Shown piece after piece: positions 1-38,487 of a stretch of 38,487 nucleotides of DNA. Position 1 is the stretch's first letter. Each line of letters begins with the position of its first letter. The notes below the pieces were generated by a model. It was not told the origin of the DNA. It searched no databases and saw only the letters and a list, made by a program, of their open reading frames with translations. A program made the position numbers and the translations under genes. Origin of the DNA: Saprospiraceae bacterium (GTDB taxonomy: Bacteria; Bacteroidota; Bacteroidia; Chitinophagales; Saprospiraceae); NCBI GenBank assembly GCA_013140975.1, contig JABFRV010000008.1, positions 1 to 38,487 of the forward strand, read 5' to 3'.

Positions 1-1
1 A

Positions 2-196
2 TCTAACAGATTGATCACCAGATACATTGAATTCTGGATTCAAAATATGAAGGATATTCTTCGGCAGAAGACTTCTGTAAATATCAGCATGACGGGTGAA
101 AAAGTTGATCCGAAAACACCTGAAAACAAAGTAGGACATTATTTAAAATTTTTGTTTTATGAAAAAGTTTATTTTTATAAGTTTAATTTTGGTTAA
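2..196 (+). CDS. Unrecognised open frame at window edge, possible 3' end of a gene
   Basis: The frame is open from base 2 to a TAA at 194-196, with the first ATG at 47 and an ATT at 14. The product is basic and rich in aromatic residues near its end; I recognise no family. It overlaps the start of the GH16-like gene at 159 by 38 bases, which argues that it is either a decayed 3' fragment of a gene lying mostly outside the window or a chance open frame. Nothing on the opposite strand looks better. Confidence that it is a real coding segment is low. Confidence 0.2.
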   Translation, partial: SNRLITRYIEFWIQNMKDILRQKTSVNISMTGEKVDPKTPENKVGHYLKFLFYEKVYFYKFNFG

Positions 197-2015
197 TTAT
201 ACGGATAAATTATTTACTCAAATTCTAATTGATCCAAACATGCCAAAAAATCCAAGCACAAAACAAGGTTATTTCCTTATTTTTGAGGATGAGTTTATAG
301 GTCCGTCCCTAGATGAAGTAAAATGGGACAAAGCAACTGCAGATCCAGCAGATGATGTTGATTGCGGTTTTTATAGAGTTGACAATATGTTAAATCAAGT
401 GAGTCAATCAAATGGGTTATGTGTTATCAAGGTTGAACAAGCAACAACATTGAATTCAAATTGTCCTATTGACCCCAATTGTCCTGGAGGTGTAGGAGGT
501 GAAATAAAAACAACAGAATGGTGGGACCCTGTCTGCCAATATTCTTGGGTAGATGGTAATTGCTTTCAAAGTTACAATTTTCCTGTTGGTTCATATATTG
601 AAATAAGAGCAAAAACGTCAAAAGCGAGTTGTGGATCTGGGAGTTCCTTTTGGCTTTATAGCCCAGGCGAGCAAGAAATAGATGTATTTGAAACTTCGGG
701 TGATGAGGATGATTTTACTTCTGGGCTCTGGTCGTCAAGAACTATTAAAGGGAAGTTTTATGACATGTATCAAAGGTATCGTTCAGGATGGGATAAATTT
801 TGGGGTCTTGAAGGACAATATCCGAAAATAGTGTCATGTGGTTTTTCAATGAAAGAAAGAATTTACATTGAAAAGACTATTCTAGTTTGGGATGAAAGTA
901 GTGGAGATTATATCGAGCAAACAGTTTCGGAAATTATTCCTGGAAATGATATTGATCCAAGCGAAACATTTTTAACTTATGGAGTTCAATTTACAGAAGA
1001 TTTTATAGAGTTCTTCGTTAATAATGTAAAATACTTTTCCTATGACTTGAATTCCTATGACTTTAAAGGAGGAGAGCTTCTATCCATGCGACCAAAAACA
1101 ATCAGACTAAGTGCAGGACAATTAACAGGTGGAGGACAAACACCATGTTTTATACCATGCCCATCTCAAATGGAAATTGATTATGTTCGAACATTTTTAC
1201 CTTCTGAAAGAAATGCAATTTTTTGGACAGATAACCAGACTACAATGTGTAGGATCGAGGAAATTAATATTAGTGCCACATATCTTGCAGGGTTAACATA
1301 TGAATGGGTTTCATCAGCTTTTGATTTTATTAAACCGAATCAATTTTCTACTGAAGCAATAAAGAAAGTAAAGGTTAAATCCAATATTATTGGAGGTCAA
1401 AAATATCCAATTACACTAAATGTAACATTTCCTGATGGTCATACAGAATCGATATCTAGAGAACTCTTTGTTTCTACAACCACGGGGGTCACTCCACCTT
1501 TATTATTGTCAATTAATTGCGATCCAAAATTTTGCTCAGCGGAAATAGAAGAATCACATACTGAATGTGGGTGTTCTGAACCAAACAAATATGAATGGAG
1601 TATAGATAATGGATCTTGGAGTAATTTTGGTACCTATTATACGTTTAGAAATAATTCCAACTTAGAAGGAAAATTAATTTGTGTCCGAACAAAAAATTGT
1701 AATGGGATTTCAGCTTCAATTTGCGAATTTGTACCATCACCATTAGGCCCTCGAATTAATAAAAACTTTAAACAGAAGCCTAGTGTTCAAATTTACCCTA
1801 ATCCAATTAAAGATTATTTTAGTGTCTCAAATATTTTCCCAATCGAAAATGTTAAAATTATTAATTATCTAACAATCCTAAATATTAATGGTAGTCAAGT
1901 CAAATCCTTTAAAGATATAGGTGTTAATTCTAGAATTGATATTTCTGATTTAAGTAGTGGAATGTATTTGCTTAAAGTCAATCAAATTGAATGTATCAAA
2001 TTTATTAAATTATAG
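159..2015 (+). CDS. Secreted GH16-family glycoside hydrolase with T9SS type A sorting domain
   Basis: The 618-residue protein starts with a basic-hydrophobic signal-like segment (residues 1-21, ending TQ). The GH16-like domain follows: an early DEF...LD..KW motif, then EIDVFE at 173-178. This matches the ExDxxE catalytic signature of the laminarinase-type branch of GH16, with E173 as expected nucleophile, D175 as assisting residue and E178 as acid/base. Residues from about 350 to 530 look like Ig/PKD-type beta modules, and residues 545-618 form a T9SS type A sorting domain (YPNP start, SGMYLLKV core). By family knowledge it would hydrolyse beta-1,3 or mixed-linkage glucans, or galactans, at the cell surface; the substrate is not readable from sequence. 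The next gene follows after 2 bases, suggesting co-transcription. Confidence 0.8.
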   Translation: MKKFIFISLILVNYTDKLFTQILIDPNMPKNPSTKQGYFLIFEDEFIGPSLDEVKWDKATADPADDVDCGFYRVDNMLNQVSQSNGLCVIKVEQATTLNSNCPIDPNCPGGVGGEIKTTEWWDPVCQYSWVDGNCFQSYNFPVGSYIEIRAKTSKASCGSGSSFWLYSPGEQEIDVFETSGDEDDFTSGLWSSRTIKGKFYDMYQRYRSGWDKFWGLEGQYPKIVSCGFSMKERIYIEKTILVWDESSGDYIEQTVSEIIPGNDIDPSETFLTYGVQFTEDFIEFFVNNVKYFSYDLNSYDFKGGELLSMRPKTIRLSAGQLTGGGQTPCFIPCPSQMEIDYVRTFLPSERNAIFWTDNQTTMCRIEEINISATYLAGLTYEWVSSAFDFIKPNQFSTEAIKKVKVKSNIIGGQKYPITLNVTFPDGHTESISRELFVSTTTGVTPPLLLSINCDPKFCSAEIEESHTECGCSEPNKYEWSIDNGSWSNFGTYYTFRNNSNLEGKLICVRTKNCNGISASICEFVPSPLGPRINKNFKQKPSVQIYPNPIKDYFSVSNIFPIENVKIINYLTILNINGSQVKSFKDIGVNSRIDISDLSSGMYLLKVNQIECIKFIKL

Positions 2016-2017
2016 AT

Positions 2018-2416
2018 ATGCAAAAGTTTGTTGTTTTATTAATATACAGTGTGTTATGCATCGGATGTAATGATGACTGTATCAAATGTGAAAATAGAGG
2101 CGCCAATTATAATAGATATATTGAAAAAGATTCAAGCTCTATTTACTACAATGTTGAAATATTAAGAGGATTCTGTACTTATTTAGCCGAGTTTGATTCT
2201 TGCAATTCTCCAAGAGCTGGAGATAAATGTATTAAAACTATACGATATGCGATTGAAAATTTAATTAATCAAACTATTGAAATAAAAGTTAATATTTCTG
2301 GTCATGGAGAAAAATCATTAATCTTAAATGGATTTGAAACAATTGATATTACGCCACTTCCTGATTATTGCAAAAATAGATCATGGGGGGAATTTCTTGA
2401 TGTGATATATAAATAA
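2018..2416 (+). CDS. Small lipoprotein, probably the N-terminal part of a frameshifted T9SS cargo gene
   Basis: The 132-residue product has a lipoprotein signal peptide with lipobox CIGC and acylated Cys at position 17. The rest is Cys-containing and beta-rich, with no family I recognise. It begins 2 bases after the GH16 gene, so it is almost certainly in the same operon. The stop lies 11 bases inside the open frame that begins at 2406 and carries a T9SS type B domain but no start codon of its own. The simplest reading is one ancestral gene spanning 2018-3443 broken by an indel in the AT-rich stretch 2406-2416; it could also be a stand-alone lipoprotein. Confidence 0.6.
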   Translation: MQKFVVLLIYSVLCIGCNDDCIKCENRGANYNRYIEKDSSSIYYNVEILRGFCTYLAEFDSCNSPRAGDKCIKTIRYAIENLINQTIEIKVNISGHGEKSLILNGFETIDITPLPDYCKNRSWGEFLDVIYK

Positions 2417-3443
2417 TTTCACATCTGTTTATGAACGTCCTAATTTAAATCCTAACTATAAGGATACAATTTATATAAGAGAAGGTGACAGTGTTAAGCT
2501 TAATGCTTGCGCAAGTGCAACAAATATTCTATGGAAAAGCAGCGGTCAACTAAGTTGTAATACATGTGATAATCCAATTGCATTTCCAAAAAGCTCAAGT
2601 TTATACTATGCTGAAATTGGGTCTGGAAATTGCATTGTTACATGCTCTGTTACAGTAATTGTTGTTAAAAAACCAAGTATTACACTAACTGTAAATAAAA
2701 ATGAAATTTGCGAAGGTTCTTGTATCGATTTCAATTTTACAAGTAATAACAACATTGCTGCTCCGCAAATTTTTATCGATGGCCCAGATGAAAAAATTTT
2801 AAATTTAATTGATAAGACTACAAAAGTATGTTTTAATAAACCTGGAACATACTCCATATTTTACAAAGTTTTTGGACTTTTAGATACTATTGAAGCTGAA
2901 TTATTAGAAAAAATAATTGTTCATAACATTCCTCAAGAAAAAACAAATATTCAAAAAGAATTTGAAATAGAATTAGGAGACAAGATTCAGCTTGAACCCT
3001 GTGCTAATGCTCAAAATTATATTTGGCAATCGACCTTTCTAGATTGCACTCAATGTACTCAGCCCATTTGGGAAGGTAACAAATCTGAGAATATCAGACT
3101 CATTAGTTTCAACGGACTTCAAGAATGTCAAGTAAGTTGCATGTATCATATAAAAGTTAATTATAAAGAACCAAAAATTTGGATACCAAATGTAATTTCT
3201 ACTAATGGTGATAATATTAACGATGAGCTTGAAATAAAAGGAGAATTTTTTGAACCAGTGGAATTAGCAATTTATGATCGTTGGGGCAGTAAGCTATTTT
3301 ACTCAAATTCTAACTTTAAATGGGATGGAAAATTTAATAATGAATTCGTATCGATCGGTGTTTATATTGTTCATTTTACTTATTTAAATCAACAAACAGG
3401 CGAATTGAAATCATTTACACAAGACTTAACAGTTGTAAGATAA
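2406..3443 (+). pseudogene. T9SS type B (gliding-motility C-terminal domain) cargo, start missing, probably frameshifted
   Basis: This frame is open for about 345 codons after a TGA at 2403-2405, but its first ATG is at 3141, deep in the terminal domain. The upstream part is clearly protein-like: two Cys-rich Ig/PKD-like modules (about 2450-2700 and 2950-3130), each with a WxS...C..C pattern. The end (3170-3443) is a CHU_C / gliding-motility-associated C-terminal domain: IPNVIS.NGD.IND, YDRWG, WDGKFNN and GVYIVHF are visible. Such a protein needs an export signal, which only the preceding frame (2018) supplies. A +1 shift within 2406-2416 joins the two. It may be a pseudogene, a sequencing indel, or use an unusual start. 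Confidence 0.6.
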
Positions 3444-3671
3444 TTCTTTTAACTTTATGAGATTTGCTTCCGCTCCTACATTACAGTGTGATTATTATCC
3501 ACTTCTTTTGTTTCTTTGTAACAACTGTTTAATCTTGTGTCAAGTTAAAAGAACAGGTAATACAGATGCCAAAGGATTAGCACTTCATACCGGATTATCC
3601 GGAAATGAAACTTAGCTACAACTCACTTTAATACCAAAGAAAAATGAATAAGAATCCGGGATTAATATAGT

Positions 3672-4814
3672 TTACAATATTTTAATCTCAACACGTCTGT
3701 TTAACTCTTGTTCCTTTTCTGACTTTGGATCCGGATATAACATTTTGGAAGCGCCGTACCCAAGAGTTGAGATTCTCTCTTTTTTGATTCCATTTTTTAC
3801 CAGAAATGATTTTACAGCCAAGGCTCTTTCATCAGATAGCCACTGATTATACTCCCTAAAAGTCAGACCGGGCGGAAAATATCGCAATGATCTGGGTGGT
3901 CCATTTAAAATTTTTCGATCACGGATAGGATTGTTAACATGTCCTTCAATTTGAATTTTTATGTTTGGATATCTTTTCATGATCTGTAGAAAATGATATA
4001 ATAAGGGCTCCGAGTATCCCAGTAATTGCGAAGTATCTCCTTCAAAATGCAGATTGTCAAAAATGTAAGTTTTGCCGGATACGATTCTTTGCAACACAGT
4101 TTTTTGCTTGATTGGCAAATCATTCTTCACTTTGAGATTTATTTTTTCTGAAGCTGTAAAGAATGAATCTTTTGCAAATAGTATCGAGTAATCTGAAGAT
4201 TTTTTTATCTTTAATAATACTGAATACAAACCATTTTTATCGCTTTCGGATTTTTTTACAAACTTACCTTTCTCATCATAAATATTAATTGTTGTCTGAA
4301 GTGGCCTATTAATATCATCTGTAACAAATCCATTGAGTACCACAGATATTGAATCATTTACATTTGGTAACTTTTTATTTTTATTGACAACAGTCTGTAT
4401 TGAAGGTTGATAGGTGATTTGAATTTCGACTCTTCTATTTTGTGCAAGACTGACAGAATCATCTCCGTGAGTTTTTAATTTACTCTCCCCTTCAGGAAAT
4501 ATTTCAATTATATTTTCCTCTATAAATTGCGCGAGGTATTCCTTCACCTGATTCGATCTCTTCGTAGAGAGTGTAAGGTTAAAGTCAAAGCTTCCTATGG
4601 AATCACAATGCCCATACACTTTTACAGTTTTAATATTGGGAATTTTACGAAGGCTGTCAAGAATTTTAATATCGAGTGTATCAAGAAGGTATTCATTATT
4701 TGGAAAGTACAATCTTTTATTTACAGAATATACTTTACCTCCTTGTGAAAATAAAGAAATACTAAAAAGAAAACTTGATAAAAATGTTAAAAATAATCTT
4801 ACCCTATTTGCCAT
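3672..4814 (-). CDS. Double OmpA-domain envelope protein
   Basis: I place the start at the ATG at 4814, because the 18 residues upstream of it in frame are charged while those after it form a normal signal peptide (RVRLFLTFLSSFLFSISLFSQ). The 380-residue product contains a first OmpA-like peptidoglycan-binding domain (about residues 30-140; GHCDSIGS, then NRRVEI), a middle beta-sandwich resembling a carboxypeptidase-regulatory/CNA-type module (about 155-215), and a second OmpA-like domain ending at the C-terminus (IEGHVNN, LGYGAS, ELNRRVEIKIL). OmpA-like domains bind diaminopimelate in peptidoglycan, so the protein probably tethers the outer envelope to the wall. Two such domains in one chain are less usual. 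The gene stands alone on its strand. Confidence 0.75.
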   Translation of the reverse strand: MANRVRLFLTFLSSFLFSISLFSQGGKVYSVNKRLYFPNNEYLLDTLDIKILDSLRKIPNIKTVKVYGHCDSIGSFDFNLTLSTKRSNQVKEYLAQFIEENIIEIFPEGESKLKTHGDDSVSLAQNRRVEIQITYQPSIQTVVNKNKKLPNVNDSISVVLNGFVTDDINRPLQTTINIYDEKGKFVKKSESDKNGLYSVLLKIKKSSDYSILFAKDSFFTASEKINLKVKNDLPIKQKTVLQRIVSGKTYIFDNLHFEGDTSQLLGYSEPLLYHFLQIMKRYPNIKIQIEGHVNNPIRDRKILNGPPRSLRYFPPGLTFREYNQWLSDERALAVKSFLVKNGIKKERISTLGYGASKMLYPDPKSEKEQELNRRVEIKIL

Positions 4815-4978
4815 TTCAGAATTTATACAGGCAATACCTTTAAATCTCTGAATGTATTCAATTTGCATTTATTATTCAACTACTGTATGTTAAATTCAAG
4901 CTTTATAAAAGGCACTCACAATCTAAGCAGTAAATAAGTATTGTGCAAGTAATATTTAATTGATCCTTCTTAATTCGT

Positions 4979-4994
4979 CCCGCAAGCTTGCGGG
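4979..4994. repeat. Perfect palindrome (REP-like) downstream of the permease gene
   Basis: The 16-base sequence CCCGCAAGCTTGCGGG is a perfect self-complementary palindrome, followed by a GC-richer tail (to about 5009) that stands out from the AT-rich surroundings. It lies 22 bases beyond the stop of the minus-strand permease. On that strand no T-run follows, so it is not a textbook intrinsic terminator. It looks like an extragenic palindromic repeat. Confidence 0.5.
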
Positions 4995-5010
4995 ATTTCG
5001 CTACGCTCAA

Positions 5011-5031
5011 TAATTTTTAATTCTTAATTGA
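5011..5031. repeat. AATTG/TTAATT-type element overlapping a stop codon
   Basis: This is an AT-rich short-period element (TTTTTAATTCTTAATTG). The TAA stop of the permease gene (5017-5019 on the complement) lies inside it. Related elements occur at 10797-10815, where a stop is also inside, and at 24101-24120. Its regularity is weaker than in those two copies. Confidence 0.3.
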
Positions 5032-6450
5032 ATGAACCTTTCTCCATATATAATACACCGGAACGCCCAGCAATACTATAAACAAACTTGGTACACAAAA
5101 TTCCGGCTTATTGATGATTAGATTTAAGCAGAAAGCTGCTGCCAGTATTATATATAGTATTGGAAGATACGGATATCCAATGGCTTTATACGGCCGATCG
5201 TGTTCAGGTCTTTTTCTTCGAAGTATAAACACTGCAGCGATAGAAATTATATAAAATATCATTACAGAAAACATAACATAGTCTAACAACTGTCCATATT
5301 GTCCTGAAATACATAAGAGAGATGCCCAGATTGCCTGTACCCATAATGCATAGCCGGGAACTTCATTCTTGTTGTTGTCTTTCATTTTGGAAAAAAACAA
5401 ACCATCTTTTGCCATGGCTTGATACATTCTTGCTCCAGCCAGAATAATTCCATTGTTGCAACCAAATGTTGAAATCATAATTAAGATTGCCATGATTACA
5501 ATTGCAGAATTACCAAACATTACTGTAGCTGCTGCTGTACCAACTCTGTCCTGATCTGCAAACTGAATTCCTCTACTCAGCGCATCTGCTCCTTCCGGAG
5601 ATCCTGTCAATGGCAAAAGATTTAAATATGCAACATTCACTAATAAAAATAAAATAGAAACTAATCCAACACCGTAAATCAAACTTTTTGGAATGTTGCG
5701 TTTTGGATCTTCAATCTCGCCTGCAATGTAAGATACATTCGTCCATGCATCACATGAAAATAAAGACCCTACCAGACCGGTTCCAATTGCCATTAATAAA
5801 GTAGCTCCGGTTAAAAGATTACTAATAATCTGACCATTCTCAGCTTTGACACTTTGTGTATTCCAAAAACTCAATAAGTTTATTTCCCAAATATCAGGAT
5901 TCCTGTAAATGAGTAATCCCAAAATAATTATAATAGCTAATGAAAGTATTTTTACTGAAGTGAAAACCCGTAAGATAAACTTACCATATTGTATACCTTT
6001 TGCATTAACATAAGTTAAAAACACAATTAATAATACCGATAATATCTGTGCTGAATTTATTTTTATGAATCCCAGATCAGCAACAATATTTTTTATGCTA
6101 AAGAAGGGAATCAATTCTCCTGTATATTTGGAAAAAGCTACTGCAACAGCTGCAATTGTCCCACAATTGACAACCAAAAAAACAGTCCATCCATATAAAA
6201 ATGAAACAAAGGGATTATAAGCTTCCTGAAGATAAATATATTGACCTCCAGCCTTTGGAAACATTCCGGCCAACTCAGCGAAAGCAAGAGCTCCAAGTAA
6301 GGTCATTAAGCCAGCTATGACCCAGGATAACAATAACCAACCTCCACCGGCTGTAGTCCTGGCAATATCTGCACTTACGATAAAAATACCTGATCCTATC
6401 ATGGATCCGGCAACCAGGTAAATGCCGTCGATCAACTTTAGCTTATTCAT
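5017..6450 (-). CDS. APC-superfamily amino-acid permease (LAT/SteT-like)
   Basis: About 12 hydrophobic segments span the 477-residue product. The first helix carries GSMIGSGIFIV, the unwound substrate-binding motif of the APC superfamily, followed by the helix 2-3 region ELAGMFPKAGGQYIYL typical of the LAT-like/SteT branch. It is expected to move neutral amino acids across the inner membrane, probably by exchange or proton coupling. I prefer the ATG at 6450 over the in-frame ATG at 6507: the extra 19 residues are polar and would leave only 18 bases to the divergent gene at 6526. With the shorter start, 75 bases remain for divergent promoters. Confidence 0.85.
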   Translation of the reverse strand: MNKLKLIDGIYLVAGSMIGSGIFIVSADIARTTAGGGWLLLSWVIAGLMTLLGALAFAELAGMFPKAGGQYIYLQEAYNPFVSFLYGWTVFLVVNCGTIAAVAVAFSKYTGELIPFFSIKNIVADLGFIKINSAQILSVLLIVFLTYVNAKGIQYGKFILRVFTSVKILSLAIIIILGLLIYRNPDIWEINLLSFWNTQSVKAENGQIISNLLTGATLLMAIGTGLVGSLFSCDAWTNVSYIAGEIEDPKRNIPKSLIYGVGLVSILFLLVNVAYLNLLPLTGSPEGADALSRGIQFADQDRVGTAAATVMFGNSAIVIMAILIMISTFGCNNGIILAGARMYQAMAKDGLFFSKMKDNNKNEVPGYALWVQAIWASLLCISGQYGQLLDYVMFSVMIFYIISIAAVFILRRKRPEHDRPYKAIGYPYLPILYIILAAAFCLNLIINKPEFCVPSLFIVLLGVPVYYIWRKVHSIKN

Positions 6451-6525
6451 TCGCTGAGTTTGTAAATTAATTAAGGCACGAATTTCAGTATTTAATTCTA
6501 TTTTCACGCTTAAATCAAACAGAAC

Positions 6526-7998
6526 ATGAATTTATTTGCCAAAAAATCCATACATTCCTTACTCGTTCAGGCTGATCCATCTGAAAAATCACTCAAAAGA
6601 ACTCTTGGTTCGTGGGCATTGGTTTCCTTAGGTATCGGTGCAATTATAGGAGCCGGCTTATTTGTACGAACTGCCGCTGCTGCTGCAGATCATGCTGGAC
6701 CTGCCGTTACAATAGGATTTATAGTTGCAGCTGTAGGCTGTGCATTGGCAGGTTTATGTTACGCAGAGTTTGCAAGTATGATACCAATTGCCGGATCAGC
6801 TTATACATATACTTATGCGACAGTTGGTGAGTTCTTTGCCTGGATAATTGGTTGGGATCTTATTCTTGAATATGGAGTAGGTGCAGCAACTGTTGGGATT
6901 GCCTGGAGTGAATATTTTAATAACCTTCTGGTCAATGTTCTCCATGTTTCTGCAATTCCTTATCAATGGTGTCATTCTCCATTTCAAACTTCAATAGATG
7001 GTGTAAACGGAATCATTAATCTTCCGGCCTTATTCATTATTGGCGTTTTGTCTTTATTACTTATAAGAGGAACTCAGGAATCAGCAATGGTTAATAATAT
7101 CATTGTAATCACTAAAGTTTCTATTGTTATTCTGATTATTATCTGTGGATGGGGATTTATAAATTCAGCCAATCACACTCCATACATCCCTGCTGCAACT
7201 ACATATATAGATCCGAATGGAATTAGTCATGCGTTTGGTGGCATAACAGGAATTCTAGGTGCTGCCGGTGTAGTCTTTTTTGCATTTATTGGATTTGATG
7301 CTGTGTCAACAGCAGCGCAAGAAGCCAAAAACCCTTCAAGAGATATGCCTATAGGTATTCTTGGATCATTGGTCGTTTGTACAGTTTTATACTTATTATT
7401 TTCTCACGTATTAACTGGATTGGGAACAACCGAAGATTTTAGAACAACGGGACGAGAAGCTTCTGTAGCATTCGTTATAAATAAATATATGCCGGGTTTT
7501 GAATGGTTAGGTTCACTTGTGACGGTTGCTATTCTTGCTGGATTCTCTTCTGTAATTCTTGTTATGTTACTAGGACAGTCAAGAGTCTTTTACAGCATGA
7601 GTAACGATGGTTTACTTCCAAAACTTTTTTCTGAAGTTCACCCTAAATACAAAACTCCTTGGAAAAGCAATCAGGTTTTATTTCTAATTGCTGGAGCTTT
7701 TGCAGCATTTATTCCAGGAGATATTGTTGGTGAAATGACAAGTATCGGAACCTTGTTTGCTTTTATACTCGTCTGTATAGGTGTAATTATTCTTCGAAAA
7801 AAAGAACCTAATATGCCACGTGCTTTTAAAACTCCATGGGTTCCATTCGTTCCAATTCTTGGTGCAATAGTGTGCCTTGCAATGATTTATGGTTTAGGAT
7901 GGACCAACTGGTTGCGATTATTAGCCTGGCTTGCTATCGGTTTAATTATATACTTTACTTATTCCGTAAAGCATAGCCACTTGAATAATAGTAAATAG
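6526..7998 (+). CDS. APC-superfamily cationic amino-acid transporter-like permease (YfnA/CAT type)
   Basis: The 490-residue product has the CAT/YfnA-type start: a short cytoplasmic N-terminus, then LGIGAIIGAGLFV in helix 1, YAEFASMIPIAGSAYTY after helix 2, and FFAFIGFDAVSTAAQEAKNPSRDMP around helices 6-7. About 12 transmembrane segments are visible. The family carries basic or branched-chain amino acids, driven by the proton or cation gradient; the exact substrate is not determinable here. It is divergent from the LAT-like permease, which suggests shared control of amino-acid uptake, and convergent with pheT. Confidence 0.87.
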   Translation: MNLFAKKSIHSLLVQADPSEKSLKRTLGSWALVSLGIGAIIGAGLFVRTAAAAADHAGPAVTIGFIVAAVGCALAGLCYAEFASMIPIAGSAYTYTYATVGEFFAWIIGWDLILEYGVGAATVGIAWSEYFNNLLVNVLHVSAIPYQWCHSPFQTSIDGVNGIINLPALFIIGVLSLLLIRGTQESAMVNNIIVITKVSIVILIIICGWGFINSANHTPYIPAATTYIDPNGISHAFGGITGILGAAGVVFFAFIGFDAVSTAAQEAKNPSRDMPIGILGSLVVCTVLYLLFSHVLTGLGTTEDFRTTGREASVAFVINKYMPGFEWLGSLVTVAILAGFSSVILVMLLGQSRVFYSMSNDGLLPKLFSEVHPKYKTPWKSNQVLFLIAGAFAAFIPGDIVGEMTSIGTLFAFILVCIGVIILRKKEPNMPRAFKTPWVPFVPILGAIVCLAMIYGLGWTNWLRLLAWLAIGLIIYFTYSVKHSHLNNSK

Positions 7999-8005
7999 CA
8001 AATAA

Positions 8006-8045
8006 TAAATAGTAACTTTTTTTATTCGTTAATATTTACTATTTA
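8006..8045. terminator. Bidirectional hairpin between convergent permease and pheT genes
   Basis: The left arm 8006-8015 (TAAATAGTAA) pairs perfectly with 8036-8045 (TTACTATTTA), with a 20-base AT-rich loop containing a seven-T run. It lies in the 53-base gap between two convergent stop codons. The stem is AT-only apart from one G-C pair, so it is a weak terminator at best. Confidence 0.4.
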
Positions 8046-8051
8046 ACATTA

Positions 8052-10499
8052 CTATCGTCTGACTTTTGCACTCAACTTTGTTTCAAGTTGTTGAATCAAC
8101 TTTTCAATTTCCTGATCAAGTTCCTGACTTGTAAGTGAATGATCATCTGATTCAAAAAGAAAACTAAGGGCCAGAGATTTTTTATCTGCTCCTAATTGTT
8201 CCGCATTTTTATAAATATCAAATAATGATATGTCCTTTAGGTTCTGCGAAGCTGATTTACGGATTACAGTTTCAATTTCATTATAACTTATGGAATTATC
8301 CAATACAATAGCAAGATCTCTTCTCGATGAAGGAAACTTACTTACTTCTTTATAAACAATTTTTCTGTTTTTTAATACAGACATTAGAGATACTATATCC
8401 CATTCCGCATAGTAAACAGGTTTTTTTAGATCAAATAATTGGGTAAGCTGTGTACTTACTTCTCCAAAACTTACAATAAGATTCTTGCCAATTGTATATT
8501 CAGAAGAATAATTAAACAGCTCATTATTGCTACTTGTACTAAATTTATATCCGGACAAACCCAAATAGTTTAGTAAATCTTCTACACATGATTTTAGTTC
8601 AAAAAAATCGTAAGAAGAAACCTTGGGTGCTCTCCAATGAACAGAACGATTATTTCCAAATAAAAATAATCCCAATTTTTGTTTTTCTACAAATTCATTT
8701 CCGGTTCTTTTATATTCCTTTCCAAATTCATAAAAAGCAAGATCTGAAAGTTGCCTGTTATTATTAAATGAAATTGATTGCAAACCTCCAATTACAAGTG
8801 AAGGCAACATAACATCCAGATTGGCATTAGAAGTGTTATTAATGTAAACAAGCTCCTCTTGTTTCCAGATATTACTCTTTAGACAAACTTCTGAAGAAGA
8901 GAGTGAAAGAGTCTGAATCTCATTAAATCCTTTTGATGAAAGATAATTGGATAATGATTGTCTTACCTCATGTGTTGATTCTATTTCTGCCGGAAATGAA
9001 ATTTGGATTTTTTCCGGAATCGGAATATGATCTAAGCCATAGACTCTGCATAATTCTTCTACTACATCGGCTTCTCTGGTTACATCTGCTTTATTTGTTC
9101 CAACAAATACAGTATAATCTCCATTCCGATGATCCGTGTAATCAATTTTTAATCCCTGCAATACTTCCTTCAAACTTTCTTCAGTAAAAGACATTCCGCT
9201 CAATGAGTTTACTGAATTCATATTGAGCTGAATTTCTGATGGCTTGATTTCGCTTGGATAAATATCAATCCATTCTGAAGATATTTCTCCTCCACATTCT
9301 TTTAGAATGAGTTCTACTGCAGAGAGCAAAGCTTTTATTGTCATATTCGGGTCTGCACCTTTCTCAAATATTTTAGCTGCATTGGACCGCAATATATGAT
9401 GCATACTTGTGCTACGAACAGACGATGCATTAAAGTAAGCAGACTCCAGGAAAATTGAAGTCGTTGAATCAGTAACTCCACTATCAATTCCTCCCATTAC
9501 TCCTGCGATACATAGAGGTTTATCATTCCCATCGCAAATCATTAGATCAGAGGATCGTAAATTTTTTAGAGTTCCATCCAAACAAGTGAATTCCGTCCCT
9601 TCAGCTATTGTTCTAACATGAATTTCTTTTCCCTTGATCTTATCTACATCAAACGCATGTAAAGGTTGACCATACTGAAATAAAATAAAATTGGTTATAT
9701 CTACTATATTATTGATGGGCTTTTGATCTACTGCAATTAATCTTTTCTGCAACCACACAGGTGAAGGTCCAACTTTAATTCCGGAAATACTTACTCCACT
9801 ATATCGAGGGCATAAATCTGATTGCAATACACTTACTTTGATATTCAGTTTATTGTTTGATTTGGGAAGTTTTAAATCATTTTCATCAATAGAAATAATT
9901 TTATCTTTCTTCTCATGTACTTTATACCAGGCTGCTAAATCTCTGGCAACACCAAGATGTGATGTTGCGTCAGATCGGTTGGGTGTTAAGCCTATTTCAA
10001 AAACAATATCAGAATCCAATTTCAAATAATCAGAAGCACTTTGTCCTATCATAGCATTGGATTCAAGTATTTTTATTCCGGAATGATCAGAACTCAAACC
10101 TAATTCATCTTCTGCACAAATCATTCCATTAGAATCTTCGCCACGTATTTTTGATTTCTTAATTGTAAACGATTCTCCGTTCTTTGGATATAAGTTCGTT
10201 CCAATAGTTGCTACAAGAACTTTCTGCCCCACTGCTACATTCGGAGCACCACATACGATTTGAACAGGCTCTGATTCTGCATCGAGCTTGACTTTGGTAA
10301 TAGAAAGACGATCTGCATTGGGATGTTGTACACATTCTACAACTTCTCCAATTACAACACCTTTTAATCCTCCTTTGATTTTTTCTATTCGCTCAATACC
10401 TTCCACTTCCAAACCCAGTGAAGTAAGTATATCACCAATTTCTTCAGCAGACTTCTCTATATCGATAATAGATTTTAACCAATCAAACGAAATTCTCAT
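8052..10499 (-). CDS. pheT: Phenylalanyl-tRNA synthetase beta subunit
   Basis: The 815-residue length and domain order match bacterial PheT: N-terminal segment MRISFDWLKSIIDI; EMAP/OB-type tRNA-binding domain (about 40-150; VVECVQHPNADRLSI, VCGAPNVAVGQKV, GEDSNGMICAEDELGL); B3/B4 editing domain (about 210-390; NNIVDITNFILFQYGQPLHAFD); B5 domain (about 405-480); catalytic-like core; and a C-terminal anticodon-binding FDX-ACB domain (about 720-815; FPSSRRDLAIVLD). It pairs with PheS to charge tRNA-Phe, with the B3/B4 domain hydrolysing mischarged Tyr-tRNA. pheS is not in the window, which is common outside gamma-proteobacteria and firmicutes. The start is supported by the family's N-terminus. 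Confidence 0.97.
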   Translation of the reverse strand: MRISFDWLKSIIDIEKSAEEIGDILTSLGLEVEGIERIEKIKGGLKGVVIGEVVECVQHPNADRLSITKVKLDAESEPVQIVCGAPNVAVGQKVLVATIGTNLYPKNGESFTIKKSKIRGEDSNGMICAEDELGLSSDHSGIKILESNAMIGQSASDYLKLDSDIVFEIGLTPNRSDATSHLGVARDLAAWYKVHEKKDKIISIDENDLKLPKSNNKLNIKVSVLQSDLCPRYSGVSISGIKVGPSPVWLQKRLIAVDQKPINNIVDITNFILFQYGQPLHAFDVDKIKGKEIHVRTIAEGTEFTCLDGTLKNLRSSDLMICDGNDKPLCIAGVMGGIDSGVTDSTTSIFLESAYFNASSVRSTSMHHILRSNAAKIFEKGADPNMTIKALLSAVELILKECGGEISSEWIDIYPSEIKPSEIQLNMNSVNSLSGMSFTEESLKEVLQGLKIDYTDHRNGDYTVFVGTNKADVTREADVVEELCRVYGLDHIPIPEKIQISFPAEIESTHEVRQSLSNYLSSKGFNEIQTLSLSSSEVCLKSNIWKQEELVYINNTSNANLDVMLPSLVIGGLQSISFNNNRQLSDLAFYEFGKEYKRTGNEFVEKQKLGLFLFGNNRSVHWRAPKVSSYDFFELKSCVEDLLNYLGLSGYKFSTSSNNELFNYSSEYTIGKNLIVSFGEVSTQLTQLFDLKKPVYYAEWDIVSLMSVLKNRKIVYKEVSKFPSSRRDLAIVLDNSISYNEIETVIRKSASQNLKDISLFDIYKNAEQLGADKKSLALSFLFESDDHSLTSQELDQEIEKLIQQLETKLSAKVRR

Positions 10500-10809
10500 T
10501 TTTTACAAAATATATGCAAAGAAACGAAAAGTATTGTAAATTTGAATTGGAAATTAGTTCTGGTTGACTGTCTTAAAAGTTGACTGTTGACAGGTTGACG
10601 TGTTGACAGTTTACGAGTTGACAGTTTACAGGTTGACGAGTTGGCAGGTTTAGGAGTTATCAGGTTGACTGTTTTAAAAGTTTATTAGTTGATCGCTGAC
10701 AGGCATACAAATTTTAGTGTCAAAGCTGCCTTTCAAAATATTTACTCATGTATTAAAAAGAAACGAGTTGTGATATTTCGCGCTTCCCAATTTTTTCAAT
10801 TCTCAATTC
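10500..10809. other. 310-base gap: pheT upstream region plus short-repeat tract
   Basis: No coding potential is visible. The region holds the upstream sequence of pheT (10500-10560), a degenerate octamer repeat tract (10563-10702), and an AATTGAG-type element at its right end (10797-10815) that contains the stop codon of the next minus-strand gene. Confidence 0.6.
10563..10702. repeat. Degenerate 7-8 base tandem repeat (GTTGACAG type)
   Basis: About 18 units of 7-8 bases follow one another, with consensus GTTGACAG and variants GTTGACTG, GTTGACGA, GTTGGCAG and GTTTACAG-like forms. The unit pair GTTGACTG-(T)TTTAAAA appears near both ends (10563-10578 and about 10671-10686). The tract is noncoding and lies upstream of pheT. 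Confidence 0.75.
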
Positions 10810-10815
10810 TCAATT
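10797..10815. repeat. AATTGAGAATTGAGAATTG element containing a stop codon
   Basis: On the minus strand the sequence is AATTGAGAATTGAGAATTG, a 7-base period repeated almost three times. The TGA stop of the gene at 10810 is formed by its first repeat unit, so the element supplies the gene's terminus. Confidence 0.6.
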
Positions 10816-11331
10816 AAAACTAAAAGTTTTCATCACTTCCTCTCCAATTGTTTGCCATTGACTCATTTTTGCAAATTCACAAGTGAAAGTTAGCACATAA
10901 ACATTATTATCTTTGATTCGAACGTGTTGATTAAAAACCAGATGCAGATCACCCATTTTACCGGAATAAATAAGATGATGATATTCTGAATCATTGATTG
11001 ATTTTCTTTCATTGAGAAGAATAGTTCCATCTTTGAGTTGGGCGGTTACCTGAGCAGTACTCAATCCGACATATTGGGAAAGAGTTATAGGTTGATTTCC
11101 CATATCCTGAACAATAAGATTTACGTTTTCGCTCAATTTATCTTCGGTGCTTTCTGTTGGCGACATGAGAATAAAATGCGTATTCATATGACCGCCTTTG
11201 TTAAATTCCCAGGAAGAAGGATAATGAATTGAATAAATATCACCCTTATACGTTTTCCAATCTCCTGTAGTGTCAGAGCTAACATGCAAGAAATTTGAAA
11301 AAATGCTCAAGAAAAGTATCGAAAAATCCAT
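10810..11331 (-). CDS. DcrB/PsbP-like (DUF1795-type) secreted protein
   Basis: The 173-residue protein has an N-terminal hydrophobic signal-like segment (residues 1-19). The body has the layout of the PsbP/DcrB/Mog1-like fold: W-K-TY...Y-SIHYPSSWEF near the start, central SENVNLIVQDM, then QYV..S..QV and a C-terminal VYVLTFTCEF...W...GEEVMKTFSF. In these small periplasmic proteins the end commonly reads as recovery of signal followed by a terminal helix. Molecular function is generally unknown. It is a single-gene unit; a TAATTTTG candidate -7 box lies 20 bases upstream. The stop falls in a repeat element. Confidence 0.6.
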   Translation of the reverse strand: MDFSILFLSIFSNFLHVSSDTTGDWKTYKGDIYSIHYPSSWEFNKGGHMNTHFILMSPTESTEDKLSENVNLIVQDMGNQPITLSQYVGLSTAQVTAQLKDGTILLNERKSINDSEYHHLIYSGKMGDLHLVFNQHVRIKDNNVYVLTFTCEFAKMSQWQTIGEEVMKTFSFN

Positions 11332-11350
11332 AATCAGTCGTTTTAAAAAA

Positions 11351-11358
11351 CAAAATTA
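11351..11358 (-). promoter_or_regulatory. Candidate Bacteroidota -7 box for the DcrB-like gene
   Basis: The minus strand reads TAATTTTG, an exact match to the Bacteroidota -7 consensus TAnnTTTG, 19 bases before the ATG. A -33 TTTG at the ideal 19-base spacing is not clear. Confidence 0.4.
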
Positions 11359-11494
11359 CGAATTTAGACGCGAGACTAAGAATTTGGTTTCTTAAGATTG
11401 GCTTAATATTTAGACTTATTAGTTAATTTCTTTTCAATCCCATGAAAGTCTCACTTTATAGTCACCCATTTATCTTCGAAGAAGTATAAATTCT

Positions 11495-11941
11495 CTATGG
11501 CTCCCAGCTGTAATAATTGTGTTCTTCATCTAGAGTAAATCCAACCCGTGGATAAAGTTGATTTCCTATATAATTATCTTTTGCAGTTTCAAGTATTAAT
11601 CCTGCAGAATGAGTTTCTCTTGCATACTCCTGGGCTGCCTCCATTAAAACTTTGGAAATACCCTGAGATCTGTTTTCTTCTTTCACATAAAGATCATTCA
11701 CCAACCATAATCTCTTCATTCTTGTTGATGAAAAAATGGGATAAAGTTGAACAAATCCAACAAGGTTCAATTCATTGTCTTCAGCTACAAAAATGACTGA
11801 TTCATCCTTCTCAATTCTTTGCTTTAAAAATTCACTAGCAGAATGAACATCAGACGTTTTCCTATAATAAATTCTATACAAATTAAACAAGTCTGCAATC
11901 TGAATTAAATCTTCAATAAGTGCTCTTCTTATTTTTATCAT
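11495..11941 (-). CDS. GNAT-family N-acetyltransferase
   Basis: The 148-residue protein spans a single GNAT domain: N-terminal IRRALIEDLIQIADLFNLYR, the central beta strands VIFVAEDNELNLVGFVQLYP, then LVNDLYVKEENRSQGISKVLMEAAQEYA. The latter contains the acetyl-CoA pyrophosphate-binding motif A (R-S-Q-G-I-S, of the form Q/RxxGxG/A), with A/S replacing the last Gly. The end (YPRVGFTLDEEHNYY) is the usual C-terminal strand. It acetylates a small molecule or protein amine; the substrate is unknown. It starts 10 bases after the DinB gene stop, so the two are probably one transcript. Confidence 0.85.
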   Translation of the reverse strand: MIKIRRALIEDLIQIADLFNLYRIYYRKTSDVHSASEFLKQRIEKDESVIFVAEDNELNLVGFVQLYPIFSSTRMKRLWLVNDLYVKEENRSQGISKVLMEAAQEYARETHSAGLILETAKDNYIGNQLYPRVGFTLDEEHNYYSWEP

Positions 11942-11951
11942 AATCAGATAA

Positions 11952-12467
11952 TTAAAGAGTCAGATATCTTTCTTTAATAATATCCAGATGCCATCTCTGA
12001 TGTCCCGGCAATAAGAATCCGGCTGAAGCAACAGAATACTTTCCTTTGAATCCTATACACATATTATCAAGCATTTCAGTTGTAAAACTTTGAAACAAGG
12101 CAAGTGTCGATCTATGTACTGCAATAAGTTCATCCAATAAATCTTTTAGTTCTCTACGTTGTGCCATTGATGCTTTATTGTAAGAATCCTCATCAAAACC
12201 CAAAACAGCTTCTTTTTCTCCACGAGCATAACACAATACTCTATAAGAAAAAATTCTTTCCGTATCTATCAGGTGTTGAAATACTTCCTTGACAGTCCAC
12301 TTCCCTGGAGCATATACTTTATCTCCTAAGAGTAATAATTCATTGAGGTCTAGCTTTTCGATTTCATCAATGCTATTTTTTAAAGCGTCTAACATTTCAA
12401 CATCATCGCATTTAAGAACGTATCTGTCAAAATATTCGGGAAGGACTTTTAATTCTGATCGTTTCAT
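11952..12467 (-). CDS. DinB-superfamily protein
   Basis: The 171-residue protein has the four-helix DinB layout: KWTVKEVFQHLIDTERIFSYRVLCYARG carries the first metal-ligand His, and GHQRWHLDIIKERYL near the C-terminus carries the other two (H-x3-H). DinB-family proteins bind a divalent metal and often act as thiol-dependent transferases (mycothiol or bacillithiol S-transferases); the role here is unknown. It is the first gene of a pair with the GNAT gene. A TAAGTTTG candidate promoter element lies 20 bases upstream of the ATG. A second, unrelated DinB-like gene is at 31269. Confidence 0.85.
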   Translation of the reverse strand: MKRSELKVLPEYFDRYVLKCDDVEMLDALKNSIDEIEKLDLNELLLLGDKVYAPGKWTVKEVFQHLIDTERIFSYRVLCYARGEKEAVLGFDEDSYNKASMAQRRELKDLLDELIAVHRSTLALFQSFTTEMLDNMCIGFKGKYSVASAGFLLPGHQRWHLDIIKERYLTL

Positions 12468-12801
12468 CTTTTATCGTTTTATGATGCAAACTTATTACAA
12501 TTAATCCATTTCAATATTGTCAATTATAAGACCAATCGTGCCAACATTTAAAAAATTCGAATAATCATTCAGGCTCATGGTTATTATAAATTAACTTTTC
12601 AAACTTTCAATACTATAATTCAATCTGAAGATCATATAAACTATTAAAAAATAAAAATATACTTATAATTCCGTTGCTGAACCTTAACTATTAATGAGAT
12701 ATAGAGTGCTTACAAAGTCAGTGAGTATATTAAAGAACTTGATATAGTTATTGAAAAAAGCTTATTCTTAGTGATTATTACATTCATTCACTTTGTTTAA
12801 A
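12468..12801. other. 334-base noncoding gap
   Basis: The gap is AT-rich with no credible gene. Apart from the promoter candidate at its left end I see no tRNA-like cloverleaf, strong hairpin or repeat. It separates two minus-strand units, so it should hold the 3' end of the decarboxylase transcript. Confidence 0.5.
12487..12494 (-). promoter_or_regulatory. Candidate -7 box for the DinB-GNAT operon
   Basis: The minus strand reads TAAGTTTG, matching TAnnTTTG, at a suitable distance from the ATG at 12467. A TTG lies 17 bases upstream (12512-12514), slightly closer than the usual 19. Confidence 0.45.
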
Positions 12802-14277
12802 TTAATTATTATCCTTTGTGAGAGTATCTGTTAGTGCTTTTGTTTTTGCTTCATTCAAAATAACCAATAGCTGATCTATTTCCTTCAAATGGGTTCTAAA
12901 ACTTAGCACAGCAAGTCTTAACCAAAAAACTCCATCAATACTTGTAGATGAAATAAATATTTTGCCTATCCTTAAAACCTCTTGCAATAATTTCTCGTTA
13001 AAATAATTAGCATTTCCGTCTTGTGGCACATACCGATAAATACAAACGGACAGTTCAGGATACGGCCCAACTGTAAATCCTAATTTTTGTATTTCCGCAT
13101 AGAAATATCTGCACAATAATATTTTTTCATCCAATAAAGATTGGAACGGATGAATTCCATAATGCTTTAATGGAAGCCATAACCTCATTCCTCTAAAATG
13201 CTTGGTCAATTCAACCGATAAATCTGCAGGACTTAATTCATCCTGACTATTTAGAGTATCTTGCATATATGCAGCTTTGTAATAATGTGCTTTGTACATT
13301 GATGCAACATCCTTAATTAAGACGGCACCCAAACCATATGAAAGAAACAATCCTTTATGCGGATCAATGACGAATGAATCTGATCTTTCTACACCTTTAA
13401 ATAAATTTTTAACAAAAGTCCCATCTTCATTTTGAATCTGAGAAAGAATAAAGAAACCACCATATGCAGCATCTATATGAAACCAGATTTTATATTTTTC
13501 AGCAATAGTAGCAATATCATTTACAGGATCTACCGAACCCGTATCTGTCGTTCCAATACTTGCAACAATCATAAAAGGTGTTAATCCTTCTTTTATGTCC
13601 TTTTGAATCTGAAGTTCAAGTGTATTGACATCCATTCTGAATTGAGAATCAACATCAATAAATCTTGTTTGTGCTTCTTTTAAACCACAGATTCTAATTG
13701 CCTTATGGACACAATGATGAACCTGATGCGTAAGATAAATACATTGCTTTTCATATTCTCTTGAATGTATTTCTCGAGCCTCTCTGGCAGTTACGAATGC
13801 AATTAAATTGGCGGTGGATCCTCCACTCGCAAGATTTCCCAGGCTCGTTGATGGATATCCTATTAAGCTATTCATCCAACGGATTAATTCATTTTCAATC
13901 TTAACAGCTCCCGGCCCTCCAAAACTTATTCCTGCATATTGATTGGAAACAGCTGCTAAATAATCACCTAAAGCTCCCATATGAATTCCACCTCCCGGAA
14001 TATATCCCAGGTGTCCTCCGGATGCCGGATTAAGTCCATTGGACATCATATCAGACTTTAATTCTGACAAGATTTCTAAAATTGACTCTGTTTTCGCAGG
14101 ATCATAATTTAAAAGCTCTTTGAGAGGTTTTGGTTGATGATAGGCTTTTTCATGTTCCAAATCATCTATAAACTTTGAACAAAATTTCGAAATTTCTTGT
14201 ATGTCATTTGACCTTTCTACAGAATCAGGACTAAGCATTTGCCCTAATTCTTCTAATGCAACTATTTGTTCACGCAT
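12802..14277 (-). CDS. Group II pyridoxal-phosphate-dependent decarboxylase (aromatic amino acid decarboxylase-like)
   Basis: The 491-residue length and motifs match group II decarboxylases (AADC/TDC/GAD family). Visible are the N-terminal loop HLGYIPGGG, the phosphate-binding SGGSTANLIAF, the HHCVHKAIRI region with a His stacking on the cofactor ring, D269 in HIDAAYGG (pyridine-N partner) and the Schiff-base Lys308 in DPHKGLF. It removes CO2 from an L-amino acid; residues do not distinguish Trp/Tyr/DOPA, Glu or diaminobutyrate as substrate, but the DPHKG and surrounding sequence resemble the aromatic branch. It is monocistronic and divergent from recQ, with a 163-base shared upstream region. 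Confidence 0.88.
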   Translation of the reverse strand: MREQIVALEELGQMLSPDSVERSNDIQEISKFCSKFIDDLEHEKAYHQPKPLKELLNYDPAKTESILEILSELKSDMMSNGLNPASGGHLGYIPGGGIHMGALGDYLAAVSNQYAGISFGGPGAVKIENELIRWMNSLIGYPSTSLGNLASGGSTANLIAFVTAREAREIHSREYEKQCIYLTHQVHHCVHKAIRICGLKEAQTRFIDVDSQFRMDVNTLELQIQKDIKEGLTPFMIVASIGTTDTGSVDPVNDIATIAEKYKIWFHIDAAYGGFFILSQIQNEDGTFVKNLFKGVERSDSFVIDPHKGLFLSYGLGAVLIKDVASMYKAHYYKAAYMQDTLNSQDELSPADLSVELTKHFRGMRLWLPLKHYGIHPFQSLLDEKILLCRYFYAEIQKLGFTVGPYPELSVCIYRYVPQDGNANYFNEKLLQEVLRIGKIFISSTSIDGVFWLRLAVLSFRTHLKEIDQLLVILNEAKTKALTDTLTKDNN

Positions 14278-14440
14278 TTTTTAACAATTTCTGCAAAGAT
14301 TAAGCAGTTCTAAAGGAAATTAGAATTTTATTAAATTTTTTGCAAATTATTTTCTGATTACTATAATATTACTTATTTATGATGTAACTTTAGTCCCTTA
14401 TCCAAATCGAGAACCTTATATATTTATTTTTTTTAATCTG

Positions 14441-16639
14441 ATGTTTACGAAAGAAAAGATTCAAGAGGGGCTAAAATTTTTTTTTGGCTTTGATGCCTTC
14501 AAAGCAAGCCAGGAACAAATTGTAACTTCATTACTTAATCAAAAGGATACTTTTGTTATTATGCCTACTGGTGGTGGAAAATCTCTTTGCTACCAGTTAC
14601 CTGCATTAATGATGCCTGGCACTGCAATTATTATTTCTCCATTAATTGCTTTGATGAAAAATCAAGTTGACTCTATTAGAGGTTATGGACATGAAGGCGA
14701 AGTAGCACACTTTTTAAATAGTTCTTTGAATCGATCAGAAATAAAACAAGTAAAAGACGATATTACAAAAGCAAAAACAAAATTATTATATGTAGCTCCT
14801 GAGACTTTGCAAAAAGAAGAAACGATTGAATTCTTAAATTCTGTTGACCTTTCTTTTGTGGCAGTAGATGAAGCACATTGTATTTCGGAATGGGGACATG
14901 ATTTCAGACCTGATTATCGCAGAATACGCGATATGATTAATTCGATTGACAAACGCATTCCTATTATTGCCTTAACAGCAACTGCAACTCCTAAAGTTCA
15001 GATCGACATTATGAAAAGTCTGGAAATGGAAAATCCGGATATCTATGTTGAGTCATTTAACAGACCTAATTTATATTATGAGGTACGACCAAAGATCAAC
15101 AAAGAAATTACAATTAAACAGATTGTACAGATTTTAAAAGCACATAATGGCGAGTCTGCAATTATATATGTTCAAGCTAGAAAAACAACTGAAGACCTTG
15201 CACAGGTTTTACAAGTAAATGGTATTAAAGCCGCTCCGTATCATGCCGGAATGGATCCAAAAAACCGATCTCAGGTTCAAGATGACTTTCTCATGGAAGA
15301 GATTGATGTGATCTGCGCAACTATCGCTTTTGGAATGGGTATTGATAAGCCGGATGTTAGAGTTGTAATACATTATGACATTCCAAAATCTTTAGAGAAT
15401 TATTATCAGGAAACCGGACGTGGAGGAAGAGATGGATTGGTTGGAAACTGTTATGCTTTTTTTGCCAATGCAGATCTCACTCGCTTAGAGAAATTTCTTC
15501 GCGATAAACCGGCCTCTGAAAGAGATATGGGTGCTCAACTTTTAGATGAAATGGAATCTTATGTTGAGAGTTCAGTCTGTCGAAGAAAATTTGTACTACA
15601 TTATTTTGGAGAAGAATTTGATGCAGATAATTGCAACTCTAATTGTGACAACTGTAGGCATCCTAAACCAAAAATAAAAATTCAGGATGAACTGGTTCTT
15701 GCATTGAAGTCAATCATTGCACTGAATCAGAATTTTACAATAAAGCCAATGGTAGAATTTATCTGTGGTGTTAAAACCAAAGATATTCTAGATTATGGAT
15801 TAGATCAACATGAGCTATTCGGTTGCGGAATAGAAAAAGAACATATCTTCTGGTATTCCCTGTTGAGACAGGCAATACTCATGGGATACATTACTAAAAA
15901 TATTGAATCTTACGGAATTCTAAAAGTTAGCCCTGAAGGGAAAGAGTATCTTAAGAACCCGGAACCGGTACAAATCAGCATCAATCATGATTACACGAAT
16001 ACAAGTTCTACAGATGATGATGCTATGGTCATGCAGGGCGCTGCTTTAGATCAACAACTCTTTGATACTCTGAAATCAATTCGACTTGATGTTGCTAAAA
16101 AACACAAGGTTAAACCTTGGGTTGTTTTCTTTGATCCTGCATTGGAGGAAATGGCAACACAATTTCCTATCACCATGGAAGATCTTTGTAAGATTTCTGG
16201 AATCAATAAAGGAAAGGCAGAAAGATTTGGACAACCGTTTTTGGATTTTATTGCCAAATACGTTGAAGAAAATGAAATTGAAAGACCTGATGACTTTCAG
16301 ATCAAACAAGTTGCTGATAAATCAAAGGCAAAAGTTGAAATCATAAAATGTATCGACAAGAAGATGCCACTTGAGGATATTGCAAGAAATGTGCAAATGA
16401 ATCTTGAAGATCTTATGGGAGAACTTAATATTATTGTAACTTCTGGAACCAAACTAAACATCGACTACTATATCAAAGAGAATGTAGATGAATTAATTAA
16501 GGAAGATATTTTTGAATTTTTTAAAACTGCCGATAGTGATTCTGCAGAAGACGCTTACAAGGAACTAAAAGAAGATGATATTACCTTTGAAGAAATCAGA
16601 TTGGTGAGATTGAAGTTTCTTTCGGATATGGTTAATTGA
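14441..16639 (+). CDS. recQ: ATP-dependent DNA helicase RecQ
   Basis: The 732-residue protein has all RecQ parts in order: motif 0/I with MPTGGGKS (Lys47), DEAH at 143-146 in the aromatic-rich DEAHCISEWGHDFRPDYR loop, SAT-like LTATATP, and the second RecA lobe with QETGRGGRDG. Next comes the RQC zinc site (Cys380, Cys398, Cys402, Cys405), a winged helix (about 410-515), an HRDC domain (about 530-600; WVVFFDPALEEMA) and a C-terminal helical extension (about 615-732) resembling the HTH_40 tail of Bacteroidota RecQ. It is a 3'-5' helicase acting in recombination and replication-fork repair. Divergent from the decarboxylase. Confidence 0.96.
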   Translation: MFTKEKIQEGLKFFFGFDAFKASQEQIVTSLLNQKDTFVIMPTGGGKSLCYQLPALMMPGTAIIISPLIALMKNQVDSIRGYGHEGEVAHFLNSSLNRSEIKQVKDDITKAKTKLLYVAPETLQKEETIEFLNSVDLSFVAVDEAHCISEWGHDFRPDYRRIRDMINSIDKRIPIIALTATATPKVQIDIMKSLEMENPDIYVESFNRPNLYYEVRPKINKEITIKQIVQILKAHNGESAIIYVQARKTTEDLAQVLQVNGIKAAPYHAGMDPKNRSQVQDDFLMEEIDVICATIAFGMGIDKPDVRVVIHYDIPKSLENYYQETGRGGRDGLVGNCYAFFANADLTRLEKFLRDKPASERDMGAQLLDEMESYVESSVCRRKFVLHYFGEEFDADNCNSNCDNCRHPKPKIKIQDELVLALKSIIALNQNFTIKPMVEFICGVKTKDILDYGLDQHELFGCGIEKEHIFWYSLLRQAILMGYITKNIESYGILKVSPEGKEYLKNPEPVQISINHDYTNTSSTDDDAMVMQGAALDQQLFDTLKSIRLDVAKKHKVKPWVVFFDPALEEMATQFPITMEDLCKISGINKGKAERFGQPFLDFIAKYVEENEIERPDDFQIKQVADKSKAKVEIIKCIDKKMPLEDIARNVQMNLEDLMGELNIIVTSGTKLNIDYYIKENVDELIKEDIFEFFKTADSDSAEDAYKELKEDDITFEEIRLVRLKFLSDMVN

Positions 16640-16770
16640 TTTTATAGAAATTGATCCTAATTGCTGAATCACGATTGAAGGCTTTGTGAAATTAATTTAA
16701 ACTATAACAAATTGATTTTTACAACATTTGCACTATTTTGTGCTCCATTTGTTTAAGCAATTTTCAATTT

Positions 16771-17211
16771 TTGTCAACGATTAACATCATAAACGGTCCT
16801 AATCTAAATGAAGTCGGAATAAGAGAAACTTCAGTTTATGGTAAAGCGAATTTAAATCAGTATTTAAATAAGCTCAAAGAAGAAAATTTCGAAATTAATA
16901 TTGAAATCTTTCAATCCAATCATGAAGGAGAGATTATCCAACATCTTCAAAAAATAAAAGACTCAAGTTTGGGAATAATCATTAACCCAGCAGCTTACAC
17001 ACATACTTCTATTGGAATTCGCGACGCATTGGCAATACAATCTTGTCCAATAATTGAAATACATATCAGTAAAATCTCAGACAGGGAAGATTTTAGGCAT
17101 ACTTCGCTAATGAAAGATTATGCCTGGAGTTATATTGAAGGATATGGTATTGATGGATATAGAATTGCTTTGGAGAGAATCAAAGAATTGTCTGCAATAA
17201 AATCAAGGTAA
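16771..17211 (+). CDS. aroQ: 3-dehydroquinate dehydratase, type II
   Basis: The product dehydrates 3-dehydroquinate to 3-dehydroshikimate in the shikimate pathway. I choose the TTG at 16771 (STINIINGPNLN), giving 146 residues, the family length. An in-frame TTG at 16738 would add an 11-residue Cys-rich tail absent in the family. With this numbering the catalytic residues fall where expected: Arg18, Tyr23 (RETSVYG), Asn72 and His78 (NPAAYTHTS), Glu96 and His98 (EIHIS), and Arg109-His110. Leu/Gly in the usual NLNLLG motif are replaced by NLNEVG. It stands alone, 131 bases after recQ. Confidence 0.93.
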   Translation: MSTINIINGPNLNEVGIRETSVYGKANLNQYLNKLKEENFEINIEIFQSNHEGEIIQHLQKIKDSSLGIIINPAAYTHTSIGIRDALAIQSCPIIEIHISKISDREDFRHTSLMKDYAWSYIEGYGIDGYRIALERIKELSAIKSR

Positions 17212-17342
17212 TTTATTTTCCTTTTTTTAGGAGAAACCACAACTAACTTAAATTTAGAAGGCAATGCAAAAATTTCTAGTACAGGTATATCTTTGATCAA
17301 TCTGGATACCAAGGAGGAAATAAATTTTAATCGCTTGATTTA

Positions 17343-17969
17343 TTAATAGCTTACCTTCTTTTCACCCTCTTTGTCATATTTCTTCTCTTCATCAGGTTTG
17401 TAATCCGGATTAGCTATTGGAGTACCTGGCATATCCTTAGTCTCAAGTAATTTTTTCACATTTGCAAGATTCTTTCTCATTCCATCCCTTACCATTTTTC
17501 GACCAAAAAAATATGACATAAGATTGAATGGATACGCAGTATTATCATAAAACTCTGAAGTTACCTTTGTATTCCTTTCATCAATTGATGTAAAAATATT
17601 GGCTGCTTTAGCTACTCCCTTCATGGGTCTGATAAAATTTAAATCCATATCAATTCTATCTTCCGTCATTGCTGATATGGCCTGACTTCCTTCGCCGACA
17701 TCGTTGATCTTGCTATTCCATTCTTGATTTGCACCAACAGTTCCATCTTCTCCGGAAATTTCAGGTCTAAGATTAGGATCCGCTTTAATCCATTCACTAT
17801 AGTACTCCTGATTTTTCAACAGCTTCATATAATCGTAAACCATTTGTTTGGGTCTGCCAATGTTTTCAGATACGCTTACCGTATATTTTTTGGGAATGAA
17901 GAGTGCAAGGATTAAAAGGAATGCTAAAAGTCCGATAATGCTAAAAATCAAATATTTTAAGAAGTTCAT
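17343..17969 (-). CDS. Membrane-anchored SRPBCC (START-like) family protein
   Basis: Residues 1-26 are a single N-terminal membrane anchor (FLKYLIFSIIGLLAFLLILALFIP). From residue 30 to 175 the sequence follows the polyketide cyclase/dehydrase-like SRPBCC pattern: V...I.RP...VYDYM..L.N...YSEW, GTVGA..EW, G.G.Q.I, and an amphipathic terminal helix (MRDG/MRKNLANVKKLLE). The C-terminal 30 residues are charged and probably disordered. These domains bind hydrophobic ligands; no ligand can be assigned. A TATTTTTG box (17986-17993, minus) lies 16 bases upstream of the start. Confidence 0.8.
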   Translation of the reverse strand: MNFLKYLIFSIIGLLAFLLILALFIPKKYTVSVSENIGRPKQMVYDYMKLLKNQEYYSEWIKADPNLRPEISGEDGTVGANQEWNSKINDVGEGSQAISAMTEDRIDMDLNFIRPMKGVAKAANIFTSIDERNTKVTSEFYDNTAYPFNLMSYFFGRKMVRDGMRKNLANVKKLLETKDMPGTPIANPDYKPDEEKKYDKEGEKKVSY

Positions 17970-17985
17970 ATATGATAAATTTTAT

Positions 17986-17993
17986 CAAAAATA
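17986..17993 (-). promoter_or_regulatory. Candidate -7 box for the SRPBCC gene
   Basis: The minus strand reads TATTTTTG, matching TAnnTTTG, just upstream of the ATG at 17969. The -33 element is not clear. Confidence 0.35.
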
Positions 17994-18171
17994 TGCAATC
18001 TTAATCAATAGCCCGATAATTTTTATATACATGATTGATTTTCAAATATTTGACTGAAATGTATCCCATGAATTGAAAGTCTATTACTCTTACAATCGAG
18101 ACCTAAAAATTCCCAATCGAGACTTTCATTACATTTGGAATAAATATTTATTCCTTTTTAATAGAAATAAA

Positions 18172-18197
18172 AAAGCCTCATCTTTCGACAAGGCTTT
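18172..18197 (-). terminator. Intrinsic terminator for the four-repeat lipoprotein gene
   Basis: Arms AAAGCCT (18172-18178) and AGGCTTT (18191-18197) pair perfectly around a 12-base loop. On the minus strand the hairpin is followed by a T-run (complement of 18166-18174), 35 bases after the stop codon at 18233. Confidence 0.7.
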
Positions 18198-18232
18198 AAT
18201 TTTCTTAAAACACCTGAATATTCAATAATTTA

Positions 18233-18886
18233 CTATCCGTTTCTTGTTTTTTTGCAAGATGCCAGAAGTCTTCCGTATTCTTTTGCATTGTTGATGGTAA
18301 CTTCAGTGCCATCTGCTAAAGTCACTTTAAAAGGAAATACCAATTTTGCCGCTCCTCTCGTAGTTGTTGCTCTCAATAGCTTATTTAATTCTTCCTGAGA
18401 AGCTACCCGAATTGTAGAACCGTCACTTAATTGTACACCCAAAGGGAATACATATTTAAAACAATTTAGATTGTTAACAACCGGTCCTCCTTTACGTGTG
18501 TCTTTGCCACATTCCTTTAAGAGTGCATTGTATTCCTGTAGTGAGTTTATAGTTTTCTTTTCCGCAGTTGCAAGAATTATAACTTCAATTGGAAAAACCA
18601 ATTGCGGTCTTGAGCTTGCAGTCGTACCTTTTGAAAGTAATTTGTTTAATTCATCGAGATTATTAGCAATAAATTCAAGCTTTCCAATTTGTACTTTTAC
18701 CGGAAAAATATACTCGAAACATGTGGGCATATTTTCTTCAGGTTGTAAAGTTTCTAAAGCAGAAATTTCATTCTGATTGATAATAGTAAGTTCTGAAACT
18801 GTAGCAATTTGTTCTGTTTCTTTATTACAAGAATGAAGAGTAAATAGGACAGCAATAAGTAGTGCTGATAAAACTAAATTTTTCAT
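18233..18886 (-). CDS. Lipoprotein with four tandem VFP-type repeats
   Basis: I start at the ATG at 18886 (217 residues), not 9 bases upstream, because this gives a clean lipoprotein signal with HSC lipobox and acylated Cys20. After a linker, four repeats of about 37-45 residues follow (starts near residues 55, 93, 141 and 180). Each has a [IV]FP.[KEG]V strand, a DG- or GK-type turn and a final [DE]EL/EY..LL helix. Repeats 1 and 3 are alike (Cys56, Cys142; LNKLL), as are 2 and 4 (Cys126, Cys211; LLxxC), so the gene grew by duplicating a two-repeat module. Function unknown; probably outer-membrane anchored. It is divergent from the ECF sigma operon. Confidence 0.75.
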   Translation of the reverse strand: MKNLVLSALLIAVLFTLHSCNKETEQIATVSELTIINQNEISALETLQPEENMPTCFEYIFPVKVQIGKLEFIANNLDELNKLLSKGTTASSRPQLVFPIEVIILATAEKKTINSLQEYNALLKECGKDTRKGGPVVNNLNCFKYVFPLGVQLSDGSTIRVASQEELNKLLRATTTRGAAKLVFPFKVTLADGTEVTINNAKEYGRLLASCKKTRNG

Positions 18887-18981
18887 ATATAACATTTTTA
18901 TTTAAACGATTTTTAATATCAAGAATCAATACCAGAAGGAAAAAACAATACGGATGTACTCATTTAAGAATTAATTTCTTG

Positions 18982-19010
18982 GACTTTTGACAAAAATAAT
19001 TGACTTTTGA
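18982..19010. promoter_or_regulatory. Direct repeat GACTTTTGA x2 flanking a -7-like box
   Basis: GACTTTTGA occurs at 18982-18990 and 19002-19010, exactly 20 bases apart. Between them lies CAAAAATA (18991-18998), which on the minus strand is TATTTTTG, a perfect Bacteroidota -7 box that could drive the four-repeat lipoprotein. The arrangement suits a regulator-binding site covering the divergent promoter region. Confidence 0.4.
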
Positions 19011-19606
19011 GCCTTGTGAATAAAGAATCATTGGTATGGAATCGCTTAAGATCAGGTGAAGAATCTGCTCTTAAAGCCCTTTACCTTGAGTTTTTTGGCA
19101 ATCTCATTAATTATGGCAACAGGATGACGGTTCAACATGAACTCGTAGAGGACAGCGTTCAGGAGTCATTTGTTGAGATCTGGAGGCTACGGGAAACGTT
19201 GAGTCCCACAGATAGCCCCAAAAACTACTTAATCTGTGTTTTTCGCAGGATACTGATAAAAAAGCTTCAATCTAAAAAAGCTGATTTTTCTGAAGAAATA
19301 TTGCTTTCAGAGGCTGACTCATCTGCAGACTTTTTGAATGGCTTTATTGATCTTGAAAATCAATCTGAAATTCAAAAAAAATTACATAAAGCCATGGATC
19401 AACTCAGTAGCAGGCAGAAAGAGGCTATTTATCTAAAATTTGATCAAGGCCTCGAGTACGAGGATATATGTAAGGCCATGGATTTGCAATATCAGTCTGT
19501 TAGAAACCTTATATCCACAGGAATTCAAAGATTAAGAGAACAACTGAGCTCCTGGATTATTTTCATGTGTTTATTGAGTACATTTTCAGTAGTTAGCGCT
19601 TTTTAA
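19007..19606 (+). CDS. ECF sigma factor (FecI-like) with hydrophobic C-terminal tail
   Basis: Region 2 (about 25-90: ALYLEFFGNLINYG, VEDSVQESFVEIWRLRE) and region 4 (about 125-180: LSSRQKEAIYLKFDQGLEYEDICKAMDLQYQSVRNLISTGIQRLRE) are clear; the latter is the helix-turn-helix that reads the -35-like element. The last 19 residues (SSWIIFMCLLSTFSVVSAF) are strongly hydrophobic, as in some other Bacteroidota FecI-type sigma factors. The start is uncertain: TTG at 19007 (199 residues) or GTG at 19016 (196). It is the first gene of the sigma / FecR / TonB-receptor operon; the FecR gene starts 2 bases after the stop. Confidence 0.88.
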   Translation: MSLVNKESLVWNRLRSGEESALKALYLEFFGNLINYGNRMTVQHELVEDSVQESFVEIWRLRETLSPTDSPKNYLICVFRRILIKKLQSKKADFSEEILLSEADSSADFLNGFIDLENQSEIQKKLHKAMDQLSSRQKEAIYLKFDQGLEYEDICKAMDLQYQSVRNLISTGIQRLREQLSSWIIFMCLLSTFSVVSAF

Positions 19607-19607
19607 T

Positions 19608-20576
19608 ATGGGGGAAATGAAAAAGAATTACCATACATATCAAGTTTCGGACTTTATTGAAGACAAGGACTTCATGAACTGGCTTGCTCACCCAGATTCA
19701 ACCAGCTCCAAAGAGTTCTATGAGGTAATTTCGTCTAATAAGGATACTCTTCAAAAGGCAGAGAATGCCAAAGCTATTCTTCTTTCATTACAATACAAAA
19801 ATCTGAATAAGAGCCGGAATAAAGACAAAATCTGGTCCTCTATTCAAAACGATATTTCGACAACAAAGGGTAAATCCAGAAGATTATGGCCTTTGATTGC
19901 TGTTGCTGCTGCTTCAATCGGATTTATTTTATATTTTACTCTATTCAGGCCAGAAATAATTATTGAAAAATCACAACTTGCAGAACATAGACTGATACGG
20001 CTTCCGGATGATTCTTTTGTGACATTAAATGCGGATTCTGAAATTCAATATGACAAAACATCATTTGCTAAAAAACGTCGAATTCAACTTAAGGGAGAAG
20101 CATACTTTCAGGTAAAAAAAGGCAATCCGTTCTCTGTAGAAACTGCACAAGGCGAGGTAAAAGTTATCGGAACCAGTTTTAACATTTATTCAAGGAATGA
20201 TATTATGAATGTTTCCTGCATGATTGGAAAAGTAATTGTTCAATTTATAAATCAACAAAACGCATACACACTTAATGCCGGCATGTCCGTTAGTAATGCA
20301 AATAATACCATTACAAAAAGCAATTTTAATATAGAAGAACACAAGTTTTGGAGAGATGGGTACTTTTATTACAATAATGAATCCTTGGTTCAGGTAATGG
20401 AAGAATTAAAGCGACAGTACAATATTAAGACTCTGAATTATACAAATAATCTTCTACATTATAAATACAGCGGGTTTTTCAAAAAAGATAACCTCAATGA
20501 AGCAATAGAATCCGTATTTTTACCTTTAAAGCTAAATGCCACTTTTGAAAACGGGATTTTAAGCATTAAAGAATAA
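19608..20576 (+). CDS. FecR-family anti-sigma / signal-transducing protein
   Basis: The 322-residue protein has a cytoplasmic N-terminal region (about 1-95) that should hold the sigma factor, and one membrane segment (about 93-112: LWPLIAVAAASIGFILYFTLF). The periplasmic FecR domain follows (about 120-220: L.H.LIRLPD.S.VTLNADSEI.Y, RRIQLKGEAYFQV.KGNPF.V, GEVKVIGTSFNIYS). A C-terminal DUF4974-like domain (about 245-320) resembles an STN module and is thought to contact the receptor's N-terminal domain. It relays ligand occupancy of the TonB receptor to the sigma factor. The ATG at 19617 is an alternative start. Confidence 0.9.
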   Translation: MGEMKKNYHTYQVSDFIEDKDFMNWLAHPDSTSSKEFYEVISSNKDTLQKAENAKAILLSLQYKNLNKSRNKDKIWSSIQNDISTTKGKSRRLWPLIAVAAASIGFILYFTLFRPEIIIEKSQLAEHRLIRLPDDSFVTLNADSEIQYDKTSFAKKRRIQLKGEAYFQVKKGNPFSVETAQGEVKVIGTSFNIYSRNDIMNVSCMIGKVIVQFINQQNAYTLNAGMSVSNANNTITKSNFNIEEHKFWRDGYFYYNNESLVQVMEELKRQYNIKTLNYTNNLLHYKYSGFFKKDNLNEAIESVFLPLKLNATFENGILSIKE

Positions 20577-20584
20577 GAATAATT

Positions 20585-23200
20585 GTGAAGTTAATTTTAT
20601 CGGTTTTTTTTTCAGTCGTACTTTGCTCGATTCTACATTCCCAAGAGAAGCCTACTCAAAAGGTAGAGAAAATGAATCTTTCAGATGCATTTACCCTTCT
20701 TGAAAAAGAAAGGAAATTACATATTGCTTTTGATCCTATCGCATGTAAGAACTATCTGGTATTTAAATGGGATTCTCAGCAATCTAACGCGTCTATTTTA
20801 GACAATCTTCTACGAGCAACTCCTTTTCGATTCAAGCCTCAGGAAAAAAATCATTATTTGATTTACTCAGACCCTATTAAACTACAAGAGTTAAGTCTTT
20901 CTCAATCTTCCCTGACCTCTATTGAGTGCAGTGGAATTATTATAGATCATACAACAGGCGAATTTTTACCAGGTGCTATTGTAATCGTTATGCCGGAGTC
21001 ATTTGCAATAGTTTCTGATCAAAAGGGTAATTTTTCTTTACAACATAAAACATCATATCCGAATCCGTGGATTGAAATTCGATATCTAGGATATCAGACA
21101 CAGGTAATTCATTCTTTTAAAGATAAAAAGAATTTCCAAATTAAATTGGTACAGAATTATTCGCAACTTCCAGATGTTGAAATACAAGCCATTCGTCCAC
21201 AGTTAAATTTAAATAAAGTAAAGACTTTTCCTTCACATTTAAACTTTACGCCAGCAATTCAACTGAGTAAAAATGCATTCAACGATCCTTTGAGATCTCT
21301 GCAACAACTTCCGGGAATCAACGCCACTGAAGATAAAAATGTCGGCTTGCAAATCAGAGGAAGCAACGTAGAGGAAAATCTAATCTTGCTCAATGGATTG
21401 ATGCTATTTAGTGTTGATCACTTTTATGGAGTATTTAGCAATATCAACCCATACATTGTTTCTGAAATTAATGTTTACAAATCCTATTTTCCTTCAACTT
21501 TTGGAGGAAGATCTTCTTCAGTTATCAATATATTATCTCCTGCAGCCAACCAGGAATTTCATGGCGGAATCGATATAAATATGATTACAGCCAATGCGTA
21601 TGCATATATTCCTTTGGGGAAAAGAATAAACGTATTAGGAGCTTTCAGAACCACAACATTTGATCTTGGAGAAAATTCAACTTTTAATCAAATCGTTCGC
21701 AACAAAAAAAATAATGACTTACGAAATAGAGAATTAAATTTTGATCTCACAGCGATAAACCCTGATTACTCATTTCATGACTATTACTTAAAAGGAGATT
21801 ACAAGATCAGTAGATCAATAACCGCAAGCGCCTCTTATTTTAAGTCTTTTGATAAGATTCTTACGAAGTATGCAAGCAGTTTTAATGGAAATCAAAATGG
21901 TAGATATGCTGATACTTCCAGCTGGAATAGCAGAGGGTACATAGCAGGTCTAAAAGGGTCTTATTCTAATAATCTTAATTTTGAATTAAGCTATAGTCGC
22001 TCTGAATATGAATTCAATTATATGAATAATTCAGGTGTTCGTGATTTAAATACTGCATATTTAGAGAATTCTCAAGTACTCAACTCTGCATTCAATAATA
22101 ATATAAAGTTTTTAAATAAAATTAATGGCGTTAATTCTACAATAGAAGCGGGAATAGAATTCAATCAATTTCGATCAAATGTAAAAATGAATTTTAATTC
22201 ATTTGCTATTGTCTCTGAAGATAAAGTAGGGAATGAAATTTCTCCTTTCATTCATGCTCAGTTTAAGTTGTCCGAATATTTTAAATATTCTCCTGGATTT
22301 AGACTCATATTTTTTAATCAAAAATCTACACCGGATTTTTCACCTCGATTGAGTCTTGAATACAATTCCAAAAAAGGTTTTACATCAACATTGAATGCAG
22401 GTAGATATTTTCAATATTTAAGACAAGGAAGATATGAGGATCGATTTGGAAGAGAATTTTATTTATGGACTCAGGCAGATAAAAATGCAGTCCCTGTTTT
22501 ATCTTCCAATCAATTTGAATTGATTAACCAATACAAGTTCAATAATTCAATTATCAAAACTGAATTATATTTTAAATCACTTCAAGGGCTATTTGAAAAT
22601 TTGATCTTTGTTGATACCGGAAGATCCGTAAATCCTAAAAAGATTTTCCGCGAAGTTATTAATGGAAGAGGCAGGTCTTATGGCCTGGATTTGAGTTTTG
22701 AACAAATCTATAAATACTATTCATTTAATATAATTTATTCATATAATAAATCAGAGAATAGTTTTCCTGAAATTAATAATGAACAATATTATCAAAAACC
22801 CTATGTAAGAAGTCATCAATTCAAATTTATACAGCAGGTAAAATTTAATAAATTTACTTTTTCTTGTATCGCTGTTTATGGTAGTCCTTTACCCTATTAT
22901 GATGTAATTATATTAACGAAAAGTACCAGTATTAATAGAAACCCGAATCTCGATATCAAAGAGTTAGATGATTATTTTCGAATTGACTCAGACCTCCGGT
23001 ACAATATTCCTATTAAAAAATCCAGACTCGAAATATCTTGCTCTATATTAAATATTCTCGATAGAGAAAATGCAAAATTTATACAAACACTTTTTAGATT
23101 GGCGGATGCGAAGCCCGGAAATCCACAAATACAGACGATTGGAGCTGAAGTAAACAATCTTCGAAGGACAATCAATTTTGGAATCGGATATCATTTTTAA
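20585..23200 (+). CDS. TonB-dependent receptor/transducer with STN and CarboxypepD-reg domains
   Basis: The GTG at 20585 begins a signal peptide (ending LHSQ), 8 bases after the fecR-like stop. The domains in the 871 residues are: STN signalling domain (about 25-100), carboxypeptidase-regulatory-like beta-sandwich (about 115-195: GIIIDHTTGEFLPGAIVIV, KGNFSL), plug (about 220-325: LRSLQQLPGINATEDKNVGLQIRGSN.EENLILLNG...), and a 22-strand-type barrel ending in an aromatic residue (GIGYHF). It would import a siderophore or other ligand with TonB-ExbBD energy and, via the STN domain, signal through the FecR protein. No SusD homologue follows, so it is not a standard polysaccharide-utilisation pair. 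Ligand unknown. Confidence 0.92.
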   Translation: MKLILSVFFSVVLCSILHSQEKPTQKVEKMNLSDAFTLLEKERKLHIAFDPIACKNYLVFKWDSQQSNASILDNLLRATPFRFKPQEKNHYLIYSDPIKLQELSLSQSSLTSIECSGIIIDHTTGEFLPGAIVIVMPESFAIVSDQKGNFSLQHKTSYPNPWIEIRYLGYQTQVIHSFKDKKNFQIKLVQNYSQLPDVEIQAIRPQLNLNKVKTFPSHLNFTPAIQLSKNAFNDPLRSLQQLPGINATEDKNVGLQIRGSNVEENLILLNGLMLFSVDHFYGVFSNINPYIVSEINVYKSYFPSTFGGRSSSVINILSPAANQEFHGGIDINMITANAYAYIPLGKRINVLGAFRTTTFDLGENSTFNQIVRNKKNNDLRNRELNFDLTAINPDYSFHDYYLKGDYKISRSITASASYFKSFDKILTKYASSFNGNQNGRYADTSSWNSRGYIAGLKGSYSNNLNFELSYSRSEYEFNYMNNSGVRDLNTAYLENSQVLNSAFNNNIKFLNKINGVNSTIEAGIEFNQFRSNVKMNFNSFAIVSEDKVGNEISPFIHAQFKLSEYFKYSPGFRLIFFNQKSTPDFSPRLSLEYNSKKGFTSTLNAGRYFQYLRQGRYEDRFGREFYLWTQADKNAVPVLSSNQFELINQYKFNNSIIKTELYFKSLQGLFENLIFVDTGRSVNPKKIFREVINGRGRSYGLDLSFEQIYKYYSFNIIYSYNKSENSFPEINNEQYYQKPYVRSHQFKFIQQVKFNKFTFSCIAVYGSPLPYYDVIILTKSTSINRNPNLDIKELDDYFRIDSDLRYNIPIKKSRLEISCSILNILDRENAKFIQTLFRLADAKPGNPQIQTIGAEVNNLRRTINFGIGYHF

Positions 23201-23232
23201 GTAATTAATCTGTTTATTTCTTATTTACGGAG

Positions 23233-23240
23233 TATTTTTG
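23233..23240 (+). promoter_or_regulatory. Candidate -7 box for the AIM24-family gene
   Basis: TATTTTTG matches TAnnTTTG and sits 20 bases before the ATG at 23261, the expected spacing for a short leader. A strict TTTG at -33 is not seen. Confidence 0.4.
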
Positions 23241-23260
23241 GACCTTAAATTAAGGCAGCA

Positions 23261-24052
23261 ATGAATAGTCACGAAATTGATTATAAATTATATGGTGAAG
23301 AGTTACAATTTGTTGAAATTGAGCTAGATCCGGGAGAAACAACCGTCGCTGAAAGTGGAGCTTTTATGATGATGGAAGACGGAATCATGATGAATACTAT
23401 TTTTGGAGATGGTTCACAACAGCAAACCGGAGGATTTCTTGGCAAAGTTCTTAATGCAGGTAAAAGAATTCTGACTGGGGAAAGCTTGTTTATGAGCCAA
23501 TTTACCAATGAGGGAATGGGTAAGGCTAAGGTATCCTTTGCGGCCCCTTATACAGGCAAAATCATACCCCTAAATCTACAGGAATATGATGGAAAAATCG
23601 TTTGCCAAAAAGATGCATTCCTTTGCGCAGCTAAAGGGGTTTCAATAGGAATTGAATTTCAAAGAAAATTAGGTACCGGAATATTCGGAGGGGAAGGCTT
23701 TATTATGCAGAAAATTGAAGGCGATGGAATGGCATTTGTTCATGCCGGAGGCTTCGTTATGAAAAAAGAACTGGCAATCGGTGAAATGCTTCGTATAGAT
23801 ACTGGTTGCGTTGTTGCTTATACATCAAGAGTTGACTTTGATATAGAGTTTATCAAAGGAATGAAAAACTGGATGTTTGGAGGTGAAGGCTTATTTTATG
23901 CGGTACTTAGAGGCCCGGGCACTGTATGGATTCAATCCTTGCCAATTTCTCGACTCGCTGCTAAGATTGTCTCTTATGGTGGTGGTCGAAGAAGAGAAGA
24001 AGGAAGTATTTTAGGAGGTCTGGGCAACATTTTAGACGGTGACGGGATATAA
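23261..24052 (+). CDS. AIM24 / TIGR00266-family protein
   Basis: The 263-residue product is a full-length AIM24-type protein: repeated beta-strand blocks, starting EIDYKLYGEELQFVEIELDPGETTVAESGAFMMM, then GESLFMSQFTNEG, GEGFIMQKIEGDG, FVHAGGFVMKKEL and GEGLFYAVLRGPGTVWIQSLP. The Gly-rich end is also family-typical. The fold is a tubby-like / RmlC-type beta-barrel trimer. Bacterial members have no well-established role (yeast Aim24 is mitochondrial); a membrane-associated role is often supposed. It is separated from the TonB-receptor gene by 60 bases with its own candidate -7 box, so probably independent. Confidence 0.9.
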   Translation: MNSHEIDYKLYGEELQFVEIELDPGETTVAESGAFMMMEDGIMMNTIFGDGSQQQTGGFLGKVLNAGKRILTGESLFMSQFTNEGMGKAKVSFAAPYTGKIIPLNLQEYDGKIVCQKDAFLCAAKGVSIGIEFQRKLGTGIFGGEGFIMQKIEGDGMAFVHAGGFVMKKELAIGEMLRIDTGCVVAYTSRVDFDIEFIKGMKNWMFGGEGLFYAVLRGPGTVWIQSLPISRLAAKIVSYGGGRRREEGSILGGLGNILDGDGI

Positions 24053-24054
24053 CA

Positions 24055-24120
24055 CAATGGGCAATTGTCCTGCGGACGCAATTTGGCAATGGGCAATGGG
24101 CAATTGAAAATTGAAAATTA
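24055..24120. repeat. GGCAAT / AATTGAAAATTG short repeat element
   Basis: CAATGGGCAATT appears at 24055-24066. After a spacer, GGCAATGGGCAATGGGCAAT (24085-24104) runs into two copies of ATTGAAA (24103-24116). The element begins 2 bases after the AIM24 stop and ends just before the next gene. It is related to the AATTGAG element at 10797-10815. Confidence 0.6.
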
Positions 24121-24142
24121 ATGAATCTTAAAAAATATTAAA

Positions 24143-24874
24143 ATGAAACAAATATTACTTTTTCTTATTACGATTATTTCACTCAATCTTAATGCACAAA
24201 AAATTTATGCATGGTGGGATGCCGGAGCTAAGGTTGGATATGGTCTGGGAGGATTTTATAATGCCAACTTAACTAAAGATGATAATTACAGCTATCGCTT
24301 AAATTCCGGATATGGTCTGGGAGCAAAGTTTGGAATGTATTTCGGATTAAACAATGGAATTACTTTTGATTTTATGTATAGCAAATACAAGCAGGATTTC
24401 GATTATGCAATCCCAGGAAATTCCGAAAACCTTCATACTATAAAATGGAATAACTATGATCTTGCATTGTTATACAGACATCAGGCTAATGGTGCTTATG
24501 TAGAACTTGGGCCTATGTATTCTTTGGTTAATTCTGTGAATAACTCAGATAATAATGATGGTGGAGATGATAAGGATGTAAGTAAATTTTACAATGAGAA
24601 TTATTTTTCAGGTGTATTCGGAGCTGGTGGTTATATAGCAGGATCTGACAGATTTACACTTATGATGGGTCTTAGATTGGGATATGCTTTAACTGATTTT
24701 GTAAGTGAAGAAGGAAAGACCAATAATTACCCAACTCCAAAACAAACCGCACTTACTGCTAAAGAGTCTACTACAAATCCTGCATTTGTACAACTCGTTA
24801 TAGAAGGTAACTTTGCTTTAGGATATTACGGAAAAGCATCTTGTCAAAAAAGAGCTACCTTGTTTAGTTTCTAA
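24143..24874 (+). CDS. Outer-membrane beta-barrel protein
   Basis: The 243-residue protein has a signal peptide (MKQILLFLITIISLNLNAQ). It has alternating amphipathic strands throughout: AGAKVGYGLGGFYNANL, YGLGAKFGMYFGLNNGITFDFMYSKYKQDF, YDLALLYRHQANGAYVELGPMYSLV, FSGVFGAGGYIAG and MMGLRLGYALTDFV. This is the pattern of small 8-10-stranded porin-like barrels common in Bacteroidota. An acidic Asn/Asp-rich loop (about 133-148) is probably extracellular. No specific function can be assigned. It ends before a strong hairpin shared with the convergent gene. Confidence 0.75.
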   Translation: MKQILLFLITIISLNLNAQKIYAWWDAGAKVGYGLGGFYNANLTKDDNYSYRLNSGYGLGAKFGMYFGLNNGITFDFMYSKYKQDFDYAIPGNSENLHTIKWNNYDLALLYRHQANGAYVELGPMYSLVNSVNNSDNNDGGDDKDVSKFYNENYFSGVFGAGGYIAGSDRFTLMMGLRLGYALTDFVSEEGKTNNYPTPKQTALTAKESTTNPAFVQLVIEGNFALGYYGKASCQKRATLFSF

Positions 24875-24896
24875 TTTAAGTTGTTAAAATATAATA

Positions 24897-24939
24897 GAAT
24901 CAACCAATGCTGTTTTAAAAGATCAGTATTGGTTGGTTC
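24897..24939. terminator. Bidirectional hairpin terminator, overlapping a 3' coding end
   Basis: The left arm 24897-24912 pairs with 24924-24939 over 16 bases with two G-U/A-C-type changes and an 11-base loop. It serves the convergent plus gene (stop at 24874) and the minus gene, whose last five codons and stop (24923-24925) lie in the right arm. Confidence 0.65.
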
Positions 24940-25285
24940 TCAATAACACCAAAGTACAGGCTTCGACACACTCAATTCCATGCGCTGTTGCAATTTTCTT
25001 TAACTCTTCATTTTCGGTTCCCGGATTAAAGATGAGTCTCCTTGGGTGAAGACTTAGAATATATGAGTATAAATCCTTTTGAATTCCCGGGTTAACATAA
25101 AGCGTAATTGTATTCAGAGCAGTATAAAACTTTTGATCAGTATCAAATTCTACATCTGAAACCTTCCCTGCCTTACTTCCTAACGCGACTACGTCATGTT
25201 TATATTGACGCAATAACTCGATAGCCATGTAAGAATACCTTTCCGGATTCGTACTTGCTCCAATGACATATGTGGACTTATTCAT
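24923..25285 (-). CDS. CoA-binding-domain protein (YccU-like)
   Basis: The 120-residue protein is a single Rossmann-type CoA-binding domain: TYVIGASTNPERYSYMAIELL (glycine-rich nucleotide loop), HDVVALGSKAGKV, TITLYVNPGIQKDLYSYIL and RLIFNPGTENEELKKIATAHGIECVEACTLVLL. The end matches the family's conserved GTEN.EL......G.....ACTLV. These stand-alone domains bind coenzyme A in vitro; the cellular role is unknown. The gene begins 21 bases after the glycosyltransferase gene ends and is probably its operon partner. Confidence 0.88.
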   Translation of the reverse strand: MNKSTYVIGASTNPERYSYMAIELLRQYKHDVVALGSKAGKVSDVEFDTDQKFYTALNTITLYVNPGIQKDLYSYILSLHPRRLIFNPGTENEELKKIATAHGIECVEACTLVLLRTNQY

Positions 25286-25306
25286 GTATCAAAAACAAAT
25301 TAATAT

Positions 25307-26080
25307 TTATTTGGTTCGGGAATTTGTTGAAAGATATAGGTTCTCCAATTTATCATATTTTAGAAACTGATTTAAAGCCGAAAATTGGGCAATATTCCAC
25401 CCGGCCTTGCCATCCAAAAAGCCCAATCTTATAAGATAAATATAGATAAACCTAAATACGCTACTTGCAAATTTCTTTAAACGATTGTACTTCTTCCCCG
25501 CTTTGAACATCTGAATTGATTGAAGGTCTGTATAATATTCAATTCGTTGAAGGTGATCGGCAATGTCCGTATAAGTATGATGAAGAATATCACCTTTCAA
25601 CTTCATTTCAGTTAGATCAGTTGCAATTGGAATTACTTTTTCATGTACATCCTTGTCTTCCCATCGTGCCTTAGCTCTATGCCATAATCGAATCTTACGA
25701 TCAGGATACCACCCACAATGTTTTACCCAATGACCACAATAATTATTAAGTCGGGGCATACTGTAAATCGCTTTAAGTCCAACATTCTTTTCTTTAAGAA
25801 TTTCTTGTATTAATTCTTTACTTAGAAATTCGTCCGCATCAAGGGATAAAATATAATTATGTTGGGCTAAAGCAACCGCAGCATTCTTTTGCTGTCCATA
25901 CCCCACAAATTTTTGTTGAAAAAATCTTACACCCAATCTTTTACAAATAGATTCTGTTTCATCCACACTGTGTGAATCCAATACGACAATCTCATCACAT
26001 ACAGGTAGAAGACTCTCTATACATTTCTGAATGCAGGATTCCTCATTGAGAGTGATTATTACGCCGGAGATTTTGGACAC
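25307..26080 (-). CDS. Family 2 glycosyltransferase (WaaE/KdtX-like)
   Basis: The 257-residue protein begins with GTG at 26080. It has the GT2 (GT-A) fold signs: ISGVIITLNEESCIQKCIESL, DEIVVLDSHSVDETESICKRLG, then QKNAAVALAQHNYILSLDADEFLS with the metal-binding DAD. The arrangement W-YPDRKIRLW..AKARWED.DVHEKV (about 120-150) is characteristic of the WaaE/KdtX subgroup, which adds a glucose to the inner core of lipopolysaccharide, and of close relatives of unknown acceptor. It probably acts on lipooligosaccharide or another envelope glycan at the inner membrane. Confidence 0.88.
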   Translation of the reverse strand: MSKISGVIITLNEESCIQKCIESLLPVCDEIVVLDSHSVDETESICKRLGVRFFQQKFVGYGQQKNAAVALAQHNYILSLDADEFLSKELIQEILKEKNVGLKAIYSMPRLNNYCGHWVKHCGWYPDRKIRLWHRAKARWEDKDVHEKVIPIATDLTEMKLKGDILHHTYTDIADHLQRIEYYTDLQSIQMFKAGKKYNRLKKFASSVFRFIYIYLIRLGFLDGKAGWNIAQFSALNQFLKYDKLENLYLSTNSRTK

Positions 26081-26248
26081 TCGATTTACAAATTAAGTTG
26101 TAAAGATAGCAAGCTGAATACATTCCTCTTATCTAAATTTATTAAGTCTAATTTTAAATCTAAAAAAATGAAATAATAAACTCCGATAGTGAAATAACCA
26201 AGCCTTTTATTGAATATTATATTCTTTACGACAGAATTGAAAAGCTTT

Positions 26249-27772
26249 TTACTTTGTCAACCTGTAATTCAGATTCAATCCAAATGATACAAAATCCTTA
26301 CTATATTGTATCGCGCTAAGTTTAGTTGGAGTCGAGTGACCATTAAATAATACATTGATTGACTCAAAAGGAAAATTATCTCTGTAATAACTGATGTCAG
26401 CACTTAAAGAAAATCTTGAAAATACTCTGTATTGAATGCCTAAATTATACCTCGTCTCACTATTGCGAATACGTATATACCGAAGATTCGGACTCTCTAC
26501 TGATACCAGACAGGTAAAAGGAAAACTATCAAGATTCATGCTTGATCTGTTTAGTAAGTAACTTAATTCAATCCCGGCGCCGGCAGACAATCGAGAAGTA
26601 ATATTATATTGTAATCGTATTGGAATGTTTATTGATTTTACTGAATTTACCAATTTAGCTTCTTTATCTACATAAAAAACCCTGTAATTCTCAGTTCCTT
26701 TCATAGATAAGTCTTTTTCATTTAATGAACTATTCTCCTCAAGCAGTTTGCTAATTGTAAAAATATTCGGAATCGAACTACTTACCAAATCAGCCTTACT
26801 GTATTCGAATTCACTACCCACTGCAAGTGATAGGATATCTTGAAATGTATACATCTGCATAATCCCAACTCTATTGGAAATTTTATGTGTACTTGCATTG
26901 CGATTGATTCCTGTTGATAAAAAGAAGTCATACTTATGCGTACGCTTTTTAGTATTGTTCGTAATTTTTTGCGGCACAAGAGCTTCTTGTTCTTTTAATA
27001 ATACGGAATCAATTATCTCTTTGGGATCTGCGGAATTAGAAACCTTGGGATATTCAGAGAATGTTGAGATATCAGAATTGGATCTAATATTCTTATTATC
27101 TGTTGAAAGCTCTGAATTTGGATTGCCTGGTGATTTTACATTTTCGTTTTCAACTAGATCTTTTCTAGTTATACTCATTGGGCTATTTATATCTGTTTCT
27201 TTTTGTTCAATAGCCGCATCAATCTTTAAATTATTATCATGAGTTGCTATTTGAGAATGAATATTATTTTCCAGAATCGTTTCACTTTGATCATTATTAA
27301 ATTTCTTTTTAAATTTCGATCCTGCTAAAGTTTTATTTTTTGAAGATGAAATACTTTTTTGATTATCGGTTGCAATCATTGCATTCTTTGCACCTGTTGA
27401 ATGACTTTGCAATAAATTCTTATTCTCTATATCTGAATTCGTCTGGCTTTTCTTTTCTGAATCAGATTGAAGAGTAGTGTTTTTACCACCATTTGTATTG
27501 GAATGATCTGCACTTTTATTCTCTTCACTATTTCTTGATTCATACTTCAATGCAATATTAGGTCTGGAATGATCTAAGGTTGGCTCAGTACTTGTACTCG
27601 TATTAAATACATTCAATAAATTAATGCCAAGAACCGCAATGCCCATGCCTAAAAATAACCATAGAAATGGAAATCTTTTATCATCTTTCTTATGAGGCAT
27701 TTCATGTTCCAGAATGACCTGCATTCTTTCCCAACCTTCCTTTTTTAATTCTTCCAATCTATTATCTTTCAT
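26249..27772 (-). CDS. Putative dual-membrane-spanning anti-sigma factor (Dma-type) with C-terminal outer-membrane barrel
   Basis: I use the ATG at 27772 (507 residues), which overlaps the sigma gene's stop by 11 bases in ATGAAAGATAA, a coupling arrangement; a TTG lies at 27784. The layout has four parts. Residues 1-30 form a cytoplasmic amphipathic helix (LEELKKEGWERMQVILEHEM). One membrane helix follows (about 35-57: FPFLWLFLGMGIAVLGINLLN). Then comes a Ser/Asn/Lys-rich, probably disordered region of about 220 residues. The last part (about 278-507) has barrel strands ending in FVSFGLNLNYRLTK. This matches the dual-membrane-spanning anti-sigma factors of Bacteroides thetaiotaomicron, in which one chain links outer membrane to a cytoplasmic sigma factor. 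Confidence 0.75.
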   Translation of the reverse strand: MKDNRLEELKKEGWERMQVILEHEMPHKKDDKRFPFLWLFLGMGIAVLGINLLNVFNTSTSTEPTLDHSRPNIALKYESRNSEENKSADHSNTNGGKNTTLQSDSEKKSQTNSDIENKNLLQSHSTGAKNAMIATDNQKSISSSKNKTLAGSKFKKKFNNDQSETILENNIHSQIATHDNNLKIDAAIEQKETDINSPMSITRKDLVENENVKSPGNPNSELSTDNKNIRSNSDISTFSEYPKVSNSADPKEIIDSVLLKEQEALVPQKITNNTKKRTHKYDFFLSTGINRNASTHKISNRVGIMQMYTFQDILSLAVGSEFEYSKADLVSSSIPNIFTISKLLEENSSLNEKDLSMKGTENYRVFYVDKEAKLVNSVKSINIPIRLQYNITSRLSAGAGIELSYLLNRSSMNLDSFPFTCLVSVESPNLRYIRIRNSETRYNLGIQYRVFSRFSLSADISYYRDNFPFESINVLFNGHSTPTKLSAIQYSKDFVSFGLNLNYRLTK

Positions 27773-28304
27773 AATTCTTTTCAATCATTTGTTTTAATAA
27801 TACACGAGCATTAGAAACATGCCACTTGGATGTTCCAACACTAATGTTAAGTCTACCGGAGATCTCTTCATGTGTATACCCTTCGACTGCAAATAAGTTA
27901 AATACCCTTCCCGTTGATTCCGGTAATTCAGACATAAGATTCTTCAAGTCAGTCTCAAAAAACATTTCCATGATCTGATCAGATTCCGCAAAATGATCCT
28001 GCAACTCGTCTGTCATTCTGTGTTTTTTATTCGCTCTGATCTCATCAATAAGACAATTGTAAACAATTTTCCTTATCCATCCATCTAGCGAACCTATATG
28101 CTTATAGCTTTGAATATTTTTAAATACTTTCAGAAAACCATTATTGACAATACTAATACACATTTCTTCATCCGGCACTCTTTTATAGCAATATAAATAC
28201 ATTGAATCAAAATAAGTCTTGTATAACCTCTCTTGCCAGAGACGACTATTCTCTATACACCCCTTTACCAATTCATTTTCACTAAATTCTCTTTCTCTTG
28301 CCAT
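27762..28304 (-). CDS. ECF sigma factor (partner of the dual-membrane anti-sigma protein)
   Basis: The 180-residue protein has region 2 (about 15-90: ENSRLWQERLYKTYFDSMYLYCYK, MCISIVNNGFLKVFKNIQSYKHIGSLDGWIRKIVYNCLIDEIR) and region 4 (about 120-175: LMSELPESTGRVFNLFAVEGYTHEEISGRLNISVGTSKWHVSNARVLLK). The EGYTHEEI...LNIS.GTSKWH motif is typical of Bacteroidota ECF sigmas coupled to envelope regulators, and differs clearly from the FecI-like factor at 19007. Its stop overlaps the start of the anti-sigma gene, and it starts 7 bases after the barrel-protein gene ends, so all are in one operon. Probably autoregulated, by family knowledge. Confidence 0.9.
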   Translation of the reverse strand: MAREREFSENELVKGCIENSRLWQERLYKTYFDSMYLYCYKRVPDEEMCISIVNNGFLKVFKNIQSYKHIGSLDGWIRKIVYNCLIDEIRANKKHRMTDELQDHFAESDQIMEMFFETDLKNLMSELPESTGRVFNLFAVEGYTHEEISGRLNISVGTSKWHVSNARVLLKQMIEKNYER

Positions 28305-28311
28305 CAGGCTT

Positions 28312-29061
28312 TTATAATTGTATTCCTATTCGAATCACAAATCTCTTATAAAAATATTGTTTTTCAGAAGATTTTAACCAATCATTCTGAGGTTCATGAA
28401 TCCATCTCGCTTTTTGCAATCTCACTCCCAAATCTATACTTGTATTAAAATGTTTCTTAGCTCCAAATCGTATACCCAATGCCGGATGAAACATCCATCC
28501 TCCGGGAGCAGATGTAATACTATATGATTCATCTTTCAGTCCCCAGGAATATCCACCGGCAATAGAATAAAAATAAGCCTTTTCTTTCCCAAGCAAATAT
28601 CCTCTGGCTTCAGTAAAAACCGGGATGACAGCTTTGTACGATTCTTCACCATAATAATCGTATCCAACTCCTACTCCTACTCCCAAATACTTGTTAATCA
28701 TATATCCGGTTACTGTCTCCACTCCGTAACCGAATGACGTTTGATCATAAATATTATTGCCGCTATTAACTTTCAAACTCGTAATATTATAAAATCCTTT
28801 TTCTCTAAATTCATAAGGAGCTTGAGTTCTAAACTTATAACTTTCATTCTGCACAATTCTCTTAACTTCAGATTGTGGAATTTGCATTATTATTTCACTG
28901 TCTTTCAATTGCAATTCATAAACTCCATTATTAATACTCTTTAAGTTTCCAATCAACTTTGATTTGTTTTTTAAATACAAGGTTGTTTGAATCAGATCAC
29001 TTTGAGCAAATATGAATTCACTGGTAAGTATTAAAAATGTAATGAAAATTTCTTTTTTCAT
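28312..29061 (-). CDS. Outer-membrane beta-barrel protein in the sigma operon
   Basis: The 249-residue protein has a signal peptide (to FIFAQ) and then a small beta domain (about 25-75: TTLYLKNKSKLIGNLKSINNGVYELQLKDSEIIMQIPQSEVKRIV), which looks like a short SH3/Sm-like strand set. From about 88 on, a barrel follows: FYNITSLKVNSGN, YMINKYLGVGVGVGYDYYG, IPVFTEARGYLL, AYFYSIAGGYSWG and RFVIRIGIQL ending in a hydrophobic residue. Its position between a surface lipoprotein gene and the sigma gene suggests it belongs to the same regulon. Function unknown. Confidence 0.7.
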   Translation of the reverse strand: MKKEIFITFLILTSEFIFAQSDLIQTTLYLKNKSKLIGNLKSINNGVYELQLKDSEIIMQIPQSEVKRIVQNESYKFRTQAPYEFREKGFYNITSLKVNSGNNIYDQTSFGYGVETVTGYMINKYLGVGVGVGYDYYGEESYKAVIPVFTEARGYLLGKEKAYFYSIAGGYSWGLKDESYSITSAPGGWMFHPALGIRFGAKKHFNTSIDLGVRLQKARWIHEPQNDWLKSSEKQYFYKRFVIRIGIQL

Positions 29062-29069
29062 ATTCTAAT

Positions 29070-30305
29070 TTATTGCACAGGTATATTACTTAAAAGTCTT
29101 AGCTTACTATTATTCTCTATGCTGTATTGACGAATTCCTTCTTCTCCTGTCAAGATGCAATGTTTTCTATCCGGGTATAGAATTATATCATTGACGAGTG
29201 ACAATTTTTCATGCTTTAATAGCTTCATATTTAATTTATCAGTAACATTATAAATTTTCAAACCATCATCACACACATAAAGAAAATCTTCACTGATTGC
29301 CAAGCCTCTTGGGCTGAACATGTCATATGATTTGATGATAACAGGTGTATAGATATTACTAATATCAATGATGTCAAGTTGATTTGTATATCCATTACAA
29401 GCTGTCCCTCCATGCAATGTTACATAGGCAGTATTTCCTTCCGCTACTACCGGATCACAAGAACTCCAATGTGAAACTGAACTAATCAAGTTAGGCAATG
29501 CCGGGTTCTTTAAACCGTACATAAACATTCCTGATGTCGAACCAATATATAAGAAGTCGTTGTATGGATAAATTGTCTCAATATTCCAACCTATTTGAAC
29601 CTTATTAAGTAATAATGGACACTGCTTCTTTATATCGAAAACATACAACTGTGAAATATCTACTGTATAAAGATAATCTCCATAAATTGTAAATCTTGCT
29701 GTTGATCCACCTAGCCCCGGTGCAGACCCACCGGATCCGTTAGAATTATTTTTAAATAAAACATCTCCTTCTGCAAACCAGCCTCTTCCAAAATTACGAT
29801 CTTCACAGGAAATTATCCTTCTAAACTCTGTCTTCTTATATCTTACAAGATAACCTCTTAAAGGATCTTTAAGAATTGGCATAAAAACATCTTCTACGCG
29901 GCAATGCAATACCGGGCTTGCAGGATTGGAAATATTAATGGCTAACAGATCTGTATAATTATCAGCATATAGAATGTTGTTTATAACTGCAAGATCCAAA
30001 TTACCGGGAATTGTTATAAAAGAAATAAATTGTGGTGAAGACGGATTGGAATTATTAACAATGTGTATCCCTTCATAAGGCTCATTGATTAATAAGTAAT
30101 CCCCGTATACATAAATTTTCCCGGCAGATTTTAAAGTTCTTGAAGCTCCAACCTTATAACCATTTTTGATTTCATCTTTGCTGACATAGACTGGATCATA
30201 TTGATAAAAAACTTCTTTATTCTGACACTCATCTTTCAAACAGGATGTAAATGAAACAGAAAGAAAAGTAAGGAGTAACCAAAATAATAACACATTTGAT
30301 TTCAT
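29070..30305 (-). CDS. LVIVD-repeat lipoprotein
   Basis: The 411-residue product has a lipoprotein signal with FTSC lipobox, Cys22. The rest is a string of LVIVD-type beta-propeller repeats: YLLINEPYEGIHIVNNSNPSSPQFISFITIPG, LDLAVINNILYADNYTDLLAINISNPASPVL, YLYTVDISQLYVFDIKK, FLYIGSTSGMFMYGLKNPALPNLIS, AYVTLHGGT...LDIIDISNIYTPVIIKSY and FLYVCDDGLKIYNV. Such repeats (about 40 residues each) build an extracellular or periplasmic propeller of unknown binding partner. It lies 47 bases from the next upstream gene and 8 bases from the barrel gene, in the sigma operon. Confidence 0.85.
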   Translation of the reverse strand: MKSNVLLFWLLLTFLSVSFTSCLKDECQNKEVFYQYDPVYVSKDEIKNGYKVGASRTLKSAGKIYVYGDYLLINEPYEGIHIVNNSNPSSPQFISFITIPGNLDLAVINNILYADNYTDLLAINISNPASPVLHCRVEDVFMPILKDPLRGYLVRYKKTEFRRIISCEDRNFGRGWFAEGDVLFKNNSNGSGGSAPGLGGSTARFTIYGDYLYTVDISQLYVFDIKKQCPLLLNKVQIGWNIETIYPYNDFLYIGSTSGMFMYGLKNPALPNLISSVSHWSSCDPVVAEGNTAYVTLHGGTACNGYTNQLDIIDISNIYTPVIIKSYDMFSPRGLAISEDFLYVCDDGLKIYNVTDKLNMKLLKHEKLSLVNDIILYPDRKHCILTGEEGIRQYSIENNSKLRLLSNIPVQ

Positions 30306-30352
30306 ACAATTTTATTTTATGTTGTTAAAAATATTTTATTTTTAAATTCAGA

Positions 30353-30751
30353 TTAATACTCAACTATACAACTTGAATTCCCTAACCATACACAACTAAG
30401 TTCATTCTTAAGATCTACAAGTGAAGATTCGAATGTAATATCAGTGTGGTCAGGAACTGAGATGTTTTCAGATATCAAACCCTCTTTGTATGTTTTCTTA
30501 AATAGTACTTTAGTTGATTGTAGTACCTTAATTTCTATACCTTGACTAGGACATAGACCATTCTGTATAATAGAAAATTTTATCTGATTCGATTCCCCGG
30601 TATTAAAATTCTGTACATCTTTTCCTTTAACAGTGGAAAATAAATCTCCCATCTTAAATTTAATTTTATTTGTGCAAACGCAAGTTGCATCTTCTTTCTT
30701 ACATTGGATAGAAAAACAAACTACAGTAATCAATAATAATAATTTTTTCAT
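30353..30751 (-). CDS. Small lipoprotein of unknown family
   Basis: The 132-residue product has a lipoprotein signal (lipobox SIQC, Cys17). The mature part begins with a Cys-rich motif (CKKEDATCVCTNKI) followed by about 100 residues of predicted beta structure with three further Cys residues near residue 86 and the end (LSCVWLGNSSCIVEY). I do not recognise the family. It is the second gene of the minus-strand operon, 34 bases after the first; its context suggests an envelope component under control of the operon's sigma factor. Confidence 0.65.
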   Translation of the reverse strand: MKKLLLLITVVCFSIQCKKEDATCVCTNKIKFKMGDLFSTVKGKDVQNFNTGESNQIKFSIIQNGLCPSQGIEIKVLQSTKVLFKKTYKEGLISENISVPDHTDITFESSLVDLKNELSCVWLGNSSCIVEY

Positions 30752-30785
30752 ACATACTATCTTTTAAAATTAACTATATAAGTTA

Positions 30786-31157
30786 TTATGGCATATAGGC
30801 CACTATTCTAACAAATGATTCATTAATTTTAGAAAAGTGTTCCTTAAAAAATACCGGATCGATCTCACTTATTTCCTCCCCATTACAATTAAATAAATGA
30901 GGTCTGAACCTACAACAATAACATCCTCCTGAAAAATAATTCTCTCCTTTGTATTCATGTAAATTTAAATAATATATACAGGGATGTAGGTTCTCACCGT
31001 TATATTCTACTAAGTTTTGTATTCTTATTATACTTTGAATACAATTTTGCTGCATAACACTTTCAACATTGTCCAAAGTTTCATTTTCAGAATTACAAGA
31101 ACTCATAAAACATAATAAGAAGGTCAATGTGCCAAAAATCAATACGTTTAGTTTCAT
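30786..31157 (-). CDS. Small Cys-rich lipoprotein, first gene of the sigma operon
   Basis: The 123-residue product has a lipoprotein signal (lipobox SSC, Cys21). The mature sequence has an unusual Cys cluster GGCYCCRF near residue 80 plus further Cys at about 39, 60 and 90, suggesting disulfides or metal binding. No family is recognised. It is the promoter-proximal gene of the operon running to 26249, divergent from the DinB gene at 31269 across 111 bases. Confidence 0.6.
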   Translation of the reverse strand: MKLNVLIFGTLTFLLCFMSSCNSENETLDNVESVMQQNCIQSIIRIQNLVEYNGENLHPCIYYLNLHEYKGENYFSGGCYCCRFRPHLFNCNGEEISEIDPVFFKEHFSKINESFVRIVAYMP

Positions 31158-31206
31158 ATAAGAATTTTATCCTTTCTTCTAATTAGACGAATTCAATGTG
31201 TCTTTG

Positions 31207-31237
31207 GTTGGTAAAATCTATAAAAATTCTAATTTTG
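31207..31237 (+). promoter_or_regulatory. Bacteroidota-type promoter of the second DinB gene
   Basis: GTTG at 31207-31210 and TAATTTTG at 31230-31237 are separated by exactly 19 bases, the spacing of the Bacteroidota primary-sigma promoter (TTTG-N19-TAnnTTTG). The ATG follows 31 bases after the -7 box. Confidence 0.55.
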
Positions 31238-31268
31238 CCATTCAAAAGGCACCTTAAGCCAAATAAAA

Positions 31269-31739
31269 ATGCTTTCTCAACAAATAGCAAAACACTTTGA
31301 AGACGTAATGTCTGGGAATAACTGGACTTCAGTAAATGTAAAGACTACATTAGAAGGGGTAGACTGGAAATTAGCTACACACAAGATTGAGGGGTACAAT
31401 ACCCTAGCTACTTTAGTCTATCACATGAATTATTATGTCCACGAAGTTATTAAAGTGCTTCAAGGATCTCCATTGACAGCCAGTGATAAGTTTGCTTTTA
31501 CGCATCCTCCTATTGAGAATCAGCATGATTGGGAGACTTTACTTGACCAGATATGGAAAGATGCCGCGTTATTTAAAACTCTGATTTCAGATATTCCTGA
31601 TGATATATGGTTTAAGGATTTCTCAGATCCCAAATATGGCAATTATTTTAGAAATATCATCGGTATCATGGAGCATATGCATTATCATCTGGGGCAGATA
31701 GTGATTTTAAAAAAGCTAATATTCAACACGAATCATTAA
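31269..31739 (+). CDS. DinB-superfamily protein
   Basis: The 156-residue protein has the DinB four-helix pattern with three candidate metal-ligand His: one in TLVYHMNYYVHEVI (about residue 50) and two in MEHMHYHLGQIVILKKL near the C-terminus (about 138 and 142). It may bind a divalent metal; no substrate or pathway can be assigned. It shares little with the DinB-like gene at 11952 beyond the fold motifs. It is transcribed alone from a good promoter match, divergently from the lipoprotein-sigma operon. Confidence 0.85.
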   Translation: MLSQQIAKHFEDVMSGNNWTSVNVKTTLEGVDWKLATHKIEGYNTLATLVYHMNYYVHEVIKVLQGSPLTASDKFAFTHPPIENQHDWETLLDQIWKDAALFKTLISDIPDDIWFKDFSDPKYGNYFRNIIGIMEHMHYHLGQIVILKKLIFNTNH

Positions 31740-32011
31740 TTCTATTAAGCTAAAGTACTTTCAATCTTCTTTATAGTTTGGGTTTAAAATTTTAATGGAG
31801 ATTTAATTACAGATCTCGTTGAATTATTCAATTCAAATAATTCATTCTAATTTGTTTTGGCAAGCTGATGAAATTTTATATTGAAAGATTTAAATTAGTC
31901 AATCCCGCTTTCACGATTCACAAGCTTTAAGTGCTGTTCCCGAATTATAAGGTAGGCAGTACTTGATTCAGCCAAGGGCAAAATTGTTCGTTCATCTAAA
32001 ATCATTTTATC

Positions 32012-32299
32012 ATGAAAAAGTATTTAATCTGCCTATTAATAGGCCTGAACTACTATTGCTCACAACTTAATGCTCAATCAGTGCAATTGGAGACCATGGT
32101 TCTTGTCCTCTTGGCAACCCTGAATCTAGCTCAATGCACTTTTGGACATTTACCTCATTTAGATCAAGAATTGACGCTCTTTAAAGATATAAAATTAATT
32201 ATGTTAGTTCATGATAATCAATCGGATAGCTTTTCTATGCAATTGAATTCTAAATATTATAGAAAGAAATATGTATTTTTCTACGAAATTGGAAACTAA
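32012..32299 (+). CDS. Short secreted protein, cassette A (shares signal peptide with the large T9SS protein)
   Basis: The 95-residue product has a signal peptide ending LNAQ (residues 1-22). Residues 1-42 closely resemble the N-terminus of the 1457-residue protein at 33928, then the sequence changes completely. The tail (LDQELTLFKDIKLIML, SKYYRKKYVFFY) is shared only with cassette B at 32999; about three quarters of residues are identical and the length is the same. No T9SS tail or known domain is present. It may be a truncated paralogue or a genuine small exported protein. A Cys-rich lipoprotein gene follows after 49 bases. Confidence 0.55.
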   Translation: MKKYLICLLIGLNYYCSQLNAQSVQLETMVLVLLATLNLAQCTFGHLPHLDQELTLFKDIKLIMLVHDNQSDSFSMQLNSKYYRKKYVFFYEIGN

Positions 32300-32348
32300 T
32301 AAGAAATTATTCTCTTCAACTTTATTCTATTAATTAAAAATAATAATA

Positions 32349-32865
32349 ATGAAAAATATCTTGTACCTCTCAATCATTAACTTAATCATAACCTTTAGTT
32401 GTTGTCAAGAAGAAGAACCTTGCCCTACGTGCTTCGACAATATCGTCAGTTGCAAGGTTAATGGTAAGGATTGGGTGTCTAATTGCATAAGTAATGATCC
32501 ACTTTTTGGATGTAGTGCAGTAAGATGTTATTATTCATTTAATCTAGCTAGAGGACTTGATTTTTCTGCTGTTAATGATCGAGACAATTCTGGAATTACA
32601 CTTGATCAAGGCAGTGCATGGGGGGGGGAAATTAGGAATTAATACGGTACAGCAAAGAGAATTTGGATTTACAAATTTTGTGTTAAAAGGAAACTGTATA
32701 GCTTTAGATTCAACAGACTTTACTTTCAATAATAGCTTTGAAATAATTTTAATTGATACAATTAATTATGTTATTGAGGGTAAATTCCAGTGCAGAGTAT
32801 ATAACTTATGTGGAGACACTGCAACAATTACAGATGGATATTTCAAAACGAAATTTTTATTTTAA
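32349..32865 (+). pseudogene. Cys-rich lipoprotein, cassette A, out of frame at a nine-G tract
   Basis: The frame starts at 32349 with a lipoprotein signal (FSCC lipobox) and the CKVNGKDWVSNC motif. It runs in parallel with the intact paralogue at 33342 until a run of nine G (32620-32628), after which it stops at 32642. The remainder of the homologous protein (FTNFVLKGNC to YFKTKFLF) continues in the +1-shifted frame to 32865. Eight or eleven G would restore a full-length protein of about 171 residues, the length of the cassette B copy. So this is either a phase-variable gene in the OFF state, a pseudogene, or a homopolymer sequencing error. Confidence 0.7.
32620..32628. repeat. Homopolymeric G9 tract inside a lipoprotein gene
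   Basis: Nine consecutive G occur within coding sequence in a genome of low GC. The tract is the exact point where the lipoprotein frame is lost. Confidence 0.9.
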
Positions 32866-32911
32866 TATATTTAATTCACCTGCTGAAATTACTAACCAGA
32901 CTGGACACACG

Positions 32912-32968
32912 CCGCTTTCGCGGTTCCTTCATTTTTTGTGCTGTCGCACAAAATTCCACTATGTGGAA
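32912..32968. repeat. Three consecutive short hairpins between cassettes A and B
   Basis: CCGC-TTTC-GCGG (32912-32923), TTTTGTGC-TGTC-GCACAAAA (32934-32953) and TTCCAC-TAT-GTGGAA (32954-32968) are three perfect stem-loops packed into 57 bases. The middle one is preceded by Ts and followed by As. They may terminate the cassette A transcript or belong to an extragenic repeat family. A much degraded counterpart may lie upstream of cassette A (about 31907-31960). Confidence 0.6.
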
Positions 32969-32998
32969 ATCGTTCAGTCATCCCAAAAACTATTTATC

Positions 32999-33286
32999 AT
33001 GAAAAAGTATTTACTCTGCCTATTCATAGGCCTGAGCTACTATTGCTCGCAACTTAATGCTCAGACAGAGCAATTAGAGACTAAGTTTCTCAATGTCTTG
33101 TCAACCATGGATAAAGCTCAATGCACTTTTAGGCATTTACCTTATTTAGATCAAGAATTGACGCTCTTTAAAGATATAAAATTAATTATGTTACCTCAAG
33201 ATAATCAATCGGATAACCTACATGGGCAATTGAATTCTAAATATTATAGAAAGAAATATGTATTTTTCTACGGAATTGGAAACTAA
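32999..33286 (+). CDS. Short secreted protein, cassette B
   Basis: I start at the ATG at 32999, not at the upstream end of the open frame at 32753, because the signal peptide begins here and matches cassettes A and C. The 95-residue product is identical to the large protein's N-terminus for residues 1-28 and then departs; DNA identity with 33928 onward is complete for about 85 bases. The C-terminal half matches cassette A. Same unknowns as cassette A. A Cys-rich lipoprotein gene follows after 55 bases, reproducing the order of cassette A. Confidence 0.55.
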   Translation: MKKYLLCLFIGLSYYCSQLNAQTEQLETKFLNVLSTMDKAQCTFRHLPYLDQELTLFKDIKLIMLPQDNQSDNLHGQLNSKYYRKKYVFFYGIGN

Positions 33287-33341
33287 TAAGAAATTATTCT
33301 CTTCAACTTTGTACTATTAATTAATTAGAAAAACAATTATT

Positions 33342-33860
33342 ATGAAAAATATAATATACTCATTAAGCCTTACTATAACACTACTATTCAGCTGTTGCAA
33401 GGAAGAAGAACCCTGCTCTACTTGCTTCGAAAATGTAGTACGATGCAAGATCAATGGAAAAGACTGGGTATCTAATTGCAAGAGTAATGATCCATTATTT
33501 GGTTGTTGGGATTTGCTTTGTTATTACTATTTTAGGAGTGGAAATGGCTTTGAAATTAGAGCAAATAGTTCAGTCGATAATAATTCAATAAATATTAATG
33601 TATTCAGCGCAAATGGTGGTTTAATAAATGGATTGAATAATTTAGCAAGCAATGAAATAGGTTATTCAGATTTTGCAAATAGTGGCAATTGTTCTAAATA
33701 TAGGCGACAGGATACAAATTATTTTAATAATTTAGTCATTGAACAAATTGATACTTTTAATTTTATCGTTATCGGAAGTTTTAGCTTTAAAGTTCATAAT
33801 GAATGCGGTGATAGTACATTAATTACCGATGGATATTTCAAAACGAAATTTTTATTTTAA
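33342..33860 (+). CDS. Cys-rich lipoprotein, cassette B (intact)
   Basis: The 172-residue protein has a lipoprotein signal with FSCC lipobox. The mature part opens with KEEEPCSTCFENVVRCKINGKDWVSNC and continues with a second Cys cluster (FGCWDLLCYY) and a beta-rich body ending YFKTKFLF. The C-x-V/I-NGK-x-W motif occurs at the start of many Bacteroidota surface lipoproteins of unknown function. It is the complete counterpart of the frame-disrupted copy at 32349. It lies between the cassette B secreted protein and the large T9SS protein, all in one orientation. Confidence 0.7.
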   Translation: MKNIIYSLSLTITLLFSCCKEEEPCSTCFENVVRCKINGKDWVSNCKSNDPLFGCWDLLCYYYFRSGNGFEIRANSSVDNNSININVFSANGGLINGLNNLASNEIGYSDFANSGNCSKYRRQDTNYFNNLVIEQIDTFNFIVIGSFSFKVHNECGDSTLITDGYFKTKFLF

Positions 33861-33927
33861 CATATTTTATTAACCAGAAGAAGTCCTAATATTCCAAAGA
33901 CAGATTTCATCCCAAAAACAATTTATC

Positions 33928-36900
33928 ATGAAAAAGTATTTACTCTGCCTATTCATAGGCCTGAGCTACTATTGCTCGCAACTTAATGCTCAGACAGAGC
34001 AATTAGAGACTAAAGTTCTCAATGCATTATCTACACTTGACCAGGCACAATGTCCTTCCGGAAGACTGTATGATCGAGTCCCTAAGTATTACCCACTGGA
34101 GTATTGGCGTGGAGACTATATGAGTGATAGCACTTCATTCTTAATCAGCCGATTCTCCATGCTTCATGGGATGCTAAGAGTTATGGATGTAGATCAGAAT
34201 TCTACAGTACCTGAGATGAACTCTCTTATACTTGATGCGCAAGAGTATAAGAACTCCGATACTCTCAGACTTGGGGTCTTATTTTATCACTATGACCGAT
34301 TACATGACTCTGCTATGACCAAGAATCTTGTAAGCTATCAGAATGAACAGTTCTATGATGTGCCCGGAAGGAATGAAAGCCCATATCTTGCGGATACGCT
34401 CTTCGCCTTTAGTGCATACATACATCTTAAGCACAAGCTGGATCAGAAGTTCATCCTTCCATCCGACTTTATTACTACGAGTATGAGCTATTCATCTCTT
34501 GAGATTGATCTTGATGATGGATTAGGTTATCGTACCCTAAGCACTGACCAGCTGATTGAGATAGCTTATGCTGACTATGGCATCAAGAGACTTAAGTGTA
34601 GATTAACTGATCAGAACGGAAGAATCTATATAGCGCAATCTATACTCGAGCTAAGTCCAGCAACAGGAGGCCTTAACTTCAATGTAGATGCTGATGACTC
34701 AGTGAGCTTATCAGGAGTTAAAGTATTCTGGTGGTATAATAAGAATTGTGATGATAGGAAGATCCGTAAGCCCTTAATTCTAATTGAAGGATTTGATCCT
34801 TTAAATACTTTAGGATCAGATCTAGTATTTAAAAAATATTCAGGAGAAGACGGATTATTAGATAGGTTTTATGAAAATCCAAAATTATTATCTGAATATC
34901 TCCACGACGATGATTACGATGTATTCTACATAGATTACAAGCAAGGACATATTAAGATACAGGACAATGCCTTCTATGTCCAGCAAGCTATTGATTGGAT
35001 TAACGAGCGCAAGCATAAGGATGGATCATATGAATCCAATATTGTAATCGGAGCGAGCATGGGAGGTGTGGTCGGATACTATGCCTTGAAGCAGATGGAG
35101 AACTTAGGTAAGAATCATGAAGCAGAATTATATCTAACAGTTGACTCTCCGCTAAAGGGTGCTAATATTCCGGTAGGTATGCAAGCATTTATACATGAAC
35201 TTGCTAATTATGAAATAGGAGGTAAAAAGCTTAAAGATCAAGGCGAAGATAATGGCTTAAAAAAAGGAACTTTTGCATTGAATAGTGACGCAGCCAATCA
35301 GATGCTTTATTATCATCTTGATTCAGACTGGGGCGCTTCAGGTCCAGGACAACATGTGATAACAGCTAATAAGCTTGGTGTCAAGCATGATATGTTCTAT
35401 GCTGAATTAGAGTCAATGGGTAATCTCAATATTAAACATTATGCTATTGCCAATGGAAGTATTATTCGTAAGTCACAACAATTCAGCAGTGGCGATGTAT
35501 TAGCGGATGCGGAAATCAATGTGGATGACCTAATAGCTCAAGCTGACTTCTTGCTATTTAATGTCCAGACCGTCAAAGCAATACTTGGCACTCTTGGTGC
35601 TGACTTCAAAAGCTATCACAATATTAAAGCTCTTAAAGATGGCTCATCTGGAACCGTGTATTCCGGAAAATTTGTTACCAAGATATTACTATTACCATTA
35701 GAATATAAAGTTAGTTATACTATAAGTGGTGCTAAGCCATTTGATAACGCACCCGGTGGAATGAGGATTTTCGAAAAAGGGCTTGATTGGAATCATGATG
35801 CCTTTTGCTTCATTCCAACAATTAGTTCACTGCGACTTAATACAACTGATCCATTCTACCAAGACATAGATAACCTTTCAGATGTAGAAATGACTTTAAC
35901 ACAAGGAAGGACTTCGGCAGCATATTATTCCGGCTCACTTGAGCAGAAGGCTTTTTATAAGAACGGTAATTTATTCTGGAATGAAGATCATGTATCTTTG
36001 AATAAGAGGCTTGCTGAATATCTGCGCAACATAGTCGGTTATTCTACAACGATTATTAATAATCCGTTGACCAATAATACTTTTAACTTCGGCACTAATC
36101 ATCCAAGCGCAGATGATATTAAGAATAATAGGAAGACAAGATTTAGGAATATTATTAATTATGACCTGGACATTATCAGTGATGGTGTGCTGTGGGTTAA
36201 TAATCTTAATCGCATCGGATATATTAACAATACTAATAATCCTATGAATGGATATGATAAGACTTATGAACTTAATATAATTCAGGATTGTATCGACACG
36301 ACTTTAATTCTTGTCAAGCAAGGTGGATTCATTAAGATCGGAGAATCTTCCATTAATCGAAAAGCTGTATTACAACTCAATGATTCAACAAGAATGGTTA
36401 TATCAGATTATGGTCATGTAAAGGTAGAATGCAAGTCTGTACTAAATGTTAATTCAGGCGCGATACTGACCGTAGATAAAGATGGTAAACTAGAGGCAGG
36501 ATATGACTCCAAGATAATAGTTCGAAAGAATGGAATCTTAAGAATTAATGGTAAAGGAGTTCTTCATCTCACAGATAATGCTGAAGTAATAGTAGAATGG
36601 GGAGGAAAAATCATAATTGAGAATGGAGCGATTCTTAGATTACAAGATGGTAATCTGGACAATAATGGTCGATGCCGAATTCTCGTAGATTACAATGGAT
36701 TATTCAGATACGAAGGACCGTGGAAGCATGAAGGAAATGGACATATCCAATTCAATCAACAAAGTAAATTTAGCGTTAATCCAGGTTTTGATGTAATTAT
36801 GACTGGATTCAAGAAGAATATAACATTCTTAAGGATTAATACTAATAATAAAATGGATATTGTCTGTCAATTATTAAGTATTAATAAAGGGACAATTGAT

Positions 36901-38301
36901 TATGAAGAGCGCACACAATTAAACATTTCGGGCGACTTAAGTCTTGACAGCGTAGTTATACAAGGCACTAATAATTATGTTCCTCAATTTGTTCAATCTT
37001 CTGCTTTTAATGTACGTTCAAGCAGTCGAACATTTAGATTCTATTTAACCGATTTTAAGAATCTTGTAAGTGGAATAACGGAAACCAATATTAGCAAATC
37101 ATCAAATGATTTAGCAGATTTCAGACGAACTACCTTTGCAAATGTACATTATCCATTTCAATTATTTAATTGTTGGGAAGCAAAGTTTGACTCTGTTTAT
37201 GCAACCCTGGGATCCGGATGCAAGATCTTTAACGCGAATAAAGTGATTATGAATAGATTTCATATATCTCATTTTGGGACTGCTGTTGAACTAAATGGAC
37301 AGTATTATGACAGTAAGACATATGCAATCGTAAGAAATTCTTCATACTCCAATTGTGGTATTGGCATTAGAGGAACAGAGAAAGTCAATCTATTTGCTTA
37401 TAATACACAATTTACAAATAATTCATCTGGCATACACATGAACGGAGATAATAATCTTGGGATTGTAGAGTTAGGATGTTGTACATTTATTAATAATGAG
37501 GTTGCAGTCAATGGCTCAGATATACTTTTTAGTATAAGTCCATTAAGCGCTGGAAATGGATATGGTGCTCCTGGAAACAATAAATTTATTCTTTCCAATC
37601 TAATAAATAATTATTTTACAGTTGCTTATTTACTTAGAGATATTCAGCAAGTGAATGCTGAATACAACTATTGGGGAGGCGGTGCTCCTGATCCAAGTAA
37701 TTACTGGCTTGAGAAAGGTGGCAGTCTAGTTCCACTTATTTATACACCTTATCATACACTTACTTATCATACTTGCCCAACTCAGACCAATGGAGGCTTT
37801 AACAATTTTTGTGGTCTTACTGGAGGTACAATCGGCCAGAGTTTTACCGATATTAGAATAGATGCCATCATAGACTTTCAAGATAATAATATAAATGGTG
37901 CTGAGCAAAAGATGCAGATGATTAGTGATGAGCAAGGTTCTAATTACAATAGCAGCACGGGAGCTTGCAGATTCCATTTTGATTACGCACGTGCCTTTAC
38001 AGAATATGGTTCAGGAACTCCACCAATTCAACCTGTAATTTTTAAGTCAAAAGATCTTATGAAAGAATCTATAATAATTAAGCCCAATCCTGCAACTACT
38101 TTTATCAATTTTATACATAATGAGGGCATTAATAGTTTGGAGATTATGACAACATTTGGTCAAGTGTTAAGTAAGTTTGATTATAACATTCCGTCGAAAG
38201 TCATAAAGATTGATGTTTCAGTATATCCTAAGGGAATTCTCTTGGTTAAATCAATTGATATATATGGACACACTTCAATTAAAAAGTTTATAAAAGTTTA
38301 G
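33928..38301 (+). CDS. Large secreted alpha/beta-hydrolase (lipase-like) with beta-helix region and T9SS sorting domain
   Basis: The 1457-residue protein has a signal peptide (to LNAQ, residue 22). An N-terminal helical region covers about 40-230. The alpha/beta-hydrolase-like domain covers about 280-640: PLILIEGFDP near the first strand, nucleophile elbow GASMGG with Ser377, candidate acid Asp406 (LTVDSP) and candidate base His623 (NHDAFCFIPTISSL). Residues about 810-990 and 1080-1300 form repeated short strands typical of a right-handed parallel beta-helix (SNCGIGIRG, TNNSSGIHMNG). Residues 1382-1457 are a T9SS type A sorting domain (KPNPATTFINF, VYPKGILLVKS). Probably a cell-surface lipase/esterase-like enzyme or adhesin; substrate unknown. 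Confidence 0.8.
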   Translation: MKKYLLCLFIGLSYYCSQLNAQTEQLETKVLNALSTLDQAQCPSGRLYDRVPKYYPLEYWRGDYMSDSTSFLISRFSMLHGMLRVMDVDQNSTVPEMNSLILDAQEYKNSDTLRLGVLFYHYDRLHDSAMTKNLVSYQNEQFYDVPGRNESPYLADTLFAFSAYIHLKHKLDQKFILPSDFITTSMSYSSLEIDLDDGLGYRTLSTDQLIEIAYADYGIKRLKCRLTDQNGRIYIAQSILELSPATGGLNFNVDADDSVSLSGVKVFWWYNKNCDDRKIRKPLILIEGFDPLNTLGSDLVFKKYSGEDGLLDRFYENPKLLSEYLHDDDYDVFYIDYKQGHIKIQDNAFYVQQAIDWINERKHKDGSYESNIVIGASMGGVVGYYALKQMENLGKNHEAELYLTVDSPLKGANIPVGMQAFIHELANYEIGGKKLKDQGEDNGLKKGTFALNSDAANQMLYYHLDSDWGASGPGQHVITANKLGVKHDMFYAELESMGNLNIKHYAIANGSIIRKSQQFSSGDVLADAEINVDDLIAQADFLLFNVQTVKAILGTLGADFKSYHNIKALKDGSSGTVYSGKFVTKILLLPLEYKVSYTISGAKPFDNAPGGMRIFEKGLDWNHDAFCFIPTISSLRLNTTDPFYQDIDNLSDVEMTLTQGRTSAAYYSGSLEQKAFYKNGNLFWNEDHVSLNKRLAEYLRNIVGYSTTIINNPLTNNTFNFGTNHPSADDIKNNRKTRFRNIINYDLDIISDGVLWVNNLNRIGYINNTNNPMNGYDKTYELNIIQDCIDTTLILVKQGGFIKIGESSINRKAVLQLNDSTRMVISDYGHVKVECKSVLNVNSGAILTVDKDGKLEAGYDSKIIVRKNGILRINGKGVLHLTDNAEVIVEWGGKIIIENGAILRLQDGNLDNNGRCRILVDYNGLFRYEGPWKHEGNGHIQFNQQSKFSVNPGFDVIMTGFKKNITFLRINTNNKMDIVCQLLSINKGTIDYEERTQLNISGDLSLDSVVIQGTNNYVPQFVQSSAFNVRSSSRTFRFYLTDFKNLVSGITETNISKSSNDLADFRRTTFANVHYPFQLFNCWEAKFDSVYATLGSGCKIFNANKVIMNRFHISHFGTAVELNGQYYDSKTYAIVRNSSYSNCGIGIRGTEKVNLFAYNTQFTNNSSGIHMNGDNNLGIVELGCCTFINNEVAVNGSDILFSISPLSAGNGYGAPGNNKFILSNLINNYFTVAYLLRDIQQVNAEYNYWGGGAPDPSNYWLEKGGSLVPLIYTPYHTLTYHTCPTQTNGGFNNFCGLTGGTIGQSFTDIRIDAIIDFQDNNINGAEQKMQMISDEQGSNYNSSTGACRFHFDYARAFTEYGSGTPPIQPVIFKSKDLMKESIIIKPNPATTFINFIHNEGINSLEIMTTFGQVLSKFDYNIPSKVIKIDVSVYPKGILLVKSIDIYGHTSIKKFIKV

Positions 38302-38323
38302 ATTCAATTTAATCTATTAATTG

Positions 38324-38360
38324 GTTCGCGGTTATAAATTCTCATAGCCGCGAACTTTTT
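38324..38360 (+). terminator. Intrinsic terminator after the large T9SS protein
   Basis: GTTCGCGGTTAT (38324-38335) pairs with ATAGCCGCGAAC (38344-38355) over 12 bases with one G-U pair and an 8-base loop, followed by TTTTT. It begins 22 bases after the stop at 38301 and closes the cassette locus. Confidence 0.85.
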
Positions 38361-38487
38361 ATTATATGAAATCTCCAAGCATCTCAATATATAATTTCTT
38401 TACCTCATGTAATTAGCAATTAGCCAGGAGATAATTTAAGGCAACAATTAGGGCTTTATAATTTTTATTAATTCTTTTGTAATATAC

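Follow-up and report, generated by a model that had tools for sequence, protein, structure and literature searches.

A Dma-type sigma/anti-sigma pair in a Saprospiraceae operon, with a predicted promoter that links it to lipoprotein genes

A tight operon of six genes, on the minus strand of a contig from a Saprospiraceae bacterium, ends in genes for an ECF sigma factor, Das, and a protein, Dma, that is predicted to span both membranes. The operon lies at positions 26249–31157 of the 38,487-nucleotide stretch analysed here ("the window"). Structure prediction, profile comparison, and sigma factor phylogeny support the original prediction that this is a Dma-type anti-sigma factor paired with its ECF sigma factor. 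We consider it probable (roughly 0.7) that the pair controls its own operon, and that an LVIVD-repeat lipoprotein and a small barrel protein, BB2, are outputs of the switch, not obligatory parts of its sensor. Most likely, the barrel of Dma is the sensor, while the LVIVD lipoprotein, the second barrel, and the small lipoproteins are outputs. The type of switch is known from gut Bacteroides, and in Bacteroides thetaiotaomicron it regulates vesiculation; the present set of partners, and the predicted promoter linking them, seem to be undescribed.

Organization of the operon

The first two genes encode small Cys-containing lipoproteins, i.e., LP1 (30786–31157, 123 aa, lipobox SSC) and LP2 (30353–30751, 132 aa, lipobox IQC followed by KKED). 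Next come the genes for an LVIVD-repeat lipoprotein of the beta-propeller type (29070–30305, 411 aa; PF08309, E = 2e-14, three repeats) and for BB2 (28312–29061, 249 aa), in which the sequence pattern suggests a short N-terminal module and a small outer-membrane barrel. The last two genes encode Das (27762–28304, 180 aa) and Dma (26249–27772, 507 aa, ATG start). The intergenic gaps are, in order, 34, 47, 8, and 7 bp, and das and dma overlap by 11 bp. These coordinates bear out the six genes, their terminal pair, and the 11-base overlap as originally predicted.

Architecture of Dma

An AlphaFold2 prediction of Dma alone, with an alignment of 21 orthologues as input, gave the architecture expected of a dual-membrane protein. 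Helices were predicted at residues 4–24 (27701–27763, minus strand), the presumed cytoplasmic helix, and at residues 35–58 (27599–27670, minus strand), the transmembrane span; orthologues have a hydrophobic stretch at the position of the latter. Residues 60 to about 245 have pLDDT values <50 and probably form a disordered tether, although one nearer to 185 residues than to the ~220 first proposed. Residues 280–504 (26261–26935, minus strand) form eight long strands, many with pLDDT values >90. The best PDB matches in a Foldseek search were OmpA, OmpW, OmpX, and Ail. The Pfam family OMP_b-brl matched Dma weakly (0.0025), and OMP_b-brl_2 matched 12 of the 21 orthologues. Thus, the short N-terminal helix, the single inner-membrane helix, and the C-terminal barrel that had been read from the sequence all appear in the model of the 507-residue protein. 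The N-terminal helix, together with residues 25–26, carries a conserved W..M...LD.EMP motif, of which W14, L21, and P26 are invariant across the 21 orthologues. A fold of the Das–Dma read-through scored a pLDDT of 87.5 and a pTM of 0.59, in an output that carries no contact information. Searches of Dma and BB2 for FecR and STN domains returned no match.

Kinship with known systems

Das matches Sigma70_r4_2 (1.6e-10) and Sigma70_r2 (7e-6). Known Dma proteins are encoded beside an ECF21-type sigma factor. For its phylogeny, reference orthologues of das1/das2 and dma1/dma2 were named by synteny in two Bacteroidaceae genomes, with dma2 marked by DUF4943 and nitronate-monooxygenase-like neighbors and dma1 by a NigD-like neighbor. 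Das groups with the das1 and das2 orthologues in one clade (support 99/98), apart from other ECF sigma factors. The clade comprises all Dma-partnered sigma factors plus one Bacteroidaceae sigma factor of unclear partner; an AU test did not reject a grouping without one of the Bacteroidaceae sigma factors (p = 0.195). Within the clade, the LVIVD-associated sigma factors form a subclade (support 96/81). In profile comparisons with the Dma1/Dma2 orthologues, the barrel of Dma matched with a probability of 97.8 (E = 1e-12) and the N-terminus with E = 8e-7.

The same genome holds five further pairs of the das–dma type, and the pair is found across the host's family and order. The system therefore does occur outside the gut Bacteroidales, as had been proposed, but not as an exception: it is common, and the class is already described as Bacteroidota-wide (PMC13088901).

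Dma1/Das1 and Dma2/Das2 of Bacteroides thetaiotaomicron (PMC13088901) share with the present pair their domain order, an adjacent sigma factor of the same clade, and profile similarity, although sequence identity between the Dma proteins is very low. In the dma2 orthologue the genes overlap, as das and dma do here. The neighbors differ: the dma2 operon encodes DUF4943, DUF4858, and an enoyl-reductase-like protein, and dma1 has a NigD-like neighbor, whereas the operon here carries the LVIVD lipoprotein, BB2, and small lipoproteins. A similar pair in Phocaeicola vulgatus, M0N98_03760-61, likewise consists of a sigma factor followed by a predicted periplasm-spanning anti-sigma factor with a C-terminal barrel. 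Its activation leads to longer O-antigen and protection against toxins, and a NigD-like lipoprotein is among the induced genes; the parts of that study consulted report no LVIVD operon (PMC9308784).

FecI/FecR/TonB-receptor systems likewise combine an ECF sigma factor, a membrane-anchored anti-sigma factor, and signal input at the outer membrane. In those systems the barrel is that of a distinct TonB-dependent receptor protein, whereas here barrel and anti-sigma factor are one polypeptide. One FecI/FecR/TonB-receptor system lies in the same window, at 19007–23200.

Conservation of gene order

In 20/20 orthologous loci, das is directly followed by a Dma-like gene. The gene pair is therefore conserved, and the dma reading frame is not due to chance. 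The six-gene order is not the conserved unit: a core of four genes (LVIVD lipoprotein–BB2–das–dma) is common to several genera, and LP1 and LP2 are lineage-specific. The only LP1 homologue is distant (E = 2e-7) and belongs to the orthologous operon at locus L044, and a search for LP2 homologues near the orthologous operons found none; we rejected both as conserved operon members.

The core itself can be split. LVIVD–BB2 pairs with no adjoining das are common (family f21 and several genomes of family f1), and in two genomes, G122 and G036, das–dma and LVIVD–BB2 lie on separate contigs. Two loci were left out of the unlinked cases: L106, which stops at a contig edge, and L151, which has a Dma-like gene nearby. 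Locus L155 has both das and dma and is linked.

A predicted promoter

An ECF-type motif, CCAACC-N17/18-GTCT, was found upstream of das in 16/20 orthologous loci, mostly at the start of the operon, in a search of the 5 kb upstream of das; shuffled sequences gave an expectation of 0.33, and the other strand gave 1. The exact motif is missing in the other 4/20 das loci. The only match in the window is a predicted Das-type promoter on the minus strand (31185–31211), with a −35 element CCAACC (31206–31211), a 16-nt spacer, and a −10 element CGTCT (31185–31189); its first base is 54 bp from the LP1 start codon. The first gene behind the motif varies between loci: it encodes a small lipoprotein in L029, BB2 in L030 and L043, the LVIVD lipoprotein in L031, L035, and L037, and Das in L045.

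The motif also accompanies genes that lie away from das. In G122 and G036, it is present on both separated units, including directly upstream of the stand-alone das. Five LVIVD–BB2 pairs with no adjoining das (L115, L118, L122, L126, and L127) retain it, which marks them as targets. The motif is also found ahead of LVIVD genes away from das and of small lipoprotein genes scattered elsewhere; small lipoprotein genes recur under it even though LP1 and LP2 are not conserved. Among strict genome-wide matches outside the training set, 11/61 lie just upstream of lipoprotein genes, whereas the reversed motif has 0/30 such positions (Fisher p = 0.009), with lipoproteins scored partly by eye. Because the motif precedes das-unlinked LVIVD genes and scattered lipoprotein genes, the LVIVD lipoprotein, BB2, and the small lipoproteins are most likely outputs. 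Of the two roles that the original prediction had allowed, sensor partner and output, the promoter evidence favors the latter.

Raw whole-genome counts show no excess over the reversed control (9 versus 13 for the strict motif in the host genome, 39 versus 43 for a relaxed motif), and we rejected counts per genome as evidence. The signal is therefore positional, and the regulon small.

Self-control has precedents. In B. thetaiotaomicron, the Dma operons are induced by their own sigma factor, and deletion of dma2 raises bt_1556, bt_1557, and das2 by 4.5–6 log2 (PMC13088901). In P. vulgatus, the sigma gene of the pair is self-induced, rising 33-fold under toxin-induced envelope stress (PMC9308784). 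These cases support own-operon control here, where it is predicted.

The partner proteins

The LVIVD lipoprotein is 39–46% identical across 11 orthologous loci, and 134/199 sampled genomes of the order have an LVIVD match. Several families have LVIVD genes with neither a nearby das nor the motif, so the function of the protein is not linked exclusively to Das. A search for PDB relatives gave weak matches only, to one haloalkylphosphorus hydrolase. Its mature N-terminus is CLKDEC. A C-X-K-(D/E)2 sequence after the lipid-anchored Cys is a surface-export signal, derived from Capnocytophaga (PMC5080379); CLKDE of the LVIVD lipoprotein and CKKED of LP2 fit this Capnocytophaga consensus, and the full K-(D/E)2 signal is kept in 0/11 LVIVD orthologues.

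BB2 is predicted to be a small outer-membrane barrel. Its orthologues adjoin LVIVD and/or Das in most loci of the family; common to them are a signal peptide, a short module at the N-terminus, and alternating beta residues with a terminal aromatic residue. Pfam support is absent or weak.

Alternative readings

What the Dma barrel senses is a separate question from what Das transcribes. The barrel could be a client of the BAM machinery, such that failed insertion frees Das, much as enterobacterial sigma-E monitors outer-membrane assembly. This proposal concerns the signal and is compatible with own-operon control; we think it rather unlikely. The barrel is of the OmpA class, a known Dma-type pair is co-induced with BamA-inhibitor response genes (PMC9308784), and the motif lies upstream of bamA in 3/30 loci (two g223 genomes and one other). 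However, the other 27 bamA loci, the host genome's included, do not have it, and the two clear cases are congeners. We rejected bamA as a general target.

Alternatively, the LVIVD lipoprotein and BB2 could be sensor partners, with the propeller binding a surface ligand and, together with BB2, passing the signal to the barrel of Dma, as a transducer does to an anti-sigma factor. The tight, conserved LVIVD–BB2–das–dma order, the shared subclade of the sigma factors, and the LVIVD–das–dma loci that lack BB2 (families f9, f22, and f18) are consistent with this, and sensors too may be autoregulated. It is nevertheless unlikely, given that das-free LVIVD–BB2 pairs are common, some with the motif alone, and that das–dma has no adjoining LVIVD gene in G036 and G122.

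That the motif is a housekeeping promoter or belongs to another of the genome's roughly 20 ECF-like sigma factors, with das merely co-transcribed and the operon outside Das control, is very improbable, as the motif lies directly upstream of stand-alone das and its type tracks the sigma subclade (CCAACC..GTCT with f1/f2 sigma factors, GGCAAC..CGTT with f9/f22).

Proposed mechanism and implications

Under own-operon control, the N-terminal helix of Dma would hold Das at the inner membrane in the resting state, with the barrel in the outer membrane. A ligand sensed by the barrel, or a disturbance of barrel assembly or of the outer membrane, would free Das, which would then transcribe the operon from CCAACC-N16-CGTCT. 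Das activity would raise the levels of the LVIVD propeller lipoprotein, the small barrel, and the small Cys-containing lipoproteins, and more Das and Dma would also be made, so that the circuit would feed back on itself. Both the LVIVD lipoprotein and BB2 may remodel or protect the surface.

More tentatively, and with the odds against it, these systems could be a new dual-membrane sigma subfamily across one Bacteroidota order, with a dedicated surface-lipoprotein regulon that acts as a protective coat. Such a coat would be induced upon attack on the outer membrane, e.g., by proteases, toxins, or predators, and would consist of the conserved LVIVD propeller, the barrel that accompanies it, and small Cys lipoproteins that change fast, Kazal or serpin protease inhibitors among them.

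To our knowledge, descriptions of Dma systems come from only a small number of gut species, and little is known about which promoters they use or which genes they target directly. The predicted promoter, the conserved target gene, and the linked and unlinked arrangements make a direct Dma regulon testable. Together, they suggest that Dma-class systems, well beyond the gut, have the control of outer-membrane lipoproteins among their core functions.

Organization of the operon

All six genes of the minus-strand operon were confirmed at their predicted positions (26249-31157), in the order LP1, LP2, LVIVD, BB2, das, dma. The first four intergenic gaps measure 34, 47, 8 and 7 bp; the last two genes, das and dma, share 11 bp, as originally noted. 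The operon's contig is 38,487 bases long, from a genome of 3.97 Mb. Gene content and relatives mark this genome as one of the Bacteroidota, perhaps of the Saprospiraceae. The next co-directional gene begins 168 bp beyond the operon, and no terminator-like site was found in those 168 bp. The window also contains a second ECF sigma system at 19007-23200 (+), of the ordinary FecI/FecR-like/STN-bearing TonB-receptor kind. Separately, the region 32012-34000 (+) holds partial tandem copies of the signal-peptide part of a 1457-aa protein (33928-38301), i.e., at 32012 and inside 32753-33286, and a reading frame for a related lipoprotein (32349, 33342) comes after each copy.

Architecture of Dma

The putative anti-sigma factor was modeled with AlphaFold2 using 21 orthologues. 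In the predicted structure, residues 4-24 form a helix and residues 35-58 a transmembrane helix; the chain is disordered from residue 60 to roughly 245, and residues 280-504 contain eight long strands. Foldseek neighbors of the predicted barrel are OmpA, OmpW, OmpX and Ail, in agreement with the proposed C-terminal barrel. OMP_b-brl_2 is present in 12 of the 21 proteins. Immediately preceding the membrane helix is a W..M...LD.EMP motif; W14, L21 and P26 are invariant across the 21 sequences. Das and the Dma N-terminus were also folded as a read-through, in-frame through the das stop codon of an orthologue (L029); this fold does not report contacts.

Conservation and relationship to known pairs

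Orthologues of das (~40-46% identity) occur at 20 loci across the family and order. A Dma-like gene lies directly 3' of das in every case (20/20), a BB2 homologue lies upstream in most, and LVIVD is present in 11. A reverse survey of 60 LVIVD loci of the order revealed four arrangements: LVIVD alone, LVIVD-BB2, LVIVD-das-dma and LVIVD-BB2-das-dma. Of the six genes, LVIVD, BB2, das and dma recur together, but the two small lipoproteins, LP1 and LP2, are not common to orthologous operons: among these, the only homologue found was one of LP1, in the L044 operon. The mature N-termini of LVIVD (CLKDE) and LP2 (CKKED) fit a surface-export signal known from Capnocytophaga (PMC5080379), but the full signal is absent from every LVIVD orthologue compared.

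DUF4943 marks the dma2 operon (PMC13088901). A search for this domain in 395 genomes of the phylum identified two genomes of one family, which we infer to be Bacteroidaceae, with the dma2 gene order. A second pair in these genomes adjoins a divergent NigD-like lipoprotein and was taken as das1-dma1. In profile comparisons with the four dma1/dma2 reference proteins, the window's Dma family matched over the barrel (probability 97.8, E 1e-12), and the N-terminal region alone gave an E of 8e-7. In the sigma tree, every Dma-partnered sigma, including das1 and das2, falls in one clade (99/98) apart from other ECFs, with LVIVD-associated sigmas forming a subclade (96/81). The larger clade also takes in one more sigma from the presumed Bacteroidaceae genomes, without a clear Dma partner. 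The window's genome encodes five additional sigma-Dma pairs (L058, L060, L061, L062, L063), and the type is therefore common there. L058 and L063, at least, are preceded by a large lipoprotein gene. At locus L077 of genome G287, a das-clade sigma is followed by a reading frame in which no membrane helix is clear. This may be a partner that has diverged or is broken, or a relative of Dma3, which is described as sigma and Dma in a single protein.

A predicted promoter and its candidate targets

A spaced-word search upstream of LVIVD genes identified CCAACC-N17/18-GTCT, which occurs there far more often than in shuffled sequences. The sole match in the window (31185-31211, minus strand) lies ahead of LP1. 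Scored as CCAAC-N18/19-GTCT, the exact motif is present in the 5 kb preceding das in 16 of 20 loci; shuffled sequences gave 0.33 on average and at most 3, and the opposite strand gave 1. Because the sets used to derive the motif overlap these loci, this count describes fit and is not an independent test. In many loci, the motif marks the operon start regardless of which gene comes first: a small lipoprotein gene (L029), BB2 (L030, L043), LVIVD (L031, L035, L037, L039, L046) or das (L045). In two genomes (G122, G036), das-dma and LVIVD-BB2 are on separate contigs, with the motif at both units, and in G122 das itself lies behind a strict match. Two families (f9 and f22) have GGCAAC-N17/18-CGTT instead, which fits the separate subclade formed by their sigmas.

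Strict matches were collected from 19 genomes. Total numbers showed no excess over control; therefore, only position supports function. With training sites excluded, 11 of 61 matches lie upstream of small lipoprotein genes, at distances of 10-47 bp; none of 30 matches to the reversed pattern do so (p 0.009). These lipoprotein sites and the unlinked das loci of G122 are independent of motif derivation. One of the 11 is in the window's own genome (L163, contig C15:5581-5608, minus strand), 18 bp upstream of a gene for a 72-aa Kazal-domain lipoprotein, likely a second target there. Others precede genes for a serpin lipoprotein (L241), a META-domain lipoprotein (L249) and eight further small lipoproteins. 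Of 30 bamA loci, 3 carry the motif. Two of these belong to a single genus (g223; L245/L278, L175/L277), where it stands immediately before bamA in two genomes; most of the family lacks it.

Proposed mechanism

A published Dma-type pair is induced by envelope damage (PMC9308784), and in a published Dma system the sigma raises expression of its own operon (PMC13088901). Read most simply, the window's operon would be a self-amplifying switch, and this agrees with the published systems. An outer-membrane input would arrive via the Dma barrel, and Das, presumably bound by Dma, would be set free at the inner membrane. Freed Das would then induce outer-membrane lipoproteins, together with more of the switch itself.
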